Positions 1 to 64,000 of a stretch of 64,000 nt of DNA are shown here, piece after piece. Source of the stretch: Sulfitobacter sp. M05 (GTDB lineage: Bacteria > Pseudomonadota > Alphaproteobacteria > Rhodobacterales > Rhodobacteraceae); the NCBI RefSeq assembly GCF_029285175.1, contig NZ_JABEDH010000007.1, positions 62,001 through 126,000 of the forward strand. The letters run 5' to 3'. The number at the start of each line of letters is the position of its first letter. The stretch's first letter is position 1. Position numbers and translations under genes: made by a program. The notes beneath the pieces were generated by a model, which worked only from the letters and a program-made list of their open reading frames with translations, had not been told where the DNA came from and searched no databases.

Positions 1-1
1 T

Positions 2-3000
2 TTCTGGAATGCGGTGGAAGCCAACGAGGGGCGCAAAGACGCGCAGTTAGCGCGCGAATTCGTCCTGGCACTTCCCGTCGAATTGACGACAGAGCAGAAC
101 ATTGAGCTAGTACGGGACTTCGTTGCGCGAGAATTGTCTGCGCATGGGATCGTCGCGGACTGGGCCTATCACGACATGCCCAACAACCCGCATGTGCATT
201 TGATGACGTCATTGCGTCCACTGACAGAAGAAGGGTTCGGGGCCAAGCGTGTGCCGGTCTTGGGTGATGATGGCGCACCTGTCCGGGGTAAGGACGGCAA
301 GATCCGTTATGAGCAATTCACCGGCGGACTAGAGCGATTGCGTGAGATGCGCGCGGCCTGGGCAGAAACGCAGAACCATCATCTTGCCAAACATGGTCAC
401 GACATCCGGGTTGATCATCGGTCCTTTGAAGAGCTAGGGATTGATGCGGTCCCGAGTAAACATCGCGGACCCGCCTCGGACAACATGGATGCGCGAGGCG
501 ATGTGTCGGAACTGGCCGAGAAAGCCAAACTTGCGGCGCGGGAAAACTATCTGCGCTATGCCGATGATCCGACGCTTGTTCTCAAAAAGATCACCACGCA
601 GAAGGCTGTATTCACACGCCATGACATCGCTCGTGAAATCCACAGAACCGAATGTTCAGCGTCTGAGTTCCAGTCACTCTTCTATCAAGTTGGCGCGCAT
701 GAAGAATTGGTGCCAGTGGCCGCACCTGCCTTCGATCCATTCACAGGAGATGCCACAAGCGAGGCGATGTTCTCAACCCGGACGATGGTCGAGCTGGAAC
801 ATCAGATGGTGCAAAACATTGATGGTCTTGCAAGCCGCATATCGGCTCAAATCGCTGATCGTGATCTCGACAAAGCCTACAAGTTGTTCGAAGCGAAGCG
901 TGGGTTTGATCTGACTTATCAACAGAAGATGGTGGTCCGGCATCTGACGCGGGAGACAGGCGCGGCGGCTTTGGTGGGATATGCGGGCGCAGGGAAATCA
1001 ACGGCAACCGAGGCGACACGGATTGCCTTTGAGGCCCAAGGCCACACGGTGGTCGGTGGCGCATTGGCCGGTATTGCGGCCGATAATCTGCGGTCGGAAG
1101 CTGGCATTGAAAGTCGAACCTTGGCCTCTTGGGAGTACCAATGGGCCAAAGGGGATATGCTGCCGAACGCAAAAACAGTGTTCGTGATGGACGAGGCGGG
1201 CATGGTGTCGTCCCGCCAGATGGAGAGCATCACGCGCACCCTGAACGAGGTCGGAGCGCGGATGATCGTGCTTGGCGATGCGCGGCAGCTCCAGCCGATC
1301 CAGGCTGGTGCCGCGTTCCGCGCCTTTGTCGATGTGACGGGATACGCGGAGCTCGACAGCGTCGTGCGCCAGCATGAGCCGTGGATGCGCGATGCGGCAA
1401 TCGCGTTCGGATCGGGCAGGGCGCATGAGGGGGTTGCGGCCTATCTTGAGCATGGAAAGCTCGGCTGGTCTGAAAGCAATGAAGATGCGCGGGCCGATCT
1501 TATCCGGGACTGGTTGCCATATCATCAGGCATCAGCCGACATCACCATCATGGCGCATCGCAACAAGGATGTGATCTCGCTTAACGTCGCGGCGCGGGAG
1601 ATGCTGAAGTCCCAAGGCGCGCTTGGTGAGGAGCATGCGTTTGCATCGGAGCGTGGCAAAAAGCCGTTCGCAGCGGGAGATCAAATCCTATTTCTGAAGA
1701 ACGAACGCAGCCTCGGTGTGTTCAATGGATCGACAGGATCTGTCGTTGAAGCCGATAAGAACCTGCTCAAGGTCTTGGTCGAAGGACAGGTCGATCCAAT
1801 CACGCTGCGGGCTAACGAGTACAATCATATCGACTATGGGTATGCGCGCACGATCCACAAGGAGCAGGGCAACACGGTCGACCGCTCCTTTGTCTATCTG
1901 TCTCCGACAATGGACGCGCAGCTCTCTTACGTGGCGCTCACCCGGCACCGTGATGACGTGTCCCTCTACGCCTCACGAGAGGATTATCGCAGCAAAGGCG
2001 AGTTGGTGGAAATGATGATCCGCGACCGGCTGCAGGATTCAACGGCCCTCTATCGTGACGGGGTGGATTACAAAGACGTCGTACGCGGCTTTGCCGAACG
2101 GCGCGGGTTCACGACCACACGTGTCATCACCGATTTCGTCAAAGCCAATGTCCAGTACCTGCGCGAGCGGCTCGATCACTTGGCTGCGCGGTTCGACAAA
2201 TTGTGTCACCCGGCACCGGAGCGTCAAAACACGCCAGACAATTCGATCCTTCTTCCGGAAAGGGAAGAGGGCAGGGACGTTACGTTGCGCGTTCACGTTG
2301 CCGTCCGGCCGCCCGAGATGTCGGTACATCTGCAGAAGTCCTTGCACCGACTGTCACACACTCTGGCATCGGAGACGATCCGTGGCCGCAAAGAACGGGG
2401 CTTTGCGCGCCGGGCGCATTATGAGCTGAACCTGGCCCTGTCAGCGGAAGAGCTGCGGTCGTTCAACGCAGACCTCCGGTCGGTGTTTCCCAAAGATACG
2501 ATCTTGAATCACGGCTCGCACACGCCAAACGACGACGCGCCGGTTCTGTGCGGTTTGCCCGACGTCTGGCAGCAGTTCGCCCACGAGAACTGGGCCGAGG
2601 TGTTTGCCGCCCAGTGGGCTGAAACGCAAGCGACACTACAACCGCTAATCGAGCGGATCCGGCCATGGGATGTCGCACGTGCAACGGCGTTCACCGATGG
2701 GACAAATCGGTCACCATCGAAGGTGCTCAACATAACCCGAAACCATTCAGCAGATCAAACAAGAGATAAAGTGAGGTCCAACATGCCGCCAGAAAAACCA
2801 TTGATCAATGCCGTTCTTGATCTGCCGCCGTTGCAGGATCAAGAGCTGCGCGTTCGTGCCGCCGAACACATAGATGCGCGCCCGAGCCTGGCCATGGCAA
2901 ATGATGCGGCGTTCCGGATCTATGTCGAACCGAAAAAGGCCGTTGCCCGAATGGTGGCGCAGTACATCGAGCAAGGAGACACCAGGGCATTGGTTTCCGA

Positions 3001-3571
3001 AATCGAACGGTCGCCGGAATACTTTGGCGATATACAAGGCAAGACGCGACTTGGAATCGCAAACGGAGATCGCCGCTCGGCACTTGAACTGACGCCAAGT
3101 ATGGCCCGAAAAATGGATGAGCACCTCACCGTATTGGACGAGATCAAACTCGACATTGTCGCAGCACATGAAGTGCGACAGGTCGCCATGCGCAAACCAA
3201 TCTCCGATCTGTCGCCTGAAGCGATCGCTTACATGGAGCGAATGACCCAAGTCCATAAGATGCCGTCAGGGCCGGAAAAGGAGGATCGAACCAGACTATT
3301 GGTTGCAGACACAGCGTCGGTTCAAGAAGTCATCCGTTTCCGCCAAGGTCTCACCGAGCGCTTCGGCAAGGGGGATGAAGCCATCCGGAACGGTATTGAT
3401 CAGGACCCAGCATTGAAATCGCGATCAGCTTCAGAGCGCAAACGCATTCAGGACCGAGCCGATGTTGTCGCCCATGCGATCCCCGTCATCAGCCAGATGC
3501 GGGAGCAGATCCAACGGCTGGATCGCACACCGGATCGCGGAAGGGATCAGTCTCGCGGGATCGAACGATGA
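2..3571 (+). CDS. traA: TraA conjugative relaxase/helicase, 5'-truncated by window edge
   Basis: The frame is open from base 2 (F-W-N-A-V-E-A-N-E-G), so the real start lies upstream and the N-terminal catalytic tyrosine is outside the window. What remains is the end of a MobA/MobL relaxase domain with its metal-binding His cluster (NNPHVHLMTS, about residue 57 after the GTG at 14), then a TraI/RecD-type helicase with Walker A GYAGAGKST (about 322-330) and Walker B FVMDEAGMVS (about 390-400), followed by a long charged C-terminal region. Ti-type TraA nicks plasmid DNA at oriT and unwinds the transferred strand. The stop codon overlaps the ATG of a truncated downstream ORF at 3568, as in a translationally coupled operon. 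It is backbone DNA, richer in GC than the next genes. Confidence 0.93.
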   Translation, partial: FWNAVEANEGRKDAQLAREFVLALPVELTTEQNIELVRDFVARELSAHGIVADWAYHDMPNNPHVHLMTSLRPLTEEGFGAKRVPVLGDDGAPVRGKDGKIRYEQFTGGLERLREMRAAWAETQNHHLAKHGHDIRVDHRSFEELGIDAVPSKHRGPASDNMDARGDVSELAEKAKLAARENYLRYADDPTLVLKKITTQKAVFTRHDIAREIHRTECSASEFQSLFYQVGAHEELVPVAAPAFDPFTGDATSEAMFSTRTMVELEHQMVQNIDGLASRISAQIADRDLDKAYKLFEAKRGFDLTYQQKMVVRHLTRETGAAALVGYAGAGKSTATEATRIAFEAQGHTVVGGALAGIAADNLRSEAGIESRTLASWEYQWAKGDMLPNAKTVFVMDEAGMVSSRQMESITRTLNEVGARMIVLGDARQLQPIQAGAAFRAFVDVTGYAELDSVVRQHEPWMRDAAIAFGSGRAHEGVAAYLEHGKLGWSESNEDARADLIRDWLPYHQASADITIMAHRNKDVISLNVAAREMLKSQGALGEEHAFASERGKKPFAAGDQILFLKNERSLGVFNGSTGSVVEADKNLLKVLVEGQVDPITLRANEYNHIDYGYARTIHKEQGNTVDRSFVYLSPTMDAQLSYVALTRHRDDVSLYASREDYRSKGELVEMMIRDRLQDSTALYRDGVDYKDVVRGFAERRGFTTTRVITDFVKANVQYLRERLDHLAARFDKLCHPAPERQNTPDNSILLPEREEGRDVTLRVHVAVRPPEMSVHLQKSLHRLSHTLASETIRGRKERGFARRAHYELNLALSAEELRSFNADLRSVFPKDTILNHGSHTPNDDAPVLCGLPDVWQQFAHENWAEVFAAQWAETQATLQPLIERIRPWDVARATAFTDGTNRSPSKVLNITRNHSADQTRDKVRSNMPPEKPLINAVLDLPPLQDQELRVRAAEHIDARPSLAMANDAAFRIYVEPKKAVARMVAQYIEQGDTRALVSEIERSPEYFGDIQGKTRLGIANGDRRSALELTPSMARKMDEHLTVLDEIKLDIVAAHEVRQVAMRKPISDLSPEAIAYMERMTQVHKMPSGPEKEDRTRLLVADTASVQEVIRFRQGLTERFGKGDEAIRNGIDQDPALKSRSASERKRIQDRADVVAHAIPVISQMREQIQRLDRTPDRGRDQSRGIER

Positions 3572-3618
3572 GCCGTGACCAAGCGGAAATAGCGCGTCTG
3601 ATCGTCAGACCCAGCTAA
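3568..3618 (+). pseudogene. Remnant of the gene that followed traA (first 16 codons)
   Basis: An ATG overlaps the traA stop (ATGA) and reads M-S-R-D-Q-A-E-I-A-R-L-I-V-R-P-S before a TAA at 3616. The overlap and the charged, alphaproteobacterial-looking start suggest the beginning of the next operon gene, cut off when foreign DNA was joined near 3600-3620. The tail of a convergent gene (stop at 3605) overlaps it. It could also be a chance overlap; a related plasmid without the island would settle it. Confidence 0.4.
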
Positions 3619-4570
3619 CGGGTTCAAGCGCGATATTATCGAGTGTGCTGTGGAGATTTTCTGTGAGGTGTGGGCAAAGCGGTTTGATAGGTCTGCGGCA
3701 TAACGGCGAGGCCAGCAGGCCGCGCGCGTGGGCCACCTCACGAAAGACCATCTCGCGCGTGTCGGCATCATGACCATTGAGCAAAGTTGTCAGGGGCACG
3801 AGCTTGTTGTGGATCGCCTGCGCGTCTGGAAAACGGCTATTGCGCGATGCATTGTATAGCGCTGCTACCTCGTGCGGAACAATGTATGCGAAGGATGACA
3901 GAACACCGTCGACGCCGGTGTTGAGATTATGGAAGAGTGCCCCTTCAGAGGAAGTTAGCAATGCCAACGGTCGGTCTGCAGTTTTGAGCGCATAGTAATC
4001 CTGATCGTAGTGCAGCACATTGTCACCATGGCGCATGTCGAAGCCAAGGATTTGACGTCCCATACTGGCCAGAAGCGCGATTTCTGCGGGTGTATCGGTC
4101 CAACGGTCCTCGCCAATACCCAAATCGAGGATGACGGGCAGGGCAAGGCAATCAGTGAGCGCAACTATGCGTGTGATCCGTTCCCCAAGCGCCTGTCCAT
4201 CACAGCCTTTTTGCCATTTAGGTAGGAAGCTGATGATCGCGTCCGCACCGGCTGTTTTGCAAGCGATCACCTCCTCGAAAATCGCCTCGGATAATTCTCC
4301 AACACAGGAGACGAGGATCTGACCGTTCTTGAGGCCTTTCCGAGTGCAGCGGATAACTTCAAGGCGTTCCTCGGGGGTCAGTGTCGGGCGTTCGCGCAGG
4401 CTCGTGTTCACGGCAATGCCGATCACGCCATCGATCTGTGACAGCCTTCGGGCCTGATCGGTGATAGACTTGCACATGACGTCGCCCGCCTCATCGAAAG
4501 GCGTCAACGTGGAGGCAATGATGCCTCCAATAAGGTCTTCATGAGTAATGATTCGTCTTACAGAGCACAT
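3605..4570 (-). CDS. Divergent dihydrodipicolinate synthase-fold protein lacking the catalytic Lys
   Basis: 321 aa from the ATG at 4570, chosen because AGGAAGG lies 9 nt upstream; an in-frame ATG at 4645 has no such site. The pattern is that of the DapA/NanA TIM-barrel family: TLTPFDEAGD near residue 21, LTPEERLEVI near 64, GADAIISFLPKW near 108. Family members condense pyruvate with aldehydes through a Schiff-base lysine. Here the matching stretch reads GFDMRHGD (176-183) with Asp where Lys is expected, the GTTGE loop is replaced by NTSLRE, and the active-site Tyr region reads LPKWQK. It therefore probably does not form the usual Schiff base. It is divergently transcribed from the membrane protein at 4761. 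Function unknown. Confidence 0.75.
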   Translation of the reverse strand: MCSVRRIITHEDLIGGIIASTLTPFDEAGDVMCKSITDQARRLSQIDGVIGIAVNTSLRERPTLTPEERLEVIRCTRKGLKNGQILVSCVGELSEAIFEEVIACKTAGADAIISFLPKWQKGCDGQALGERITRIVALTDCLALPVILDLGIGEDRWTDTPAEIALLASMGRQILGFDMRHGDNVLHYDQDYYALKTADRPLALLTSSEGALFHNLNTGVDGVLSSFAYIVPHEVAALYNASRNSRFPDAQAIHNKLVPLTTLLNGHDADTREMVFREVAHARGLLASPLCRRPIKPLCPHLTENLHSTLDNIALEPVSWV

Positions 4571-4760
4571 CTTGCTTTTCCTTCCTAAAAGTCTGGTCTC
4601 AGAGAAAAAATATGAGGCCGTGAGCGCAGACCGGTTTAGTTTCACGCAAAACTGGCGCGTTTATGCTTAAGTCAGGTGCTCGCAGAAGTAGAAATTCTAT
4701 CACTTGCAAATGCACGATACGATACGACATGGAACGACACGCAACGTCGAGAAGGGTTCT

Positions 4761-6341
4761 ATGTCACTGATAAAGAACAATAGGTTTTTTATTCCGCCAC
4801 CTGATGATGAAAGCGACTTCAAAGTGGTTTTTCATCAGATGGCGAGGGTGGGTGCGGGACGGCCCGTAGACGACAAAGGGATTCCTGAGGGCCCTTGGAC
4901 AGCAGAACTCCTTACGGATGCGATTTCACGCATTGATGCCAATCGTTCGGGCGTCGAATTACGAACGGTCCAGCGATGGTTTGAGTGCAATGACACCGGG
5001 ATTAGCTCCGAGAACATTCGTTGGTTGGCGAGGGTTTTTGGGTGTGGTGATCCGGTTGCTATCAGTGAATGGCAGATGGAGCTAAGTAACGCGCAATCAC
5101 GGCTGACGGTGAAGAGACGAGAGAGGAAGAGAGCGGAAAACAGCGATGCCAAGGGACCAACCATTGACGACGCGACAAGGCAAACGAAACGCGTTCGCAA
5201 GGGCTTAGCCGAAAAATGTGAGTGGTTGCTTAGTGGCGAAGCATCAATGAATTTGCTTGTCTCATATTGGTTAGTTTTTGGCGCGTTAGGGCTGATGAAT
5301 TACGCTTTGGGCACACTCAGCGTCACCTACAGCCCCGAAGACGGCTTGAACAAGCAAGTGGGCTTCATTTGGGCACCGACGCTGACAATCTTACCGTTAG
5401 TCGTGCTTCCACTTTACATATTGTCTGTCAACGACCTGATATCATTTTGGAAAAACGGAGCGCGATCTCAATGCGCCGTAAGTGAACAAAACACTGACTT
5501 TTCAACAAGCGCGGATGGTTGGATGTTGAAGGTGAAGTCGTTCTCCTTCTCATTTTGGGCGATAGCGCTATTCAGCCTCTTCTTAGTTTTCGGGTTCCAA
5601 TGGGCAGGTATTTATCTACCAGCCTACATGTCAGGCGACACCGGCGGTGTTCAAGTCGACCGATATCTTGTGGCACTGTCGCGCCCCGAAGTGATATCAA
5701 TTCAACAGGCTATGATACTGTCAGGGGTCGGCTACCTCTACACTGCCTCTTACATAGCCATCTTTTTGTTGGGCCTGCTATTTCTGGTTATTATCGCTCT
5801 CGACTACCGAGAAACTTGCGGTCATTCGACACAACAGACTCTCGCGACGACAGGTTTGACAATCCGAGAAGCTGGAAACAGAATTATCTGGGGGAGCTTT
5901 AGGATAGCTGCCCTTGGTTTGTGGATCGCAACGCTTGTTAAGCTTCAAATCGTTTACTTGTCGTCGGATGCAAAAGATTTCGTGAGTTGGTTAAGTTGGG
6001 ATGCGCAGGCTGCCCTGGGCTTGATAGCAACTCAAAACGGTTGGCTGGACAACAGTTCTGTAAGCCATTTTACGACCTTTCTTATGATGGCCGTCACAGT
6101 TGCCACCTTCGGCTTCTGCTTTGCGAAAGTTCATGAGGCCTATGCAGGATTGCCTTTTGACGATGACAAAGACCGCTCAGGGCAAGTTAGAGACCTCATT
6201 GTCAGGATGAGCGCTGTGATCATCTTATTGTCTGCAAATTTACTTTTGGTAGGTCGATTTGAAGGCTTCTCACTTCTTGTAGCTCTAAGTGTCATTGCCA
6301 CGTTCTACGTGGTTCGCAGGCCAAGTCTTAATCAATCGTAG
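4761..6341 (+). CDS. Multi-pass membrane protein with HTH-like N-terminus (RcgA-like)
   Basis: 526 aa. The ATG at 4761 is preferred over the one at 4704 because GAAGGG lies just upstream. Residues of about 50-130 form a soluble helical region (AISRIDANRSGVELRTVQRW, then SSENIRWLARVFGCGDP) that looks like a helix-turn-helix. A basic linker (KRRERKRAE) follows, then about eight hydrophobic segments. I recall such proteins as the 'RcgA family putative transporter' of Rhodobacterales, next to an RcgR hydrolase; this is memory, not a search. The hydrolase starts 8 nt downstream, so the two are surely co-transcribed. Codon use is more AT-rich than in the flanking backbone, consistent with acquisition. 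Confidence 0.65.
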   Translation: MSLIKNNRFFIPPPDDESDFKVVFHQMARVGAGRPVDDKGIPEGPWTAELLTDAISRIDANRSGVELRTVQRWFECNDTGISSENIRWLARVFGCGDPVAISEWQMELSNAQSRLTVKRRERKRAENSDAKGPTIDDATRQTKRVRKGLAEKCEWLLSGEASMNLLVSYWLVFGALGLMNYALGTLSVTYSPEDGLNKQVGFIWAPTLTILPLVVLPLYILSVNDLISFWKNGARSQCAVSEQNTDFSTSADGWMLKVKSFSFSFWAIALFSLFLVFGFQWAGIYLPAYMSGDTGGVQVDRYLVALSRPEVISIQQAMILSGVGYLYTASYIAIFLLGLLFLVIIALDYRETCGHSTQQTLATTGLTIREAGNRIIWGSFRIAALGLWIATLVKLQIVYLSSDAKDFVSWLSWDAQAALGLIATQNGWLDNSSVSHFTTFLMMAVTVATFGFCFAKVHEAYAGLPFDDDKDRSGQVRDLIVRMSAVIILLSANLLLVGRFEGFSLLVALSVIATFYVVRRPSLNQS

Positions 6342-6349
6342 GTGGATAC

Positions 6350-7303
6350 ATGGAACAGGCAAAATTCTACTCAGAAATTGCGGACGGGCCCTCTCAGGGC
6401 GCGGCCTATTGGGTTCACACAAATGATAACGTGCGCCTGCGTGTAGGCACTTATGGAGCTGACAAGGATCGCAAAGGGACCATCTTGCTATTCCTGGGAC
6501 GCTTTGGGTACATCGAAAGGTATGGGCGGGTTGCCAAGGATTTTGACAAAAATGGATTTTCGACGGTTGTGATCGATTGGCGGAGCCAAGGGCTCTCCGA
6601 TCGGATGGCCGATGACCGGCACACGGGCCATGTTCATCGTTTTTCAGATTACCAGAAAGATGTTGCGGCAATGGTCAAAGCGGCCGAAGAACTTGAACTG
6701 CCGAAGCCTTGGTACCTGGTCGGAATTTCGATGGGAGCCTGTATCGGCCTACGGGCAATGCTAGAAGGTTTACCTGTTGCAGCGACTGCCTTTATCTCCC
6801 CTATGTTCGGCATAAAAATGTCACCGTTACAGCGAATTGCAGCTTGGCCCCTCTCATGGGCGGCGCAGAAGATTGGCAAAGGCCACATCTATGTTCCCGG
6901 TGAGAGTGGCGAAATTTATATGTTAACGACGCCTTTCGAAAAAAATAATCTGACCCGCAATCCAGTCATGTATCAATACTGGGTCGACCAGGCTCGGGCC
7001 GTCCCTGATTTGCAAATTGGTGGACCGAGCATGGCGTGGCTCTATCAAGGTCTCTCTGAATGTCGAAACCTTTCGAAAATGCGTTCACCTGATATCCCCT
7101 GCATTACGTTTTGTGGTGAATTGGACGAATTGGTCGACAACCTCGCGATAAAAGATCGTATGGAAAGATGGCCAAATGGGACGTTCGAGGTGATCAAAAA
7201 TGCAAAGCACGATGTGTTGACGGAAATTCCTGAAATCGGTGGAGAGGTGATGCATCAGATAGTCGAACTGTTCAGCAGCACAAAGACAGTGGGGAACGCT
7301 TAA
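6350..7303 (+). CDS. Alpha/beta hydrolase (serine hydrolase, lysophospholipase/lactonase-like)
   Basis: 317 aa, no signal peptide. The nucleophile elbow GISMGA puts the catalytic Ser at residue 127; the acid is likely in CGELDEL and the His in NAKHDVL near the C-terminus, so the triad is complete. An oxyanion-type region (LFLGRFGY) is near residue 47. The substrate cannot be read from sequence. In Rhodobacterales this arrangement is, as far as I recall, annotated as a putative quorum-lactone hydrolase (RcgR) paired with the upstream membrane protein. It follows that gene by 8 nt with a GGTGG site. A monoacylglycerol or lysophospholipid esterase is the main alternative. Confidence 0.8.
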   Translation: MEQAKFYSEIADGPSQGAAYWVHTNDNVRLRVGTYGADKDRKGTILLFLGRFGYIERYGRVAKDFDKNGFSTVVIDWRSQGLSDRMADDRHTGHVHRFSDYQKDVAAMVKAAEELELPKPWYLVGISMGACIGLRAMLEGLPVAATAFISPMFGIKMSPLQRIAAWPLSWAAQKIGKGHIYVPGESGEIYMLTTPFEKNNLTRNPVMYQYWVDQARAVPDLQIGGPSMAWLYQGLSECRNLSKMRSPDIPCITFCGELDELVDNLAIKDRMERWPNGTFEVIKNAKHDVLTEIPEIGGEVMHQIVELFSSTKTVGNA

Positions 7304-7357
7304 AACACGCCGCCCAATTTAGAATGTGTCCTTCCATCAGTTAAGCGATCTGCTAAC

Positions 7358-7888
7358 TTACTGACGCCTCCGGGCAAGCTCTCTATAAAGGGCGGGCTGG
7401 GACACCCCTATGCCATCAGCAACACACACCCATCCCCCTTTCGCTGGTTTACCGAATAGGTCCAACCAGGCGTCCAATCGGTCTGAGACGCGCCGGAGTC
7501 TGAGTATTTCAATGCGGGCGCGTTGGGCCTGAACCTCACGGGCGCTGGTTTCGATCAGACCGAGAGCCGCTTTGGGTGATTTTTGGAGTTCCGCCAGAAA
7601 GGCAGCCTTGGGCAGGTAGGCAACAATTGCGGGTTGGCGGACGATTGCATCGCAATGGTAAGCGTCCGCAAATAGCGAAGCTTCCGCAAGCGCCATGCCT
7701 TCCGAAGCGATATGTAATGTTAATGCCGACCCATCTGTCATGGGGCGTTCCAACGCAATTTGGCCGGACCGCACAAGATACATAAATTCCACAGGATCCT
7801 CGCGACGGAACAAAGTTGCACCCGCTTTGAGACTGCGCCCCAATCCCCCATCAAAGATTTTTTGCCATCCTAACATGATAGATATCAT
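7358..7888 (-). CDS. Crp/Fnr-family transcriptional regulator
   Basis: 176 aa if the ATG at 7888 is used; the ATG at 7876 is equally possible and neither has a clear ribosome site. The N-terminal cyclic-nucleotide-binding fold is visible (LKAGATLFRREDPVEFMYLV, RSGQIALER, then EGMALAEASLF), followed by the long dimer helix and a short helix-turn-helix ending GIGVSQPALYRELARR. No Cys cluster for a 4Fe-4S centre is present, so it is not a classical Fnr. It is divergent from a periplasmic metal-binding protein gene, and an FNR/CRP-like palindrome overlaps its start, which suggests control of itself and that gene. Confidence 0.85.
   Translation of the reverse strand: MISIMLGWQKIFDGGLGRSLKAGATLFRREDPVEFMYLVRSGQIALERPMTDGSALTLHIASEGMALAEASLFADAYHCDAIVRQPAIVAYLPKAAFLAELQKSPKAALGLIETSAREVQAQRARIEILRLRRVSDRLDAWLDLFGKPAKGGWVCVADGIGVSQPALYRELARRRQ
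7875..7888. promoter_or_regulatory. FNR/CRP-like palindromic operator
   Basis: ATGAT-N4-ATCAT is a perfect inverted repeat that fits the TTGAT-N4-ATCAA class at four of five positions in each half. It lies between the divergent Crp/Fnr gene and the gene at 7945 and overlaps the regulator's candidate start codons, as expected for autorepression. Confidence 0.5.
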
Positions 7889-7944
7889 ACAGGGTTCAGG
7901 TGAAAAGGCGTAGACCCAAACGAAAATTATTGATGGAGACGGCC

Positions 7945-8532
7945 ATGAAACCTGCACTTACCATAGCTCTTGCAATCCTGTTGGGAGGCGCAACTTACAT
8001 CTCTGCTCAGACAGCAAAAAATGATCATTCGCAAACGATGGATCATGGCACACATATGAACGATGACAGCTCTGCTATTTCCCTTCTTACAGAACCGGGT
8101 CAAGGCGCGTTTGCGGCCTTGTCGGAGATCATCATGGTGCTTGAAGCTGATCCGGAAACGGATTGGTCGCAAGTCAATCTGGGTGCCTTGCGCGACCACC
8201 TTGTGGATATGGATCGCCTTGTGACCCATACAACAGTCAAAGAGCTGGAGTTGACCAACGGCGTTCGTGTATTAGCAAGCGGTGATGCTGATACGATCGC
8301 AACTCTTCGCCGCATGGTGCCAGCCCACGCCGCCGAACTTGCTAAGGATGGTCGCTGGAATGTCGAAGTCAACGAAAGTCCTGAAGGTCTGGAGCTGACA
8401 GTAACCAGTGCTGATAGTGCGGTCATTGCGCGGATCAGAGGTCTTGGGTTCTTTGGGCTGATGGCAAGTCAGGATCACCACAAAGAACATCATATGATGA
8501 TGGTGCGTGGTGAAAACGCCCACCGAAACTGA
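7945..8532 (+). CDS. Periplasmic His/Met-rich protein, probable metal binding
   Basis: 195 aa from the ATG at 7945, which has GGAGACGGCC directly upstream and gives a clean signal peptide (KPALTIALAILLGGATYISA). The mature N-terminus is rich in His and Met (HSQTMDHGTHM), and the C-terminus ends with DHHKEHHMMMV. The middle is predicted helical with acidic stretches. I do not recognise a named family. Similar His/Met tails are common in periplasmic copper-binding proteins, and the location at the edge of the copper operon agrees. It is divergent from the Crp/Fnr gene. Confidence 0.7.
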   Translation: MKPALTIALAILLGGATYISAQTAKNDHSQTMDHGTHMNDDSSAISLLTEPGQGAFAALSEIIMVLEADPETDWSQVNLGALRDHLVDMDRLVTHTTVKELELTNGVRVLASGDADTIATLRRMVPAHAAELAKDGRWNVEVNESPEGLELTVTSADSAVIARIRGLGFFGLMASQDHHKEHHMMMVRGENAHRN

Positions 8533-8771
8533 AACGCAAACACTGCTTTTCTGGTGCCGCAATCTCACGACAAGCATGTCGTTTACGGATAACCTTTTAA
8601 AAATGCAACTTTCTGGTAGTCGCGCCCGCACTACATAGCAAGAGGGCTGCTGGTTCAGCGTCAAACGTAACAAAACAGTGGAATGGATGAAGCGAGGTCA
8701 ATTTGAGTCTTGATGCCTTTGATCTTTCGACGTTCATTTCACATAGTCACGCTCAAGTTACCAAAATGCAC

Positions 8772-8802
8772 TTGACCTCCACCAACTGGAAGGCTGCATA
8801 AG
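8772..8802 (+). promoter_or_regulatory. CueR-type promoter of copper operon 1
   Basis: A -35 TTGACC (8772-8777) and a -10 CATAAG (8797-8802) are separated by exactly 19 bp. The spacer holds a TCC-N7-GGAAGG dyad, the layout of CueR-activated promoters. The 277-nt stretch from 8533 to 8809 holds nothing else I can support. The predicted transcript would begin only 0-2 nt before the ATG at 8810. Confidence 0.75.
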
Positions 8803-8809
8803 TGCTTTC

Positions 8810-9151
8810 ATGAGATCAATACTGCACCTTTTCCTGATTCTTGTCCTGACTATTGGCGTCGTATTTGCGCCTGAATATGGTTCGGCGAAAGAACCCAGCA
8901 TGGCAATGCAGATGGACGGTCAGGATCAGACTTGTGCGGGATGCCCGTCAACTGATGGTGCGGGCATTATCTGTGACAGTGGATGTACTGTGCCCTGCGG
9001 CCTGGGCGGTTCATCTGCAATGATTGCGCCGCAGAAATCTTCAACACAATTTCCTAAGCCATTCGGTCTCATGCGGTCGAGCATTGATCTGTTGCTCCCA
9101 ATAGGGACAGCACCGGCACTCGATCCTTTCCCCCCGAAACTTCCGATCTAA
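8810..9151 (+). CDS. Small secreted Cys/Met protein, first gene of copper operon 1
   Basis: 113 aa with a signal peptide (MRSILHLFLILVLTIGVVFA). The mature part has a Met-containing stretch (SMAMQM), four to five cysteines (CAGCPST, CDSGCTVPC) and a proline-rich end (DPFPPKLPI). The ATG lies almost at the predicted transcription start and has no ribosome-binding site, so the message may be leaderless. It resembles in design, though not closely in sequence, the protein at 36599, which also follows a CueR-type box. Likely a periplasmic copper ligand or an operon-leading peptide; unrecognised family. Confidence 0.7.
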   Translation: MRSILHLFLILVLTIGVVFAPEYGSAKEPSMAMQMDGQDQTCAGCPSTDGAGIICDSGCTVPCGLGGSSAMIAPQKSSTQFPKPFGLMRSSIDLLLPIGTAPALDPFPPKLPI

Positions 9152-9243
9152 TACATTCTCGGCCTTGCAATCTGCAGGGAGACTGAGCGGTGCATCGCCC
9201 CTGTGTGGCTGAGCGCAGCCCAATTTAGATCAGGAAAGTCTCG

Positions 9244-10683
9244 ATGAGCAAACAAGTTCCAATGACACGAAGAGGCGTGCTTTGCACCGGTGCGGCGTTC
9301 GCTTCAATATCGCTTATGTCGCCGATGCGGGCAGCGGTGGCGCAGCAATCCGACGAGCCGCTTCGTTTGCGCGCCGCACCCTCGAAGGCCGGACTCCGCC
9401 CTGCACCATACGGCTTGACTGACGTCTGGAGTTATAACGGTGCCGTTCCCGGTTCGGAAATCAGGGTCCGTCAAGGCGACCGGATACGCGTTCTGGCTGA
9501 AAACCGTCTGCAGGAGGGGACGACCATTCATTGGCATGGCATTCGTACGCCAAATGCGATGGATGGGGTGGCGTTTCTTACACAAGACCCGATCCCGGTT
9601 AATGGTGATTTCCAATATGAGTTCGACGCTCTGGATGCGGGAACATTCTGGTACCACCCGCATCAACGCAGTTTCGAACAGTTGGGTCGCGGCCTTTATG
9701 GTCCGCTGATTGTCGAAGAGGCTGAACCGATCCGCGTGGACCGTGATGTGACCTGGATGCTGGATGACTGGCGGATGACAAACGACGGTCAGCTCTCGAA
9801 TGATTTCGGCAATCAAGGCGATGCTATGCATGGCGGTCGGATCGGAAACACTGTCACGATAAATGGCCAAATACCTGATCGCATGGCGGTTCAGGCTGGT
9901 GAACGTATTCGCCTGCGCCTGATCAATGCGGCAAATGCCCGGATATTCGGGTTGGATTTTGGCGATCTTGATCCTGTGGTAATCGCGATGGACGGCCAGC
10001 CCGTTGTGCCGCACGCACCAGATGACGGGATTATCGTCATTGGACCCGCTATGCGCGTTGATGTTGTGATCGATTTTACTGGAAAGCCCGGCGATCTTCT
10101 GAGCGTGAATGACGTCTATTACAAAGACCTCGAATTCCGGCTGGTTGATTTTGCCTATGGCTCTGATGCTTTGCGGCAAACGGTGCCGGACTGGTCAATG
10201 GTCCTTGCGCCTAACCCGTTGGCTGATCCCGACATCAAAAACGCGACCCGACATCAGATTGTCTTCAATGGCGGAATGATGGGGCAGATGATGATGGGTG
10301 GCGGCATGGGGTCGATGATGGTTCAAATGCGCCAAGGCAATATCTGGTTCATCAATGGCAAGGCCGCGAATGGACCCATTATGGACCCGCTGCTGACGCT
10401 GCCGCTGGGGACGTCGCACATCTTCGAGATGGAAAACCGGACCGCTTGGCCGCACCCGATCCATCTTCACGGCCATACTTTCCGCGTGATTGCTCGAAAC
10501 GGGCAGCCAACACGGCACCTTGAGTGGCAGGATACCGTCATGATGGCACCACGCGAAAAGGTCGACATCGCCTTTGTGGCCGACAACCCCGGAGACTGGA
10601 TGTTTCACTGCCACATCATGGAGCATCAGGCCGCAGGTATGATGGGGGTTATCCGCGTCGAATTGGATGCGACAAAATCTTAA
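9244..10683 (+). CDS. Three-domain multicopper oxidase (CueO-like)
   Basis: 479 aa with a Tat-type signal (TRRGVLCTGAAFASI). All copper-site motifs are present: HWHG at 96-99, HPHQ at 138-141, HPIHLHGH from 404, and HCHIMEHQAAGM from 455 with the type-1 Cys456 and axial Met466. The spacing of about 308 residues between first and third motifs indicates the full three-domain form. A Met-rich loop (about 343-362, MMGQMMMGGGMGSMM) resembles the copper-binding loop of CueO, which oxidises Cu(I) in the periplasm. It lies second in the CueR-box operon and precedes a DUF411 protein. Confidence 0.93.
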   Translation: MSKQVPMTRRGVLCTGAAFASISLMSPMRAAVAQQSDEPLRLRAAPSKAGLRPAPYGLTDVWSYNGAVPGSEIRVRQGDRIRVLAENRLQEGTTIHWHGIRTPNAMDGVAFLTQDPIPVNGDFQYEFDALDAGTFWYHPHQRSFEQLGRGLYGPLIVEEAEPIRVDRDVTWMLDDWRMTNDGQLSNDFGNQGDAMHGGRIGNTVTINGQIPDRMAVQAGERIRLRLINAANARIFGLDFGDLDPVVIAMDGQPVVPHAPDDGIIVIGPAMRVDVVIDFTGKPGDLLSVNDVYYKDLEFRLVDFAYGSDALRQTVPDWSMVLAPNPLADPDIKNATRHQIVFNGGMMGQMMMGGGMGSMMVQMRQGNIWFINGKAANGPIMDPLLTLPLGTSHIFEMENRTAWPHPIHLHGHTFRVIARNGQPTRHLEWQDTVMMAPREKVDIAFVADNPGDWMFHCHIMEHQAAGMMGVIRVELDATKS

Positions 10684-10720
10684 AAATACGCAGAATTAAC
10701 GGAAGAAAAGGAAGAAGATT

Positions 10721-11176
10721 ATGAAAAAACTGTTCGGATCTACCAGTCTGGCTGCTGCAGGAAGTGTTGCCCTATTGGCAATGAGCCTGAATGCGGCACC
10801 CTTGGCTGCTGAAACGGTCACGCTCTACAAAAACCCACAGTGCGGTTGTTGCGAAAGCTATGCTGATTACCTGCGTGAAAATGGCTTTGAGGTAGACGTC
10901 AAACCAACCCATGATCTTGTGCAGATCAGCAGTGATGCCGGTATTCCGGAAGACTTTCAGGGATGCCATACGTCCTTTATCGGGGATTATGTGATCAGTG
11001 GTCATGTGCCCATTGATGTGGTCAACAAGGTCATGTCTGAAAAACCCGACATCGTCGGCGTCACGCTTCCCGGGATGCCGATGGGATCACCCGGTATGGG
11101 CGGCGCAAAGCAAGAGCCATTCAAAGTTTACGCCATTGAAGAAGGCGTGGTCCCGACGGTTTATGCGGTCGAATAG
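10721..11176 (+). CDS. DUF411 periplasmic metal-binding protein
   Basis: 151 aa with a signal peptide ending near ETVTLYKN. The DUF411 signature is complete: KNPQCGCCESYADYL near residue 34, a second Cys/His site (GCHTSFIGDYVISGHVP) and the terminal GMPMGSPGM. DUF411 proteins have a thioredoxin-like half-fold and accompany copper and mercury resistance genes. It follows the multicopper oxidase by 37 nt with a purine-rich ribosome site (GGAAGAAG). A paralogue is encoded at 20745 on the other strand. Confidence 0.88.
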   Translation: MKKLFGSTSLAAAGSVALLAMSLNAAPLAAETVTLYKNPQCGCCESYADYLRENGFEVDVKPTHDLVQISSDAGIPEDFQGCHTSFIGDYVISGHVPIDVVNKVMSEKPDIVGVTLPGMPMGSPGMGGAKQEPFKVYAIEEGVVPTVYAVE

Positions 11177-11233
11177 GCAAACCAATTGTCCGGCGCGAAA
11201 CCGTGCCGGATACAATTTTTAGAAACGCGAAGG

Positions 11234-11377
11234 ATGAAGAGTATGATGATGGATGGTGGAACGATGGGCGGCGGCATGATGATCGGTATGGGTCTCGTGT
11301 GGTTGCTATTCATAGTGGTGCTCGTGCTCGCGGCAATCGCATTGGTAAAATATATCCGCTCTGATGACAGTAAATAA
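11234..11377 (+). CDS. 47-aa Met-rich single-pass membrane protein
   Basis: From the ATG at 11234 the peptide begins MKSMMMDGGTMGGGMMIGMG, followed by one strong hydrophobic helix (WLLFIVVLVLAAIALV) and a short basic-acidic tail. The Met pattern suggests Cu(I) contacts at the membrane surface. An AAGG precedes the start. It sits between the DUF411 gene and another 47-aa membrane protein in one transcription unit. No named family recognised. Confidence 0.6.
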   Translation: MKSMMMDGGTMGGGMMIGMGLVWLLFIVVLVLAAIALVKYIRSDDSK

Positions 11378-11388
11378 AATGCTGCACG

Positions 11389-11532
11389 ATGCGTAGTAGC
11401 GGCGCTGCCAGTGGCGACAGCTTGCTGTCGATGGGGTTGATCTGGGCATTTTGTGTCTTGCTGATACTGATCGGGCTCGCCGCGATTGCGCTATTCTGCA
11501 TCTGGCTCCGAAAAAGGTGGGTGAAAAAATGA
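11389..11532 (+). CDS. 47-aa single-pass membrane protein coupled to cytochrome c
   Basis: An ORF too short for routine calling: polar start (MRSSGAASGDSLL), one hydrophobic helix (LIWAFCVLLILIGLAAIALF) and a basic end (WLRKRWVKK). Its TGA overlaps the cytochrome c start (ATGA), the coupling used throughout this operon, which supports it being translated. It has the same size and topology as the preceding 47-aa protein, so the pair may act together, possibly as membrane anchors or small subunits for the adjoining cytochrome. Confidence 0.5.
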   Translation: MRSSGAASGDSLLSMGLIWAFCVLLILIGLAAIALFCIWLRKRWVKK

Positions 11533-11954
11533 TAAAGTGGCTTGGTTTATGGGTTCTCACATTGGCGGCGGCTGGCACGGCGGAAGCGCAAGATAGTGAA
11601 CTTTTAGAGGGTGAAATACTCTATCAGGAAAACTGTGCCAGCTGTCATGGCGCAAATCTGGAGGGCCAGCCCGACTGGCGCTCACGGCTGCCAAACGGAA
11701 GGCTACCAGCACCGCCTCACGATGCTTCGGGACATACCTGGCATCATGCCGACCGCGTGTTGACAGACATCATCACACGGGGAACGGCGGCGATTGTAGG
11801 GAACGGGTACGAAAGCGACATGCCAGGATTTGGGGACACACTTTCGAGCGAAGATATCGAAGCGATCCTCGACTACATCAAGAGCACATGGCCCGATCGT
11901 GAAAGGGCGGCGCAAGAAGATATAACGCGTGCCGACATCGAGGCGCAGCAATGA
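11529..11954 (+). CDS. Periplasmic c-type cytochrome (class I, monohaem)
   Basis: 141 aa from the ATG at 11529, giving signal peptide MIKWLGLWVLTLAAAGTAEA. Haem-binding CASCH follows an ENCASCHGANLEGQP context, and the axial Met is likely in ESDMPGFGD. It could carry electrons from cuprous-ion oxidation by the multicopper oxidase or to a terminal oxidase; the partner is not shown. Its ends overlap both neighbours by 4 nt, so it is tightly coupled to the 47-aa protein and the CcmG-like thioredoxin. Confidence 0.85.
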   Translation: MIKWLGLWVLTLAAAGTAEAQDSELLEGEILYQENCASCHGANLEGQPDWRSRLPNGRLPAPPHDASGHTWHHADRVLTDIITRGTAAIVGNGYESDMPGFGDTLSSEDIEAILDYIKSTWPDRERAAQEDITRADIEAQQ

Positions 11955-12547
11955 GAGGTGCGGACAAATCAATGCAGCAAAAACGGCCACGGTATCGCGT
12001 CTCAGGTCTTGTCGTGGCGCCTGCTGTCACTTTTGTACTGATGGCGTTTTTCGCTTGGGGGTTGTTCAACCGCGACGAGGCGCTGCCCTCGGCGATGCTT
12101 GATAAGTCCGTACCCGAATTCTCGCTCCCCCCCGTCCTTGGCAGGGACGACGGATTATCGACACAAGACCTGGCCGGGCATGTTTCAATGGTGAACGTGT
12201 TTGCATCCTGGTGTGTTCCATGTCGCGCGGAACATCCGCTGTTCATCGAGCTTGCCGAAATTGGCGAGGTACCGCTTTATGGTATCAACTATAAGGACCC
12301 GCCCGAACAGGCACGGGCATGGTTGGATGAACTGGGTGACCCCTATACCCGCATCGGCGCGGACAGAGATGGCCGCGTCGGCATCGAATGGGGTGTCTAC
12401 GGTGTCCCGGAAACATACGTCATCGCCGCCGATGGAACCATCGCCTATCGCCATGTCGGGCCTATCACACGCAAAGTTTTGAAAGAAACAATCATGCCGA
12501 TCGTTCGCGAACTGAAATCTTCAGCCCCTGAGAAGGTAGCACAATGA
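11951..12547 (+). CDS. CcmG/DsbE-like membrane-anchored thioredoxin
   Basis: 198 aa. An N-terminal anchor (VVAPAVTFVLMAFFAWGLF) precedes a periplasmic thioredoxin domain with active site FASWCVPCRAEHP and the CcmG-type cis-Pro region GVYGVPETYVI. CcmG reduces apocytochrome c thiols using electrons from CcdA, which is encoded at the end of this same operon. The start overlaps the cytochrome stop by 4 nt. No other ccm genes are nearby, so it probably supplements a chromosomal maturation system or serves copper handling. Confidence 0.87.
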   Translation: MRGADKSMQQKRPRYRVSGLVVAPAVTFVLMAFFAWGLFNRDEALPSAMLDKSVPEFSLPPVLGRDDGLSTQDLAGHVSMVNVFASWCVPCRAEHPLFIELAEIGEVPLYGINYKDPPEQARAWLDELGDPYTRIGADRDGRVGIEWGVYGVPETYVIAADGTIAYRHVGPITRKVLKETIMPIVRELKSSAPEKVAQ

Positions 12548-13056
12548 CTTCGCTGAAACTGACAGTCGTTCTTTTCCTCGTTTGGGTCGGCGGGGCAATT
12601 GCAGCGCCACAAGGCTTTGCGCTTCATGATGAACCGCAACCCGTAATCAACGTGCGCTTCTTGCTTGAGGACGGCACACGCAAAGATATGGAATCGCTGC
12701 AAGGCAAGGTGCTTTTGGTAAACGTCTGGGCCACCTGGTGCATTCCGTGTCGCGAAGAAATGCCGACGTTAGACGCATTGCAGGCGACGCTCGGCGGCGA
12801 CAATTTTGAGGTTGTTGCCCTCTCTATCGACCGCGCCGGTCCGCCGGTTGTGCGGAAGTTCTATGATGAAATCGGTGTGAAACATCTGAAAACGTATGTC
12901 GATAAGACCATGTTGTCAGCCACTGCCTTACGCACGGTCGGTTTACCAACGACAATCCTGATCAATAGACAAGGTCAGGAACTAGGGCGGCTTGTCGGAC
13001 CGGCAGAATGGGATGATCCTGAGATGATAGCGTTCCTGAGGGGGTTTATCGAATGA
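12544..13056 (+). CDS. TlpA/ResA-family periplasmic thioredoxin
   Basis: 170 aa with a signal peptide ending near AIAAPQG. Active site NVWATWCIPCREEMP, cis-Pro region VGLPTTILINRQG and the closing GPAEWDD are typical of the TlpA family. Members reduce apocytochromes or, as with Bradyrhizobium TlpA, reduce SCO and PCuAC copper chaperones for oxidase assembly. It overlaps the CcmG-like gene by 4 nt. A close relative sharing the GPAEWD ending is encoded at 45458. Confidence 0.87.
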   Translation: MTSLKLTVVLFLVWVGGAIAAPQGFALHDEPQPVINVRFLLEDGTRKDMESLQGKVLLVNVWATWCIPCREEMPTLDALQATLGGDNFEVVALSIDRAGPPVVRKFYDEIGVKHLKTYVDKTMLSATALRTVGLPTTILINRQGQELGRLVGPAEWDDPEMIAFLRGFIE

Positions 13057-13415
13057 ATACTATGGGAATTTCATCACGGCACCTTGACCCTACAGCAACT
13101 GGAATGATCGAACGCCCAACATCAAAAGGCAGCAACCAGATGGTTCAAATTTCACAGCATGACACTGGCAGCGAGGATGCGTCAGTCATTGGCCGTCGGC
13201 CGCAATGGATGACGCGCAGGCGCTTACTGCTTGTTAGTGTAATCATTATGATCGGGAGCGGATTGGCCCTGAATTGGGGATGGCTGACCGCAGCAGGGCT
13301 TGCGCCGATCCTTGTATCGCTTGCACCCTGTGGCGTGATGTGCGGACTGGGGCTTTGTATGAAGGGCGGGACTGGCACAAGTTGGTCGAGCCGGCTGAGT
13401 GGTATTTTTCGATGA
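13053..13415 (+). CDS. Small membrane protein with Cys motif (copper-operon associated)
   Basis: 120 aa if translation starts at the ATG overlapping the previous stop; an in-frame ATG at 13140 would give 91 aa. A basic region (RRPQWMTRRRLL) precedes two hydrophobic segments, the second ending LAPCGVMCGLGLCMKGG, where three cysteines and a Met could bind copper at the membrane. The C-terminus is short and polar. I do not recognise a named family. Its 4-nt overlaps with both neighbours place it firmly in the operon. Confidence 0.65.
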   Translation: MNTMGISSRHLDPTATGMIERPTSKGSNQMVQISQHDTGSEDASVIGRRPQWMTRRRLLLVSVIIMIGSGLALNWGWLTAAGLAPILVSLAPCGVMCGLGLCMKGGTGTSWSSRLSGIFR

Positions 13416-13900
13416 GCCTTGCGTCCACCCGGTCAATTGGCAGGCACGGGGCACAGATTTCACTGCGTGCCCTGCGCCGCTATTTTTCAGTGATCATCCC
13501 CGCAAACCTGATCTGGGAATTCGCGCACATGCCGCTCTATACGATCTGGAATGAGGGCAGCTGGGGCGAGATTGTTTTCGCGGCGCTTCATTGTACAGGG
13601 GGAGACATTCTAATCGCGATGAGTGCGCTCATGCTGGCGTTGATGCTGGCCGGTCAAGGCTGGCCCTTCGCCCGACAGACACGCCAGCAGGTGACTGTTC
13701 TCACTGTTGCATTCGGCCTAGCTTACACGCTGTTCAGTGAATGGCTGAATATTGTGATCCGGGCGGCTTGGGCCTATTCGGATCTCATGCCAATTATTCC
13801 TATTCTCGATGCGGGACTGTCGCCTGTCTTGCAATGGATCTTTATCCCGATAGCCGCCTTTTGGTGGGCTTCGCGTCCTTTCAATGCAGATGAGTTATAG
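13412..13900 (+). CDS. Polytopic membrane protein of unknown function
   Basis: 162 aa from the ATG at 13412, which overlaps the previous stop by 4 nt. About four transmembrane segments are visible (VIIPANLIWEFAHMPLY, DILIAMSALMLALMLAG, VLTVAFGLAYTLFSEW, LQWIFIPIAAFWW). The stretch NLIWEFAHMPLYTIW includes conserved-looking Trp, His and Met. No domain name is known to me. The gene directly precedes ccdA by 2 nt and so probably acts in the same redox or metal process. Confidence 0.65.
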   Translation: MSLASTRSIGRHGAQISLRALRRYFSVIIPANLIWEFAHMPLYTIWNEGSWGEIVFAALHCTGGDILIAMSALMLALMLAGQGWPFARQTRQQVTVLTVAFGLAYTLFSEWLNIVIRAAWAYSDLMPIIPILDAGLSPVLQWIFIPIAAFWWASRPFNADEL

Positions 13901-13902
13901 CG

Positions 13903-14640
13903 ATGGATATTTCTGGTATTGGTATCCTTGCGGCCTTTTTGGCGGGGGCCATATCGTTTCTGTCACCCTGCGTTCTTCCCTTGGTGCCTGGCTATGTCTC
14001 TTTCATCGCCGGTCAGCCCGGTCTGCGCACGACCCGTCAGGTTGGGATGCGGGCACGGGCCGGAGCTTTGGGGTTAAGCGCCTGTTTCGTTCTGGGGTTC
14101 TCGACGGTCTTTATCGCCCTTGGGGCCGGTGCCAGCGCGCTCGGATCGCTTTTGCTGACATGGCGGGCTGAACTCAATTATCTTGGTGGTGGGATCATCA
14201 TACTGTTTGGTTTGGTTATGCTGGGCGTGTTCCGCATTCCGGCATTGTCGCGTGATACCAGGTTGAACCTCAACATTCCGGGGGGACGTCCATTCGGGGC
14301 TTACGTGCTGGGTCTTGCATTCGCCTTTGGTTGGACACCCTGCATTGGTCCCATACTCGGAGCGATCCTGACGCTGAGTTCGACCTCAGGCGGGATGTCT
14401 GACGGTATCTCGTTGCTCGCAATTTACTCGGCAGGGCTTGGTATCCCGTTTTTGCTTGCCGCGCTTTTTACCGATGCTATTGCAGCGCGCATCCGGGGGA
14501 TCAGCAAAGCGGGACGCTGGCTTTACATGGGAGCGGGGATTGCCATGGTCGTTATGGGCGTTGCAGTCATCACTGGGCAGCTTTCACGGTTTGCGTATTG
14601 GCTGCTTGGCACCTTTCCCATTCTTTCGACGATCGGATAG
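13903..14640 (+). CDS. ccdA: CcdA/DsbD-type membrane thiol-electron transporter
   Basis: 245 aa, six predicted membrane helices. The two redox cysteines are in the diagnostic positions FLSPCVLPLVPGY (near residue 24) and FGWTPCIGPILGA (near 147). CcdA moves electrons from cytoplasmic thioredoxin to periplasmic thioredoxins, here most likely the CcmG-like and TlpA-like proteins of the same operon. It is the last gene of copper operon 1; no strong terminator was seen before the next promoter. Confidence 0.93.
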   Translation: MDISGIGILAAFLAGAISFLSPCVLPLVPGYVSFIAGQPGLRTTRQVGMRARAGALGLSACFVLGFSTVFIALGAGASALGSLLLTWRAELNYLGGGIIILFGLVMLGVFRIPALSRDTRLNLNIPGGRPFGAYVLGLAFAFGWTPCIGPILGAILTLSSTSGGMSDGISLLAIYSAGLGIPFLLAALFTDAIAARIRGISKAGRWLYMGAGIAMVVMGVAVITGQLSRFAYWLLGTFPILSTIG

Positions 14641-14793
14641 ATCTGAGTGAGCGGTGCCGATCCTGAGTTTTTAGGGATTATCTGCTGGGAAGCGCGTTCA
14701 CCCATGGAACTTGCGCCAAAATTCTTGCAACAGGGGTCTTTTCGAAGATCAGGCGCGGTCGCGTTCACCTTTCAAGATATACAAACTTTTGAC

Positions 14794-14824
14794 TTGCACC
14801 TCTAGTTACTGAAGCTCCTACACC
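14794..14824 (+). promoter_or_regulatory. MerR (ZntR/CadR-type) promoter of the Zn/Cd ATPase
   Basis: A -35 TTGCAC (14794-14799), a 19-bp spacer with the dyad CTCTAGTTACTGAAG, and a -10 TACACC. Overlong 19-bp spacers mark MerR-activated promoters, and the CTAGTTACT core is typical of the Zn/Cd/Pb branch. Near-identical sites lie at 25440 (minus) and 26028 (plus), flanking the MerR gene at 25580. Confidence 0.7.
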
Positions 14825-14853
14825 GGAAAGGAAAAGTGTTAAAGGACGCCAAG

Positions 14854-17175
14854 ATGCCACATGATGCCGCTCACGATCACGAAGAAGATACTTGCTGCGG
14901 CGCATCCGCGGATACATTGGCGCAGCCAGCGCCGCCGCCAAATTCAGGCCGCAGTTTTCGCGTAAATGGGCTCGACTGCGCGGACGAAGTTGCGATCCTG
15001 AGCAAGGTTGTCGGGCCGGAGGTTGGAGGGAGTGAGCATCTGGCTTTCGACGTGATCAATGGGCGTATGACCATCCTCGAAGGCGCCAAGCCGCTTAGCG
15101 ATGACAAAATTATCAAGATCGTTGGCTCGACCGGAATGAGCGCGAAAATGTGGAACGCCGAAAGCGCCGAAGCGGATCAGGCGGAGCATTTCGCCCGCCA
15201 GCGTCTGTTCACAGGTCTGAGCGGCGGTTTGTGGGCGGCGGGATTCCTCTACCATATCGTCGAGACCGGGGCAGGGGGTGCGTTACGGCTGTTTTCTGGT
15301 CATGGCGAAACCTCAATGCCTCTGATCGAGATGGGTCTGTTTTTGCTGGCAGTCGTGTTCGGTGCCTGGCTGGTCGCGCCCAAAGCCTGGTCGGCTGCGC
15401 GCCGGTTGTCGCCGGACATGAACCTATTGATGATCGTCGCTGTGGCCGGTGCGATCGGACTGGGTGAATTCTTTGAAGCTGCGACGGTCGCCTTCTTCTT
15501 TGCGCTATCTCTCACGCTAGAGTCTTGGAGTGTCGGGCGGGCCCGCAATGCGGTTTCGGCCTTGCTTGATCTGGCACCACCGACGGCGCGGGTCATTCGT
15601 GCAGATGGGTCTGAGGCCGATGTTCTTGCAGCAGAGGTTGCCATTGGAGATCGCTTTGTTGTGCGGGGCGGGGATCGAATTCCGCTTGATGGCGAAGTGA
15701 CCGAGGGTCGCGGTGATGTCGATCAGGCCCCGATCACTGGTGAAAGCGCGCTGGTCGCCAAAGAAACCGGCGATGAGGTTTATGCCGGTACGATCAACGG
15801 TGACGGAACAATGACGGTTAGGGCGACGAAAGCCGCAGGCGATACCGTTCTGTCGAAGATTATCCGCATGGTAGGAGATGCGCATTCGCGCCGAGCCGAG
15901 GTCGAACAATGGGTCACGAAGTTTGCGCGCATCTACACGCCTATCGTCATGGTGCTGGCGGTTCTAATCGCCGTTGTCCCGCCGCTTCTCTTTGCAGGGG
16001 CGTGGAACTATTGGTTCTATAACGCGCTTGTGCTGCTTGTGATCGCTTGCCCTTGTGCGCTTGTGATCTCCACGCCTGTTTCCATCGTTGCATCTCTCGC
16101 GGCGTCGGCACGCAACGGCGTGCTGATCAAGGGCGGCGCCTATGTCGAAGCCCCCTCACGCCTGACCGCACTGGCGATGGACAAGACCGGAACGATCACC
16201 ATGGGTGAACCGGAAGTCGCGGGTCTGCATCCCTTGGGTGGCACTGCCGAGCGTGACCTCTTGAGTGCCGCTGTTGCGCTGGAAGCCCGCTCATCCCACC
16301 CGCTGGCACGCGCTATCCTTGCGCGCGGTGAACGCGACGGATTGAAGCAATCGGTGGCTACGGACACGAAAACTGTGCCGGGTCGCGGCGTAGAGGGATC
16401 ATGGGAAGGGCAATCTGTGTGGCTTGGTTCCGACCGCTTTGCCACCGAAAAAGGACTGGGTGATACCATTCCCCGTGACCTATTGGAACGGATTGAGGGA
16501 GCTGGAAGTACGCTTGTTGCCGTCGGGTCCGGGGATCGTTTGCTGGGTCTAATCGAATTGCGCGACCGCATCCGACCGGATGCAAAGGGAGTGGTGGCAC
16601 GCCTCCATGCCCAAGGGGTGAAAAAGATCATCATGTTAACGGGTGACAACGAGCGCACAGCGCGCGCCGTCGCGGCAGAGGTCGGCATTGACGAAGTTCG
16701 CGCAGAGCTGCTGCCCGAGGACAAAGTGACGGCGATTGAGGAGTTGGTTGCCAACTACGATGTCGTGGCGATGATCGGCGACGGTGTGAACGATGCACCG
16801 GCCATGGCGCGGGCACACTTCGCAATTGCAATGGGTGCAGTCGGGTCTGACGCAGCGATTGAGACAGCCGATATCGCGCTGATGACGGACGATATTGGCA
16901 AGGTACCGTGGCTCGTCGGTCATTCACGTCGAACAATGAATATCATTCATCAGAATATTGGCATCGCACTGGCGACCAAGGCGCTGTTCGTCGGCTTAAC
17001 AGCTTTCGGGATGGCAACGATGTGGGGTGCTATCGCTGCGGATGTCGGCGTTTCCCTGCTGGTCGTAGCCAACGCGCTGAGGCTGCTTCGGGCCAAGAAG
17101 GATCGGTCCGACCCATCAGGGGGCGAGAAAATTGGAGAAACGATGGCACAGGGTGCCTTGGTGCATGGGCATTGA
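14854..17175 (+). CDS. zntA: Zn/Cd/Pb-exporting P1B-type ATPase (ZntA-like)
   Basis: 773 aa from the ATG at 14854 (AAAGGAC upstream). A His/Cys-rich tail (HDAAHDHEEDTCC) precedes one metal-binding domain in which the usual CxxC is C42-A-D-E (GLDCADEV). The core is complete: CPC at 399-401 in ACPCALVISTPVS, phosphorylated D443 in DKTGT, HP motif in SSHPLARAIL, and [20 protein letters not shown] and the last-helix DVGVSLLVV mark the divalent (Zn/Cd/Pb) subgroup rather than copper. It exports toxic divalent cations from the cytoplasm. The promoter carries the island's MerR box. Confidence 0.92.
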   Translation: MPHDAAHDHEEDTCCGASADTLAQPAPPPNSGRSFRVNGLDCADEVAILSKVVGPEVGGSEHLAFDVINGRMTILEGAKPLSDDKIIKIVGSTGMSAKMWNAESAEADQAEHFARQRLFTGLSGGLWAAGFLYHIVETGAGGALRLFSGHGETSMPLIEMGLFLLAVVFGAWLVAPKAWSAARRLSPDMNLLMIVAVAGAIGLGEFFEAATVAFFFALSLTLESWSVGRARNAVSALLDLAPPTARVIRADGSEADVLAAEVAIGDRFVVRGGDRIPLDGEVTEGRGDVDQAPITGESALVAKETGDEVYAGTINGDGTMTVRATKAAGDTVLSKIIRMVGDAHSRRAEVEQWVTKFARIYTPIVMVLAVLIAVVPPLLFAGAWNYWFYNALVLLVIACPCALVISTPVSIVASLAASARNGVLIKGGAYVEAPSRLTALAMDKTGTITMGEPEVAGLHPLGGTAERDLLSAAVALEARSSHPLARAILARGERDGLKQSVATDTKTVPGRGVEGSWEGQSVWLGSDRFATEKGLGDTIPRDLLERIEGAGSTLVAVGSGDRLLGLIELRDRIRPDAKGVVARLHAQGVKKIIMLTGDNERTARAVAAEVGIDEVRAELLPEDKVTAIEELVANYDVVAMIGDGVNDAPAMARAHFAIAMGAVGSDAAIETADIALMTDDIGKVPWLVGHSRRTMNIIHQNIGIALATKALFVGLTAFGMATMWGAIAADVGVSLLVVANALRLLRAKKDRSDPSGGEKIGETMAQGALVHGH

Positions 17176-17237
17176 TTTCAAAAACCCCTTTGTGCAAATA
17201 TTAACTGAGCCAATAAGAAAAAGAGGTCGAGCAAAAA

Positions 17238-17741
17238 ATGATACGTACAACACGCCGTTTCGCCGTTCTGGGTGGGTTGGCTCTTACTTTGGCTGGCTGC
17301 GCGAACAAGTTTCGTACTTATAACGGTCCAGAGGTCACGCGCTTGCAGATGTTCAAGGGCGATCGAACCCTCTTCCTTTACAACAGTTCAAAGGTCCTGA
17401 AGACGTATAAATTTGACCTCGGCTTTGCACCCGCGGGTCCCAAGCAGTTTGAAGGTGACGGAAAAACACCGGAAGGCTCTTATACTGTCGACAAGCGCAA
17501 TCCAAACAGCATGTTCCATCTGTCTGTCGGGATATCCTATCCGAATGAAGCGGATATTGCTTATGCAGCCGCACAGGGCCGCAGTCCTGGTGGAGATATC
17601 TTTATACATGGCGGGCCGCGAGCGGGTATTGACCCGATCAAACCCGACTGGACAGCAGGGTGCATTGCAGTGTCAGATCGCGAGATAGAAGACATCTACG
17701 CAATGGTTCGTGACGGGACGCCAATTGACATCTTCGCCTAG
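17238..17741 (+). CDS. L,D-transpeptidase lipoprotein (YkuD domain), copy 1
   Basis: 167 aa. The signal ends with lipobox LAGC, so it should be lipid-anchored. The YkuD catalytic region IHGGPRAG...WTAGCIAVSD supplies His and the nucleophilic Cys. Such enzymes form 3-3 cross-links in peptidoglycan or attach proteins to it. The enzyme follows the Zn/Cd ATPase by 62 nt and may share its transcript. It is the most divergent of the four L,D-transpeptidases here and the only lipoprotein among them, which fits the presence of LspA and Lnt genes next door. Confidence 0.88.
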   Translation: MIRTTRRFAVLGGLALTLAGCANKFRTYNGPEVTRLQMFKGDRTLFLYNSSKVLKTYKFDLGFAPAGPKQFEGDGKTPEGSYTVDKRNPNSMFHLSVGISYPNEADIAYAAAQGRSPGGDIFIHGGPRAGIDPIKPDWTAGCIAVSDREIEDIYAMVRDGTPIDIFA

Positions 17742-17767
17742 GTTTTCGTAGAGATCGCCAATTTTGT

Positions 17768-17932
17768 TCAAATGAACCTTAAGAGAATGATTGAGACAAC
17801 CATTGCGAAAAGGCCAAATACGAGTGCGGAACTCACTGCGTATTGAGCAATGTCTTTCTTGTTACCACCGCGCTTCTTCGCAAGATACGCACCCCATATG
17901 GCTCCTGCCAAAGCTGCTAAGATCGTCATCAT
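17768..17932 (-). CDS. 54-aa membrane protein, last gene of the minus-strand operon
   Basis: A short ORF on the minus strand: MMTILAALAGAIWGAYLAKK, a Gly/Lys-rich turn, then a second hydrophobic segment (AVSSALVFGLFAMVVSIIL). Its ATG overlaps the Lnt stop (ATGATG over TGA), the same coupling seen across the operon, so it is probably translated. Two hydrophobic helices with a basic loop between them suggest a small inner-membrane protein. No family recognised. Between its stop and the convergent transpeptidase gene there are only 26 nt. Confidence 0.6.
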   Translation of the reverse strand: MMTILAALAGAIWGAYLAKKRGGNKKDIAQYAVSSALVFGLFAMVVSIILLRFI

Positions 17933-19467
17933 GATACGCTGTCCTTTCTAAAATTTAGTATTGCCGCCATCGTCAGGTTCACTGCAAAGACCAACCAGAA
18001 CATCACCTGTCCATAACTCGAGAATGGTGTTGGTGAGAGCGCCGCAGGCAGAGCGCCGTCCAGTATATTGGTCTCGCCCAAACCGAGATGTGAGATCAGG
18101 CGACCATTACCATCTATGATGGCTGATATGCCGGTATTGGCTGCGCGGACAAAGGGAAGCCCCTCTTCGACGGCGCGCATTCTTGAAGATGCCAGATGCT
18201 GGCTTGGGCCAATTGATGCGCCGAACCAAGCGTCGTTTGTAGCGTTAAAAATCCATTCAGGCCGATCTTTCGAATTTATGATTTTTCCGGGGAAGATTGC
18301 TTCATAACAGATTGATAGACCGACGCCGGGCAGTTGCGGCATGCGAAACGTCTCCGGCCCGGACCCTGGTGCGAAGTCACCCAATCCAGCAGTTAACCGC
18401 CTAAGCGGCAGGAGGTCTCGAAGGGGCACGTATTCGCCGAACGGGACGAGGTGATGCTTTGCGTAGCGGTTTATGATTTGAGCTGTTGAGTCGATTGCGA
18501 GAACCGCATTTTTGTATTGCTGTTCACCGTCAACGTTTTCGCGCGTTTGCGCCCCCGTTAGCAGGACGGCATTATCAGTCAAAAGCTTCGCGATCTCTCC
18601 CAGCATCCACTGATCTTCATCGAGGTATCCAGGAAATGCACTCTCAGGCCAAAGCAGGATGTCAAACTGGCCCGGCCGTGCAGACAAATCCAGATAACGG
18701 GCGATGTTGCGCTCTCGAAACGCTGGATCCCACTTTTGCCGCTGTGGGATGTTACCCTGAACAATTCTAACATTGACCGCGGTTTGCTGATCTTCACCGG
18801 TCAGATGCGCTTCGCCATTAATCCATATACCCGCGACCAATATGACAAACATCGTGGTTGCAAGCCCGCTCTGCCAACGATCTCGCCTGAAAATCACCGT
18901 GGGCAAGGTAGAGAGCAGCACAGTGAGCAAACCTAGGCCATAACTGCCGAAAAGCGCTGCCATCTGGCGCGGGACATCGTAATCGACCCATGCGTAAGCA
19001 ATCAGGTTCCAGGGAAACCCAGTAAGAACGGTGCCGCGCAGCCATTCGGATCCAGACCAGCACGCAGCAAAGACAAGGGTGCCTGACACCCCTGTCGTCT
19101 TGGTTGCGGCGAAAACCGCCATCGCCGCCGCTGGAAAGAGCGCAAGCGCCCCTGCCAGCCCGATCACGGCAGGGGCGGCCATCCAACCGAAACGTTCAGC
19201 ATCAACAAAAAAGCTTTCCGCAATCCATGACAGTCCGAACAGGAAAAAGCCGAAGCCGAAAGCCCATCCGGTAAGAAACGCTCTTGTTCGACCCTTGTTG
19301 GCGGTGAGGTAAAACAGCCCACCAAAACCGATGGGCAATACAAACGGAGTTGAGAACGGCGGTAGTGCAAAAACAACACTGACTCCGAGAACGACAGCAA
19401 CGATAAGCGGGACTATGTTCGTCCTAAACCTTGGACCAAGACTGGAAATGCTAATTGAGGGTCTCAC
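17929..19467 (-). CDS. lnt: Apolipoprotein N-acyltransferase
   Basis: 512 aa, the usual Lnt length, with N-terminal membrane helices followed by a periplasmic nitrilase-type domain. The catalytic triad is intact: E275 in WPESAFPG, K337 in KHHLVPFGEYVP and C387 in SICYEAIFPG. Lnt adds the third acyl chain to lipoproteins in the inner membrane. Finding it with lspA in a metal operon implies an extra lipoprotein-processing set. It begins 3 nt after lspA. Whether it is redundant with a chromosomal copy cannot be told here. Confidence 0.93.
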   Translation of the reverse strand: MRPSISISSLGPRFRTNIVPLIVAVVLGVSVVFALPPFSTPFVLPIGFGGLFYLTANKGRTRAFLTGWAFGFGFFLFGLSWIAESFFVDAERFGWMAAPAVIGLAGALALFPAAAMAVFAATKTTGVSGTLVFAACWSGSEWLRGTVLTGFPWNLIAYAWVDYDVPRQMAALFGSYGLGLLTVLLSTLPTVIFRRDRWQSGLATTMFVILVAGIWINGEAHLTGEDQQTAVNVRIVQGNIPQRQKWDPAFRERNIARYLDLSARPGQFDILLWPESAFPGYLDEDQWMLGEIAKLLTDNAVLLTGAQTRENVDGEQQYKNAVLAIDSTAQIINRYAKHHLVPFGEYVPLRDLLPLRRLTAGLGDFAPGSGPETFRMPQLPGVGLSICYEAIFPGKIINSKDRPEWIFNATNDAWFGASIGPSQHLASSRMRAVEEGLPFVRAANTGISAIIDGNGRLISHLGLGETNILDGALPAALSPTPFSSYGQVMFWLVFAVNLTMAAILNFRKDSVS

Positions 19468-19470
19468 TCT

Positions 19471-19947
19471 CTATTCAGGCGCTTTTTTTATGGCGGCATG
19501 TTCCCGACCAGCAGTGATCAGCAGAAGACCAACGCCACAAACCACAAACACGTCTGCCAAATTGAATGCAGGCCAGTGTGTCGTTCCAATATAGAAATCC
19601 AGAAAATCAGTTACGCCGCCGAAGCGGATGCGATCCAGAATATTTCCAAGAGCGCCACCAATAACCACACCATAGGCAACGGCTTCACTTATTGCAGTCG
19701 CCCGTACCAGCGAAATGGCCAGAAACAGGACAACAGCGGTCGCAACGATAGCTAACGCCCACCATGGCGTGCCCTGTAGAAGACCAAAGGTAACGCCGGT
19801 GTTACGGTGAAAAACCAAGTTGAAACTGGGCGCGACATTAACGCCAGCGGCTAACGTTTCTGCATTTACAAGCACGAATGCTTTCGACGCTTGGTCGGCA
19901 GCAAATGCAATGACGGCTGCACAAATTCCCAGAGAACGGATTGCCAT
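19471..19947 (-). CDS. lspA: Lipoprotein signal peptidase (type II)
   Basis: 158 aa with four membrane helices. The aspartyl-protease residues are in GGVTDFLDFY (D114) and AFNLADVFV (D132), and the family motif GGALGNILDRI is present. LspA cleaves prolipoproteins at the lipobox. lspA homologues also occur in lead and cadmium resistance operons (pbrC of Cupriavidus), so the setting is known for LspA alone; pairing with Lnt is less usual. It begins 3 nt after the ZIP transporter gene. Confidence 0.93.
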   Translation of the reverse strand: MAIRSLGICAAVIAFAADQASKAFVLVNAETLAAGVNVAPSFNLVFHRNTGVTFGLLQGTPWWALAIVATAVVLFLAISLVRATAISEAVAYGVVIGGALGNILDRIRFGGVTDFLDFYIGTTHWPAFNLADVFVVCGVGLLLITAGREHAAIKKAPE

Positions 19948-19950
19948 GTT

Positions 19951-20748
19951 TCAGCCTAACCAAACGTCGAGGAACAGCATGACAACCAGACCGATTGCTA
20001 ACCCGGTCGTTGCTTGTTTCTGATGTCCACTGCGGTGGGTTTCGGGGATGATCTCGTGACTGATGACGTAGAGCATAGCGCCCGCCGCGAAGGCGAGACC
20101 CCAAGGCAAAAGGGGTTGAGCAACCACGATAACTGCAGCACCAAGAAAGCCGGTGACAGGCTCAACCAAGCCAGTGAGAGCTGCGATGCTAAAGGCCCGT
20201 TTTGCAGAGTATCGCTCACCAAGCAATGCAACCGCGACCGCCAGTCCTTCTGGCGCGTTCTGCAATCCGATACCCAATGCAACTGGAAATCCCCCCGCAA
20301 ACCCGTCCGCGCCGAACGCGACCCCAACGGCCAGACCCTCTGGGGCGTTGTGAATGGTGATTGCTATGATAAATAACCAAACTCGACGCAGAGATGCGGC
20401 CTCAGGACCTTCGCGCCCTGAACTGAAATGCTCATGCGGGATCACTTCATTCATAATGGCAACTGCCCCCATCCCAAGCAAGATCGCTATACAGACGATA
20501 AGTGCCGGGATCGCCCCATCCCCATATCGTAGTTCGGCTGCATCGAGCGCTGGAATGATCAACGAGAAGAACGAAGCCGCCAGCATCACCCCTGCGGCAA
20601 AGCCAAGAGAGATGTCGCGCCATTTTCGCGAGGGCGTGCTGCCAAAGAGAACCGGAACGGCACCGACGGACGTCATAAGACCAGCTGCAAGGCTTCCATA
20701 AAAGCCCAAGGCGATGGGAGATAGGGTCGTGAGCGCCTCCATGTTCAA
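19951..20748 (-). CDS. ZIP-family divalent metal transporter (ZupT/GufA-like)
   Basis: 265 aa, about eight membrane helices. Metal-binding helix motifs are clear: HNAPEGLAVGVAFG and LQNAPEGLAVAVALLG, plus the histidine-containing loop NEVIPHEHFSSG. ZIP proteins usually bring Zn, Fe or Mn into the cytoplasm, so the gene may rebalance essential metals when export pumps are active; efflux by this subfamily cannot be excluded. Its start overlaps the DUF411 stop by 4 nt. Confidence 0.88.
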   Translation of the reverse strand: MNMEALTTLSPIALGFYGSLAAGLMTSVGAVPVLFGSTPSRKWRDISLGFAAGVMLAASFFSLIIPALDAAELRYGDGAIPALIVCIAILLGMGAVAIMNEVIPHEHFSSGREGPEAASLRRVWLFIIAITIHNAPEGLAVGVAFGADGFAGGFPVALGIGLQNAPEGLAVAVALLGERYSAKRAFSIAALTGLVEPVTGFLGAAVIVVAQPLLPWGLAFAAGAMLYVISHEIIPETHRSGHQKQATTGLAIGLVVMLFLDVWLG

Positions 20749-21197
20749 CTTGCCGGATAGGAAGAGAATATCTCGGTGCTACCGTCCTTTTTCACCAAAA
20801 AGACATCGTAGGCGTCGGAAGTTTCCCCAAAATCCATGCCGGGTGAGCCGATTGGCATACCGGGCACCGCAAGACCGATCGCATCCGGGCGTTCCTCAAG
20901 AAGACGCGTGATGTCGGCAGGTGGCACATGCCCTTCTATCGTGTAGCCCTCGACTGTTGCGGTGTGGCATGAAAACATTGCAACAGGGATACCCCGATCC
21001 ATTTTTAAACGGATCAGTGCTCCCCCAATATTTTCGCCCTCCGGTAAGAAACCAGCGTCTGAAAGTCTGTCCATCCATGCCACGCAGCAGCCGCAGCCGC
21101 GCGTCTTGGCGACTTGAATGGCCGTCTGGGCAGCGGCGGCCGTTGACACGGTCGCCAGCAGCACAGCGCCAAAGATCAGTTCAATTTTGGGGAACAT
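20745..21197 (-). CDS. DUF411 periplasmic metal-binding protein, copy 2
   Basis: 150 aa with a signal peptide ending near AAAAQTAI. The conserved features are KTRGCGCCVAWMDRL, the FSCHTATVEGYTIEGHVP site and GMPIGSPGMDFG. It is more divergent at the N-terminus than the copy at 10721 but keeps all Cys and His positions. Likely a periplasmic copper-binding protein. It lies between the M23 peptidase and the ZIP transporter in the minus-strand operon. Confidence 0.87.
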   Translation of the reverse strand: MFPKIELIFGAVLLATVSTAAAAQTAIQVAKTRGCGCCVAWMDRLSDAGFLPEGENIGGALIRLKMDRGIPVAMFSCHTATVEGYTIEGHVPPADITRLLEERPDAIGLAVPGMPIGSPGMDFGETSDAYDVFLVKKDGSTEIFSSYPAS

Positions 21198-21217
21198 GCG
21201 TTATCCTACTCGATTGT

Positions 21218-22564
21218 TCATATTTTGTCGCTGAGCGTCGCTGTAAATAGCGCGCGTGTTTTCACAAGGAGCGCTGACGCACCCGCGGTATCAGAATTTT
21301 CGACCGAGGCTATCAGTTCCTTTCCAAGCGGGTCGATCGGACGCCCGTCTACATGCACTTCGTAGTGCAAGTTAGGAGCTGTCGCCGTACCTGTCTTGCC
21401 GACCTGACCAATCACTTCTCCGGCAAGAACGCGGTTTCCGGTTTTCAGTCCATTGGGTACGGCGCTCAAATGGGCATACCGGGTCATCGTGTTGGAGCCG
21501 TGAGATATTTCTACCACTTGGCCATAGCCGTTCTGCCACCCAATAAAGGAAACCCGGCCCGGTGCGGTCGCGCTAATTGGCGTCCCTTTGGCGGCTGCGT
21601 AATCGACACCTGTGTGCATTCGAACGTTGCCGTAAATTGGATGTTTGCGTCGGCCAAAAACCGAAGATAGCCGCGCGCCCTCTACAGGTGGTGCTATTCT
21701 TCGCAGGACCTCTCCATTCAAGTAAATAGTAGCCTTGCCGCTATCCTCGTCAGACCAAACGATTTCAAACATATCCTTCGCTAAATCAAGGGCTGCGTAG
21801 GTTAGCTTCGGTTGCCCAACTTTCGACCCGTCAGCAAGGACCGATTGTGCCCATTGGATGTTGAGTTTCTCGCCGCCTTTAAGATCTCGCCTAAAATCGA
21901 TTGTATCACTTAAAGTTTCGGCCAGATCGACCGCAAAACGAGCAGGAATGCCGGCTGTATCCAAGGAAGTATAAATGGATCCGCTGACGACAAGCTGACC
22001 TGCTTGCTCGACAGACGTAAGGACGGGGGGTCTAGTGCGACCAAAGACCTTACCATCGAGTGTGACTTCGATTTGGACACCTTCATCGACTGTTAAAGCG
22101 ACGAATGAGGGGGACCCGTTGGGCTGAAAATTGACGCGCAGCTCATGGCCGGGTCTTAATCTGCGCAAGTCGTATTCTGCGGCAATGGCAAGAGCTACTT
22201 CGGCCCGCAGCGGTGCGTCCATGTCTGCACGGGTTAGGATTGAATCAAGCGTATCTCCATCAGTTACCGTCGCTTCCCAAACAGGGATAGCAAGAGCTTG
22301 TGTAACTGCCATCAGCTCATCAGGCCGAGTGAAATCGGACGAATGAAGCAATGGGGCCAGAGTAACATTACTGTTAACCACCTCTGTTGCGAAGGTATTG
22401 GAAAAATCCAAAGAAAAGGGTTCTGCTGGTGGTTGCGAAAGCTCTGCAGCCCGAACCATCACTTCCGGAGCTGGCGCGTTCGGTGTCATCATGGTTCTGG
22501 CGGTCAGCGACGCCATAGCAGCTGCGCTGACAGCTGTTCCCAGCACGAAATATTTCAATCTCAA
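21218..22564 (-). CDS. M23-family peptidoglycan endopeptidase
   Basis: 448 aa with one N-terminal membrane anchor (YFVLGTAVSAAAMASL). The middle resembles the OapA/MepM-type region, and the C-terminal LytM domain (from about residue 300) starts RLSSVFGRRKHPIYG, with zinc ligands in MHTGVDYAA and NLHYEVHVDG. Such enzymes cut peptidoglycan cross-links. With four L,D-transpeptidases and LspA/Lnt in the island it fits a cell-wall maintenance theme. The start overlaps the SCO gene stop by 4 nt. Confidence 0.9.
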   Translation of the reverse strand: MRLKYFVLGTAVSAAAMASLTARTMMTPNAPAPEVMVRAAELSQPPAEPFSLDFSNTFATEVVNSNVTLAPLLHSSDFTRPDELMAVTQALAIPVWEATVTDGDTLDSILTRADMDAPLRAEVALAIAAEYDLRRLRPGHELRVNFQPNGSPSFVALTVDEGVQIEVTLDGKVFGRTRPPVLTSVEQAGQLVVSGSIYTSLDTAGIPARFAVDLAETLSDTIDFRRDLKGGEKLNIQWAQSVLADGSKVGQPKLTYAALDLAKDMFEIVWSDEDSGKATIYLNGEVLRRIAPPVEGARLSSVFGRRKHPIYGNVRMHTGVDYAAAKGTPISATAPGRVSFIGWQNGYGQVVEISHGSNTMTRYAHLSAVPNGLKTGNRVLAGEVIGQVGKTGTATAPNLHYEVHVDGRPIDPLGKELIASVENSDTAGASALLVKTRALFTATLSDKI

Positions 22565-23184
22565 GTTTCTGGCCTCTCGTCTTGGCTTTGCATTGCCCGC
22601 CTGATCTTAGGCACGGCGAATTCGCGCGGTTCGTGATAATCGATCGTTGTAACGAAGCGACCTGTCGCGTCGAACAGGAAAACCCCTGCTGTGTGGTTCA
22701 TCGTATAGTCGCCGTCTTCACGCATCACCTTTTCATAGACTGCGCGAAATCCTGCCGCAGCAGAGGCGACTTGGACATCTGAACCGGTCCAACCTTGAAT
22801 CTGTGGATGAAAGTAGGAGACATATTCGGCCATCACTTCGACGGTATCTCGGTCTGGATCCACGGAAATGAGGATGGTGTTAAGGGCCTCTGCGTCCGGA
22901 CCAATCTCGTCGAGCCACGCGGAAATGTCCGAAAGCGTCGTTGGACAGACGTCCGGACAATAGGTGAAGCCAAAGAAGACAAGACTTGGCTGGCCAATGA
23001 GCGTTTTCGGGCCGACAGCTTCACCGGTCTGATTGGTCAATTCAAAGTCCATTTCTGTCAGCGGTAGGGAACGTTTTCCCGGCACCGACACCGCACCCGG
23101 CCCATCAACCTGCCACCATCCGATGAAAAGAACGGCTAATATCGCCAAGCCGCAGGCAATCAAGATTTTACCAATCTGTTTCAT
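22561..23184 (-). CDS. SCO1/SenC copper chaperone, copy 1
   Basis: 207 aa, N-terminal membrane anchor (LIACGLAILAVLFIGWW) and a thioredoxin-fold domain with the copper site FTYCPDVCPTTL plus the distal His in MNHTAGVFLFD. SCO proteins deliver copper to the Cu-A site of cytochrome oxidase and may act as thiol reductants. It lies 7 nt after the PCuAC gene, the classical partner in copper delivery. A second SCO heads the operon. Confidence 0.92.
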   Translation of the reverse strand: MKQIGKILIACGLAILAVLFIGWWQVDGPGAVSVPGKRSLPLTEMDFELTNQTGEAVGPKTLIGQPSLVFFGFTYCPDVCPTTLSDISAWLDEIGPDAEALNTILISVDPDRDTVEVMAEYVSYFHPQIQGWTGSDVQVASAAAGFRAVYEKVMREDGDYTMNHTAGVFLFDATGRFVTTIDYHEPREFAVPKIRRAMQSQDERPET

Positions 23185-23191
23185 GTTGGCG

Positions 23192-23671
23192 TCAGCCTTC
23201 GGGGCCGCGTGCGCCGATACGCAGGACAGGCACTACAACTTCCATCTCCAACCCATCCGAAAAGAGTAGGGTCATCGGGAAAGTCTCGCCTTCCACGAGT
23301 GGCGACTGCAATTTCATCAACATGATATGATAGCTACCCGGTTCGAGTGCCAGCGTTCCTCCAGCTGGGATTTCGATGTCACCTGCAGGCAACATGCGGC
23401 TGATCCCATCGTCGTTCGTCTGGGTTTCATGGATGGAAGCCATCGCCGAGATATCGGCCCGCAATCCTACCAAGTAAACTGGTACATCTCCTTCGTTCCG
23501 AAGCGCCAGATACGCGCCACCGGGGCGTGAAGTTCCAATGCTGGCACGCGCCCATGGCTGTTCAACAACGATCTTGATATCGCCTGCGTTTTCTTGCGCT
23601 GCAGAAACTGTGGAAAGTCCCATCAGTAGACCGAAGGACAGGCAGCGCAAGGTATTTGTAATATGTCTCAC
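23192..23671 (-). CDS. PCuAC periplasmic copper chaperone
   Basis: 159 aa with a signal peptide. The PCuA(C) signature with Met and His ligands is present: SMASIHETQTNDDGISRM, then YHIMLMKLQSPLVEGE. These bind Cu(I) and hand it to SCO or to oxidase subunits. The gene lies between the DsbA-like gene (23-nt gap) and SCO copy 1 (7-nt gap), so delivery and thiol-redox genes share one transcript. Confidence 0.9.
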   Translation of the reverse strand: MRHITNTLRCLSFGLLMGLSTVSAAQENAGDIKIVVEQPWARASIGTSRPGGAYLALRNEGDVPVYLVGLRADISAMASIHETQTNDDGISRMLPAGDIEIPAGGTLALEPGSYHIMLMKLQSPLVEGETFPMTLLFSDGLEMEVVVPVLRIGARGPEG

Positions 23672-23694
23672 TGTCAGGGTTATCCAATCTGATG

Positions 23695-24357
23695 TTAGTT
23701 GTTTGCAGTAGCTTGGACTTCTGCCTGTACAAGCGCGATCAGTTGATCTGGACCGAAGTCGGTCAATCGCTTTCCGTTGACGAAAAAGGTCGGCGTGCCC
23801 TCGATCCCGACGGCCTTAACATCGGCCCGATCCTGATTGAGGATACCGACGATACTTGGGGATTTGATCTGGGTCGCGGCGGCATTTACGTCCAAACCTG
23901 CTGTCGCCGCGATCTGGATAATCTGTTCTGCGGCTGGCGCACCATGAGATGCCCAAGCCGGTTGATTTTCCAGCAGCGCTTCAAGCACGGGCATGAAGAC
24001 ATCCTGTAATCTTGCTGCTTCCAAGATCTTGATTGCCAGCTCAGACCCTTCCCCGTGGAATGGCGTGTAGCGCATGACCACACGAACATCATCGGGATTA
24101 TCCGCCAGTATCTGTTTCACAATCGGGTGAAACGCGCGGCACGCCTCGCAGGCTGGGTCAAAAAATTCCACAATCGTCACTGGAGCGTCTTTGCGGCCCA
24201 AAACAGGCGAGTAGGCGCGAACGAGTTGGTCTTGCTGCTCAACAGGAGCGGCTGTCGCAGTCGGGGTCACGTTAGGACGAGAGACAAACCAGGCACCGAT
24301 GGCGAAAAGCGCCAGTACAGCGGTCAGGGTTACGAGAACAAGGGTTTTGCGTGTCAT
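23695..24357 (-). CDS. DsbA-family periplasmic thiol oxidoreductase
   Basis: 220 aa with an N-terminal anchor or signal (VLVTLTAVLALFAIGAWFV). The thioredoxin-fold domain carries the active site FFDPACEACRAFHPI and the cis-Pro loop GTPTFFVNGKRL. It overlaps dsbB by 4 nt, so the pair probably forms an oxidising couple that introduces disulfides into periplasmic proteins or reoxidises copper-binding thiols. The CEAC dipeptide differs from classical CPHC. Confidence 0.88.
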   Translation of the reverse strand: MTRKTLVLVTLTAVLALFAIGAWFVSRPNVTPTATAAPVEQQDQLVRAYSPVLGRKDAPVTIVEFFDPACEACRAFHPIVKQILADNPDDVRVVMRYTPFHGEGSELAIKILEAARLQDVFMPVLEALLENQPAWASHGAPAAEQIIQIAATAGLDVNAAATQIKSPSIVGILNQDRADVKAVGIEGTPTFFVNGKRLTDFGPDQLIALVQAEVQATANN

Positions 24358-24797
24358 GAGGCAATCCGTCGAAGTTGGAGGAGCAGGGCAGATATTACCC
24401 CGAAGGTCAAAAAGGAGAGAGCGGGAATTGGCAGGCCAAGGATCAGCATTGCGTCATCCGTGCAAGATGGCCCGGAGGCGGTGCAGGGCGTAATCGGCTC
24501 GGGCAAGACCCCAGCATATAGCAGCCAATGATAGAGCGCGATAGCACCGCCTATAACGGCGAGCGGCACCGCATATCGCCAGATGGACAGATCGGAACGC
24601 CATGCCGCAATACCAAGGATGACGGCGAGTGGGAACATGAAGGCGCGCTGCAACCAACAAAGATGACACGGGGTCTGGCCCAATACCTCACCGATGAACA
24701 GAACGGAAAGTGAAGCGGCCAAGGCGAGAAACCAAGCCGCGAACAGGAACGTTACTGACCGACTGTCTGGCGTTGATGGATCGGAAGCCGCTGTCAC
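24354..24797 (-). CDS. dsbB: DsbB-family disulfide oxidoreductase
   Basis: 147 aa, four membrane helices. The first cysteine pair is in TPCHLCWLQRAF and the second periplasmic pair in CTASGPSC. DsbB reoxidises DsbA and passes electrons to quinone. It overlaps both the DsbA-like gene and SCO copy 2 by 4 nt. Loss of disulfide formation is a known effect of copper stress, which may explain the added copy. Confidence 0.9.
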   Translation of the reverse strand: MTAASDPSTPDSRSVTFLFAAWFLALAASLSVLFIGEVLGQTPCHLCWLQRAFMFPLAVILGIAAWRSDLSIWRYAVPLAVIGGAIALYHWLLYAGVLPEPITPCTASGPSCTDDAMLILGLPIPALSFLTFGVISALLLQLRRIAS

Positions 24798-25402
24798 GAT
24801 CCAATCCTTTGTTGAAGGTCAGAGGCGATCTGAGAAGGATCCAAATCGTACTCGTATATTCGGACAAATTCGCCTTGCGGATCGAACAAAAGAAAAGATG
24901 AAGTATGGCCCATGGTGTATCCATCGGGTGCAGATTCATCCTCATTGCGCTGATAATAGACTTTGAAAGCTTTGGCAGTTTGTTGGGTCTGTTCCTGCGG
25001 GCCGCTTAGCCCGAGGATGCTGGGGCCAAATTGTGGGATATAGTTGGCCAGAACACTGGGCGTGTCCCGGTCCGGGTCAACTGTGATGAAAAGGGGCTGT
25101 ACCGCTTCACCTTCTGCGCCCAGATCGTCCATTACCTGTGCGATTGTTGCCAGGCCCATGGGGCAGACGTCCGGACAGTTGGTGAACCCAAAGAAGACGA
25201 GCATCCATCGCCCACGGAAATCTTCGTCGGTCTGCACCATGCCATTGTGATCGGTCAATTCAAAATCAGCCAAAACAGTCTCCGCTGCAGGCAGGCGAGT
25301 GGCTGCAACCGGTAGCTGGCCACGCTCTGATATCCAAAAACCACCAACAATGGCGATCGCCACCGCTACTATGGACCAGAGAATTATCCGCACTTTTGTC
25401 AT
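24794..25402 (-). CDS. SCO1/SenC copper chaperone, copy 2
   Basis: 202 aa with one N-terminal anchor (IILWSIVAVAIAIVGGFWI). Copper ligands are in FTNCPDVCPMGL and MGHTSSFLLFD. It differs clearly from copy 1, so the two may have divided roles (copper delivery and thiol reduction). It is the first gene of the twelve-gene minus-strand operon running to 17768, whose promoter carries the MerR box at 25440-25470. Confidence 0.92.
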   Translation of the reverse strand: MTKVRIILWSIVAVAIAIVGGFWISERGQLPVAATRLPAAETVLADFELTDHNGMVQTDEDFRGRWMLVFFGFTNCPDVCPMGLATIAQVMDDLGAEGEAVQPLFITVDPDRDTPSVLANYIPQFGPSILGLSGPQEQTQQTAKAFKVYYQRNEDESAPDGYTMGHTSSFLLFDPQGEFVRIYEYDLDPSQIASDLQQRIGS

Positions 25403-25439
25403 TGCCAGCTTCGCCCTTAAAACAAGTCACCTCTCGGGT

Positions 25440-25470
25440 GGGATACAAGCTACAGCTGATAGAGGTTCAA
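25440..25470 (-). promoter_or_regulatory. MerR-type promoter of the SCO-Dsb-LspA-Lnt operon
   Basis: Read on the minus strand: -35 TTGAAC (25470-25465), a 19-bp spacer containing CTCTATCAGCTGTAG, and a -10 TATCCC (25445-25440). It matches the plus-strand site at 26028 through TTGAACCTCTA and CTGTAGCT. Confidence 0.7.
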
Positions 25471-25542
25471 GCAAAAAGATGCTTGGTAGGATATCATGTC
25501 ACGACTTTGTGAAACCTTTGGCTTTTCAAGGGAGTTAGAACT

Positions 25543-25566
25543 TTGATAAGCTACAGTGACTTTAGA
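25543..25566. promoter_or_regulatory. Related MerR dyad in front of the MerR gene
   Basis: AGCTACAGTG (25549-25558) is the exact reverse complement of CACTGTAGCT in the 26028 site, and CTACAGT-G-ACTTTAG forms a dyad with six of seven matching positions. It lies 14-37 nt before the MerR start, suggesting autoregulation. Confidence 0.45.
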
Positions 25567-25579
25567 TAAAGGAATGCAC

Positions 25580-26008
25580 ATGCTGGCAATTGGTACGCTC
25601 TCGCGGAAGACTGGGACCAAGGTTCAAACAATCCGCTACTACGAACAGATTGGATTGATGAACGAGGCCGGACGGACGTCAGGTGGGCAACGGCGATATT
25701 ATGAAAAAGATCTCGATCGCCTCGCCTTTATTCGACACTCGCGTCAACTTGGTTTTTCGCTCGACTCAATCCGCGAACTTCTGGACCTGTCGGACAACCC
25801 GTCTCAATCCTGTGCAGAGGCGGATTCTATCGCGCGGCGACAACTTCGCCAGGTTGAGCAGCGGATCAAACGCCTTCAGGCCCTCAAGAAGGAGTTGAAA
25901 CGGATGGTTGCCGAGTGTGATGGCGAAAGCGTTGCCGAATGCAAGGTTCTTGAAGTGCTGCGAGATCACTCTGAATGTCTAACAAATCATGATGAAATCG
26001 GAGCGTGA
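25580..26008 (+). CDS. MerR-family regulator of the divalent-metal type (ZntR/CadR/PbrR-like)
   Basis: 142 aa from the ATG at 25580, chosen for its AAAGGA spacing and the typical start MLAIGTLSRKTG. The winged HTH (TIRYYEQIGLM) is followed by the dimer helix and metal-binding cysteines C78, C113, C121 and C133 with H130. A Cys at the 78/79 position marks sensors of divalent ions, whereas CueR has Ser there. Three promoters with the matching box lie at 14794, 25440 and 26028, plus a dyad before this gene, so its likely targets are the Zn/Cd ATPase, the SCO-Dsb operon and the transglutaminase-CDF operon. Confidence 0.88.
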   Translation: MLAIGTLSRKTGTKVQTIRYYEQIGLMNEAGRTSGGQRRYYEKDLDRLAFIRHSRQLGFSLDSIRELLDLSDNPSQSCAEADSIARRQLRQVEQRIKRLQALKKELKRMVAECDGESVAECKVLEVLRDHSECLTNHDEIGA

Positions 26009-26027
26009 TAACAATGGAAGAAAGTTC

Positions 26028-26058
26028 TTGAACCTCTAGGCACTGTAGCTCCTATCTT
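26028..26058 (+). promoter_or_regulatory. MerR-type promoter of the transglutaminase-CDF operon
   Basis: A -35 TTGAAC (26028-26033), a 19-bp spacer with CTCTAGGCACTGTAG, and a -10 TATCTT (26053-26058). It is almost the mirror copy of the 25440 promoter. Confidence 0.7.
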
Positions 26059-26091
26059 TCGAATATCGCAAACAATGCGTCGGATAGAGCT

Positions 26092-26877
26092 ATGAAGAAT
26101 GAAGACAACAAGACCCATCTGGGCGTTTCGCCATTACTCGATTTCGATGGGGACGCCATCGCAAATCTGATCCGCGAGCGCAGCTGGTTGTCTTTGGACG
26201 AATTCCACCGGATTGGTGCTGCCTACGACTACGTGCGCAACGAAATCGTTTTTGGCTACAATGCTGCAGACGACATGCCAGCCTCATCAGTACTGCGTGA
26301 CGGATATGGTCAATGCAACACCAAGGCCACGCTATTGATGGCTTTGTTGCGTGCGGTCGACATCCCTTGTCGATTGCACGGCTTCACAATCCATAAATCC
26401 TTGCAGCGTGGGATCGTACCAGAACTCATCTATCCGATTGCGCCTGAGAGCATCCTTCATAGCTGGGTGGAAATCTTGCATCGAGGGCGTTGGATCAATC
26501 TGGAAGGCTTTATTTTGGACGACGCGGTCTTGTCTGCTCTTCAGGACAGATTTGTTCGCGATAACGACAGTCTGTGTGCCTATGGGGTCGGAACAGACCG
26601 CCTTTCTTCACCATCCATCGAATGGAGCGGAACAGATACCTTCATCCAAAAAACCGGCATTAACGCCGATCTTGGTCTGTTCGACACGCCAGACGACTTT
26701 TATGCGCAGCATCAACAATCCTTTGGAGGTCTTCGTGGGCTGCTTTATCGATATCTGATCCGTCACTGGATGAATGCCCGCGTGCGACGAATACGCAGTG
26801 GGGTTGTTCCAGTGATCCCGATGGCTGAAACCAATTCTGTACAGTTTGTTCGTGAAGGCGGGGTTGGATCGCCATGA
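26092..26877 (+). CDS. Transglutaminase-like cysteine peptidase-fold protein
   Basis: 261 aa, no signal peptide. The transglutaminase-core motif is clear: DGYGQCNTKATLL with the candidate nucleophile C75 and the His of HSWVEIL (H123). The third position, usually Asp, falls in NLEGFILDD and is less certain. Cytoplasmic members of this superfamily include proteases and peptide N-glycanase-like enzymes; the substrate here is unknown. It is the first gene after a MerR-box promoter and is coupled to a small membrane protein and a CDF metal transporter, so metal stress is its likely trigger. Confidence 0.75.
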   Translation: MKNEDNKTHLGVSPLLDFDGDAIANLIRERSWLSLDEFHRIGAAYDYVRNEIVFGYNAADDMPASSVLRDGYGQCNTKATLLMALLRAVDIPCRLHGFTIHKSLQRGIVPELIYPIAPESILHSWVEILHRGRWINLEGFILDDAVLSALQDRFVRDNDSLCAYGVGTDRLSSPSIEWSGTDTFIQKTGINADLGLFDTPDDFYAQHQQSFGGLRGLLYRYLIRHWMNARVRRIRSGVVPVIPMAETNSVQFVREGGVGSP

Positions 26878-27062
26878 CCGCTGGTTGGGTCCATTTGTCG
26901 GTAATAACTGCAATTCCAATGTTTCATGTCATCATCGCTGTTCCGCTAACAATTGTTTCCGCAATTTTACTCGCGACCGAGGGGCTTCTGGCCATGACCA
27001 GCGACCTTTTTGTTAGGTGCCTAAGTTTGTTTTCGAAGGGAGGGGCAATGGGATGGTCCTGA
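26874..27062 (+). CDS. 62-aa membrane protein between transglutaminase and CDF genes
   Basis: Overlaps the transglutaminase stop by 4 nt (ATGA) and ends 21 nt before the CDF start. One long hydrophobic stretch (FHVIIAVPLTIVSAILLA) and a second weaker one are visible, with a polar end. The coupling supports translation. No family recognised. Confidence 0.5.
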   Translation: MTAGWVHLSVITAIPMFHVIIAVPLTIVSAILLATEGLLAMTSDLFVRCLSLFSKGGAMGWS

Positions 27063-27083
27063 ATATTGAGAGAAGGGCACTGG

Positions 27084-27989
27084 ATGCCTCATGATCACGG
27101 AATAGACCCGCAGTCGGGAGACCGTCGCGTTGGAGTCGCCATTTGGGCGAACGGTCTGCTGACCGTTGCTCAAATCATTGGCGGAATTCTTTCGGGAAGC
27201 CTCGCGTTGATCGCCGATGCCATACATAACTTCTCGGATATGGCCTCACTCGTCATCGCCTTTGGCGCGCGCAAAATCGCCCGCCGCCCGGCAGATGCAA
27301 AGATGACCTTTGGCTATGGCAGGATCGAAATCGTTGCAGCGCTGATCAACTACACGTCGCTGATTATCATTGGGATGTATCTTGTCTACGAGGGTGCAAT
27401 GCGCTTCGCGGATCCACCGCAAATCGAGGGCTGGACAGTCGTAATTCTTGGTTGCGTCGCTTTAGCGGTCGACACGCTCACCGCGATGCTCACGTATTCC
27501 ATGCAAAAGGGTAGCGTGAACATCCGTGCGTTGTTCTTGCACAACCTCAGTGATGCACTGGCCTCTGTCGCCGTAATCGTGGGCGGCGTATTGATCCTGA
27601 TCTACGATATCCGTTGGGTTGATCCGGCCATCACCATCGGTATCGCTGCATACATCCTTTGGCTCGCCTTTACCGAAATCGGCGGACCTATCCGGACACT
27701 TATGCTCGGCAGTCCACCGGATATGGACACCGACGCAGTGATTACGGCCATTGAGGACATCGACGGCGTCGAAGAACTGCATCACGCGCATTTCTGGCAA
27801 ATGCAGGAACATCAAGCGGCGCTCGACACCCATGTGGTGATCGAGGACGCACGCTGGGACGATGTGGAGACTCTGAAGAAGAAAATCAAAGCCCGCCTGG
27901 AAGAGGATTTCGGTATTTCTCATTCGACACTGGAATTCGAGCGATCATGCGACAAGCACGAAGAGGCCACACGGTATGGCCATGAATGA
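27084..27989 (+). CDS. Cation diffusion facilitator (CzcD/ZitB-like metal/proton antiporter)
   Basis: 301 aa from the ATG at 27084 (GAGAAGGG upstream). Six membrane helices with the metal-site HxxxD motifs IADAIHNFSDMASL and LHNLSDALASV, and a C-terminal cytoplasmic domain with His/Asp residues (ELHHAHFWQMQEHQAALDTH). Typical substrates are Zn, Cd and Co exported in exchange for protons. The MerR-box promoter at 26028 should drive it with the transglutaminase. The last 14 nt overlap the methyltransferase gene. Confidence 0.93.
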   Translation: MPHDHGIDPQSGDRRVGVAIWANGLLTVAQIIGGILSGSLALIADAIHNFSDMASLVIAFGARKIARRPADAKMTFGYGRIEIVAALINYTSLIIIGMYLVYEGAMRFADPPQIEGWTVVILGCVALAVDTLTAMLTYSMQKGSVNIRALFLHNLSDALASVAVIVGGVLILIYDIRWVDPAITIGIAAYILWLAFTEIGGPIRTLMLGSPPDMDTDAVITAIEDIDGVEELHHAHFWQMQEHQAALDTHVVIEDARWDDVETLKKKIKARLEEDFGISHSTLEFERSCDKHEEATRYGHE

Positions 27990-28539
27990 GTTCACAGTGC
28001 TTGCAGCAATACTTGGGTGCCTTGCCAACAGTTTATTGATCCTTGGTTTGGCATGGTCAATTTACCGACCAAAACAGCGTGTTTGGCCGCCCGAACAGTC
28101 GACAGCGATGCATCGGATCGCGGTTTGGACTCTCACTTGTATCGGCTTCGGTTCAGCAATTTTCATAGGCTTTGTCGAATGGGGCATTTTGGATGTCCCT
28201 GCATTCTTGCGGTGGGGATTGGGGCTGGTCCTGCTCATTTTTGGTAATGTCGTGGTGTGGGCTGGCGTACTTCATCTTGGCTTCGCGGCGACGAGCGGAG
28301 CAAAAGGATCTCTGCGAACCACCGGCCTTTATAGGTATTCCCGAAACCCTCAATATCTGGCAGATATCGCGATCCTTGTTGGGATTGGAATCCTATCTGC
28401 TTCGATTATGTCTTGGCCGGTGATCTTCACAGGCATTGTGGCGCTTGCTCTGGCACCCTTTTCGGAAGAGCCTTGGTTGTTGGAAAAATACGGTGACGCC
28501 TATGCAGAATATCTGATGGCGACCAGAAGGTTCTTCTAA
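27976..28539 (+). CDS. Isoprenylcysteine methyltransferase-family membrane protein
   Basis: 187 aa with about five membrane helices. The C-terminal ICMT/PEMT signature is present: TTGLYRYSRNPQYLADI and EEPWLLEKYGDAYAEYL. Bacterial members are membrane S-adenosylmethionine methyltransferases of mostly unknown substrate and often sit beside metal-resistance genes. It overlaps the CDF gene by 14 nt. The 184 nt after it hold no convincing gene. Confidence 0.8.
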   Translation: MAMNEFTVLAAILGCLANSLLILGLAWSIYRPKQRVWPPEQSTAMHRIAVWTLTCIGFGSAIFIGFVEWGILDVPAFLRWGLGLVLLIFGNVVVWAGVLHLGFAATSGAKGSLRTTGLYRYSRNPQYLADIAILVGIGILSASIMSWPVIFTGIVALALAPFSEEPWLLEKYGDAYAEYLMATRRFF

Positions 28540-28723
28540 TGAAAAACGCAAGTGGGGCAGGTGGTACATCGGACCCTTTGGGCGCATCTCCAAGGAGCGT
28601 TAAACAGGAAACAGGACGTTGCAACCATAGCCTTTGCACGAACATGTGATTGGTTTCACTTGGAATTTCATAAGGTCACTGGCATATGTTTTCCAAACAC
28701 ATTTACTAGGAGGTTGCATTGTT

Positions 28724-29389
28724 ATGTTAACCAGACGCCACTTTGTCCTTTCAACCGCCGCATTGTTTTCGGCACCAATCCCTCAAGCAGTGCTGGCCGC
28801 TCCAACATCTGACAGATCGAAGTGGGCGGCTTGGGATGCTCAGGTAACGCCTGCAAACTATGATCCTTCTACGTCCAATCCGTGGGGCTTTCACCCGCGT
28901 TTTCTTCCTCAGCTCGTGCAGGCAAACGATGGCCTTACGCCGGGTGACATCCATGTCGATGCCGTCGCACGCTATATCTATCATATCCGCAACGACGGAA
29001 CAGCGATGAGATATGGCGTTGCGATTGCTAAGGGCAATCTATACGAGCCAGGCACATATTTGATCCGGCGAAAAACCCAGTGGCCAACGTGGACGCCTAC
29101 ACCTGCGATGATCGAGCGGGAACCGTCGGTTTACGGTCCTGTCGCCGACGGGGTGGATGGAGGGCCTACCAATCCGCTGGGTTCCCGGGCGCTTTACCTT
29201 TTTGTTGGCAATCGCGATACGTATTTGCGCATCCACGGCACACCCAGTCCAAAATCGATTGGAGGACGCGCAAGTTCAGGATGTGTGCGTATGGTTATGG
29301 CTCACATCAATGGGCTTTATGATCAGGTATCCACTGGATCGACAGCGTTCTTGTATCCGCCTGAAGATAGAATCACCGCACAGAGCTAA
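28724..29389 (+). CDS. L,D-transpeptidase (YkuD domain), copy 2
   Basis: 221 aa from the ATG at 28724, which has a strong AGGAGG upstream. Tat-like signal (TRRHFVLSTAALFSA). The catalytic region is IHGTPSPKSIGGRASSGCVRM. Shares a long signature with copy 4 at 30735 (WTPTP, REP..YGP, NPLG.RALYLF), so these two are paralogues. Export by the Tat route would let it fold in the cytoplasm, away from periplasmic copper, before export; that is inference. Confidence 0.9.
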   Translation: MLTRRHFVLSTAALFSAPIPQAVLAAPTSDRSKWAAWDAQVTPANYDPSTSNPWGFHPRFLPQLVQANDGLTPGDIHVDAVARYIYHIRNDGTAMRYGVAIAKGNLYEPGTYLIRRKTQWPTWTPTPAMIEREPSVYGPVADGVDGGPTNPLGSRALYLFVGNRDTYLRIHGTPSPKSIGGRASSGCVRMVMAHINGLYDQVSTGSTAFLYPPEDRITAQS

Positions 29390-29444
29390 GCATGCAGCCG
29401 GTCTGCACCTAATATTATCGAGATAATTCATGCCTGCGGCTGTA

Positions 29445-29735
29445 TCAACCAGTCGCGGGCACCCCTTGCGGCCTGGTACAAATTGGGTTGCCCCTTTTCG
29501 ATCTCAACGGCAAATAGGTTGTCTCAACGGGACCGACATAACGATAAACGAAGCATCCGTCTGTCGGCTCAATCTGAACGGCGTTCAAATCTTGGAACGG
29601 CGCGGCTATTTCAAGAACACCTTCTGGCAATTCTTTGATGAATCCGTCGGTTGAGGTGCCTGCTTGGCCGTCAAAATCAGCGCACCCTCCAAGCGCCAGT
29701 ATCGCAAAACCAAGACCACTCGTGCTAAATTTCAT
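29445..29735 (-). CDS. Small lipoprotein of unknown function
   Basis: 96 aa from the ATG at 29735, with AAAGGA upstream. Lipobox LALGGC places the lipidated Cys at about residue 17. The mature part (DFDGQAGTSTDGFIKELPEG, then LEIAAPFQDLNAVQ) contains two further cysteines near DGCFVYR and NPICTR that could form a disulfide. Opposite strand to the flanking transpeptidases. It is a plausible client of the nearby LspA and Lnt. Unrecognised family. Confidence 0.6.
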   Translation of the reverse strand: MKFSTSGLGFAILALGGCADFDGQAGTSTDGFIKELPEGVLEIAAPFQDLNAVQIEPTDGCFVYRYVGPVETTYLPLRSKRGNPICTRPQGVPATG

Positions 29736-30067
29736 TCTTACCGTTCCTTTTGATGTCGTAGTGTTCCTTGGAAACGCGAGCGAAAGCTGCATTCCCTCTT
29801 TCATCATTGAACAGCTCATTTAGGACCAGATCAACCTATGCAAGCCATCATAGCGCGAATGATCGCACTATAAGCTTTGACCACTGCATCCTATAGCCAC
29901 GGACGTGCTTGTGTAACCTCCAAGATAATGGGGCATAAGACAAATGTGATTGGCTGACCTGCGCCCCCCCATCATTCCCCTCACGCTTTTGTGATTACAA
30001 GTTGTTTGAAGCTCCAGTGGGTGAAGGTTGTAAACCAACGAAAACAGGCAAGAGCGAAGGATTCATC

Positions 30068-30658
30068 ATGAAGCTAGTTAAAGACTCCTCTATTTCACGT
30101 CGTGGGGCACTGCTCGGTGCGGCCGCAAGTGGGGTGTTCCTAGGAACAGGCGTTGCAACCGCGCAAACCACAGCACCTCTTGCTTCACCACCAGTGCGCC
30201 GCAATATTTCATCTTTCAGCACCTCAAACTGGAGGGATCACTTCGACAATCTAAACAACGGAGCAATCCTTTGCGACATCGATTCCCGAGCGGTGCAATA
30301 TTGGTCAGAGGATGAAAGCGTCTATAAGCTCTATCCATCCAGCGTTCCAGAATCTGAAGAACTGACAAAACGGGGATACACCAGCGTTATCAAGAAAGTG
30401 GAAGGGCCGAGCTGGCGTCCCACCCCTTCGATGAAAATCCGCAACCCTGATTGGCCGGATTATTTTCCACCCGGTCCAGACAACCCCTTGGGCACGCATG
30501 CGCTCTACCTTTCATGGCAATATTATCGCGTCCACGGAACGGGGGACACGCGGAAGATTGGCCGCCAATCGTCGAACGGATGCATCGGTCTTTACAACGA
30601 ACATATCAAAGAATTGTTCGCTTTGGCCGAAGTAGGAACACAAGTGAAACTGTTTTGA
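30068..30658 (+). CDS. L,D-transpeptidase (YkuD domain), copy 3
   Basis: 196 aa from the ATG at 30068 (GAAGGA upstream). Tat signal (SRRGALLGAAASGVFLG). Catalytic motif VHGTGDTRKIGRQSSNGCIGL. The substrate-loop signature (PSWRPTPSM, NPLGTHALYL) matches copies 2 and 4 but is more divergent. The 248 nt before it (29820-30067) show no gene or clear operator. Confidence 0.9.
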   Translation: MKLVKDSSISRRGALLGAAASGVFLGTGVATAQTTAPLASPPVRRNISSFSTSNWRDHFDNLNNGAILCDIDSRAVQYWSEDESVYKLYPSSVPESEELTKRGYTSVIKKVEGPSWRPTPSMKIRNPDWPDYFPPGPDNPLGTHALYLSWQYYRVHGTGDTRKIGRQSSNGCIGLYNEHIKELFALAEVGTQVKLF

Positions 30659-30734
30659 TTCCGCATGACTTGTTAAAGTCTGAGCTCGTGTACCAGGGCT
30701 CATTCTACGTCCACTATCCGAAAGCCATAGCCTC

Positions 30735-31310
30735 ATGAAGCGAAGAAAATTTCTCCTTGCCGCCGGGGCTGTCGGCGTTTTGGGCAGTCAACCGGTTTCA
30801 GCTCATGTAGTGCTTCCAAAGTATGATTTGCCGCCGGAGTACTTGCCTCAATTAGTAAGCATTCCAGCGGGCGCTGCTCCCTACGAAATTCATGTTGTAC
30901 CAAGCCAGTTTGCCCTGTTCTGGACCCAACCGGATAACACTGCAATTCGGTACACCGTCGGGATCGGTCGCCCAGGTCTTCATGAGGCAGGCGAATTCTA
31001 TGTTGGGGCAAAGAAGGAATGGCCCAGCTGGACACCGACCCCGGGCATGTTGCGTCGTGAGCCTCAGAAATATGGGCCATTACGGAATGGAATGCCTGGC
31101 GGTTTGAGCAACCCTCTAGGTGCGCGCGCCCTCTACCTCTTTCAACCGGGTCGCGGCGATACCTTTTTGCGTGTGCATGGCACAAATGACCCAAGTACTA
31201 TCGGCCGTGCAGTCTCAAACGGGTGCGCCAGATTGGTGAACGATCAGATTGTCCAATTTTATGATAAAGTCCCGCTGGACACGCGTGTGATCCTGTATCC
31301 CGCAACTTAG
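30735..31310 (+). CDS. L,D-transpeptidase (YkuD domain), copy 4
   Basis: 191 aa. The signal has a basic start (MKRRKFLLAAGAVGVLG), possibly Tat-independent. Catalytic motif VHGTNDPSTIGRAVSNGCARL. Very similar in layout to copy 2. It lies 76 nt after copy 3, on the same strand. Three such genes in 2.6 kb suggest local duplication followed by divergence. Confidence 0.9.
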   Translation: MKRRKFLLAAGAVGVLGSQPVSAHVVLPKYDLPPEYLPQLVSIPAGAAPYEIHVVPSQFALFWTQPDNTAIRYTVGIGRPGLHEAGEFYVGAKKEWPSWTPTPGMLRREPQKYGPLRNGMPGGLSNPLGARALYLFQPGRGDTFLRVHGTNDPSTIGRAVSNGCARLVNDQIVQFYDKVPLDTRVILYPAT

Positions 31311-31422
31311 AATACTGCCTTGGCGAGATCAGCGTGTTTTTGATAGCTTTTCAGCAGAAGATTTTCTGGGGAAGATAACTCAATCACCCCCGGATACCCC
31401 CCAATCCTAGGAAGGATTCAAG

Positions 31423-32157
31423 ATGTTATTAGCGCGACGCGGCCTGTCGAAAATTGTTCTTGCAACAGTATTAGCAGCATTTCCTGTTACTATTGTGGCC
31501 GCACAAGAACTCAATGAAGCAGATATCAAGCGTCTCGCACTTGAAGCGATCTTGGAAAAACCCGAAATTCTGATCGAAGCGCTTTCAATCCTTCAGGAAC
31601 GTGAAAATGTAGCGCTCGCCGAAGCGCAGACTGACGCCCTGTCTGAGTTGCGCGATGATTTCGAACAGAATGCCCCGATCTTCGGGAACTTGGATGGCAG
31701 CGTCACACTTGTCGAGTTCTTTGACTATAACTGCGGGTATTGTCGCCGCGCTGCACCAGAGGTCAAAGCGGTACTGGAGGCAAGCAAGGATGTCCGCATT
31801 ATTTATCGTGAATTCCCGATCCTAGGGCCCGGTTCCGAAGTTGCGGCGCGCGCGTCACTTGCCGCGAGAAACCAAGGTAAATATCAGCAGTTTCACGAGG
31901 CAATGATGGCATTGAACGGGCAAGCCGTTGAAGCAAGCGTTATGAAAATTGCAGGCGATGTAGGTCTTGATCTCGAAGTTTTGAAAACAGACATGCAATC
32001 AGAACTCGTGAACGAACACATTGCTGCCTCTCTGCGTTTGGCAGAAGCCTTGGGTATAACTGGAACGCCGACGTTCGTATTGGGTGACGAAATAATCCCC
32101 GGTGTTATCGAGCGCGGCGCCCTTCTTGAAAAGATAGCAGTCCTCGTCCCCGAGTGA
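31423..32157 (+). CDS. DsbA/ScsC-like periplasmic thiol oxidoreductase
   Basis: 244 aa with a signal peptide ending near IVAAQEL. A helical N-terminal segment (residues about 30-80) may serve for oligomerisation, as in ScsC and related copper-tolerance proteins. The thioredoxin domain has active site FFDYNCGYCRRAAPE and cis-Pro loop ITGTPTFVLGD. ScsC-type proteins protect or shuffle disulfides under copper stress. It is upstream of the CueR-box copA promoter. Confidence 0.88.
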   Translation: MLLARRGLSKIVLATVLAAFPVTIVAAQELNEADIKRLALEAILEKPEILIEALSILQERENVALAEAQTDALSELRDDFEQNAPIFGNLDGSVTLVEFFDYNCGYCRRAAPEVKAVLEASKDVRIIYREFPILGPGSEVAARASLAARNQGKYQQFHEAMMALNGQAVEASVMKIAGDVGLDLEVLKTDMQSELVNEHIAASLRLAEALGITGTPTFVLGDEIIPGVIERGALLEKIAVLVPE

Positions 32158-32193
32158 ATTGGGCGAATATTGCAAAACCAAACCTTATAAGCC

Positions 32194-32224
32194 TTGACCT
32201 TCCACCTGCTGGAACCTCTATCTC
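32194..32224 (+). promoter_or_regulatory. CueR-type promoter of copA
   Basis: -35 TTGACC (32194-32199), 19-bp spacer holding TTCC-N7-GGAA, -10 TATCTC (32219-32224). This is the best CueR match in the window. Because it lies inside an in-frame upstream extension of copA, the true copA start must be the ATG at 32254. Confidence 0.85.
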
Positions 32225-32253
32225 TAAAGTTATCCGGAGCAAGAGGTCTCACT

Positions 32254-34767
32254 ATGGAAAGCGAAAAGTCACTCACGTTCGGCATAAAAGAGATGAGTTG
32301 TGCGTCCTGTGTCGGCCGTGTGGAAAAAGCATTGAGCGCGGTATCGGGCGTCTCTCAGGCGCATGTAAATCTGGCGTCTGAAACGGCCACAATAACCGCC
32401 GATGGCACGTTTGATGCTCAAAACGTGATCACCGCGCTGGACGCGGCGGGCTATCCTGCAGAACTGAAGGCCTATCGTTTCAGCATCGAAAACATGTCTT
32501 GCGCGTCGTGCGTGGGGCGCGTCGAGCGTTCGCTATCTGCGATTCCTGGCGTCGTTTCTGTTACGGTTAATCTCGCAAAGGAAGAAGCGGCAGTGCGTGT
32601 TTTGGGCGCTGCTGTATCGTCTGCGGACATTGCCGAAACTGCGAGCGCTGCGGGCTATCCAGCGACATTGGTCACCGATCCCGGAGCGACAGACGCGACA
32701 AACGATCGCAAAGTGGAAGAAGCGGCCCATCTGCGCCGGATGACACTGGTTGCTGCAGTATTCACCTTGCCGGTCTTTATCCTCGAAATGGGGAGCCACT
32801 TGATCCCGGCTCTTCACAGCTGGATCATGAATTCACTGGGGATGGGCGTCAACTGGGGCATACAATTTGTTCTGACCACCGTTGTTCTGGCTTGGCCGGG
32901 GCGACAATTCTATCTCAAGGGTTTTCCGGCGCTCTTTAAAGGCGCGCCTGACATGAATTCGCTTGTAGCCCTAGGATCTTCGGCAGCTTGGGGGTTTTCC
33001 ACAGTCGCGCTTTTTGCCCCGTCGCTTTTGCCGGATGGCACGCGTGTCGTCTATTTTGAGGCGGCCGCAGTGATTGTGACGCTTATCCTGCTGGGTCGTT
33101 TTCTCGAGGCACGCGCGAAAGGGCGCACAGGTCAGGCGATCCGCAAACTGGTGGGTCTGCGGGCCAAGACAGCGCAGGTGGAGCGGGACGGGCAATTGGT
33201 CGAATTGCCCGTGGACGATATCGTTGTAGGTGACCTTATCCAAGCGCGTCCAGGTGAAAAGATTGCCGTCGATGGTGTCGTCGTCAAAGGTGCGTCTTAT
33301 GTCGATGAAAGCATGATCACCGGAGAACCAATCCCGGTAGAAAAATTGGCGGACGCCGAGGTTGTCGGCGGTACGATCAACGGTTCCGGCGCGCTTATGT
33401 TTCGTGCGACAAAGGTGGGCGGCGATACCATGCTGGCCCAAATCATTCGCATGGTCGAAGAGGCACAGGGGGCAAAACTTCCCATCCAAGACCTCGTGAA
33501 CCGGATAACACTTTGGTTTGTGCCTGCTGTGATGGGCGTCGCGGCGCTGACATTTCTGACATGGTTATTGGTCGGGCCCGACCCCGCGCTCAGTTTTGCA
33601 TTAGTGGCGGCAGTGGCGGTTCTGATCATTGCCTGTCCCTGCGCAATGGGTTTGGCCACGCCGACGTCGATCATGGTCGGCACTGGCCGCGCCGCCGAAT
33701 TGGGTGTGCTGTTTCGGCGCGGTGACGCGCTTCAAACGTTAAGCGATGTAACGACCGTTGCTTTAGACAAGACCGGAACATTGACCGAGGGTCATCCGGA
33801 GTTAACGGATCTGACAATCACCAAAGGGTTCGAGGAGGCCGATGTGCTGCGCCTTGTCGCCTCTGTCGAGGCTATGTCGGAGCATCCGATTGCTGCGGCC
33901 ATTGTCCGACATGCAAAGCAGAACGGTCTGGCACTCGCATCAATTGACGATTTTAGCTCAATCACCGGATTTGGCGTCAGTGCGGTTATTGAGGGCCGCA
34001 AAGTTTTTGTCGGAGCCGATCGGTTGATGTCCCGTGAAGGGATCGATTTGGACGCTGTTAAAAGTGTTGGCGAAACCCTTGGGAAGGAGGGTAAAACACC
34101 CCTTTTCGCGGCTATTGACGGGCAGCTTGCTGCGGTCATTGCTGTGTCCGACCCGATCAAGGCCAGCACAGCCGAGGCGATTGGCACGTTGCACGATCTG
34201 GGACTTAAGGTTGCGATGATCACGGGCGACAACGAAGCCACAGCGCAGGCAATTGCAGCAAAACTGGGCATCGACGAGGTGGTCGCGGAAGTTTTGCCAG
34301 AGGGCAAAGTCGCAGCGATCGAAAGGCTGCAAACTGGTGGGAGCAAGATTGCCTTTGTCGGTGACGGCATCAACGATGCCCCGGCACTTGCCCGCGCAGA
34401 TGTTGGCATTGCGATCGGCACGGGAACTGATGTTGCGATAGAATCGGCAGATGTCGTGTTGATGTCTGGCGATTTGAAGGGTGTGGTGAACGCTTTGCAC
34501 GTCAGCCAACGGACCATGCGCAATATTCGCCAAAACCTGTTTTGGGCCTTTGGATATAACGCATTGCTGATCCCGGTTGCGGCCGGCGTTTTCTATCCGG
34601 TCGCTGGCTTGATGCTGTCACCCGCACTTGCGGCGGGGGCCATGGCCCTGTCCAGCGTGTTCGTGCTGTCAAATGCACTCCGCTTGCGTTGGGTTGCGCC
34701 TGAACTTTCTGAGTCCGCCGCAAACGCCCGCCAAAATCGTAAACTTGTTTCAGCACCCGCAGAATAG
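32254..34767 (+). CDS. copA: Cu(I)-exporting P1B-type ATPase CopA with two metal-binding domains
   Basis: 837 aa. Two N-terminal heavy-metal domains carry [10 protein letters not shown] at C16/C19 and again at C83/C86. The transmembrane CPC is at 461-463 ([13 protein letters not shown]), phosphorylated D505 is in DKTGTLTEG, and [10 protein letters not shown] is present. ACPCxxGLATP with the final-helix [15 protein letters not shown] is the Cu(I) signature. It pumps Cu(I) from cytoplasm to periplasm. The gene has a CueR promoter 30 nt upstream of its start and is followed after 10 nt by cueR itself. Confidence 0.95.
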
Positions 34768-34777
34768 GGATCTCAAC

Positions 34778-35173
34778 ATGAATATCGGAGACGTATCCAA
34801 GCGTGCGGGGTTGCCGCCAAAAACCATCCGCTATTATGAGGATATCGGTCTGGTGACCCCATTGCGTGATCCCAACGGGTATCGCAGTTTTCGCGGCAGC
34901 GACATGCACAAGCTCGCCTTTTTGAGTCGCGCCCGCGCATTGGGGTTCACGATAGAAGACTGCCGCAATCTCTTGGCACTCTGGGACGATAAGGATCGGG
35001 CAAGCGCGGATGTCCGGGCAATCGCAAAAGAACATCTGACACAAATTGAAAGCAAGATTGCGGACCTGCAGGATATCCGAAAGACCCTCACCCATCTTGT
35101 GAAGGAATGCGCAGGGGATGACCGTCCAGATTGCCCTATTTTGCAGACTCTAGAAAATATTTCAAAACAATAA
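34778..35173 (+). CDS. cueR: CueR copper-responsive MerR-family activator
   Basis: 131 aa. HTH (KTIRYYEDIGLV), dimer helix, and the Cu(I)-binding loop C111-x7-C119 in ECAGDDRPDCPIL, almost the same as that of E. coli CueR. Ser76 stands where divalent-metal sensors have Cys. It should activate the promoters at 8772, 32194 and 43562 and probably act at the dyads at 35180 and 36545. It is transcribed with copA. Confidence 0.95.
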   Translation: MNIGDVSKRAGLPPKTIRYYEDIGLVTPLRDPNGYRSFRGSDMHKLAFLSRARALGFTIEDCRNLLALWDDKDRASADVRAIAKEHLTQIESKIADLQDIRKTLTHLVKECAGDDRPDCPILQTLENISKQ

Positions 35174-35179
35174 CGGAAC

Positions 35180-35195
35180 ATTCCAGCGCTGGAAT
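35180..35195. promoter_or_regulatory. CueR-like dyad before the DUF305 gene
   Basis: A perfect 16-bp palindrome, ATTCCAGC-GCTGGAAT, 42 nt before the start at 35237. A GTTAAC (35199-35204) could be the -10; the -35 is weak. The core TTCCAGCGCTGGA recurs at 36547. Confidence 0.6.
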
Positions 35196-35236
35196 CTGGT
35201 TAACACAATAACAAATGAAAATTACGGAGACTTTGC

Positions 35237-35713
35237 ATGTCCTACTGGCGTTTTTTCGCAATGATCATCACATCGACAGTGGTGATGTTTGGCTTGATGT
35301 ACCTGAACACCTATGCGCTGGATCACGTTTTCTTTAGCGAAACGCGCAGTTACATGGCGATCTATATGGGGGCGGTAATGGCCATGATCATGCTCGCCTT
35401 CATGCTGGGTATGTATAGCAACCGTCGCGCAAACATCGCGATATTCGTGGGCAGTGCCGTCGTTTTTGCTGTGTCTGTGTTCCTTGTGCGTAGCCAGACG
35501 ACTGTGGATGATACATCGTGGATGCGGGCGATGATCCCTCACCATTCGATAGCGATTTTGACAAGTGAACGGGCCAATATTTCAGACCCGCGCGTGCGCG
35601 AGCTTGCGGATGGCATCATAAAAGCACAGCGCCTTGAGATCGCAGAGATGAAAGCGTTGATCGCGGACTTGGAAGGCGGCCCTGCTGCAACGCCGGAACT
35701 CGACGGAAAATAG
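35237..35713 (+). CDS. DUF305 membrane protein
   Basis: 158 aa, three N-terminal membrane helices and a C-terminal periplasmic DUF305 helix region: MRAMIPHHSIAILTSERANI and DGIIKAQRLEIAEMKALI. The His pair in MIPHHS and the spaced Met/Glu residues are typical. DUF305 proteins are common in copper and silver resistance regions and are thought to bind metal; the function is not established. It is followed after 11 nt by the glutaredoxin fusion. Confidence 0.88.
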   Translation: MSYWRFFAMIITSTVVMFGLMYLNTYALDHVFFSETRSYMAIYMGAVMAMIMLAFMLGMYSNRRANIAIFVGSAVVFAVSVFLVRSQTTVDDTSWMRAMIPHHSIAILTSERANISDPRVRELADGIIKAQRLEIAEMKALIADLEGGPAATPELDGK

Positions 35714-35724
35714 AGGAAACTGCT

Positions 35725-36489
35725 ATGCCACAGGATCAATCCGACAAAATCGCAAAGCTCTATCGCATGGTTATGACCGACCATACCTGTCCTTACGGTT
35801 TGAAATCAAAGGATTTGCTGCAGCGTCATGGATTCGATGTCGAAGATCATCATCTGACCACGCGTGACGAGACTGACGCGTTCATGAAGAAACATGGCGT
35901 AGACACTACGCCCCAGACCTTCATTGATGGTGAGCGGGTAGGGGGCTATGACGCACTGCGCATCCATTTTGGATTGGACAAGCCCGATGACGAAGAGTCT
36001 GAAACAACCTACCAACCCATCATCGCGATATTTGGGATGGCATTTCTGATGGCGCTTGCGCTTTCTTGGTACAGCTTTGATACTGTCTTTACCCTGCGCG
36101 CTTTTGAATGGTTTATCTCACTTTCGATGTGCTTGCTGGCTGTCCAAAAACTTCAGGACGTTGAACAATTCTCGACCATGTTTTTGAATTACGATCTGCT
36201 GGCGCAACGCTGGGTTCCTTACGGCAAGGTCTATCCATTCGGTGAGGCGATCGCGGGTATCCTGATGACCGCAGGGGCGCTGACGTGGATATCGGCTCCG
36301 GTTGCCATCTTCATAGGCTGCATCGGCGCGGTGTCGGTGATAAAGGCGGTCTATATCGACAAGCGAGAGCTTAAATGTGCATGCGTAGGTGGGGCCAGCA
36401 ACGTCCCGTTGGGGTTCATATCGCTTACAGAAAACATAATGATGTTCGTGATGGGTTTCTGGATACTGGGTAAGATGTTCTCATCTTGA
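35725..36489 (+). CDS. Glutaredoxin-MauE/DoxX fusion membrane protein
   Basis: 254 aa. Residues of about 10-85 are a glutaredoxin domain with the active site TDHTCPYGLKSKDLL and the cis-Pro loop TTPQTFIDGERVGGY. Residues of about 95-250 are a MauE-like membrane domain of four helices with a terminal Cys pair (LKCACVGG). MauE-type domains serve disulfide metabolism in methylamine dehydrogenase maturation. The fusion could carry thiol electrons across the membrane. It follows the DUF305 gene in a CueR-type unit. Confidence 0.83.
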   Translation: MPQDQSDKIAKLYRMVMTDHTCPYGLKSKDLLQRHGFDVEDHHLTTRDETDAFMKKHGVDTTPQTFIDGERVGGYDALRIHFGLDKPDDEESETTYQPIIAIFGMAFLMALALSWYSFDTVFTLRAFEWFISLSMCLLAVQKLQDVEQFSTMFLNYDLLAQRWVPYGKVYPFGEAIAGILMTAGALTWISAPVAIFIGCIGAVSVIKAVYIDKRELKCACVGGASNVPLGFISLTENIMMFVMGFWILGKMFSS

Positions 36490-36544
36490 ACGTGGTGCCA
36501 GTAAGGTCAGCGGTTCTACGCCACTCTCACAAAAAAGTTGGAAA

Positions 36545-36562
36545 CCTTCCAGCGCTGGATGG
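36545..36562. promoter_or_regulatory. CueR-like dyad before the second copper operon
   Basis: CCTTCCAGC-GCTGGATGG, an inverted repeat with eight of nine matching positions, 37 nt before the start at 36599. TTGGAA (36538-36543) may be the -35; the -10 is not clear. Confidence 0.6.
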
Positions 36563-36598
36563 ATTGACAGGGAATAAAGGGTGCCCCAAAGGTGTGGA

Positions 36599-36994
36599 AT
36601 GAAAGTGAAAAACACGATTTCAGCATGGATAAAGGCACTGACGTGTTTGTCGTTCGCCATTGCGCTGGTGTTTTCTGCTCCTTCCGCGTCACATGCTGCA
36701 TCTGGTATGCACGGTGGTCAACATGCTGCGACTGAAAGCTCCGATCATAAAGTCGACATTCAGGTTCACGGTGCAATGACACTGCATGACATGCCTGTAG
36801 CTGCAACCGAAACGGCTGATGAGACACAGGCATCAAGCGAGTGTTGCAATGGTATTTGTATCTCCGTTGCGATCACGGACACCGATGTATTTTCGGTCGA
36901 CCAAGCGACAAATGAAGAATATCTGATGCTTCATGCTCAAACAAACTCGATTGAATCATCGGGTTTTCTACGGCCTCCCCAGTTCTTGATCTGA
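36599..36994 (+). CDS. Small secreted Cys/His protein heading copper operon 2
   Basis: 131 aa from the ATG at 36599. Signal peptide ends near SAPSASHAA. The mature part has a His/Met stretch (SGMHGGQHA, then HGAMTLHDM), a Cys cluster SSECCNGIC near residue 87 and a hydrophobic-proline end (FLRPPQFLI). In size, Cys placement and ending it resembles the protein at 8810, which also follows a CueR box. Probably a periplasmic copper ligand. No named family certain. Confidence 0.65.
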   Translation: MKVKNTISAWIKALTCLSFAIALVFSAPSASHAASGMHGGQHAATESSDHKVDIQVHGAMTLHDMPVAATETADETQASSECCNGICISVAITDTDVFSVDQATNEEYLMLHAQTNSIESSGFLRPPQFLI

Positions 36995-36999
36995 TCTAC

Positions 37000-37041
37000 G
37001 GCTCTTAGCGGAGCCTTCGTTTTACGCACGGCTGTGCGTAA
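37000..37041 (+). terminator. Two adjacent hairpins, possible attenuator or terminator
   Basis: GGCTC-N6-GAGCC (37000-37015) is followed by TTCGTTTT. Immediately after lies a perfect 8-bp hairpin with a 4-nt loop (TTACGCAC-GGCT-GTGCGTAA, 37022-37041) without a T-run. The first may terminate part of the transcript and leave the second as a 5' structure for the downstream genes. Confidence 0.35.
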
Positions 37042-37070
37042 GTCCGAAGTTCATCAGTCAGGTACTATTC

Positions 37071-37292
37071 ATGAAAATTCAAATAATCTTGGGGGCTTCG
37101 GCCCTTGCACTTGGCGCATGTGCTTACGAGCCTACGCCTTTGCCAATCGTCACAGCCCAACAGGCAGCTACAAACACAGCAGTCGCTTCTCCGATTAGAT
37201 ATCAAGATCCCTTGGCCGGATACACACACCGCAGCCCAACTGGCCCGCGTGACTGGCGATCAGTCAACGAAGAACAGACGGAGGGCAACTGA
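37071..37292 (+). CDS. Small lipoprotein upstream of the TolC-like gene
   Basis: 73 aa. Signal with lipobox ALGACAY. The mature part contains LPIVTAQQ, then SPIRYQDPLAGYTHRSPTGP, ending polar. The stop overlaps the next start (TGATG), so it is translationally coupled to the outer-membrane channel. It may be an accessory lipoprotein for that channel. Unrecognised. Confidence 0.65.
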   Translation: MKIQIILGASALALGACAYEPTPLPIVTAQQAATNTAVASPIRYQDPLAGYTHRSPTGPRDWRSVNEEQTEGN

Positions 37293-38755
37293 TGCGTGTT
37301 TCAAAACTCCCGCTTATCCTTGGTTTTCCGTTGGTTCTTGGTGCCTGCGCTACGGCCATACCAGGTGCCTACACAGAATCTAAGGCAGGCTTCTTCAACG
37401 TATCGAACCAAACGTCTGCTGCAATTGGCAAGCGGACAGCGTTTGCCCAGACACAAGCCGAGAATGTCGCACTGAAGAAACAGGTCCATGGGATGGTGCA
37501 TCGCAAGACGATCTCTGCGGACACTGCTGTGCAAGTCGCCTTGCTCAACAACAAAGGATTACAGGCATCCTACGCAAATGTAGGCCTGTCAGCCGCCGAG
37601 GCCTGGCAACAAGCCACCCCTGAGAACCCAGTTGTATCCATTGGTATTCTAGGCATTGGTGCAGCAGAATTGGGTGTTTACCGCGCGATTGAGGGTATGA
37701 TCGCAACAAATATCTTGGAGGCCAAAACGCGCAAACAGCGTGTGGCGCTGGCAGACGTCAACTTCCGCGCAGCGCAATTAACAGCAGTCAACGACTCGCT
37801 CACTCTCGCCAATCAAACACGACAGGCTTGGATCAACGCAGTCGCCGCATTTGAAGCTGCAAGCTATCTGAAGCGTGCCAAAGCCACCTCTGATGCTGGC
37901 TCTGAACTAGCGCGCAAACTTGGTGAGACAGGTGCTCTCAACAATGCGGGGCAAGCGCGGGAGCACGCTTTTAATGCTGAGCTTGCCGGGCAATTGGCAC
38001 AGGCGCGGCTGAACGCGACCCGCGCCAAAGAAGACCTGACCAAGCTCATGGGACTTTGGGGCACTGAAGTAGACTACTACGTGCCAGATGCGTTGCCCGC
38101 TTTGCCACGGTCTGTTGGTCGCGTTTCGAACGTCGAAGGCAAAGCGCTGCGCAACCGCGTGGATTTGCGTGTCGCTAAACTGGGCCTTGAAGCGCAGGCA
38201 GCAGCATTTGGCCTTACTGACCAGACCCGACTTGTAACAGATCTCGAAATCATCGCTGGATTTGAGACAGAGCGCGAAGCCGAAGATGGTAAAACGGAAA
38301 CCGAGACAACGCCACAGGTGGAGTTGGAGTTTGCGATTCCGATCTATGACACGGGTAAGGCACGGATGCGCAAAGCCGAGCTGATGTATCTTCAGGCAGC
38401 AAATGTGCTCGCTGAGCGTGCCGTAAACGTCCGCTCTGAAGCGCGCGGGGCGGAAAATTCATATCACGCGTCCTACAAGATCGCCCGGCATTACCGTGAC
38501 ATTCTGGTGCCTCTGCGCGTGACCGTCGAAGAAGAAGGTCTGCTCTCCTACAACGGCATGATCACCAACACTTTTGAACTGCTGACAGACGTGCGCGAAA
38601 AGCTGAGCGCATCGCTGGAGGCTGCAAACGCGAAACGCGAATTCTTCATGGCACAAGCTGACCTGACTGCCGCGATCTATGGCGGCGGTTCTGGCAGCGC
38701 TGGTGCTGGCGGAGAGGGTGCAACACTTGCCGCCGGTGGCGGCGCAGGACACTGA
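37292..38755 (+). CDS. TolC/OEP-family outer-membrane efflux lipoprotein
   Basis: 487 aa. Lipobox VLGACAT marks an outer-membrane lipoprotein. Two OEP repeats of long alpha-helices are visible (for example ALLNNKGLQASYANVGLSAA and ERAVNVRSEARGAENSY), with a Gly-rich C-terminus (GGGSGSAGAGG). CusC-type channels normally pair with a membrane-fusion protein and an RND pump, neither of which is seen in this window. The gene is followed by a multicopper oxidase. Confidence 0.85.
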   Translation: MRVSKLPLILGFPLVLGACATAIPGAYTESKAGFFNVSNQTSAAIGKRTAFAQTQAENVALKKQVHGMVHRKTISADTAVQVALLNNKGLQASYANVGLSAAEAWQQATPENPVVSIGILGIGAAELGVYRAIEGMIATNILEAKTRKQRVALADVNFRAAQLTAVNDSLTLANQTRQAWINAVAAFEAASYLKRAKATSDAGSELARKLGETGALNNAGQAREHAFNAELAGQLAQARLNATRAKEDLTKLMGLWGTEVDYYVPDALPALPRSVGRVSNVEGKALRNRVDLRVAKLGLEAQAAAFGLTDQTRLVTDLEIIAGFETEREAEDGKTETETTPQVELEFAIPIYDTGKARMRKAELMYLQAANVLAERAVNVRSEARGAENSYHASYKIARHYRDILVPLRVTVEEEGLLSYNGMITNTFELLTDVREKLSASLEAANAKREFFMAQADLTAAIYGGGSGSAGAGGEGATLAAGGGAGH

Positions 38756-38766
38756 AAGGAACTGAC

Positions 38767-40125
38767 ATGCTAAATAGACGTCAATTACTCGGAGCCGGCG
38801 CGGCAGGTGCAACGCTGGTTTCTTCGAAAGCCTGGGGTCAAACCTTGAACATGGGCCTGCCGGAAGCTGCCCAAATGGACAGTGCGGCAACGGCGATCAC
38901 GGCGCGTCCCAATTCCGGGCCCGACTATAATCCGGTTGTTACACTAAATGGATGGACTCTACCGCATCGCATGAACAACGGCGTGAAGGAATTTCACCTT
39001 GTTGCGGAACCGGTCGAGCGCGAACTAGCAGACGGTATGATCGCACATCTTTGGGGTTATAATGGTCAATCGACAGGACCAACCATCGAAGCGGTGGAAG
39101 GTGACCGCGTTCGGATATACGTTACAAACAAGCTGCCTGAGGGGACTACGGTCCATTGGCATGGGCTTATTCTTCCTTCTGGCATGGACGGTGTTTCAGG
39201 GCTGAGCCATCCGAGTATCCCACCGGGAAAGACATTTATTTATGAGTTTGACTTAATCAAGTCAGGTACGTTCATGTATCACCCCCATGGTGACGAAATG
39301 ACCCAGATGGCGATGGGGATGATGGGCATGTTCGTGGTCCACCCCAAGGATCCCACATTCATGCCGGTGGATCGTGATTTCCTGATCATGCTGAATGCTT
39401 TCGACATCGATCCGGGGACCTATGTACCCCGCATCATGACGATGACGGATTTCAATCTTTGGACCTGGAACAGCCGGATCTTCCCCGACATCGATCCGCT
39501 CGTCGTGAACAAAGGTGACAAGGTGCGCGTTCGCGTCGGTAACCTGACGATGACGAACCATCCCATCCACATGCATGGCTACGACTTCAAGGTCACCTGC
39601 ACGGACGGGGGCTGGGTGCCGCCAGAAGCGCAGTGGCCCGAGGTTAGCATCGACATTCCGGTAGGCGCGATGCGCGCTTACGAGTTTGTGGCAGAACATC
39701 TGGGGGATTGGGCTATCCACTGTCACAAGTCACATCACACAATGAACGCGATGGGGCATGATGTGCCCACGTTCATCGGCGTGAACAAAAAACCGCTCAC
39801 CCAGAAAATCCGGCAATTCCAGCCCGAATACATGCCTATGGGCATGTCTGGAATGGGGGACATGGCCAAAATGTCCATGCCACTTCCAGACAACACCATT
39901 CCGATGATGACAGGATGGGGGCCGTATGGACCGATTGAAATGGGCGGCATGTTTTCGGTCGTGAAGGTGCGGGATGGCATCGACGCGGACGATTACTCCG
40001 ATCCCGGCTGGTACGAGAATCCTCCGGGCGAGATGGCCTACGAATGGACCGGCGAATTACCCGAATTTGCCTCCAATAACAGCTCCAGGACCATTCTCAC
40101 ACCGAAACCAACCTCGAAGGGCTGA
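38767..40125 (+). CDS. Two-domain multicopper oxidase with Met-rich tail
   Basis: 452 aa with a Tat-like signal (NRRQLLGAGAAGATLVSS). Copper motifs: HWHG at 130, HPHG at 172, HPIHMHG at 265, and HCHKSHHTMNAM at 318 with type-1 Cys319, His324 and axial Met329. Only about 135 residues separate the first and third motifs, so this is the two-domain rather than the three-domain form; family members of this type assemble as trimers. The roughly 100-residue tail after the copper site is rich in Met (YMPMGMSGMGDMAKMSM). It precedes a cupredoxin gene. Confidence 0.9.
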   Translation: MLNRRQLLGAGAAGATLVSSKAWGQTLNMGLPEAAQMDSAATAITARPNSGPDYNPVVTLNGWTLPHRMNNGVKEFHLVAEPVERELADGMIAHLWGYNGQSTGPTIEAVEGDRVRIYVTNKLPEGTTVHWHGLILPSGMDGVSGLSHPSIPPGKTFIYEFDLIKSGTFMYHPHGDEMTQMAMGMMGMFVVHPKDPTFMPVDRDFLIMLNAFDIDPGTYVPRIMTMTDFNLWTWNSRIFPDIDPLVVNKGDKVRVRVGNLTMTNHPIHMHGYDFKVTCTDGGWVPPEAQWPEVSIDIPVGAMRAYEFVAEHLGDWAIHCHKSHHTMNAMGHDVPTFIGVNKKPLTQKIRQFQPEYMPMGMSGMGDMAKMSMPLPDNTIPMMTGWGPYGPIEMGGMFSVVKVRDGIDADDYSDPGWYENPPGEMAYEWTGELPEFASNNSSRTILTPKPTSKG

Positions 40126-40171
40126 GCGGCCCCTCGTCATTTCCAACCAAACCAACCTACAGGACAATAAA

Positions 40172-40888
40172 ATGAGAAATCTTCTTTTGACGACAAGCTT
40201 CGCGATCGCGCTATCAGCACCGGCGTTTGCTGCAGGTACACACGACGGCGGGCATGGGGAGACCAAGCCGGCCGCAATGATGGTCGGCATGCCGGGTGAC
40301 GCCGCCAAGGTGGACCGCACAATCGACGTCACTTTGCTCGAAAACGATGAGGGCCAGATGCTGATCGAGAGTGAGCCGATGGATATCAAGGAGGGCGAAA
40401 CCATTCGCTTCAACATCACCAACAAGGGTGAGTTGGAGCATGAGTTCGTCCTCGACACGGTCGAGCGCAATGCCGAGCACAAGATCGAAATGGCAAAGAT
40501 GGACATGGAACACGACGACCCGAACCGTATCCGTCTCGATGCGGGCGCGTCGGGTGAGGTTGTCTGGACTTTCGCGAATTCTGGTACGTTCGAAGCGGCT
40601 TGCCTGATCCCCGGCCACTACGAATCCGGCATGCACCGTGAGGTCGCAGTCGGTGACCAGATGGCACAAGCTGACGTGGAATACACGAGCGGGACCATCA
40701 AGAAAATCGACGCAAAGGCTGGCAAGGTCACAATCATCCACGGCCCTCTGGTCAACCTTGACATGCCCGCGATGACTATGGTGTTCCGCGCCGACGAAGC
40801 AATGATGACCAAGATGGCGGAAGGTCAAGACATCGAGTTCGTTGCCGACCGGGTCAAGGGCAAGCTGACCGTCACGCAGCTAAAATAG
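40172..40888 (+). CDS. Cupredoxin-CusF fusion, periplasmic copper-binding protein
   Basis: 238 aa from the ATG at 40172 (AGGAC upstream), with signal MRNLLLTTSFAIALSAPAFA. Residues of about 50-155 are a cupredoxin domain (EHEFVLDT, then FEAACLIPGHYESGMH, giving His, Cys, His and Met ligands). Residues of about 170-238 are a CusF-type domain (IKKIDAKAGKVTIIHGPL, NLDMPAMTMVFRA). Blue-copper electron transfer and Cu(I) chaperone functions are thus in one chain. It is downstream of the two-domain oxidase. Confidence 0.87.
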   Translation: MRNLLLTTSFAIALSAPAFAAGTHDGGHGETKPAAMMVGMPGDAAKVDRTIDVTLLENDEGQMLIESEPMDIKEGETIRFNITNKGELEHEFVLDTVERNAEHKIEMAKMDMEHDDPNRIRLDAGASGEVVWTFANSGTFEAACLIPGHYESGMHREVAVGDQMAQADVEYTSGTIKKIDAKAGKVTIIHGPLVNLDMPAMTMVFRADEAMMTKMAEGQDIEFVADRVKGKLTVTQLK

Positions 40889-41005
40889 AGCAGCATGGAG
40901 GGGCATTGATAGGATCAGTGCCCCTTAGCCTTCCAGTTTACCCACGCGGCGGTCAACAAGATGAGCGCGGCGAAATGCCAAGTTTTTCAAGGGACGATGC
41001 AAATT

Positions 41006-41539
41006 ATGAAGCTGCTGACTTTGATATGCATTTCTTTTGTTTCTGTCGCTCTCCCTACGTGGGCTGGGAATGCTGAGGCCGCACCGAAGGGTCAGCCACA
41101 CGAGCGACCTTACGAAACGCCCGGACATGAACCTATGGGAAAACCAAACGACGGAGTTCCAGTCGATAGAATAATTAAGGTGAATATCAAAGAAACGCAG
41201 AGCGGATATATGCTCTTCGAACCTGATGCGATCCAGATAGCGAGCGGCTCGGTCGTTCGGTTTATCATAATCAATTCTGGAGCGCTTGATCACGAGTTCA
41301 TGCTGGGCTCCTTCGACGAAATCGCAAAACACCAACAATGGATGCGGAAATTTCCAGACATGGAACATGAGTATGTAAATTCTGTATCAATCAGGAGCGG
41401 TGAAGTAGAAGAGCTTGTTTGGCAGTTTTCCGATGCCACCAACATGGAATTCGCTTGCCTGATCCCCGGCCATCGCGAGGCAGGGATGTGGGGCGTGATC
41501 ATCGTGCATGATCATTTGGCACCCACGCGTAAGAACTGA
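41006..41539 (+). CDS. Cupredoxin-like periplasmic copper protein
   Basis: 177 aa from the ATG at 41006; signal ends near WAGNAEAA. Cupredoxin features match the previous protein: SGALDHEFMLGSF, then MEFACLIPGHREAGMWG. The Cys, two His and Met ligands are present. There is no CusF domain. The mature N-terminus is rich in His, Pro and Glu. It ends 9 nt before the ABC-type membrane gene. Confidence 0.87.
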   Translation: MKLLTLICISFVSVALPTWAGNAEAAPKGQPHERPYETPGHEPMGKPNDGVPVDRIIKVNIKETQSGYMLFEPDAIQIASGSVVRFIIINSGALDHEFMLGSFDEIAKHQQWMRKFPDMEHEYVNSVSIRSGEVEELVWQFSDATNMEFACLIPGHREAGMWGVIIVHDHLAPTRKN

Positions 41540-41548
41540 AGGTAAAGC

Positions 41549-42787
41549 GTGACTCTCTTAGACAGATATCATGATTTGCTCCACGATTTCACTGCATTCG
41601 TCGGCTACCAGTATGATGAAACAGCCCCCGACTGGATCCACCCTTTCATCCATGTAATCTTTGTGGTGGTACCTGCGATGCTTGTCAGCGTTGTTTTGTA
41701 TTTGATCATAACCGGTATCCTTCGTCGATTGAGCCAGAAAAACGTCTGTGTTCCACAGCCACAAACAGTTCGTGGACTGGATACAAGTCTTTTCAAGACG
41801 GTGTTGCAGTACACTCGAAAGCAACAGGTATTAATGATTTTGCTCAGTCTGGTTGCGATGCCGATCCTTTATGTCACATTGGAGCTGCCTAAACAGATTG
41901 TGAATAATGCCTTGAATGCAGAGCGTTTCCCGCTTGAGTTTTTCGGGTATGGATTTGATCAAGTCACGCTGCTGATGGTCTTGTCCGGCCTTTATCTGAT
42001 GGCGATCAGCCTGAATGGGCTGAACAAATATGTACTGAACGTTTTTAAGGGTTATGTGGCTGAACGATTTTTGCGTCGTTTCCGGCTGCTGATCTATCGG
42101 CAATGGCGCAATGATGTGGAAGCGCAAAAGCAAAGTGAAATCATACCGATCCTTGCACAAGAGGTCGAACCCGTTGGAGGGTTTGCCGCGGATGTGATCA
42201 CATTGCCAATCTTGCAGGGTGGTACGTTGCTGACCATCCTCCTGTTTATGTTCATGCAAGATCCGGTGTTGGGTGCTGCAGCGCTGACCGTACTGCCCAT
42301 ACAATTGATCTTGCTCCCTAGACTTCAACGCCGCGTCAACATACTTTCGCGCAAGAGGATCAAAGAAGTCAGACTGCTGGGCAAGCAACTCAGCGATCAG
42401 CTAAGCGCCGGGCAATCCAGTCATTCGGGACTTGAGCAAGCCGGCAAGAATTTTCGGGAGTTAGAGGTCGTCAGGCGGCAAATCTTTCGTTTGAAATTTT
42501 TCATCAAAGCCCTCAACAACTTCCTGACAGCGATCACACCGTTTCTGTTTTATTCTCTTGGTGGCTACTTCGTGATTGAGGGTCGGATCAGCCTTGGAGC
42601 GCTTGTTGCTGTGTTGGCCGCACACAAAGACTTCTCGGCGCCTTTGAAAGAACTCTTTCGCTACTATCAAACCTTGGAAGACACCCGGATCCGGTTTCAC
42701 GAGATTACTTTGTTCTTCTCGAAGAACCCACGACCTATAAAAGTGGTTAAGATTCGAGAACCATCACTGGCAATGGTACGCGCATGA
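41549..42787 (+). CDS. ABC-exporter transmembrane domain without ATPase
   Basis: 412 aa starting at GTG (AAGG upstream). The sequence has an extra N-terminal helix and then a six-helix region resembling the ABC type-1 exporter domain (PILYVTLELPKQIVNNALNA, LGALVAVLAAHKDFSAPLKEL). No Walker A, signature or Walker B motif follows; the protein ends soon after the last helix, and the next gene is a cytochrome c. It either uses an ATPase encoded elsewhere or has another role. Not a frameshift product as far as can be seen. Confidence 0.75.
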   Translation: MTLLDRYHDLLHDFTAFVGYQYDETAPDWIHPFIHVIFVVVPAMLVSVVLYLIITGILRRLSQKNVCVPQPQTVRGLDTSLFKTVLQYTRKQQVLMILLSLVAMPILYVTLELPKQIVNNALNAERFPLEFFGYGFDQVTLLMVLSGLYLMAISLNGLNKYVLNVFKGYVAERFLRRFRLLIYRQWRNDVEAQKQSEIIPILAQEVEPVGGFAADVITLPILQGGTLLTILLFMFMQDPVLGAAALTVLPIQLILLPRLQRRVNILSRKRIKEVRLLGKQLSDQLSAGQSSHSGLEQAGKNFRELEVVRRQIFRLKFFIKALNNFLTAITPFLFYSLGGYFVIEGRISLGALVAVLAAHKDFSAPLKELFRYYQTLEDTRIRFHEITLFFSKNPRPIKVVKIREPSLAMVRA

Positions 42788-42821
42788 AACAAAACGACCC
42801 GTTTTCGAAGGAGGAACAAAA

Positions 42822-43262
42822 ATGAGGCGGGGAGCAATATTCTTTGCACTGGTCGCGCTGGCTGCAGCGGTATGGTATTTGACGTTGTCAGCAAGCCCCA
42901 ACGTAGACACCCAAAAACGCGGAACCGCGACTCTGGCGGACGGTGCGATTGTCACTGTCCAGGTGCCCGCTTCGTTCTCAAACCAAGAAGAGATTGGGCA
43001 GCGCGCCTATGATGCCGTTTGTGCTACCTGCCACGGTAAGAATGCACAGGGCAGGGATGGTATTGCCCCGCCTTTGGTTCATAGAATCTACGAACCTGGC
43101 CACCACGGTGATATGGCTTTTGTGCTGGCCGCGAAAAACGGTGTTCGCGCTCATCATTGGAAATTTGGTAACATGCCTACCGTTGAAAATGTGTCACAGG
43201 CAGACGTTCTGAATATCGTGGCCTATGTGCGCGCACTTCAAAGAGAAAATGGGATCAATTGA
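42822..43262 (+). CDS. Membrane-anchored cytochrome c
   Basis: 146 aa. N-terminal anchor (RRGAIFFALVALAAAVWYL) and one haem site, VCATCHGKNAQGRDG. The axial Met is probably in FGNMPTVEN. C-terminal helix NIVAYVRALQRENG is typical of class I cytochromes. AGGAGG lies just upstream. It could pair with the cupredoxins for electron transfer. Confidence 0.87.
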   Translation: MRRGAIFFALVALAAAVWYLTLSASPNVDTQKRGTATLADGAIVTVQVPASFSNQEEIGQRAYDAVCATCHGKNAQGRDGIAPPLVHRIYEPGHHGDMAFVLAAKNGVRAHHWKFGNMPTVENVSQADVLNIVAYVRALQRENGIN

Positions 43263-43336
43263 AGTCATGCAACCGCGTCTTCTTACTAAACGCAAGATAT
43301 TCTCGGGCCAGCTGGTCTCAGTGGCAACGCCCGCGA

Positions 43337-43552
43337 TCAGGACAGGACATGTGCTTCATAGCCTGCAGACTTCATGGCTTCGATCAACATCTCAGTGTTG
43401 GAGACTCGTCGTACTGAGACTTCTCGACTGGTCAAATCAACGTCGACGACAGCATCCGCATCCACTGATGCAACGGCTTTCTCGATCGACGATTTACAAT
43501 GGCCACAACTCATCTGTGGCACGGAAAATTTTGTCATGTTTGCTACTGTCAT
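43337..43552 (-). CDS. copZ: CopZ-like copper chaperone (heavy-metal-associated domain)
   Basis: 71 aa (66 aa if the second ATG at 43537 is used). A single HMA domain with VPQMSCGHCKSSIEKAV, typical of cytoplasmic Cu(I) chaperones that supply CopA. Neither candidate start has a ribosome-binding site, and the CueR promoter at 43562-43592 places the transcript start within a few bases of the ATG at 43552, so the gene may be leaderless. It is encoded against its neighbours. Confidence 0.88.
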   Translation of the reverse strand: MTVANMTKFSVPQMSCGHCKSSIEKAVASVDADAVVDVDLTSREVSVRRVSNTEMLIEAMKSAGYEAHVLS

Positions 43553-43561
43553 TTCAGTGGG

Positions 43562-43592
43562 TGTTTAACAGCTTCCCGCGCCGGAAGATCAA
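43562..43592 (-). promoter_or_regulatory. CueR-type promoter of copZ
   Basis: On the minus strand: -35 TTGATC (43592-43587), a 19-bp spacer with the dyad CTTCCGGC-GCGGGAAG, and -10 TAAACA (43567-43562). The spacer and dyad agree with the copA promoter at 32194. Confidence 0.75.
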
Positions 43593-43687
43593 CCAAAACA
43601 TTAAGTGGTCGTGCAATCAGATCGAAACTGAGTCCCGCCAAAATCCGGATGAAGATCCAAACCAAACAAATCAAAGGAGAGGCTAGA

Positions 43688-44137
43688 ATGAAATCTGTTT
43701 TTTTTACAACACTTGCGTTGGCATTTTTGGGGATGCCAGTATTTGCTGATGGCCATGCAACCGGTGATGCCAACGCAGGCGAGAAAGTCTTTAAGAGATG
43801 CAAGGCATGCCATTCAATTATCGATACAAGTGGCGACGTGATTCAAAAAGGTGGCGCCGTTGGGCCGAACCTCTATGGTCTGTATAATCGCATTGCGGGA
43901 ACCGACCCAGTTTTTAGCGACAAGTACGGCAGTTCCATCGTTGAGGCCGGTGAAAGTGGTTTGGCGTGGAGCGAAACTGATTTCATGAGCTACGTTGCGG
44001 ACCCAAAGAAATTTTTGGCAGTTTACCTGGACGACAAGCAGGCTAAATCCAAGATGGGATTCAAGCTGAAAAAAGTAGACGATGCCAGAGACATTTGGGC
44101 ATATCTTGTCTCAGTTGGGCCAGAAGTAGTGGAATAG
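43688..44137 (+). CDS. Cytochrome c2/c-550-type periplasmic electron carrier
   Basis: 149 aa from the ATG at 43688 (AAAGGAGAGG upstream). Signal ends near VFADGHA. The haem motif FKRCKACHSI and the axial Met in KSKMGFKLKK are in the positions expected of alphaproteobacterial cytochrome c2, which connects the bc1 complex with oxidases. It is followed by a sialidase-fold gene. The two may share a transcript. Confidence 0.9.
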   Translation: MKSVFFTTLALAFLGMPVFADGHATGDANAGEKVFKRCKACHSIIDTSGDVIQKGGAVGPNLYGLYNRIAGTDPVFSDKYGSSIVEAGESGLAWSETDFMSYVADPKKFLAVYLDDKQAKSKMGFKLKKVDDARDIWAYLVSVGPEVVE

Positions 44138-44180
44138 TTACGGTAAGAGTGCTGAAGCCAAGGGAAGTGATCGTGAACAA

Positions 44181-45461
44181 ATGAAACTGAAATGCCAACA
44201 GCTCACCCAATTTCTGAGATCTGCGCTTGCATCGTTGTGCGTTCTGTGGCTCGGCGCTTCTGATAGCAATGCTGAAAATAGAGTTTTTTCTTCTATCAAG
44301 GAACTATCTCCGCCTGTGACCAAAGGGGCACGTGAGCCATTTCTCTCCACCATGAACGATGGTCGCGTGCTGATGAGTTGGACTGAACCTCAAGGAGACA
44401 GTTTTGTAGTAAAAGTCGCAATTTCTGATGGTACCGAATGGTCTAGGCCACAAACCGTGGTTGAGCGGAATGATCTCTTCGTAAATTGGGCAGATTTTCC
44501 ATCTGCTATCGCTTTGGAAGATGGCTCGCTTGTTGCGCATTGGCTTCGCGCCAATGGTGATGATGACTATTTCTACGATATCAATATCGCCTTTTCACAG
44601 GACGAAGGTGTGACTTGGTCAACACCAATCATTCCTCACGACGATCGTTCACAACGCCAGCACGGTTTCGCGACACTGCTGCCAAACGATGGCGGCGGTT
44701 TTTCGGTGATCTGGTTGGATGGGCAGAGCTATGACACCTACGCGTCACAAGATGTTGCAGATAACGCCATGCAATTGCGTATGCGCAAATTTTCGGCCGA
44801 TAGCTCCATGGGAGAGGATCTATTGCTCGACGCGCGTACCTGTACATGTTGTCAGACTTCCGCTGCGGTAACCGGCGATAACGAACTTCTTGTCGTCTAC
44901 AGGGACCGGTCGCTCGAAGAGATACGGGACATATCAATCGTGCGCGAAACATCGCAGGGATGGTCCACCCCGCAACCAGTCAGCATAGACGGATGGAACA
45001 TCGAAGGCTGCCCCGTGAACGGCCCCGCGATTGATACGGTAGATGGCAACTCCGCTGTGGCGTGGTTCACCGCGGCAAATGATATTCCCAAGGTCAAAGT
45101 CGCGTTTTCAAGCGATGATGGCATAACCTTTGCGAAAGCGCTGGAAATCGACACCAGTGCACCGTCCGGTAGGGTCGACGTCATACAATTGAAAGATGGC
45201 TCTGCGCTGGTGACTTGGGTCAAACAAACAGTGCAGGGTGAAGCAATTCTGATCTGTTCCGTTAAACCGCAAGAAGGTTGCGTACGCCCCGAAATCGTGG
45301 CGATCAGCCCAAGCGGGAGAACAGTCGGTTTCCCCAGAATGACACTTGGCAAGGGGGGCGTGTTCATCGCCTGGACAGAACCCACAAACCCATCCGCGAC
45401 CCAACCCAGAGGCGGGACGACAATACGCACGGTGTTGGCACGAATGGAGGAGTTGAAATGA
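44181..45461 (+). CDS. Sialidase-fold (Asp-box) periplasmic protein with CxCC motif
   Basis: 426 aa with a signal peptide (LRSALASLCVLWLGASDSNA). Beta-propeller Asp-boxes are visible (FSQDEGVTWS, FSSDDGITFA). The catalytic Arg triad and Tyr of true sialidases are not evident, so it is likely a binding or assembly protein. A motif of C221-T-C-C224 in DARTCTCCQT and the isolated Cys of EGCPVNG and CSVKPQEGC suggest metal or disulfide chemistry. It is translationally coupled (4-nt overlap) to a TlpA-family thioredoxin, the natural reductant for such a Cys motif. Confidence 0.75.
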   Translation: MKLKCQQLTQFLRSALASLCVLWLGASDSNAENRVFSSIKELSPPVTKGAREPFLSTMNDGRVLMSWTEPQGDSFVVKVAISDGTEWSRPQTVVERNDLFVNWADFPSAIALEDGSLVAHWLRANGDDDYFYDINIAFSQDEGVTWSTPIIPHDDRSQRQHGFATLLPNDGGGFSVIWLDGQSYDTYASQDVADNAMQLRMRKFSADSSMGEDLLLDARTCTCCQTSAAVTGDNELLVVYRDRSLEEIRDISIVRETSQGWSTPQPVSIDGWNIEGCPVNGPAIDTVDGNSAVAWFTAANDIPKVKVAFSSDDGITFAKALEIDTSAPSGRVDVIQLKDGSALVTWVKQTVQGEAILICSVKPQEGCVRPEIVAISPSGRTVGFPRMTLGKGGVFIAWTEPTNPSATQPRGGTTIRTVLARMEELK

Positions 45462-45997
45462 AACAGTTCATAAAGCGGTTTCTTCCCTTCGTGATGTTGC
45501 TTGCAATCTTGCCGGATACGACATTCGCAGAGGGAAAAAGGTTCGTTTTCGGCATTCATCCGACACCTAAAGAAATCCCGGAAATCGCGTTTGAAGATTT
45601 GGAAGGGCAGCAGTTTACGCTTGAGGATTTCGAAGGAAAATACCTTCTCCTGAACGTCTGGGCAACGTGGTGTCCGCCATGTCGCAAGGAACTCCCCGAC
45701 TTGCAGGGTTTGCAGCAAGAACTCGGGGGACAACAATTCCAGGTCGTTGCCCTTTCTACCGATGCCGGAAAACGCGCCAGCGTGCTCCGCCTCTATCAAG
45801 AACTTGGTCTCGATGAGGACAGCATATTCATAGACCAAACCGGATCAGCCATGCGCAGGCTTGGAATTTTTGCGATGCCGACAACCCTTCTGATTGACCC
45901 TCAGGGACGCGAAATAGGTCGCAAGCCCGGGCCAGCTGAATGGGACAGCGATTCAGCGATTTCGTTTTTTGAAGAGCAGATGGTTGAGTTTGAGTGA
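45458..45997 (+). CDS. TlpA-family periplasmic thioredoxin, copy 2
   Basis: 179 aa from the ATG at 45458, overlapping the previous stop; GGAGGAG lies upstream. Signal ends near TFAEGKR. Active site NVWATWCPPCRKELP, cis-Pro region FAMPTTLLIDPQG and GPAEWDSD. It resembles the copy at 12544. Coupling to the CxCC sialidase-fold protein suggests it keeps that motif reduced. Confidence 0.88.
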   Translation: MKQFIKRFLPFVMLLAILPDTTFAEGKRFVFGIHPTPKEIPEIAFEDLEGQQFTLEDFEGKYLLLNVWATWCPPCRKELPDLQGLQQELGGQQFQVVALSTDAGKRASVLRLYQELGLDEDSIFIDQTGSAMRRLGIFAMPTTLLIDPQGREIGRKPGPAEWDSDSAISFFEEQMVEFE

Positions 45998-46245
45998 CAA
46001 AGCCGTATCTTTAATCTTGATAGCCTTTTAACAAGATGTGCGCTGTCATTTATCAATAAATGCTGAAGGATGGTCCTAAATACCGGTCAAGAACGGTAAG
46101 TTTCGGATGGGATTTTTTCCACTTATTTGTCGGCAAATAATCTGATGGAACATTCTCACGGTACATACGCTCGCGCTTATGTGGTCCTCGATATGCTCTA
46201 AGCCACTACCGATACCAACAACCAAACTGCGATTTTGGTGTCGTT

Positions 46246-46815
46246 TCAGCCAATCCGTAGCCACGAATTGGTCACGAATTCGTAAGGTGGCAGATCAAGG
46301 TTGCGCGGGGCAGGACCTTTGCGTATCCGCCCCGCAGTGTCGTAATGTGATCCATGGCAAGGGCAAAACCAACCCTTCCAGTCGCCAAGCGGTTCACTGC
46401 TGTTCTGACCCAGAGGCACACACCCAAGATGCGTACAAACGCCTATGACCACCAGCCATTCAGGGCGTTGTGCCCTTTCGGAGTCCAGTGCCGGGTCAAT
46501 CAGGTCAGCACCGTCATCGGCCCGCGCCAACGCAATTTGTTCTTGCGTGCGGTGATCTACAAAAAGCGGTTTGCCACGCCAGGTTAGTGTAATGCGTGTG
46601 CCTACTTCGATGCCCTCCAGATCTAAATCGATCGTGGACAACGCGGTGACATCGGCACTTGGGTTCATTGAGTTCAAGAGTGGCCAAACCGCAGCACCGG
46701 TGGCTACGGCACCCGCTCCTGCCGTAGCAAAATACAAAAAATCGCGGCGAACTGGAATCGTAGTCGTCCCGTTGCGGTGGTTGCACCTTTCGGCTGATTT
46801 TTCCGCATCAGTCAT
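46246..46815 (-). CDS. Rieske iron-sulfur protein without cytochrome bc genes
   Basis: 189 aa from the ATG at 46815 (GGAGAAAATC upstream). Tat-like signal ([19 protein letters not shown]) serves as anchor. The cluster ligands are complete: C127-T-H129 with C132, and C151-P-C153-H154 in [10 protein letters not shown]. The sequence is that of a ubiquinol-cytochrome c reductase subunit, but no cytochrome b or c1 gene is next to it. The regions on either side (45998-46245 and 46816-47060) hold no further genes that I can support, apart from the ECF promoter at 47000. Confidence 0.9.
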
Positions 46816-46999
46816 GATTTTCTCCACAAATTTTTGCACTCCGTGCTTCGTTTCCAAAGCTGAACACGTTGCTTCTGATAAGAAGACGCATGTCGGGCGA
46901 AAACATTACAAGGATTGCGCTTTGACCCAATCTTTTAGACCGAATGAATGCGCTAAGCGCTACGAGTTCCACCCAAAGGCCTCCAACTTCTGGCGAACC

Positions 47000-47028
47000 T
47001 GTAATGGATTGGCACTGTTAACGTCTAC
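47000..47028 (+). promoter_or_regulatory. ECF-type promoter A (TGTAATG-N15-CGTCTAC)
   Basis: TGTAATG (47000-47006) and CGTCTAC (47022-47028) are separated by 15 nt, 32 nt before the start at 47061. The same two elements with the same spacing occur at 47369 and 52975, each before a small gene. CGTC-containing -10 elements are typical of ECF sigma factors. Confidence 0.7.
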
Positions 47029-47060
47029 GTTTCGACAAAGATCCCGCGCTGGAGCATGCG

Positions 47061-47351
47061 ATGAACATACATCAAGAAACACAGTTAGACGATGAAATGA
47101 AAGTCGTGATTTGCGACTGCCTGGATTTGTTATTGCCGATACTTCCATTGGATCAGGCGTTAATCGTCCGAGCGATTGATCTTGAAGGAATATCACTTCT
47201 GATCGTCGCAATTAGGCTAGAGATAAGTTTGACGGAAGTGGTTAAGCGACTAAAGTTTGGACGACAGACCCTGAACGCACACATCGGCGAATTGTTCGTC
47301 GGCCCATCGCAGGATGGACCGACAAGCTGCGGTTATCACAGGCCGCACTAA
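47061..47351 (+). CDS. Region-4-only sigma-like protein with CxC motif
   Basis: 96 aa. From residue 18 the sequence aligns by eye with the second half of the ECF sigma at 52298: ICDCLDLLLPILPLDQALIV against HVCQCVTGLMPFMRPDQSDL, both with a Cys-x-Cys before the conserved region-4 helices. Region 2, needed for core and -10 recognition, is absent. The C-terminus ends SCGYHRPH, another possible metal site. It could compete at -35 elements or modulate the full sigma. The gene has the ECF-type promoter A. Confidence 0.7.
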   Translation: MNIHQETQLDDEMKVVICDCLDLLLPILPLDQALIVRAIDLEGISLLIVAIRLEISLTEVVKRLKFGRQTLNAHIGELFVGPSQDGPTSCGYHRPH

Positions 47352-47368
47352 TTTTCTCAAACTAATTT

Positions 47369-47397
47369 TGTAATGCCTTACGGGATGGAACGTCTAC
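47369..47397 (+). promoter_or_regulatory. ECF-type promoter B (TGTAATG-N15-CGTCTAC)
   Basis: TGTAATG (47369-47375) and CGTCTAC (47391-47397) with 15 nt between, 36 nt before the start at 47434. Confidence 0.7.
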
Positions 47398-47433
47398 TTT
47401 ATACAACACCGTTTTGGCCAAAGGATATGAGAC

Positions 47434-47616
47434 ATGCGAACAGATATAACACCACACGAAAAAACCGTTCAGCCGGCACAAGGCGGCTGTTGCTGTGCGT
47501 CGTCTAAGACGATCAGCGCAACCGTGGATAACCAGCGTGCGAAGACCGCCGATTTGTCAGGCGCTCCCACATCTAACCCAACTAAAGATCAATCCCACAG
47601 CTGCTGCGGTAAATAA
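47434..47616 (+). CDS. 60-aa Cys-rich protein, probable metal binder
   Basis: Two Cys clusters, GGCCCASS near residue 18 and SCCGK at the C-terminus, flank a polar low-complexity middle; there is no signal peptide or membrane helix. This pattern suits a small cytoplasmic metal-buffering peptide. It follows ECF-type promoter B and precedes a 35-aa membrane ORF and the second copper ATPase. Confidence 0.6.
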   Translation: MRTDITPHEKTVQPAQGGCCCASSKTISATVDNQRAKTADLSGAPTSNPTKDQSHSCCGK

Positions 47617-47660
47617 TTGCGGACCAACAAGCCCAGTTCTCTGAGTGAAGGAACACGACA

Positions 47661-47768
47661 ATGACTTTGATTTTTCTGACCATAGCAGCGGGTTATCTGC
47701 TTTTACTTTCCAAACGGAAGAAAACGCAGACACAGCGTGCGCTTATGCTGGTTCGGATTAAATCCTGA
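47661..47768 (+). CDS. 35-aa membrane peptide
   Basis: A short ORF with a ribosome-like GAAGGAA 11 nt upstream: one hydrophobic helix (MTLIFLTIAAGYLLLL) followed by a basic stretch (SKRKKTQTQR). It fits a small inner-membrane peptide with cytoplasmic tail. No known family. It lies 44 nt after the Cys-rich ORF. Moderate support only. Confidence 0.4.
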   Translation: MTLIFLTIAAGYLLLLSKRKKTQTQRALMLVRIKS

Positions 47769-47917
47769 CGGTCCAGGATGCGGCCTTGGGTGATATTGTA
47801 TGGAAAACCGAGGGTCTGGCTATATTTGCATCGCTCGCCCTCGAACTCTACCATTTACCCAGTATTCTCGAGCTCGGCGAATTTGCCGTATCATCGTGGG
47901 CCGCTCCTGCAGAATGA
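47762..47917 (+). pseudogene. Possible gene remnant before the second copper ATPase
   Basis: An open frame of 51 codons without ATG or GTG start, with a coding-like and partly hydrophobic sequence (WKTEGLAIFASLALELYHLP, then LGEFAVSSWAAPAE). It overlaps the end of the 35-aa ORF in another frame, so a frameshift between the two is possible. The remainder to 48065 shows no clear promoter or gene. Confidence 0.25.
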
Positions 47918-48065
47918 ACGTTGACCAAGCGACAACCGAGCCCATGCAAATCGTCGTGGTCGAGGGTGTGGGACATTAAATGGTTGGGTTTCCTTGATTG
48001 GATCACAACAGAAATCGGCAAGCCGTCTTGTCGCAAAGACAGCATATTTAAGGAACGTCTGCATC

Positions 48066-50402
48066 ATGCAACACTCACATTCACCCGCTGATACGTCCTT
48101 GTACGTTTGTCCCATGCATCCGGAAGTTCAACAAGACGGGCCGGGGGATTGTCCCAAGTGCGGTATGCATCTGGTGCCAAAGGCAGAGGCAGACGCCGCT
48201 GCACATACAGGGTATGGAGTCCACGGTCATCATGGGGCCGAAAAGGTGCCCGCTGGTGATTTGGATGGTGTTCCTGCCGGATTTGACGGCGCTGTTTACA
48301 CGTGCCCGATGCACCCAGACGTGCGCCAGCCGCATGCAGGGTCCTGTCCGATTTGCGGAATGGGACTGGAGTTGGAATCGGCAACAATGGACGACGGACC
48401 CAACCACGAGCTTGTCGATTTCACGCGCCGGTTCTGGTTTGGGGCAATTTTGACAATCCCTCTGCTGATCCTGACAATGGGCCCGTATCTGGGTCTGCCT
48501 GTCCGCGACATATTTGGAGAACGCGCCACGCTTTGGATCGAACTGGTCCTTGGCGCGCCTGTCGTACTCTACAGCGGTTGGCCGTTTCTTGTACGGGGCT
48601 GGAACTCCTTCAAAACCATGAACCTCAACATGTTCTCGTTGATTGCTATGGGCGTCATGGCCGCGTGGATATTCAGTATCGTTGCTGTTCTTGTGCCGTC
48701 CATTTTTCCAAGCGGCTTTCGTGATGTCGACGGTAATGTCGGCGTCTACTTCGAGGCCGCCGCCGTGATTGTCACATTGGTCTTGTTGGGGCAGGTAATG
48801 GAATTGCGCGCACGCGAAGGCACAGGCAAGGCGATCCGCGCACTGCTTGATATGGCGGCCAAAACCGCAAGTGTCATTCGCGAAGATGGCACTGAAGAAG
48901 AAATCCCACTTGAGGATGTTCTTGTTGGGGACCACGTCCGTGTGCGCCCCGGCGACAAGGTTCCGGTGGACGGCACAGTGACCGAAGGGCGATCGTCCAT
49001 CGACGAGAGCATGATCACAGGCGAACCTGTTCCTGTCGAAAAGGTCGAAGGCGACACCGTCACGGGTGCTACGATCAACGGCACGGGCAGTCTTGTGATT
49101 GCGGCCACCCGGGTCGGGTCCGATACGATGTTGTCCCAAATCGTCGAAATGGTATCAAACGCGCAACGTAGCCGCGCACCAATCCAGAAATATGCGGATC
49201 AAGTTGCAGGGTACTTTGTGCCGATTGTGATCTTGGTGGCGGTTCTTGCCTTTGCTGCGTGGGCGCTTTGGGGTCCGGCACCTGCACTGTCCTATGCGCT
49301 AATCTCTGCGGTTGCGGTGCTGATCATCGCGTGCCCCTGTGCGCTTGGTCTGGCGACACCCATGTCAATCATGACAGCCACTGGTCGCGGGGCGCAAGCG
49401 GGTGTTCTGATCAAAAACGCCGAGGCGCTGGAACGGTTTGAAAAGGTCGATACCTTGATTGTCGACAAGACCGGCACGCTGACTGAAGGCAAGCCAACTT
49501 TAGTTGCCGTCTTGCCCGAGGCTGGCCACGATGAAGCGGAGGTATTGCGCCTTGCCGCATCACTTGAGCGCGGGTCAGAACACCCGCTTGCCGAGGCAAT
49601 CGTGCGCGGTGCGCAGGAACGTGGCGTTGACATGGTCACGGCAACCGACTTTGAAGCCATCACTGGTAAGGGTGTGAAAGGTGTTGTTGATGGCAAGCGC
49701 GTAGCACTTGGTAACCGCGCGTTGATCACCGATATGGGCCTTGAAGGCGGGGATTTGATCGACAAGGCCAACCTGCGCCGTGACGAAGGCGAAACAGTTA
49801 TGTTTGTCGTTCTTGATGGCAAAATTGCAGGACTGGTCAGCGTTGCGGACCCTGTAAAGGAAACCACACCTGCGGCCCTAAAAGCGCTGCACGAACTGGG
49901 CTTCCGGATCATCATGGCAACGGGCGACAACGAACGCACCGCCAAGGCAATCGGTGTCCGTCTGGGGATTGACGAAATCCGTGCCGACGTTCTGCCGCAA
50001 GACAAGGCGCGTATCGTGCGCGAATTGCAGGAAGCTGGCGCAAAAGTTGCGATGGCGGGTGATGGCGTGAACGATGCACCTGCCTTGGCACAGGCTGACG
50101 TCGGTATTGCGATGGGCACAGGTGCGGATGTCGCGATTGAAAGCGCAGGGATTACCCTGTTGAAAGGGAATCTTGACGGGATCGTGCGTGCGCGCAAGCT
50201 GGCAAGTGCGACGATGCGCAACATTCGCCAGAACCTGTTCTTTGCACTGATCTACAACACTGCAGGTGTTCCGGTCGCTGCGGGCATTCTGTTCCCCTTC
50301 TTCGGAATATTGATCAGCCCAATGTTCGCGGCATTCGCCATGAGCGCGTCTTCGATTTCCGTTGTGCTCAACGCACTACGGCTGCGCAGTGCAAAAATCT
50401 AA
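48066..50402 (+). CDS. Copper-type P1B ATPase with two CPMHP metal-binding motifs
   Basis: 778 aa from the ATG at 48066. Instead of CxxC domains the N-terminus has two heavy-metal-binding repeats, VCPMHPEVQ with CPKCGMHL (C15, C29, C32) and TCPMHPDVR with CPICGMGL (C80, C94, C97). The core is complete: CPC 423-425 in [14 protein letters not shown]467 in [24 protein letters not shown] and the final-helix [14 protein letters not shown] put it with copper or silver exporters. It differs from CopA at 32254 both in N-terminus and genomic circuit. An amino-acid-permease gene follows after 15 nt. Confidence 0.93.
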
Positions 50403-50417
50403 ACCCAAGGATATCCA

Positions 50418-51776
50418 ATGCAACATGACCACAGCGGCGCTGATACGAACGATACAGACCTGAACAAAGGCTCGATCAGTCTCAGTGGCGCTGTGGGCAT
50501 GGGGACGGGGGTCATGATCGGGGCAGGGATCTTTGCTTTGACTGGTCAGATCGCCCAGCTGGCAGGACCATATTTTGCGCTGTCATTTGTATTGGGCGCG
50601 ATCATCACATCGTTAAGTGCCTACAGTTACATCAAGATGTCCAATGCGTGGCCGTCGTCAGGTGGCGTCGCGATGATTTTGCAAAAGGCATACGGGCCGG
50701 GTGCGATTGCTGCGGCGGCCGCCTTGTTGATGGCGCTTTCAATGGTGATTTCAGAAAGCCTTGTGGCACGGACATTTGCGACCTATGTGCTGCGCCCGTT
50801 TGACATATCCAGCGGCCCGTTGGTTCCTCTCTTGGCCGTCGGCGTGATCTTGTTTGCTTTTCTTGTGAATGTCTCGGGCAACAGATCAGTGGGCCTGCTG
50901 TCGATTATCATGGCCGTCGTGAAAATTGGCGGCATTGCGGTGTTTGGCATTGTCGCATTGTGGGTTGGCGGGTTGAGTTTCCCGAATGCCAGCAGCAGTG
51001 GGGCCGGATTTGACGCGACCGGATTTGTGGCCTCTGTTGCGCTGTCGATCCTTGCGTTCAAAGGCTTCACAACAATCACGAACAGCGGCGGGGAAATCAC
51101 GGACCCTCACCGCAATGCAGGGCGCACGATCATGATCTCGATCGCGATCTGTGTTGTGATCTATTTGTTGGTTGCACTGGCGGTCGGATCCAACCTGACC
51201 ATTGATCAGATCGTTGCCGCCAAAGACTATTCACTGGCCGAAGCCGCCGCACCTGCGTTTGGTCAAGCGGGGTTCTATTTCACGGTTGTTTTGGCCGCCG
51301 TAGCGACTGCATCAGGTGTTTTGGCAAGCGTTTTTGCCGTCTCGCGGATGTTGGCGATGCTAACGGACATGAAAATGATCCCGCACCGGCATTTCGGAAT
51401 GTCTGGTCCAGTTCGCAGCCACACCTTGGTTTATACCGTGGTGATGGCATCAATTTTGGCGGTCTTTTTCGATCTCAGCCGGATCGCGTCATTTGGGGCG
51501 TTCTTTTACCTGGTCATGGATATGTTGGTGCACTGGGGCGTGTTCCGGCACTTGCGGCATGAAATTGGCGCGAACGGCATCATTCTGATGTGCGCACTGG
51601 CGTTTGACGCAGTTGTTCTTGCAGCATTCACCGTGATGAAACTGGGGTCGGACCCGATTATTGTTTTCATTGCAGCCATCGCTATTGGGGCCGTTTTTGT
51701 GTTCCAGCGGATATATTTGAAACAATGGTATGTGGCCCCATCCGACGACAAAGATCATACCATGGAGGGCATGTGA
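50418..51776 (+). CDS. APC-superfamily amino acid/cation permease
   Basis: 452 aa, about twelve membrane helices. The consensus first helix SGAVGMGTGVMIGAGIFALTGQ, the glycine-rich GAIITSLSAYSY and a short His-containing N-terminus (MQHDHSGADTND) are visible. The substrate is unknown. Because it directly follows a copper ATPase and has a His/Asp-rich start, it may import a metal-chelating amino acid or provide thiol precursors; this is inference. Next gene starts 1 nt after its stop. Confidence 0.85.
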   Translation: MQHDHSGADTNDTDLNKGSISLSGAVGMGTGVMIGAGIFALTGQIAQLAGPYFALSFVLGAIITSLSAYSYIKMSNAWPSSGGVAMILQKAYGPGAIAAAAALLMALSMVISESLVARTFATYVLRPFDISSGPLVPLLAVGVILFAFLVNVSGNRSVGLLSIIMAVVKIGGIAVFGIVALWVGGLSFPNASSSGAGFDATGFVASVALSILAFKGFTTITNSGGEITDPHRNAGRTIMISIAICVVIYLLVALAVGSNLTIDQIVAAKDYSLAEAAAPAFGQAGFYFTVVLAAVATASGVLASVFAVSRMLAMLTDMKMIPHRHFGMSGPVRSHTLVYTVVMASILAVFFDLSRIASFGAFFYLVMDMLVHWGVFRHLRHEIGANGIILMCALAFDAVVLAAFTVMKLGSDPIIVFIAAIAIGAVFVFQRIYLKQWYVAPSDDKDHTMEGM

Positions 51777-51777
51777 C

Positions 51778-52188
51778 ATGCTGACGTTTATTGGAAACCA
51801 TCCGATGCGGAGTGGTCTGATCGTCGCACTTGCGGTCAGCGTCCCACACCTGCTTTTGCCGATGGATTGGTCGGTTGCGGCAGCGGCCCTAACCCTAGCG
51901 TTTATTGCGGGCATATATGTTGGATTTACTGTGATACATGGCCAGGAACAGGCTTTCGTGTCAGAAGTCTCCGTTGCCATTACCTTTGGGGTGCTTGCTT
52001 TGGGTGGATTGGTCATAGCGCCTTGGATCATTCCGTTTGGTTTGGCGGGACACGCGGTTTGGGACATGCTTCACTATAGGAAATCCCATTTCCTGAAGGA
52101 TGTCCCGAAGTGGTATGTCCCGTTCTGCATCATAATTGATGTCATACTGGCGGCGGTGCTCGCGATCAGTTGGGGCCTGTGGCGCTAA
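51778..52188 (+). CDS. Four-helix membrane protein of unknown function
   Basis: 136 aa starting one base after the permease stop. Hydrophobic segments: SGLIVALAVSVPHLLLP, VAAAALTLAFIAGIYVGF, VAITFGVLALGGLVIAPW, IIIDVILAAVLAISWG. His residues in FGLAGHAVWDMLHYRKSHF might bind metal. No known family recognised. Co-transcription with the ATPase and permease is likely. Confidence 0.65.
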   Translation: MLTFIGNHPMRSGLIVALAVSVPHLLLPMDWSVAAAALTLAFIAGIYVGFTVIHGQEQAFVSEVSVAITFGVLALGGLVIAPWIIPFGLAGHAVWDMLHYRKSHFLKDVPKWYVPFCIIIDVILAAVLAISWGLWR

Positions 52189-52297
52189 CGCGGTATTTGC
52201 ATTTCTGCTGATTTTGGACTACAACTTGGTGGGTCTTGTGCCGCCACTTTTGACAAGCGCACGGGCCACATTTCTATTTTAAGAGAGGTCCGGTCAA

Positions 52298-52915
52298 TTG
52301 AGCAATGGCGATCATTTTTCCGGCGACGTCCTACCGACGACTGACCCCTCTGTTGAGGCGCTTTCTGTTAACCGGAAGATGTTTCTTGGTTTTCTGGTCA
52401 AGCGATTGGGAAACGTAACCGAGGCCGAGGATGTTTTGCAGGAGTTCTGTATCAGGGTCATGCAACGCAAAGACCAGCTGCGTGAAACCGACAAACTGAC
52501 AGCTTGGCTCTATGCGGTCCTGCGCTCTACTTTAAATGATCACTACCGCAAGATCGGGCGTGGTCGCAGGCTTAGCGCCGCTTTCGAGAATGAACAGAAA
52601 ACGGCGGACGTAAGCGAAGACGGAGCCGAAGAATTCGACCACGTTTGCCAATGTGTAACGGGGCTCATGCCATTCATGCGCCCGGATCAAAGTGATCTGA
52701 TACGTCGCGTGGATATTGAAGACGACGACCGGCGATCCGTTGCCGCTGACCTTGGTGTATCTGTCGGGGCCTTAGGTGTGCGGCTCCACCGTGCGCGCGC
52801 GGCATTACGCGACAGTTTGCTGGACCACTGCGGCGGCTGTTGCAAAGACGGCTTTAGTGATTGTTCTTGCCCGCCGGGAGGCTGCCAAAACAAAGCTACG
52901 CAATCCAGTTGCTAG
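52298..52915 (+). CDS. ECF sigma factor with Cys-rich C-terminal domain (CorE-like)
   Basis: 205 aa; the start appears to be TTG at 52298 with AGAGAGG upstream. Sigma region 2 is VTEAEDVLQEFCIRVMQRK with LTAWLYAVLRSTLNDHYRK. Region 4 runs over DIEDDDRRSVAADLGVSVGALGVRLHRARAAL. The tail has seven cysteines (HCGGCCKDGFSDCSCPPGGC) and there is a CQC in the linker. This is the design of CorE (ECF44-type) sigma factors, whose Cys-rich domain senses metal directly with no anti-sigma factor. No anti-sigma gene is adjacent. The likely targets are the three TGTAATG-N15-CGTCTAC promoters. Confidence 0.87.
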   Translation: MSNGDHFSGDVLPTTDPSVEALSVNRKMFLGFLVKRLGNVTEAEDVLQEFCIRVMQRKDQLRETDKLTAWLYAVLRSTLNDHYRKIGRGRRLSAAFENEQKTADVSEDGAEEFDHVCQCVTGLMPFMRPDQSDLIRRVDIEDDDRRSVAADLGVSVGALGVRLHRARAALRDSLLDHCGGCCKDGFSDCSCPPGGCQNKATQSSC

Positions 52916-52974
52916 GTCGAAAAACCAACTTACCTTGTATTTGAAAGCATCACGCAGATTTCCGCGGTCAATTG

Positions 52975-53003
52975 TGTAATGTTCTTGCGGCACATACGTC
53001 TAC
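52975..53003 (+). promoter_or_regulatory. ECF-type promoter C (TGTAATG-N15-CGTCTAC)
   Basis: TGTAATG (52975-52981) and CGTCTAC (52997-53003) with 15 nt between, 61 nt before the start at 53065 and just downstream of the ECF sigma gene. Confidence 0.7.
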
Positions 53004-53064
53004 CTTACTGAAAGCGCTTATCCTGTCCATCGGACACTAAGCGCTGCACAGAAGGAGAGATGTT

Positions 53065-53340
53065 ATGACCATTGCCACCACCCCCCAAATACCCGTCAAG
53101 GCGCTCGGATGGAGTCTTGGTGCATTTTTTGCAATCACCTTTGCAATCTGCGTGGCATTCGGACTTATCTTTACCGGAGCCACAATGTTTAAGGCATGGC
53201 TGCCGCTATTTCCGTGGGTCACTTGGATTAGTTGGTCAAGCTTTGGCCTAGGACTCATCGAAGCCTTTGCCTATGGCTGGTTCGTTGCCCTCATCTTTGG
53301 CCCGTTGTTCAACTACTTTTCCGCACGGCAAAGGCGCTGA
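53065..53340 (+). CDS. DUF5676 membrane protein
   Basis: 91 aa with two long membrane helices (LGAFFAITFAICVAFGLIF and IEAFAYGWFVALIFGPLF) separated by an aromatic loop (FPWVTWISWSSFG). This matches the DUF5676 pattern, which occurs with copper and other metal genes. AAGGAGAG lies upstream. It is the first gene after ECF-type promoter C. Function unknown. Confidence 0.75.
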   Translation: MTIATTPQIPVKALGWSLGAFFAITFAICVAFGLIFTGATMFKAWLPLFPWVTWISWSSFGLGLIEAFAYGWFVALIFGPLFNYFSARQRR

Positions 53341-53383
53341 GATCAGCCCACCATTTCGAAAACTTCAAACAGAAAGAAAACTC

Positions 53384-53545
53384 ATGCAATGGCTCGCAGA
53401 AAACTGGTTTCTCGTTCTCTTCGGCGGTGGCATGATTGCCATGCACTTGTTCGGTCACGGACATGGTGGGCACGGCAAAAAGAAACCTGATGAAGTGTCC
53501 AAAACTAACGCGGCCCCCGAAACGGATCGACAGGATGAACATTGA
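53384..53545 (+). CDS. DUF2933-like small membrane protein
   Basis: 53 aa from the ATG at 53384. One hydrophobic helix (NWFLVLFGGGMIAMHLFG) ends in a His/Gly-rich stretch (HGHGGHGKKK) and a polar tail. This is the common form of DUF2933 peptides in copper loci. It lies 43 nt after the DUF5676 gene and probably shares promoter C. Confidence 0.7.
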   Translation: MQWLAENWFLVLFGGGMIAMHLFGHGHGGHGKKKPDEVSKTNAAPETDRQDEH

Positions 53546-53668
53546 TGTATCCTAAGATTTGACACTGGACGACAATATTAACGGTACAAATCAAACCCAA
53601 AACAGCGACGCTGAGGATCTCCCTTGGGTCTACCCAAAAGAAATCCCGCTATCACTTAGGAAGTTTGT

Positions 53669-54571
53669 ATGCGCGCCATCATTTTAGCGAAGATTCTGTT
53701 GGCAATGATACTTTGGGCTGCATGCTTCCCACTGCTGACGATCGGCATAAAATTCGCGCCGCACCTTGCGTTTGCGACGCTACGTGCGCTCATTGCCGGA
53801 CTTATTCTAGTTGGTCTTGCTATGGCCCTTGGACGGCCAAGCCCGAAAGGTGTTCGCACATGGTTGACGCTTGCTTTAATTGGCCTTGGGGCAACCAGCC
53901 TGGGGTTTCTCGGCATGTTTCACGCAGCTGAATTGGTCTCACCCGGGATCGCGACCGTCATTGCCAATAGTCAACCGTTGCTCGCTGCGGGCCTTGCAGG
54001 TGTCGTCCTTGGCGAACGGTTAACACTTCGGGGCAAAGTTGGCCTTTCGTTAGGTTTTTCCGGTATTGTCATGATTGCAGCGCCAGGCCTTTTTGCTGGG
54101 GCGCAATCCAACTATATCATCGGTGTCAGTTACATCGTGCTTGCAGCACTTGGCATCACTGTCAGCAATATTGTTTTGAAACGGATCGCCGCCACGGTAG
54201 ACCCATTGATGACAATCGGATGGCAGTTTCTAATTGGGGCGGTTCCGCTTGCGATCCTCTCGGCATCCACTGAAACGCCGCTGGCGATTGACTGGTCTAT
54301 TTCCTTCATCGTGGTCCTGATCACCCTGTCTGTACTTGGGTCCGCTTTGGTCTACGTGTTGTGGATGTCCGTGTTGTCCGAAGTCGCATTAAGTCAGGCC
54401 AATGCCTTTAGTTTCCTTGTTCCCTTCTTCGGACTAACCATGGGCGTTCTGTTTTATAATGAAACGCTAAGTGCCGCAGTAATTTTCGGTATCGGTCTAG
54501 CGGTGGCTGGCGTGGCACTCGTAAGTAGAAACGGCGTTGTCGACACGGCGGATTTAGTTGCGGCTGAATGA
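53669..54571 (+). CDS. EamA-family (DMT) transporter
   Basis: 300 aa, ten membrane helices in two EamA repeats (KILLAMILWAACFPLLTIGI; then IGVSYIVLAALGITVSNIVL). This family exports or imports small metabolites; the substrate cannot be read. It has no special copper motif. It is the last gene before the plasmid-type block, so it may be the end of the inserted DNA. Confidence 0.85.
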   Translation: MRAIILAKILLAMILWAACFPLLTIGIKFAPHLAFATLRALIAGLILVGLAMALGRPSPKGVRTWLTLALIGLGATSLGFLGMFHAAELVSPGIATVIANSQPLLAAGLAGVVLGERLTLRGKVGLSLGFSGIVMIAAPGLFAGAQSNYIIGVSYIVLAALGITVSNIVLKRIAATVDPLMTIGWQFLIGAVPLAILSASTETPLAIDWSISFIVVLITLSVLGSALVYVLWMSVLSEVALSQANAFSFLVPFFGLTMGVLFYNETLSAAVIFGIGLAVAGVALVSRNGVVDTADLVAAE

Positions 54572-54805
54572 AAAACCATTCAAAAAAGATGTCCAAAACT
54601 GTCAATATTTAACATAAGTATCCTTATCAGTATTTTATCAGGTGGTAAAATTTTACCAACACATTTGCTTCTTAGCCACCTCGCTATCATAGAACTGCTG
54701 CCGGATTCACGTCGCGTTATTCGTGATAAAAGCTCCCTGCCCCATCTAGAGCTCCTGCGAATTAGGTTTTGGGCCGCAAGCAAAGTACGAGACGCCGCAC
54801 TCTGA
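54572..54805 (+). pseudogene. Open frame after the EamA gene, possible gene remnant
   Basis: The frame after the EamA stop stays open for 77 codons to a TGA at 54803, without an ATG. The last 36 residues look coding (LLPDSRRVIRDKSSLPHLEL, then RIRFWAASKVRDAAL), while the first half is AT-rich. It could be the 3' end of a disrupted backbone gene, perhaps the one whose start remains at 3568. Weak evidence; noted because it sits at the island-backbone boundary. Confidence 0.25.
54643..54658. repeat. Perfect 16-bp AT-rich palindrome
   Basis: TGGTAAAA-TTTTACCA is a perfect palindrome within an AT-rich gap (54600-54720) between EamA and the ParB-like gene. It may be an operator or partition/replication site. 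It does not fit the GTT-N4-GC-N4-AAC parS consensus of repABC plasmids. Confidence 0.5.
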
Positions 54806-54836
54806 TGGATTGTTCCGCGCCGTGCCTGATGCTGCT

Positions 54837-54923
54837 GAGAGGAAGAGGAAGGTCAGCCCGGGTTGCCGGGCTTTGAAGGGAGAGAGAGGCTCTCCCGGAC
54901 CGGCTCCAAGAAGGAGCTCTCCG
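54837..54923 (+). promoter_or_regulatory. Structured leader, family 1, before the ParB-like gene
   Basis: Elements in order: purine-rich GAGAGGAAGAGGAAGGTC; hairpin AGCCCGG-GTTG-CCGGGCT (54855-54872); second hairpin GGGAGAG-N5-CTCTCCC (54878-54896); GGTC (54851-54854) can pair with GACC (54898-54901), enclosing both; then AAGGAGCTCTCCG before the ATG. Leaders at 58697 and 60546 repeat this order with changed stems. Confidence 0.65.
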
Positions 54924-57035
54924 ATGACCAACCCTAAATCCAAATCCGCAGCCAAGTCCAAGGCGGCTGGCGCTGCCAGCTTGCCAGAGCTGGAACCGCA
55001 AATGATCCCGCTTAACAAGATTGTGATCAGCCCAAAGAACGTCCGCAAGACACCGGCGACCGATGACCAGGATGCCGAACTTTACGCCAGTATCAAAGAG
55101 ACCGGCCTCAAACAGAACCTTCTCGTGCACAAAGTTGGCACGAAGTTTCATGTGCATGCCGGCGGGCGACGTTTGGCGGCCCTGAACAAGCTGGCGGAAG
55201 AGAATATCATTAAGCCTAACCATCCGATCGCGTGCTCTGTGGAAGATCCGGATCAGGCCGAAGACACATCCGCTGCTGAAAACATGATCCGCGCCGCCAT
55301 GCATGCTGCCGATCAGTTCGAGGCATTTGCTGCATTGCGCAAAAAGGGTCGCTCTGAGGATGAGATTGCAAAACGGTTCGGGATTACTAACGATCTCGTG
55401 CGCCGGCGTCTCAAGCTCGCCTCGGTATCACCCGACCTGATGCAGATTTTTCGGGAAGGTGAGATGTCGCTCGATTGCGTCATGGCCTTCACATTGACCG
55501 ACGATCACGCGCGCCAGGTTGAAGCGTGGGAGGTAGTCAAGCAGCACTACAATCCCTCCCCCCATTCGATCCGGAACCATCTCACCCAGAAATCCTATTC
55601 CGGCTCCTCCAAACTGGCTCTGTTCGTCGGTATCGACGCATACAAGCAAGCAGGCGGTTCCGTCATTGAGGACCTCTTTTCCGAGCGCGACGCGATGCAT
55701 CTGGAGGATCCAGACTTGCTGGAGAAATTGGCGATGGATAAGCTACAAGGTCTGGTTGCGGACGCGACCAAGATCTGGAAATGGGCGGAGGCCTGTCTGG
55801 ACGTCGACTATGATAGCTTTCGTCCATACGGCCGGATCTATCCGCAACCGCTCGATCCCGATCCGAAGCTCGCCGCAGAAAAAACCAAACTGGAAAACCG
55901 TCACGCCGTCCTGGAAACGGATTACGATGAGCAGATGTGGACAGAGGAACTTCAGGAAGAAGAAGATCAGATCTGGAAACGCATCCGCGAAATCGACGAA
56001 ATCGAGGAAGCCAACGTTGCCTACACCGACGGTGACTACAAGATCGCCGGATGTATCGTAAGCATCTCCCATAATGGCGAGGCGCGGCTAGAAACCGGGT
56101 TGGTGCGACCCGCGGACATTCCCAAACCGGCCGATACTGATGTTGTAGATAACGCCGAAGGCGGATCATTTTCTAAAGGTAACAACACCCTTTCAGGACC
56201 GGCCATCGAGCTTCCGGCCGCGATGTCTCGACCCGATACCCCATTGAACGCAACCGACGCGGCGCGAAAGGCCCAAGGGATGCCACGGTCTCTGGCCGAC
56301 GATCTGCGGGCGACGCGGCATCAGATCATTCGGGCGCATTTGGCGGCTGATTATGCCACCGCCTATGACGCGATGCTCTATGCGATGGTCACCTCGGTTT
56401 TCGGCAATTACCGTCGCGAGTCTCCTCTTGATCTATCGCTGCGTCCCGCGACGACAACGGCATCACGGGAGACTCTGAAAGACACTGTTGCTGAACGCAT
56501 GCTCGAAGCGCTTAATGACGGTCTCAACATTGCTTGGATGGAGGCCAAGGCACCGGAGGATCTAGCGCAACTGTCAGCGCTGTCTGAGCCTGACAAACAG
56601 GCGTTGTTCGCGTGGTGTGCGGCCTATGCGCTGAACCAACAGCTCTCCAATGATACTGGCGCAAGCGCTGTGATCGAGGCGATCGGATCACGTCTCAATG
56701 TGGATGTTGCCGCCTGCTGGCGTCCGACGGCCGATACCTATTGGGGTCGGGTAAAGAAAGACCATGCACTCGATATGGCAAAGGCGTTGATTGATGATCG
56801 TTGGGCAGATGATAAGTCGGGGCTGCGCAAAGCCGAGATCGCAAAAGCGATGGAACAGGCCTTCTGCGACACGCCGCAAGAGGCGGCTGGTCTGACGGCA
56901 CAGGCCGCTGCCAAGACATCCCGCTGGTTGCCAGACGGAATGGTTGTTGGCGAAGAGGCAGCTAATCAGGCGAAACTCAACTCGGTAGAAGTTGACGCAG
57001 ACACCCTGCCCGCATTCATGAGCGACGCAGCTTAA
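54924..57035 (+). CDS. ParB/Spo0J-family plasmid protein, long form
   Basis: 703 aa from the ATG at 54924 (AAGGAG upstream). The ParB N-terminal domain spans residues of about 25-130, with LYASIKETGLKQNLLVHKV, HVHAGGRRLAALNKL (the CTP/DNA-binding box) and AAENMIRAAMHAADQFEAF. The HTH (DEIAKRFGITNDLVRRRLKL) follows. A long C-terminus of about 450 residues has an acidic coiled stretch (QEEEDQIWKRIREIDEIEE). Such long ParB-like proteins of alphaproteobacterial plasmids are not typical partition proteins; there is no parA next to it. It may be a nuclease or anti-defence protein. Confidence 0.85.
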   Translation: MTNPKSKSAAKSKAAGAASLPELEPQMIPLNKIVISPKNVRKTPATDDQDAELYASIKETGLKQNLLVHKVGTKFHVHAGGRRLAALNKLAEENIIKPNHPIACSVEDPDQAEDTSAAENMIRAAMHAADQFEAFAALRKKGRSEDEIAKRFGITNDLVRRRLKLASVSPDLMQIFREGEMSLDCVMAFTLTDDHARQVEAWEVVKQHYNPSPHSIRNHLTQKSYSGSSKLALFVGIDAYKQAGGSVIEDLFSERDAMHLEDPDLLEKLAMDKLQGLVADATKIWKWAEACLDVDYDSFRPYGRIYPQPLDPDPKLAAEKTKLENRHAVLETDYDEQMWTEELQEEEDQIWKRIREIDEIEEANVAYTDGDYKIAGCIVSISHNGEARLETGLVRPADIPKPADTDVVDNAEGGSFSKGNNTLSGPAIELPAAMSRPDTPLNATDAARKAQGMPRSLADDLRATRHQIIRAHLAADYATAYDAMLYAMVTSVFGNYRRESPLDLSLRPATTTASRETLKDTVAERMLEALNDGLNIAWMEAKAPEDLAQLSALSEPDKQALFAWCAAYALNQQLSNDTGASAVIEAIGSRLNVDVAACWRPTADTYWGRVKKDHALDMAKALIDDRWADDKSGLRKAEIAKAMEQAFCDTPQEAAGLTAQAAAKTSRWLPDGMVVGEEAANQAKLNSVEVDADTLPAFMSDAA

Positions 57036-57059
57036 CGCCAAGTCGAAAGGTTCAGCTCT

Positions 57060-57159
57060 TGGATCGTTCCCATCCCACCAAGGGATCGGGGGCGGTCCTA
57101 TCGCGCTGTCGGGCAAACCAGTGCCGAATGGGTCGGCCATCCCGCCATGGAGAAAGATC
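57060..57159 (+). promoter_or_regulatory. Structured leader, family 2, before the DUF3768 gene
   Basis: Core CGGTCCTATCGCGCTGTCGG (57093-57112) and a closing CATCCCGCCATGGAGAAAG before the ATG. The leader at 57592 shares the core CGGTCCTATC-N-G-N-CTG-N-CGGG and the CGCC/CGGAGA ending, so the two form a repeated family distinct from family 1. Confidence 0.55.
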
Positions 57160-57567
57160 ATGAACCAGGCAACACAATCTACCGCACCGCAAGATGAACA
57201 GGACGTCACCAATCCTGCGATTGCAGCGATCATCGCGCAACAAAACGATGCTTTCCGCACATCCGTGACCGCATCTTTCAAAGCGCCAAGTGTCCCGCCC
57301 GGCAAACTCGTCATGACAGCCGGCATCGCTGCACAAAGCGATGAATTCCGCGCTGCGCTCATCGAGGCGCTGGTCGCCTTCGATGCGTTCGACGCCAATA
57401 GCGACCCTTACGGATTGCACGAGATGGGTGTGCTCGAAATCGAAGGTGAACGCGTCTGGTTCAAATTTGATCTGTATGATGAAAACTACGAATACGGTGC
57501 GGAAACACCGACCGATCCCAAGCGAACCCGCCGTGTCCTGACGTTGCTGCTTCCATCCGAATACTAA
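57160..57567 (+). CDS. DUF3768 protein
   Basis: 135 aa from the ATG at 57160. The conserved DUF3768 region includes NDAFRTS, GKLVMTAGIA, NDPYG-like SDPYGLHEMGVLEIE and the acidic FKFDLYDENYEYG, ending VLTLLLPSEY. These proteins occur on alphaproteobacterial plasmids and mobile elements; the function is unknown. It lies 124 nt after the ParB-like gene and has its own leader. Confidence 0.85.
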   Translation: MNQATQSTAPQDEQDVTNPAIAAIIAQQNDAFRTSVTASFKAPSVPPGKLVMTAGIAAQSDEFRAALIEALVAFDAFDANSDPYGLHEMGVLEIEGERVWFKFDLYDENYEYGAETPTDPKRTRRVLTLLLPSEY

Positions 57568-57591
57568 CCGCAACACGTGCCCATTGATATC

Positions 57592-57686
57592 TGGACCGTT
57601 CTCATGATCGAGGACGGTCCTATCCGTCTGACGGGTTTCACAAGGGGCCGGATGATCCGGGCTCGCCCGTCACGGAGACCAGACAA
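57592..57686 (+). promoter_or_regulatory. Structured leader, family 2, second copy
   Basis: Core CGGTCCTATCCGTCTGACGG (57615-57634), preceded by GGACCGTTCTCATGATCGAG that can pair with GGACGGTCC, and followed by GGGCTCGCCCGTCACGGAGACC before the ATG at 57687. Confidence 0.55.
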
Positions 57687-58004
57687 ATGGCTAAACCCTG
57701 CGAATACAAAGTCACGCTTCACCCCGCCCACAAAGACCGCGGTTTCGTCGTCACCAAATACGACATCTTTGGTGGCACCTATCCCAGCAAAGAGTTTACC
57801 GCAGCCGGGATGGAGGATCTCGTCGATCAGGTCACGCATTTCGCGATGGAACATGGCGAGGGCTGTAACGCGTCGGTGCGCTGTCTCGCGCCGCGTAAAC
57901 CGCCCGGCTTCAAAAAGGCCACCGAGAACCTCTATTTCAACCTCTTGAGCAAGGAGCAGTTTGAGGCCGCCGAGGCCAGGAAGGCTGAAAGCGCCGCCGC
58001 CTGA
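57687..58004 (+). CDS. Plasmid-backbone protein of unknown function (105 aa)
   Basis: No signal or membrane helix. A compact alpha/beta pattern is visible: CEYKVTLHPAHKDRGFVVTK, AGMEDLVDQVTHFAMEHG, then CNASVRCLAPRKPPGFKK, ending in an Ala/Glu-rich helix. It shares the family-2 leader with the DUF3768 gene, so the two are probably expressed together. Followed by a terminator-like hairpin. Confidence 0.65.
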   Translation: MAKPCEYKVTLHPAHKDRGFVVTKYDIFGGTYPSKEFTAAGMEDLVDQVTHFAMEHGEGCNASVRCLAPRKPPGFKKATENLYFNLLSKEQFEAAEARKAESAAA

Positions 58005-58031
58005 TCAATCCAAAACATTAATACAAAGACC

Positions 58032-58066
58032 AAGGCTCGCCAATCACGGCGGGCCTTTTCGTCTTT
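58032..58066 (+). terminator. Rho-independent terminator
   Basis: A 10-bp stem (AAGGCTCGCC / GGCGGGCCTT, one G-T pair, 6-nt loop) followed by TTTTCGTCTTT. It separates the 57687 gene from the one at 58088. Confidence 0.7.
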
Positions 58067-58087
58067 GCCGGAAAGAGGAGAAGACCA

Positions 58088-58666
58088 ATGGAAAACCCCA
58101 TCTATGAGGAAACTTACCGAGACCACACCATCAAAATCATGTACGATACCGATCCCGAAAGCCCTCGCGACTTTGACAATATCGGCACGATGAATTGCTG
58201 GCACCGCCGCTACACTCTTGGCGACAAACACGACTATGCCGATCCCCGTGAGTTGCTGATCGACCTCTGCGACTTTGATAGCGATACCGAACTTTCGATG
58301 AACGCCCTGTTCGAGAGGGCCGAAAAGCGCGCCGTTATCTTACCGCTCTATCTCTATGATCACAGCGGCATCACCATCAACACCACAGGGTTTCACTGTC
58401 CGTGGGATTCCGGCCAGGTCGGCTACATCTATGTGACGCTGGATGACGTCCGCAAGGAACACAGCGTCACCCGCGTCTCAAAGAACTTGCGTACCAAGCT
58501 CGCAGATTATCTGCGCCAAGAAGTCCAAACCTACGACCATTATCTGACCGGAAATTGCTACGGCTTCGTTGTCGAAAAGGATGAGAACGAGGTCGCGTCC
58601 TGCTGGGGGTTTTTGGGCGATTATGACGGCTATTGTTTGGCTGAGGCTAAATCGTCGATGAACTGA
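58088..58666 (+). CDS. Conserved mobile-element protein (192 aa)
   Basis: Cytoplasmic, acidic. Distinctive stretches are LPLYLYDHSGITINTTGFHC, PWDSGQVGYIYVTLDDVRKE and a C-terminal YDHYLTGNCYGFVVEKDE. I recall proteins with the YDHSG..I and CPWDSGQVG motifs on many plasmids and phages, but no assigned function. GGAAAGAGGAG lies just before the ATG. It lies 83 nt after the previous gene, past the terminator. Confidence 0.7.
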   Translation: MENPIYEETYRDHTIKIMYDTDPESPRDFDNIGTMNCWHRRYTLGDKHDYADPRELLIDLCDFDSDTELSMNALFERAEKRAVILPLYLYDHSGITINTTGFHCPWDSGQVGYIYVTLDDVRKEHSVTRVSKNLRTKLADYLRQEVQTYDHYLTGNCYGFVVEKDENEVASCWGFLGDYDGYCLAEAKSSMN

Positions 58667-58696
58667 CACCGCCGCGCGTCTTGCTTGGCGGCGCGC

Positions 58697-58794
58697 CTGC
58701 CGGAAAGAGGGAGAGGCTGATTGGGAAAGGGCAAGCCTTCCCCTATGAGAGAGAGTTTCCGGGAAGGCGTCACCCCTCTTCAAGGAGCTTTCCG
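58697..58794 (+). promoter_or_regulatory. Structured leader, family 1, before the GHKL ATPase gene
   Basis: Purine-rich AAAGAGGGAGAGG; hairpin GGGAAAGG-N4-CCTTCCC; GAGAGAGTTTCCGGG; then CCCCTCTT, which can pair with the opening AAGAGGG; AAGGAGCTTTCCG before the ATG matches the 54911 leader almost base for base. Confidence 0.65.
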
Positions 58795-60459
58795 ATGAAT
58801 ACCCCAACATCCTTTCACGCCTGCGTCGCTGATGACGCGATCTCCAAGGTATCACGTCTGTTCAACGCCACATTCGAAGATATCTTTGCCGAATTATTTC
58901 AAAACGCACGCCGCGCCGGAGCGACACAGATCTCAGTGAGCCAGATCGATTATCCCAACATCGGTCCAGTTATCTGCCTGATCGACGACGGCCCCGGTCT
59001 TAACGATCCCAGAGACCTTTTCACACTGGGACAGAGCGCGTGGGACGAGGACGTTCAATCGATGGAAGACGCAGCTGGCATGGGGTTTTTCTCTTTGGCT
59101 GGTCGAAGGGTCAGGATCATAGCCCAGAAACAGGGCACGCCCCAATCTTGGATGATCGATGCCCAACCCGACAGTTTTGGCGGAACGGTTCCGATCACTT
59201 GCAATGACGGCCCCGCCAACCATGATGGCACCACGATCTTAATCGCCACCAAAGCCAACGAAAGCTATGTCGCTGCCGCCAACCACGCAGCGCGGTATTT
59301 GCCCTTTGACGTCATGGTCGACGGCGTGCGCGTCGAGCGCAAAGATTTCCTGTCAGATGCCGAGCACATCGAAGAGTGGAACGGCATTCGGATCGGGATC
59401 TATGAACGCGGCCCGATCAGTTTCCGTAACAACGAGACGGTCAATTTTCACGGAGTGACCCTCTATGGCCGCTTGCCGAGCGTGGGCCAAGAATTCCATC
59501 GATCATACTACGCACGTCTGGATGTCATCCAGTGCACAGATATCAAGCTGGTTCTGCCCGCCCGTAAGGAAATCGTCGAGAACGCCTTCATGGACGAACT
59601 GCGCACCCATATCAGCACCATCTTTTATCAACTGATCAAAGCAGCTGGACCGCATTCTCTCTCCTATGACAATTTCAAGCGCGCCGCCGAGTTTGGCATC
59701 CATTTGCCGCCAGCCGCGATGCAATTGCGTGTGTTCGAGCCGAGCCACGCGGACAGCGACCAAAATGGCTATGGCAAGGTCGAAGTGATTGACGCAGATG
59801 ATGTTGTCTTTGATTCAGAAGGTGGCGCGATCGAGGAGCAGAATCTCGCCTTCGCGCTCTCCGCCCAGCGTGCTGAAACCAAACTTTATGATCCTAAAGT
59901 CGGATTTGAAGGCTACGATTGGTATGACCAACTGGCCCGGGTGTCGGTCAAAGGATACCGCATCATCGGTGATACTGACACGGTGTGCGTCGAGCCGGGC
60001 AAACGCCACACGATGATCGAGCGGCCAGATCAATTGGAAATCCATTGCACATTGTCAGATGCGCCCCTTACCGAGGAATGGACCCTGGCAACGGACTGGT
60101 TGATCTTCGGGGAAGATGATTGGGGTCTGGATGAGGTTGATATCGTCGTCACCAAGGCGTCCAAGGCGACCAGTGCCGATCTCGTCGATTTCCTCGAACA
60201 TGCTCTGTTCAATCCATCGGATGATAGCGAAGCCGGGTCCTTCGATCAGCAGCAACGTTGGTTCCGTGATGAGGCTGAAGACCTCGCCATCAATATGCTC
60301 GAGACCAGCCTTGAGGCGCAAATCAATGCGATCACCCGCGTTATTGATCGCGAGCTCTATTGGCTGCGCCGACAGGATCAGATCATTACAGTCATTATTG
60401 GCAAGGGGCGGATTGATGTCAGCGGGTTGGCCACCCAGCAGGTGACAGCAGCTGAGTAA
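58795..60459 (+). CDS. GHKL/HSP90-like ATPase of the plasmid backbone
   Basis: 554 aa. The ATP-binding motifs are in order: N-box ELFQNARRAGATQI (about residue 32), G1 LIDDGPGLNDP (about 60), and G2 DAAGMGFFSLAGR (about 92). The rest of the protein has no recognised domain. The GHKL fold is shared with HSP90, MutL and Morc proteins, some of which act in defence or anti-defence. It sits between two genes with family-1 leaders. A role in plasmid establishment is inference. Confidence 0.82.
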   Translation: MNTPTSFHACVADDAISKVSRLFNATFEDIFAELFQNARRAGATQISVSQIDYPNIGPVICLIDDGPGLNDPRDLFTLGQSAWDEDVQSMEDAAGMGFFSLAGRRVRIIAQKQGTPQSWMIDAQPDSFGGTVPITCNDGPANHDGTTILIATKANESYVAAANHAARYLPFDVMVDGVRVERKDFLSDAEHIEEWNGIRIGIYERGPISFRNNETVNFHGVTLYGRLPSVGQEFHRSYYARLDVIQCTDIKLVLPARKEIVENAFMDELRTHISTIFYQLIKAAGPHSLSYDNFKRAAEFGIHLPPAAMQLRVFEPSHADSDQNGYGKVEVIDADDVVFDSEGGAIEEQNLAFALSAQRAETKLYDPKVGFEGYDWYDQLARVSVKGYRIIGDTDTVCVEPGKRHTMIERPDQLEIHCTLSDAPLTEEWTLATDWLIFGEDDWGLDEVDIVVTKASKATSADLVDFLEHALFNPSDDSEAGSFDQQQRWFRDEAEDLAINMLETSLEAQINAITRVIDRELYWLRRQDQIITVIIGKGRIDVSGLATQQVTAAE

Positions 60460-60466
60460 GATCAGC

Positions 60467-60493
60467 GACGGGATGGCTATCTGCTATCCCGTC
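60467..60493 (+). terminator. Hairpin after the GHKL gene
   Basis: GACGGGAT-N11-ATCCCGTC, a perfect 8-bp stem directly after the stop codon. There is no T-run, so termination is uncertain. Confidence 0.4.
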
Positions 60494-60545
60494 TCAGGAA
60501 CAAGAATACGACCCTCCCTCATTGCTAGGCGCGGTCCAGCATGGG

Positions 60546-60652
60546 TTTTCCGCAAAGAGGGAGAGGAAGGTCCGGGGAAAGGGCAAGCCCTCCCCGGTGT
60601 CAGAGAGAGTTCTGCGGGGATGGGTGGCAACCCTTTGACCTGGAGATTTCCC
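60546..60652 (+). promoter_or_regulatory. Structured leader, family 1, before the DarB-like gene
   Basis: AAAGAGGGAGAGGAAGGTC, hairpin CCGGGG-A3-GGGCAAGCCCT-CCCCGG (60572-60597), GAGAGAGTTCTG, small hairpin GGGTGGCAACCC, and GACC (60637-60640) pairing with GGTC (60569-60572) to enclose the structure; then TGGAG before the ATG. Confidence 0.65.
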
Positions 60653-63600
60653 ATGACAGATATGCTTACTGCAGGCGCGCCGTCGCGTGCCGCCGCGCTG
60701 CTTCAGGCGGCCCATCAACTGCTTCCATATTTTGAACAGGGCAAAGCGCTCGACCAAAAGATCGTGCGTGCAGCCATGGAGGCCGCTTTTGGTGGCTCTG
60801 ACGCCTCCGGGGCTTGGGTATGGAAGGACGGATACGAAGTCGGCGAATGCGCGCAGATCCTGCTGCTGCTCAAATATGGCGCACTGATGCGTCGCCAATG
60901 CGACACGCCCGCCAAGTTCTTGGCAATTGTGGAGAAGATTGCGGGCTTCGCACTATCACACACCCGCCGCAGCGAGACTTCGCAAAAGCTGCAGCAATTC
61001 TCGACGCCTCTGCCACTGTCTTGGATCGTTGCCGAAGCTGCGCAATGTCGGGCTGATGATGTCGTTCTAGAACCCTCCGCCGGCACCGGCCTCTTGGCGA
61101 TCTACGCGAAGTTGGCGGGCGCAAAACTTCATCTTAACGAGATCGATGATGTCCGTGCTGACCTGTTGGGCGAACTGTTCCCTGATGCCGCAGTAAGCCG
61201 TCATGATGCCAGTTCAATAGATGATCGGCTGGATGCGTCCGTTTCGCCGAGCCTTATCATCATGAACCCGCCGTTCTCCGCCGCACTCAGTGTTGAAGGT
61301 CGCTACAAGGCCGCGATGGGACAGCATGTTCTGTCGGCGCTTGATCGGTTACAGCCAGATGGCCGGTTGGTCGTTGTCTCCGTCGCCAACGTTTCTCAAG
61401 CAAACACGGCGTTCCGCTCCGCCTTCAAGCGCATCGGCGAGATCGCTACGATCCGCTTTTCCGCGCCGATCGCGGGCCGGGTTTACGCGCGCCACGGCAC
61501 GACGACCGAAACCCGCCTGACGGTCATCGACAAGCGCGAAGGTCTCACCCCCGATCTGACCGCCGCCTATCATGATCAGGCGGAAAGCTCGCAAGCGCTT
61601 CTGGCCTTGGTGCAAGCCCATTGTCCGCCCCGCTTGATTTTTGAGCCAACTGAACAGGCCGCAAACGCTTCAAGGTCCTCAGTTGTGCAGTCACCATCAA
61701 TCCAATCTTTGCGAGATAAAGCGCGCAGCCAGGTGCGGGCGGTAGAGGCGGAGAAAGCACGGCATCCATTTGATCTGATCGAGGCAGAAGAGATCGCCTA
61801 CCTACCGAAACTCTGGACGGAAAAATCAAGCCGTCTGACCGAGGCGCTTTATGAAGGTTATGAGGTTCAGTCGATTACCATCGAAGGCGCACATCCGCAT
61901 CCAACGGCCCTTGTGCAATCAGCTGCCATGGCTTCGGTCGCACCACCCCTTCCCTCCTATCGACCTAAATTGCATGCCAAGCTGATCACGGACGGCGCGC
62001 TGTCCGACGCACAGATCGAAAGCATCATATACGCGGGGGAGGCCCACGAGCAACATTTGAGCAGCTGGTTCCGTCATGATGACGAAGACCAACGCCTTAT
62101 CGCGTGTGAAGCGGATGCCGAAGACGGGTTTCAATTGCGCAAAGGCTGGTTCCTCGGGGACGGTACGGGCTGCGGCAAGGGCCGACAGGTCGCGGGTGTC
62201 ATCCTCGACAATTGGGTGCGTGGGCGCAAGCGGGCGATCTGGGTTTCAAAATCCGACAAGCTGATCGAAGATGCGATCCGCGACTGGACTGCCATTGGCG
62301 GGCGTGTCTCTGACATCGTGCCCCTGTCCCGGTTCAAACAGGGCTCAGACATTCGCCTCGAACAAGGCATTCTGTTCGTCACCTATGCGACGCTGCGCAC
62401 GGCCGAACGCCAGCATGACGATATCCTCAAAGCTTCCCGGCTCGATCAGGTCACCGCTTGGCTCGGCAAAGGTTTTGACGGCGTGATCGCATTCGATGAA
62501 GCCCATGCGATGGCGAACGCTGCAGGCGAAAAGGGAAAGGAAGGCGGACGGGGCGACAAACAGGCCTCGCAGCAAGGTCTAGCCGGATTAAAACTTCAAA
62601 ACCTCGTGCCCGATGCACGGGTGCTCTATGTCTCGGCAACAGGTGCTACGATTGTTGGCAATCTCGCCTATGCCTCTCGTCTCGGTCTCTGGGCAACCGG
62701 TGACTCACCCTTTGCCACGCGCGAACAGTTCATCGCGGACATGGAAGCGGGCGGAATTGCTGCGATGGAGATCATCTCGCGCGATCTTAAAGCGCTCGGT
62801 CTTTATCTGGCGCGCTCGCTGTCCTACGAGGGTGTCGAATACGAGATGCTGGTGCACGATCTCACACCGGCACAGCGCGACATTTACGACAGCTACGCCG
62901 AAGCGTTCCAGGTGATCCATACCAATCTGGAAGCGGCACTTGAGGCTTCAGGCATTACTGCCGAGGACAGCACGCTAAATGTGCAGGCCAAATCAGCGGC
63001 CCGGTCAGCGTTCGAGAGCAATAAGCAGCGCTTCTTCAATCACCTGATCACCGCGATGAAATGCCCGAGCGTGATCAAATCCATGCAGAACGACTTAGAG
63101 AACGGTGCATCGGCGGTGGTTCAGATCGTCTCAACAAGCGAAGCCCTTATGGAACGGCGTCTGGCGCAGATCCCGGCATCGGAATGGCATGATCTGCATG
63201 TCGACATCACGCCGCGGGAATACGTATTCGATTATCTGATGCATTCGTTTCCAACCCAATTATTCGAGCCCTACACCGACGAAGACGGCAACCTCAAATC
63301 CCGTCCGGCGCGTGATGGTGATGGGAACCCGATTGAATGCCGGGAGGCGGCACGCAAACGCGATGCCATGGTCGAACGGCTTGGAGCACTGGCACCGGTG
63401 CAAGGCGCTCTCGATCAGATCTTGTGGCATTTCGGGAAAGAGCACGTAGCTGAAGTCACAGGACGCTCCCGGCGCATTGTCCGCACGCGCGATCATCGCC
63501 TGAAGGTCGAAAACCGGCCGGGATCATCCAACATCGGCGAGACGCAAGCCTTCATGAACGATGCCAAGCGCATCCTGATCTTCTCGGATGCGGGCGGGAC

Positions 63601-64000
63601 AGGACGCTCCTACCATGCCGATCTTGGGGTTAAGAACCAAAGATTGCGGGTGCATTATTTGCTGGAGCCGGGCTGGCGGGCAGACAACGCAATCCAGGGG
63701 TTGGGCCGCACAAACCGCACCAATCAGGTGCAGCCGCCGTTGTTTCGACCCTGTGCGACCAACGTCAAAGGCGAAAAACGGTTCCTGTCGACGATTGCGC
63801 GACGGCTCGACACGCTCGGAGCCATCACCAAAGGCCAGCGCGAGACCGGCGGCCAGAACATGTTCCGTACTGAGGATAATCTCGAAAGTGCCTATGCCCG
63901 CAAGGCCCTGCGCAACTTCTTCTGGGATTTGACAAAGGGGCGGATCAGCGCGTGTTCGCAGACGAGGTTCGAAGAGATGACCGGCCTGTCACTCATGGAC
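60653..64000 (+). CDS. DarB-like methyltransferase-SNO helicase, 3'-truncated by window edge
   Basis: 1116 codons are open to the edge with no stop. Residues of about 140-260 form an N6-adenine-type methyltransferase (LEPSAGTGLLAIYA; NPPFSAALS). From about 490 it is a strawberry-notch-type SF2 helicase with Walker A GDGTGCGKGRQV, DEAHAMAN, the SAT motif (YVSATGAT) and the C-terminal GWRADNAIQGLGRTNRTNQ. The combination matches DarB of phage P1, an antirestriction polyvalent protein. On plasmids it is thought to protect incoming DNA. The family-1 leader precedes it, and the start is at 60653. Confidence 0.88.
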   Translation, partial: MTDMLTAGAPSRAAALLQAAHQLLPYFEQGKALDQKIVRAAMEAAFGGSDASGAWVWKDGYEVGECAQILLLLKYGALMRRQCDTPAKFLAIVEKIAGFALSHTRRSETSQKLQQFSTPLPLSWIVAEAAQCRADDVVLEPSAGTGLLAIYAKLAGAKLHLNEIDDVRADLLGELFPDAAVSRHDASSIDDRLDASVSPSLIIMNPPFSAALSVEGRYKAAMGQHVLSALDRLQPDGRLVVVSVANVSQANTAFRSAFKRIGEIATIRFSAPIAGRVYARHGTTTETRLTVIDKREGLTPDLTAAYHDQAESSQALLALVQAHCPPRLIFEPTEQAANASRSSVVQSPSIQSLRDKARSQVRAVEAEKARHPFDLIEAEEIAYLPKLWTEKSSRLTEALYEGYEVQSITIEGAHPHPTALVQSAAMASVAPPLPSYRPKLHAKLITDGALSDAQIESIIYAGEAHEQHLSSWFRHDDEDQRLIACEADAEDGFQLRKGWFLGDGTGCGKGRQVAGVILDNWVRGRKRAIWVSKSDKLIEDAIRDWTAIGGRVSDIVPLSRFKQGSDIRLEQGILFVTYATLRTAERQHDDILKASRLDQVTAWLGKGFDGVIAFDEAHAMANAAGEKGKEGGRGDKQASQQGLAGLKLQNLVPDARVLYVSATGATIVGNLAYASRLGLWATGDSPFATREQFIADMEAGGIAAMEIISRDLKALGLYLARSLSYEGVEYEMLVHDLTPAQRDIYDSYAEAFQVIHTNLEAALEASGITAEDSTLNVQAKSAARSAFESNKQRFFNHLITAMKCPSVIKSMQNDLENGASAVVQIVSTSEALMERRLAQIPASEWHDLHVDITPREYVFDYLMHSFPTQLFEPYTDEDGNLKSRPARDGDGNPIECREAARKRDAMVERLGALAPVQGALDQILWHFGKEHVAEVTGRSRRIVRTRDHRLKVENRPGSSNIGETQAFMNDAKRILIFSDAGGTGRSYHADLGVKNQRLRVHYLLEPGWRADNAIQGLGRTNRTNQVQPPLFRPCATNVKGEKRFLSTIARRLDTLGAITKGQRETGGQNMFRTEDNLESAYARKALRNFFWDLTKGRISACSQTRFEEMTGLSLMD

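Follow-up and report, generated by a model that had tools for sequence, protein, structure and literature searches.

The window, a stretch of 64,000 bases of Sulfitobacter sp. M05, comprises bases 62001 to 126000 of a 137,370-base contig that also encodes a MobA/MobL relaxase and, outside the window, carries genes that look like those of a T4SS, judging by eye from their open reading frames. A run of genes on a single strand codes, in this order, for a ParB-like protein, a DUF3768 protein, two products of 105 and 192 amino acids, a GHKL ATPase and a DarB-like protein, whose gene starts at 60653 and extends beyond the end of the window (Table 1). A preliminary description had marked three structured leaders in front of the ParB-like, GHKL and DarB-like genes, and all three lie where it placed them, each with a purine opener, a hairpin and a GAGAGAG stretch, and each ending exactly at the start codon (54924, 58795 and 60653, respectively). 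Two members had been overlooked, a clear one at 57596-57689 and a weak one at 57074-57162; some members, these two included, do without GAGAGAG.

Table 1. Genes and leaders of the gene run in the window. E values of the covariance models R1 and R2 (see text) refer to searches of 877 kb and 795 kb, respectively.
Feature	Position	Strand	Start codon	Parts and evidence
ParB-like leader (class A)	54831..54926	+	ATG 54924	R1 E 9.6e-7 (54831-54926); R2 E 0.014 (54838-54926); MFE fold
ParB-like leader, opener	54838-54848
ParB-like leader, hairpin P1	54855-54861/54866-54872
ParB-like leader, apical hairpin P3	54878-54884/54890-54896			loop AGAGG; ribosome site follows the hairpins
ParB-like gene (703 aa)	54924..57035	+		PF02195 E 2.2e-4, below cut-off; homologues annotated as ParB/RepB/Spo0J family
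DUF3768 leader	57074..57162	+	ATG 57160	weak member, no GAGAGAG; R1 E 0.065
DUF3768 gene	57160-57567	same as run		weak leader in front
105-aa gene leader	57596..57689	+	ATG 57687	no GAGAGAG; R1 E 5.4e-4; GC hairpin enclosed by GACGGG/CCCGTC stem, kept in L166, L182 and L017
GHKL leader	58697..58797	+	ATG 58795	R2 E 0.0074 (58706-58797); MFE fold
GHKL leader, opener	58705-58716
GHKL leader, outer stem	58735-58742/58761-58768			GCCTTCCC/GGGAAGGC, enclosing GAGAGAGAG (58747-58755)
GHKL ATPase gene (554 aa)	58795..60459	+		PF13589 E 9.8e-5, below cut-off; relatives in 81 plasmid records
DarB-like leader	60546..60655	+	ATG 60653	R1 E 0.047, weak (60549-60655); MFE fold, z -2.36
DarB-like leader, opener	60555-60566
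DarB-like leader, closing pair	60569-60572/60637-60640
DarB-like leader, outer stem	60591-60596/60615-60620
DarB-like leader, GAGAGAG	60603-60609
DarB-like gene (adenine methylase and strawberry-notch helicase)	60653..64000	+		PF13872 E 1.4e-117; PF13871 E 3.7e-81; PF05175 E 2.4e-5

Other plasmids of alphaproteobacteria carry the same elements, in the same order, upstream of their homologues of these genes. A typical member has an opener AGAGnnAGAGG, a nested stem that ends a few bases from the ribosome site and, at the apex, a hairpin whose loop carries GAGAGAG, and the leaders fall into classes around this plan. Class B, found before ParB-like, ArdC, DUF932 and PAPS-reductase-like genes, combines the opener with an outer stem GTGACGGG/CCCGTCGC and an apical GAGAGAG hairpin, the ribosome site lying directly 3' of the stem. 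Class C, that of the darB genes, has the opener followed by four helices nested in a single hairpin, whose apical loop holds GAGAGAG, and a CTCTC before the ribosome site that is able to pair with the opener. Class A, together with the GHKL and darB leaders of Rhodobacterales (those of the window included), carries an extra hairpin, P1, before the apical part.

Taken one at a time, the window leaders fold with z scores of -1.30 (parB), +0.25 (GHKL) and -2.36 (darB) relative to shuffled sequences, so that, although all three contain the hairpin described as stable, only the darB leader is clearly more stable than expected. The closing pairing proposed for the leaders had a similarly mixed fate when pairing was judged by eye in relatives: L166 and L182 have GGTT/AACC in place of the GGTC/GACC of the darB leader, which is a compensatory change, while the same pair in the parB leader is not kept in L166, L017 or L018. 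The motif RGAGAGAG is by itself not rare (6 matches against 2.3 expected). By eye again, each window leader most resembles its counterpart before the same gene of other organisms and not its neighbor in the window, and recent duplication, which would have undone the preliminary description, is therefore not the explanation of their similarity.

For a quantitative treatment we used two covariance models, both built without any sequence from the window. R1 describes 30 class B leaders (alignment A2), taken from 58 that were retained at <90% identity out of 122 collected. R2 describes 29 class C leaders (A6), 22 of them from a set of 80 darB loci; here the source was 39 leaders picked for having CTCTC ahead of the ribosome site, which became 34 on dropping three that did not match the pattern and two near-copies, and 29 on leaving out five divergent ones (L048, L187, L203, L211 and L230). 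The models are 94 to 98 positions long, with helices of 5 to 8 pairs each, which add up to 23 nested pairs in class C. Within the window, the parB leader was the only one of the three detected by both models; with E values up to 1, the GHKL leader was not reported by R1, nor the darB leader by R2. Each model also picks up leaders outside its own class, and the parB leader of the window is matched by the two alike, which ties the classes together. The DUF3768 leader, weak in the window, was matched far better by R1 at four other loci (L003, L009, L010 and L011; E 1.3e-6 to 1.3e-4).

Across the 80 DarB loci (1.3 Mb), R1 gave 120 matches and R2 gave 79 with E up to 0.1 (199 in all, some at the same place), and every one of them, 120/120 and 79/79, lies on the coding strand. 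Position was as consistent as strand. We followed 115 strong matches away from darB, namely 14 R2 matches and 101 of the 104 R1 matches with E up to 0.01 (of the other three, one was truncated at the edge of a contig, one lay at darB and one had E 0.01). In 104 of the 115 the match ends precisely at a start codon followed by an open frame of at least 40 codons, as is the case for 2.3% of random positions (n = 2,300); when a distance of a few bases is allowed, the figures rise to 113 matches and 29% of random positions. At the darB loci themselves a leader was found by script in 64 of the 80 and by eye in 15 more, one of which (L192) is incomplete; the one left has no upstream sequence. A loose pattern was applied to 60 starts of ParB-like genes in 54 genomes of the order; it picked out a leader at 51 of the 52 closer homologues and at none of the eight distant ones. 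R1 matched in 28 of 385 genomes sampled from the class Alphaproteobacteria. In a sample of 349 genomes of the phylum it matched in 30, all of which belong to the window's class, itself an unstated share of that sample. Neither model matched in Yoonia SS1-5 (L013), which was included for its GHKL gene and has a MOBF relaxase on the opposite strand.

The preliminary description had taken stem changes that preserve pairing as a sign of selection on structure, and in relatives the stems of both class B and class C indeed covary. In class B, 21 alignment cells show changes on both sides of a pair (6.3 in shuffled alignments) and 9 of the 16 pairs have changed on both sides (4.1 shuffled), values that none of 500 shuffles reached. 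In class C there are 26 such cells (12.1 shuffled, 0/500) and nine such pairs (5.2 shuffled, reached by 11 of 500). The shuffles leave the relatedness of the sequences in place; sliding the pairing partner preserves it too, yet the paired cells fall from 90.9% to 37-46% in class B and from 89.8% to 38-59% in class C. RNAalifold independently yields nearly the same nested class C hairpin, and hardly any consensus structure emerged from our first MAFFT alignments, of class A and of a mixed class C. The opener and CTCTC are invariant in class C, whose leaders had been chosen for CTCTC, and their pairing therefore gives no covariation information. An alternative outer stem that would compete with P1 can be drawn in all 16 leaders examined; compared with shuffled 3' parts, it reached p < 0.05 in three of the 16 (combined p 8e-5 over related sequences), and the mutually exclusive fold was no better than shuffles in the window leaders of parB (p 0.56) and darB (p 0.31). 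The case for a two-state switch is weak, and we do not claim one.

A G.U pair on the coding strand reads as A.C on the opposite strand, so the kind of imperfect pair tells which strand is selected to fold. In class B, the ratio of G.U to A.C cells was 32:3 in the outer stem and 30:11 in the apical stem, the first of which overstates the case because 14 of those 32 G.U come from a single pair (39/84) whose count is what its columns would lead one to expect. Over helices P1 to P3 of class C the ratio was 50:19, and mismatches between the opener and CTCTC were five A.C, one other and no G.U. Folding energies controlled for composition point to the coding strand as well: in 58 leaders the mean z was -2.15 for the coding strand and -1.54 for the other, with the coding strand folding better in 44 of the 58 (Wilcoxon p 1.8e-4).

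The conserved block begins at the opener. In a set of 89 leaders, no base exceeds 55% in any of the 75 columns upstream of it and there is no AT-rich step, although these columns are slightly blurred by a few openers anchored some bases off. Nor are -10 boxes enriched, matches to TATAAT at 5/6 positions occurring in none of 91 leaders and at 4/6 positions in 14 (19.5 expected). With no conserved promoter, transcription would start from variable places or read through from the preceding gene. The same edge bears on a double-stranded DNA operator, in which a DNA-binding protein would recognize the GA-rich sites and the dyad. Such a protein would explain the sequence conservation of the GA sites and dyads, but an adjoining conserved promoter is missing, a coding-strand preference has no place in it and neither has a fixed position directly at the start codon, and we regard this reading as highly improbable.

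Strand and upstream edge also weigh against the hairpin promoter that the preliminary description had offered as an alternative. In an Frpo-like element the transferred strand folds and is transcribed by the host RNA polymerase before second-strand synthesis. The likeness is real in that Frpo and ssi elements, as described in PMC11541004, are structured and lie upstream of leading-region and anti-defense genes, genes of the right kind for our leaders too, and a self-contained promoter is conceivable precisely where no upstream promoter is conserved. However, the Frpo searches described in that paper rely on -35, -10 and UP elements, and our leaders differ in having no -10 enrichment (91 leaders) and in folding on the coding strand. 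The direction of transfer could be judged from gene order on three plasmids with MOBP relaxases, those with both leader matches and a relaxase in the fetched stretch (pUSP2, Paracoccus albus p3 and Ruegeria unnamed4). In each, the cluster lies on the strand of the relaxase gene and reads towards it, so that, with assumed oriT places, it is the template strand that would be transferred. This would agree with an Frpo-like element as far as the template is concerned, but the strand that folds would then not be the strand that enters, contrary to what such an element needs. On the contig of the window, gene run and relaxase gene share a strand, about 70 kb apart if the contig is circular. Helices of only 5 to 8 pairs, albeit nested in class C, also fit poorly, and with stem changes and energies preferring the coding strand we consider a single-stranded DNA promoter very unlikely.

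The genes that follow the leader belong to unrelated families of what looks like a single programme. Families were assigned from BLAST clusters, of which one or two members each were scanned; on this basis the 113 genes behind matches comprise 48 ParB-like, 13 DUF3768, 12 ArdC, 7 DUF6878 and 6 of a 398-aa family, together with two RadC, two GHKL, one ArdB/KlcA antirestriction gene and 22 others, mostly of no nameable family. The 398-aa family has no Pfam match, and is 79% identical to an annotated DUF932 protein behind a leader of pUSP2. In alphaproteobacteria, then, one kind of leader precedes ParB-like, DarB-like, ArdC, DUF932, DUF3768, DUF6878, RadC and ArdB/KlcA genes, probably genes that conjugative plasmids need on entering a new cell. 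ParB-like nucleases, ArdC and DarB-like methylase-helicases appear among the early-phase effectors of phages and conjugative elements treated in PMC5512222. The finding of related leaders at such genes supports the earlier proposal of a cis-acting structured element before establishment and anti-defense genes.

Among known RNAs, the radC motif (RF01754) had been named as a possible match. The radC RNAs lie in the 5' leaders of DNA-handling and anti-restriction genes such as RadC and are often plasmid-borne, and the gene context does overlap (2 RadC, 12 ArdC and 1 ArdB/KlcA of our 113 genes). Nevertheless, identity with this motif was not borne out. None of 18 genomes or records had a match over the cut-off of 40 bits, no match fell at any leader known here with E up to 10 (the contigs of G967-G969 being unmapped), the eight loci of the best RF01754 matches had no R1 or R2 match below E 0.3, and the RF01754 model is 149 positions long against 94 to 98 for ours. 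The motif is entered in a table of the 2010 RNA catalogue as a proteobacterial candidate. The STAXI motif (RF01728), described as adjoining single-strand-binding, topoisomerase and antirestriction genes, with its authors weighing RNA against single-stranded DNA, differs in consisting of repeated pseudoknots in Enterobacteriales, and its model found nothing at gathering score in the window or in any of four plasmid stretches. A comparison with Rfam had been suggested from the start: at gathering score, no Rfam 15 family matched a leader in the window or the stretches of 24 relatives, the matches in the four plasmid stretches being two group II introns, a fluoride riboswitch and ar15, all away from the leaders. 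Permissive scans of three stretches gave sub-threshold matches only, the best a flavivirus stem-loop (E 0.0012, 22 bits against a cut-off of 38). Among the matches listed in a title-level search, whose scope did not extend to the 2017 catalogue of 224 RNAs, no paper title named such a leader. To judge from these comparisons, the leader looks like an undescribed RNA control element common to a set of genes.

Sequence comparison establishes the leaders as a family, with a defined structure, coding-strand preference, position and gene sets. Our preferred reading, to which we give a probability of roughly 0.6, is that they are one family of cis-acting 5' UTR RNA elements whose GA opener and apical loop would be read by a common factor, co-regulating the translation of establishment genes. 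We prefer a cis-acting RNA leader because it accounts at once for where the element lies, which strand folds, how the stems covary and where conservation stops upstream, and that the element acts in cis at the RNA level is its most secure part, which we hold to be quite probable. A shared reading factor, suggested by the conservation of the GA opener and the loop, has about an even chance. The two elements would be the contact sites of one trans-acting factor, a protein or a small RNA, that sets the translation of establishment and anti-restriction genes together.

The principal alternative at the RNA level is a constitutive leader without regulator, in which GA stretches and stem load ribosomes or stabilize the mRNA and thereby raise translation or the lifetime of the message. 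Ending at a ribosome site and start codon suits it, and so does the finding that the leaders leave their ribosome site about as exposed as that of 36 control genes (unpaired 0.31 versus 0.35). On the other hand, two GA elements that stay fixed while the stems around them vary, across many organism families, have the look of a recognition site, and many other genes of the same plasmids are without the leader; we consider it unlikely. Within the reading of cis-acting elements served by a common factor, our guess at the physiology is a tentative one: the factor may hold translation down where the plasmid is resident, and its absence from a fresh recipient would release a burst of synthesis on entry, the genes being off in the former and on in the latter. 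Bolder, and doubtful as it stands, is the extension to a class-wide post-transcriptional regulon for plasmid entry, in which a single factor would bring about zygotic induction of ParB-like, DarB, ArdC, ArdB/KlcA, RadC, GHKL and DUF genes at translation and without promoters. Promoter-independent induction of this kind would, if true, explain the lack of upstream conservation.

The switching on of establishment and anti-restriction genes is best known from F-like plasmids and their single-stranded DNA promoters. A leader common to unrelated establishment genes across the alphaproteobacteria would be a second solution, at the level of RNA. It would offer a handle for finding uncharacterized establishment and anti-defense genes, namely those that lie behind it, and it makes the factor that would read the GA sites a clear target for a search.

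Two strong, terminator-like hairpins lie between genes of the leader cluster, the run from the ParB-like to the DarB-like gene, and similar GC hairpins appear upstream of DUF3768 and hypothetical genes in three stretches of other alphaproteobacterial genomes or plasmids (L003, L010, and L011). On a Roseomonas plasmid (L072), GGGAGAGC is repeated in a long tandem array upstream of a short ORF.

Coordinates of the features, with z for folding energy against shuffles of the same sequence
Feature	Location	Positions	z
TraA-like relaxase gene	window	1-3571	
First intergenic hairpin	window	57560-57695	-3.69
Second intergenic hairpin	window	58000-58095	-3.84
Tandem array	L072	~35990-36080	

The genes of the distant ParB-like subfamily (L128 to L135) were without the leader, the candidate cis-acting RNA element, and have in common a different upstream block, with the dyads GGCCC...GGGCC and GATCCCCG...CGGGGAT.

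The relaxase, with MobA/MobL and helicase domains, starts before the window and, given a circular contig, is located ca. 70 kb from the leader cluster. In Paracoccus albus p3 (L265) and Roseovarius pelagicus (L264), leader-bearing genes share plasmids with defense genes (type I restriction, AbiE, and Drt5 reverse transcriptase).
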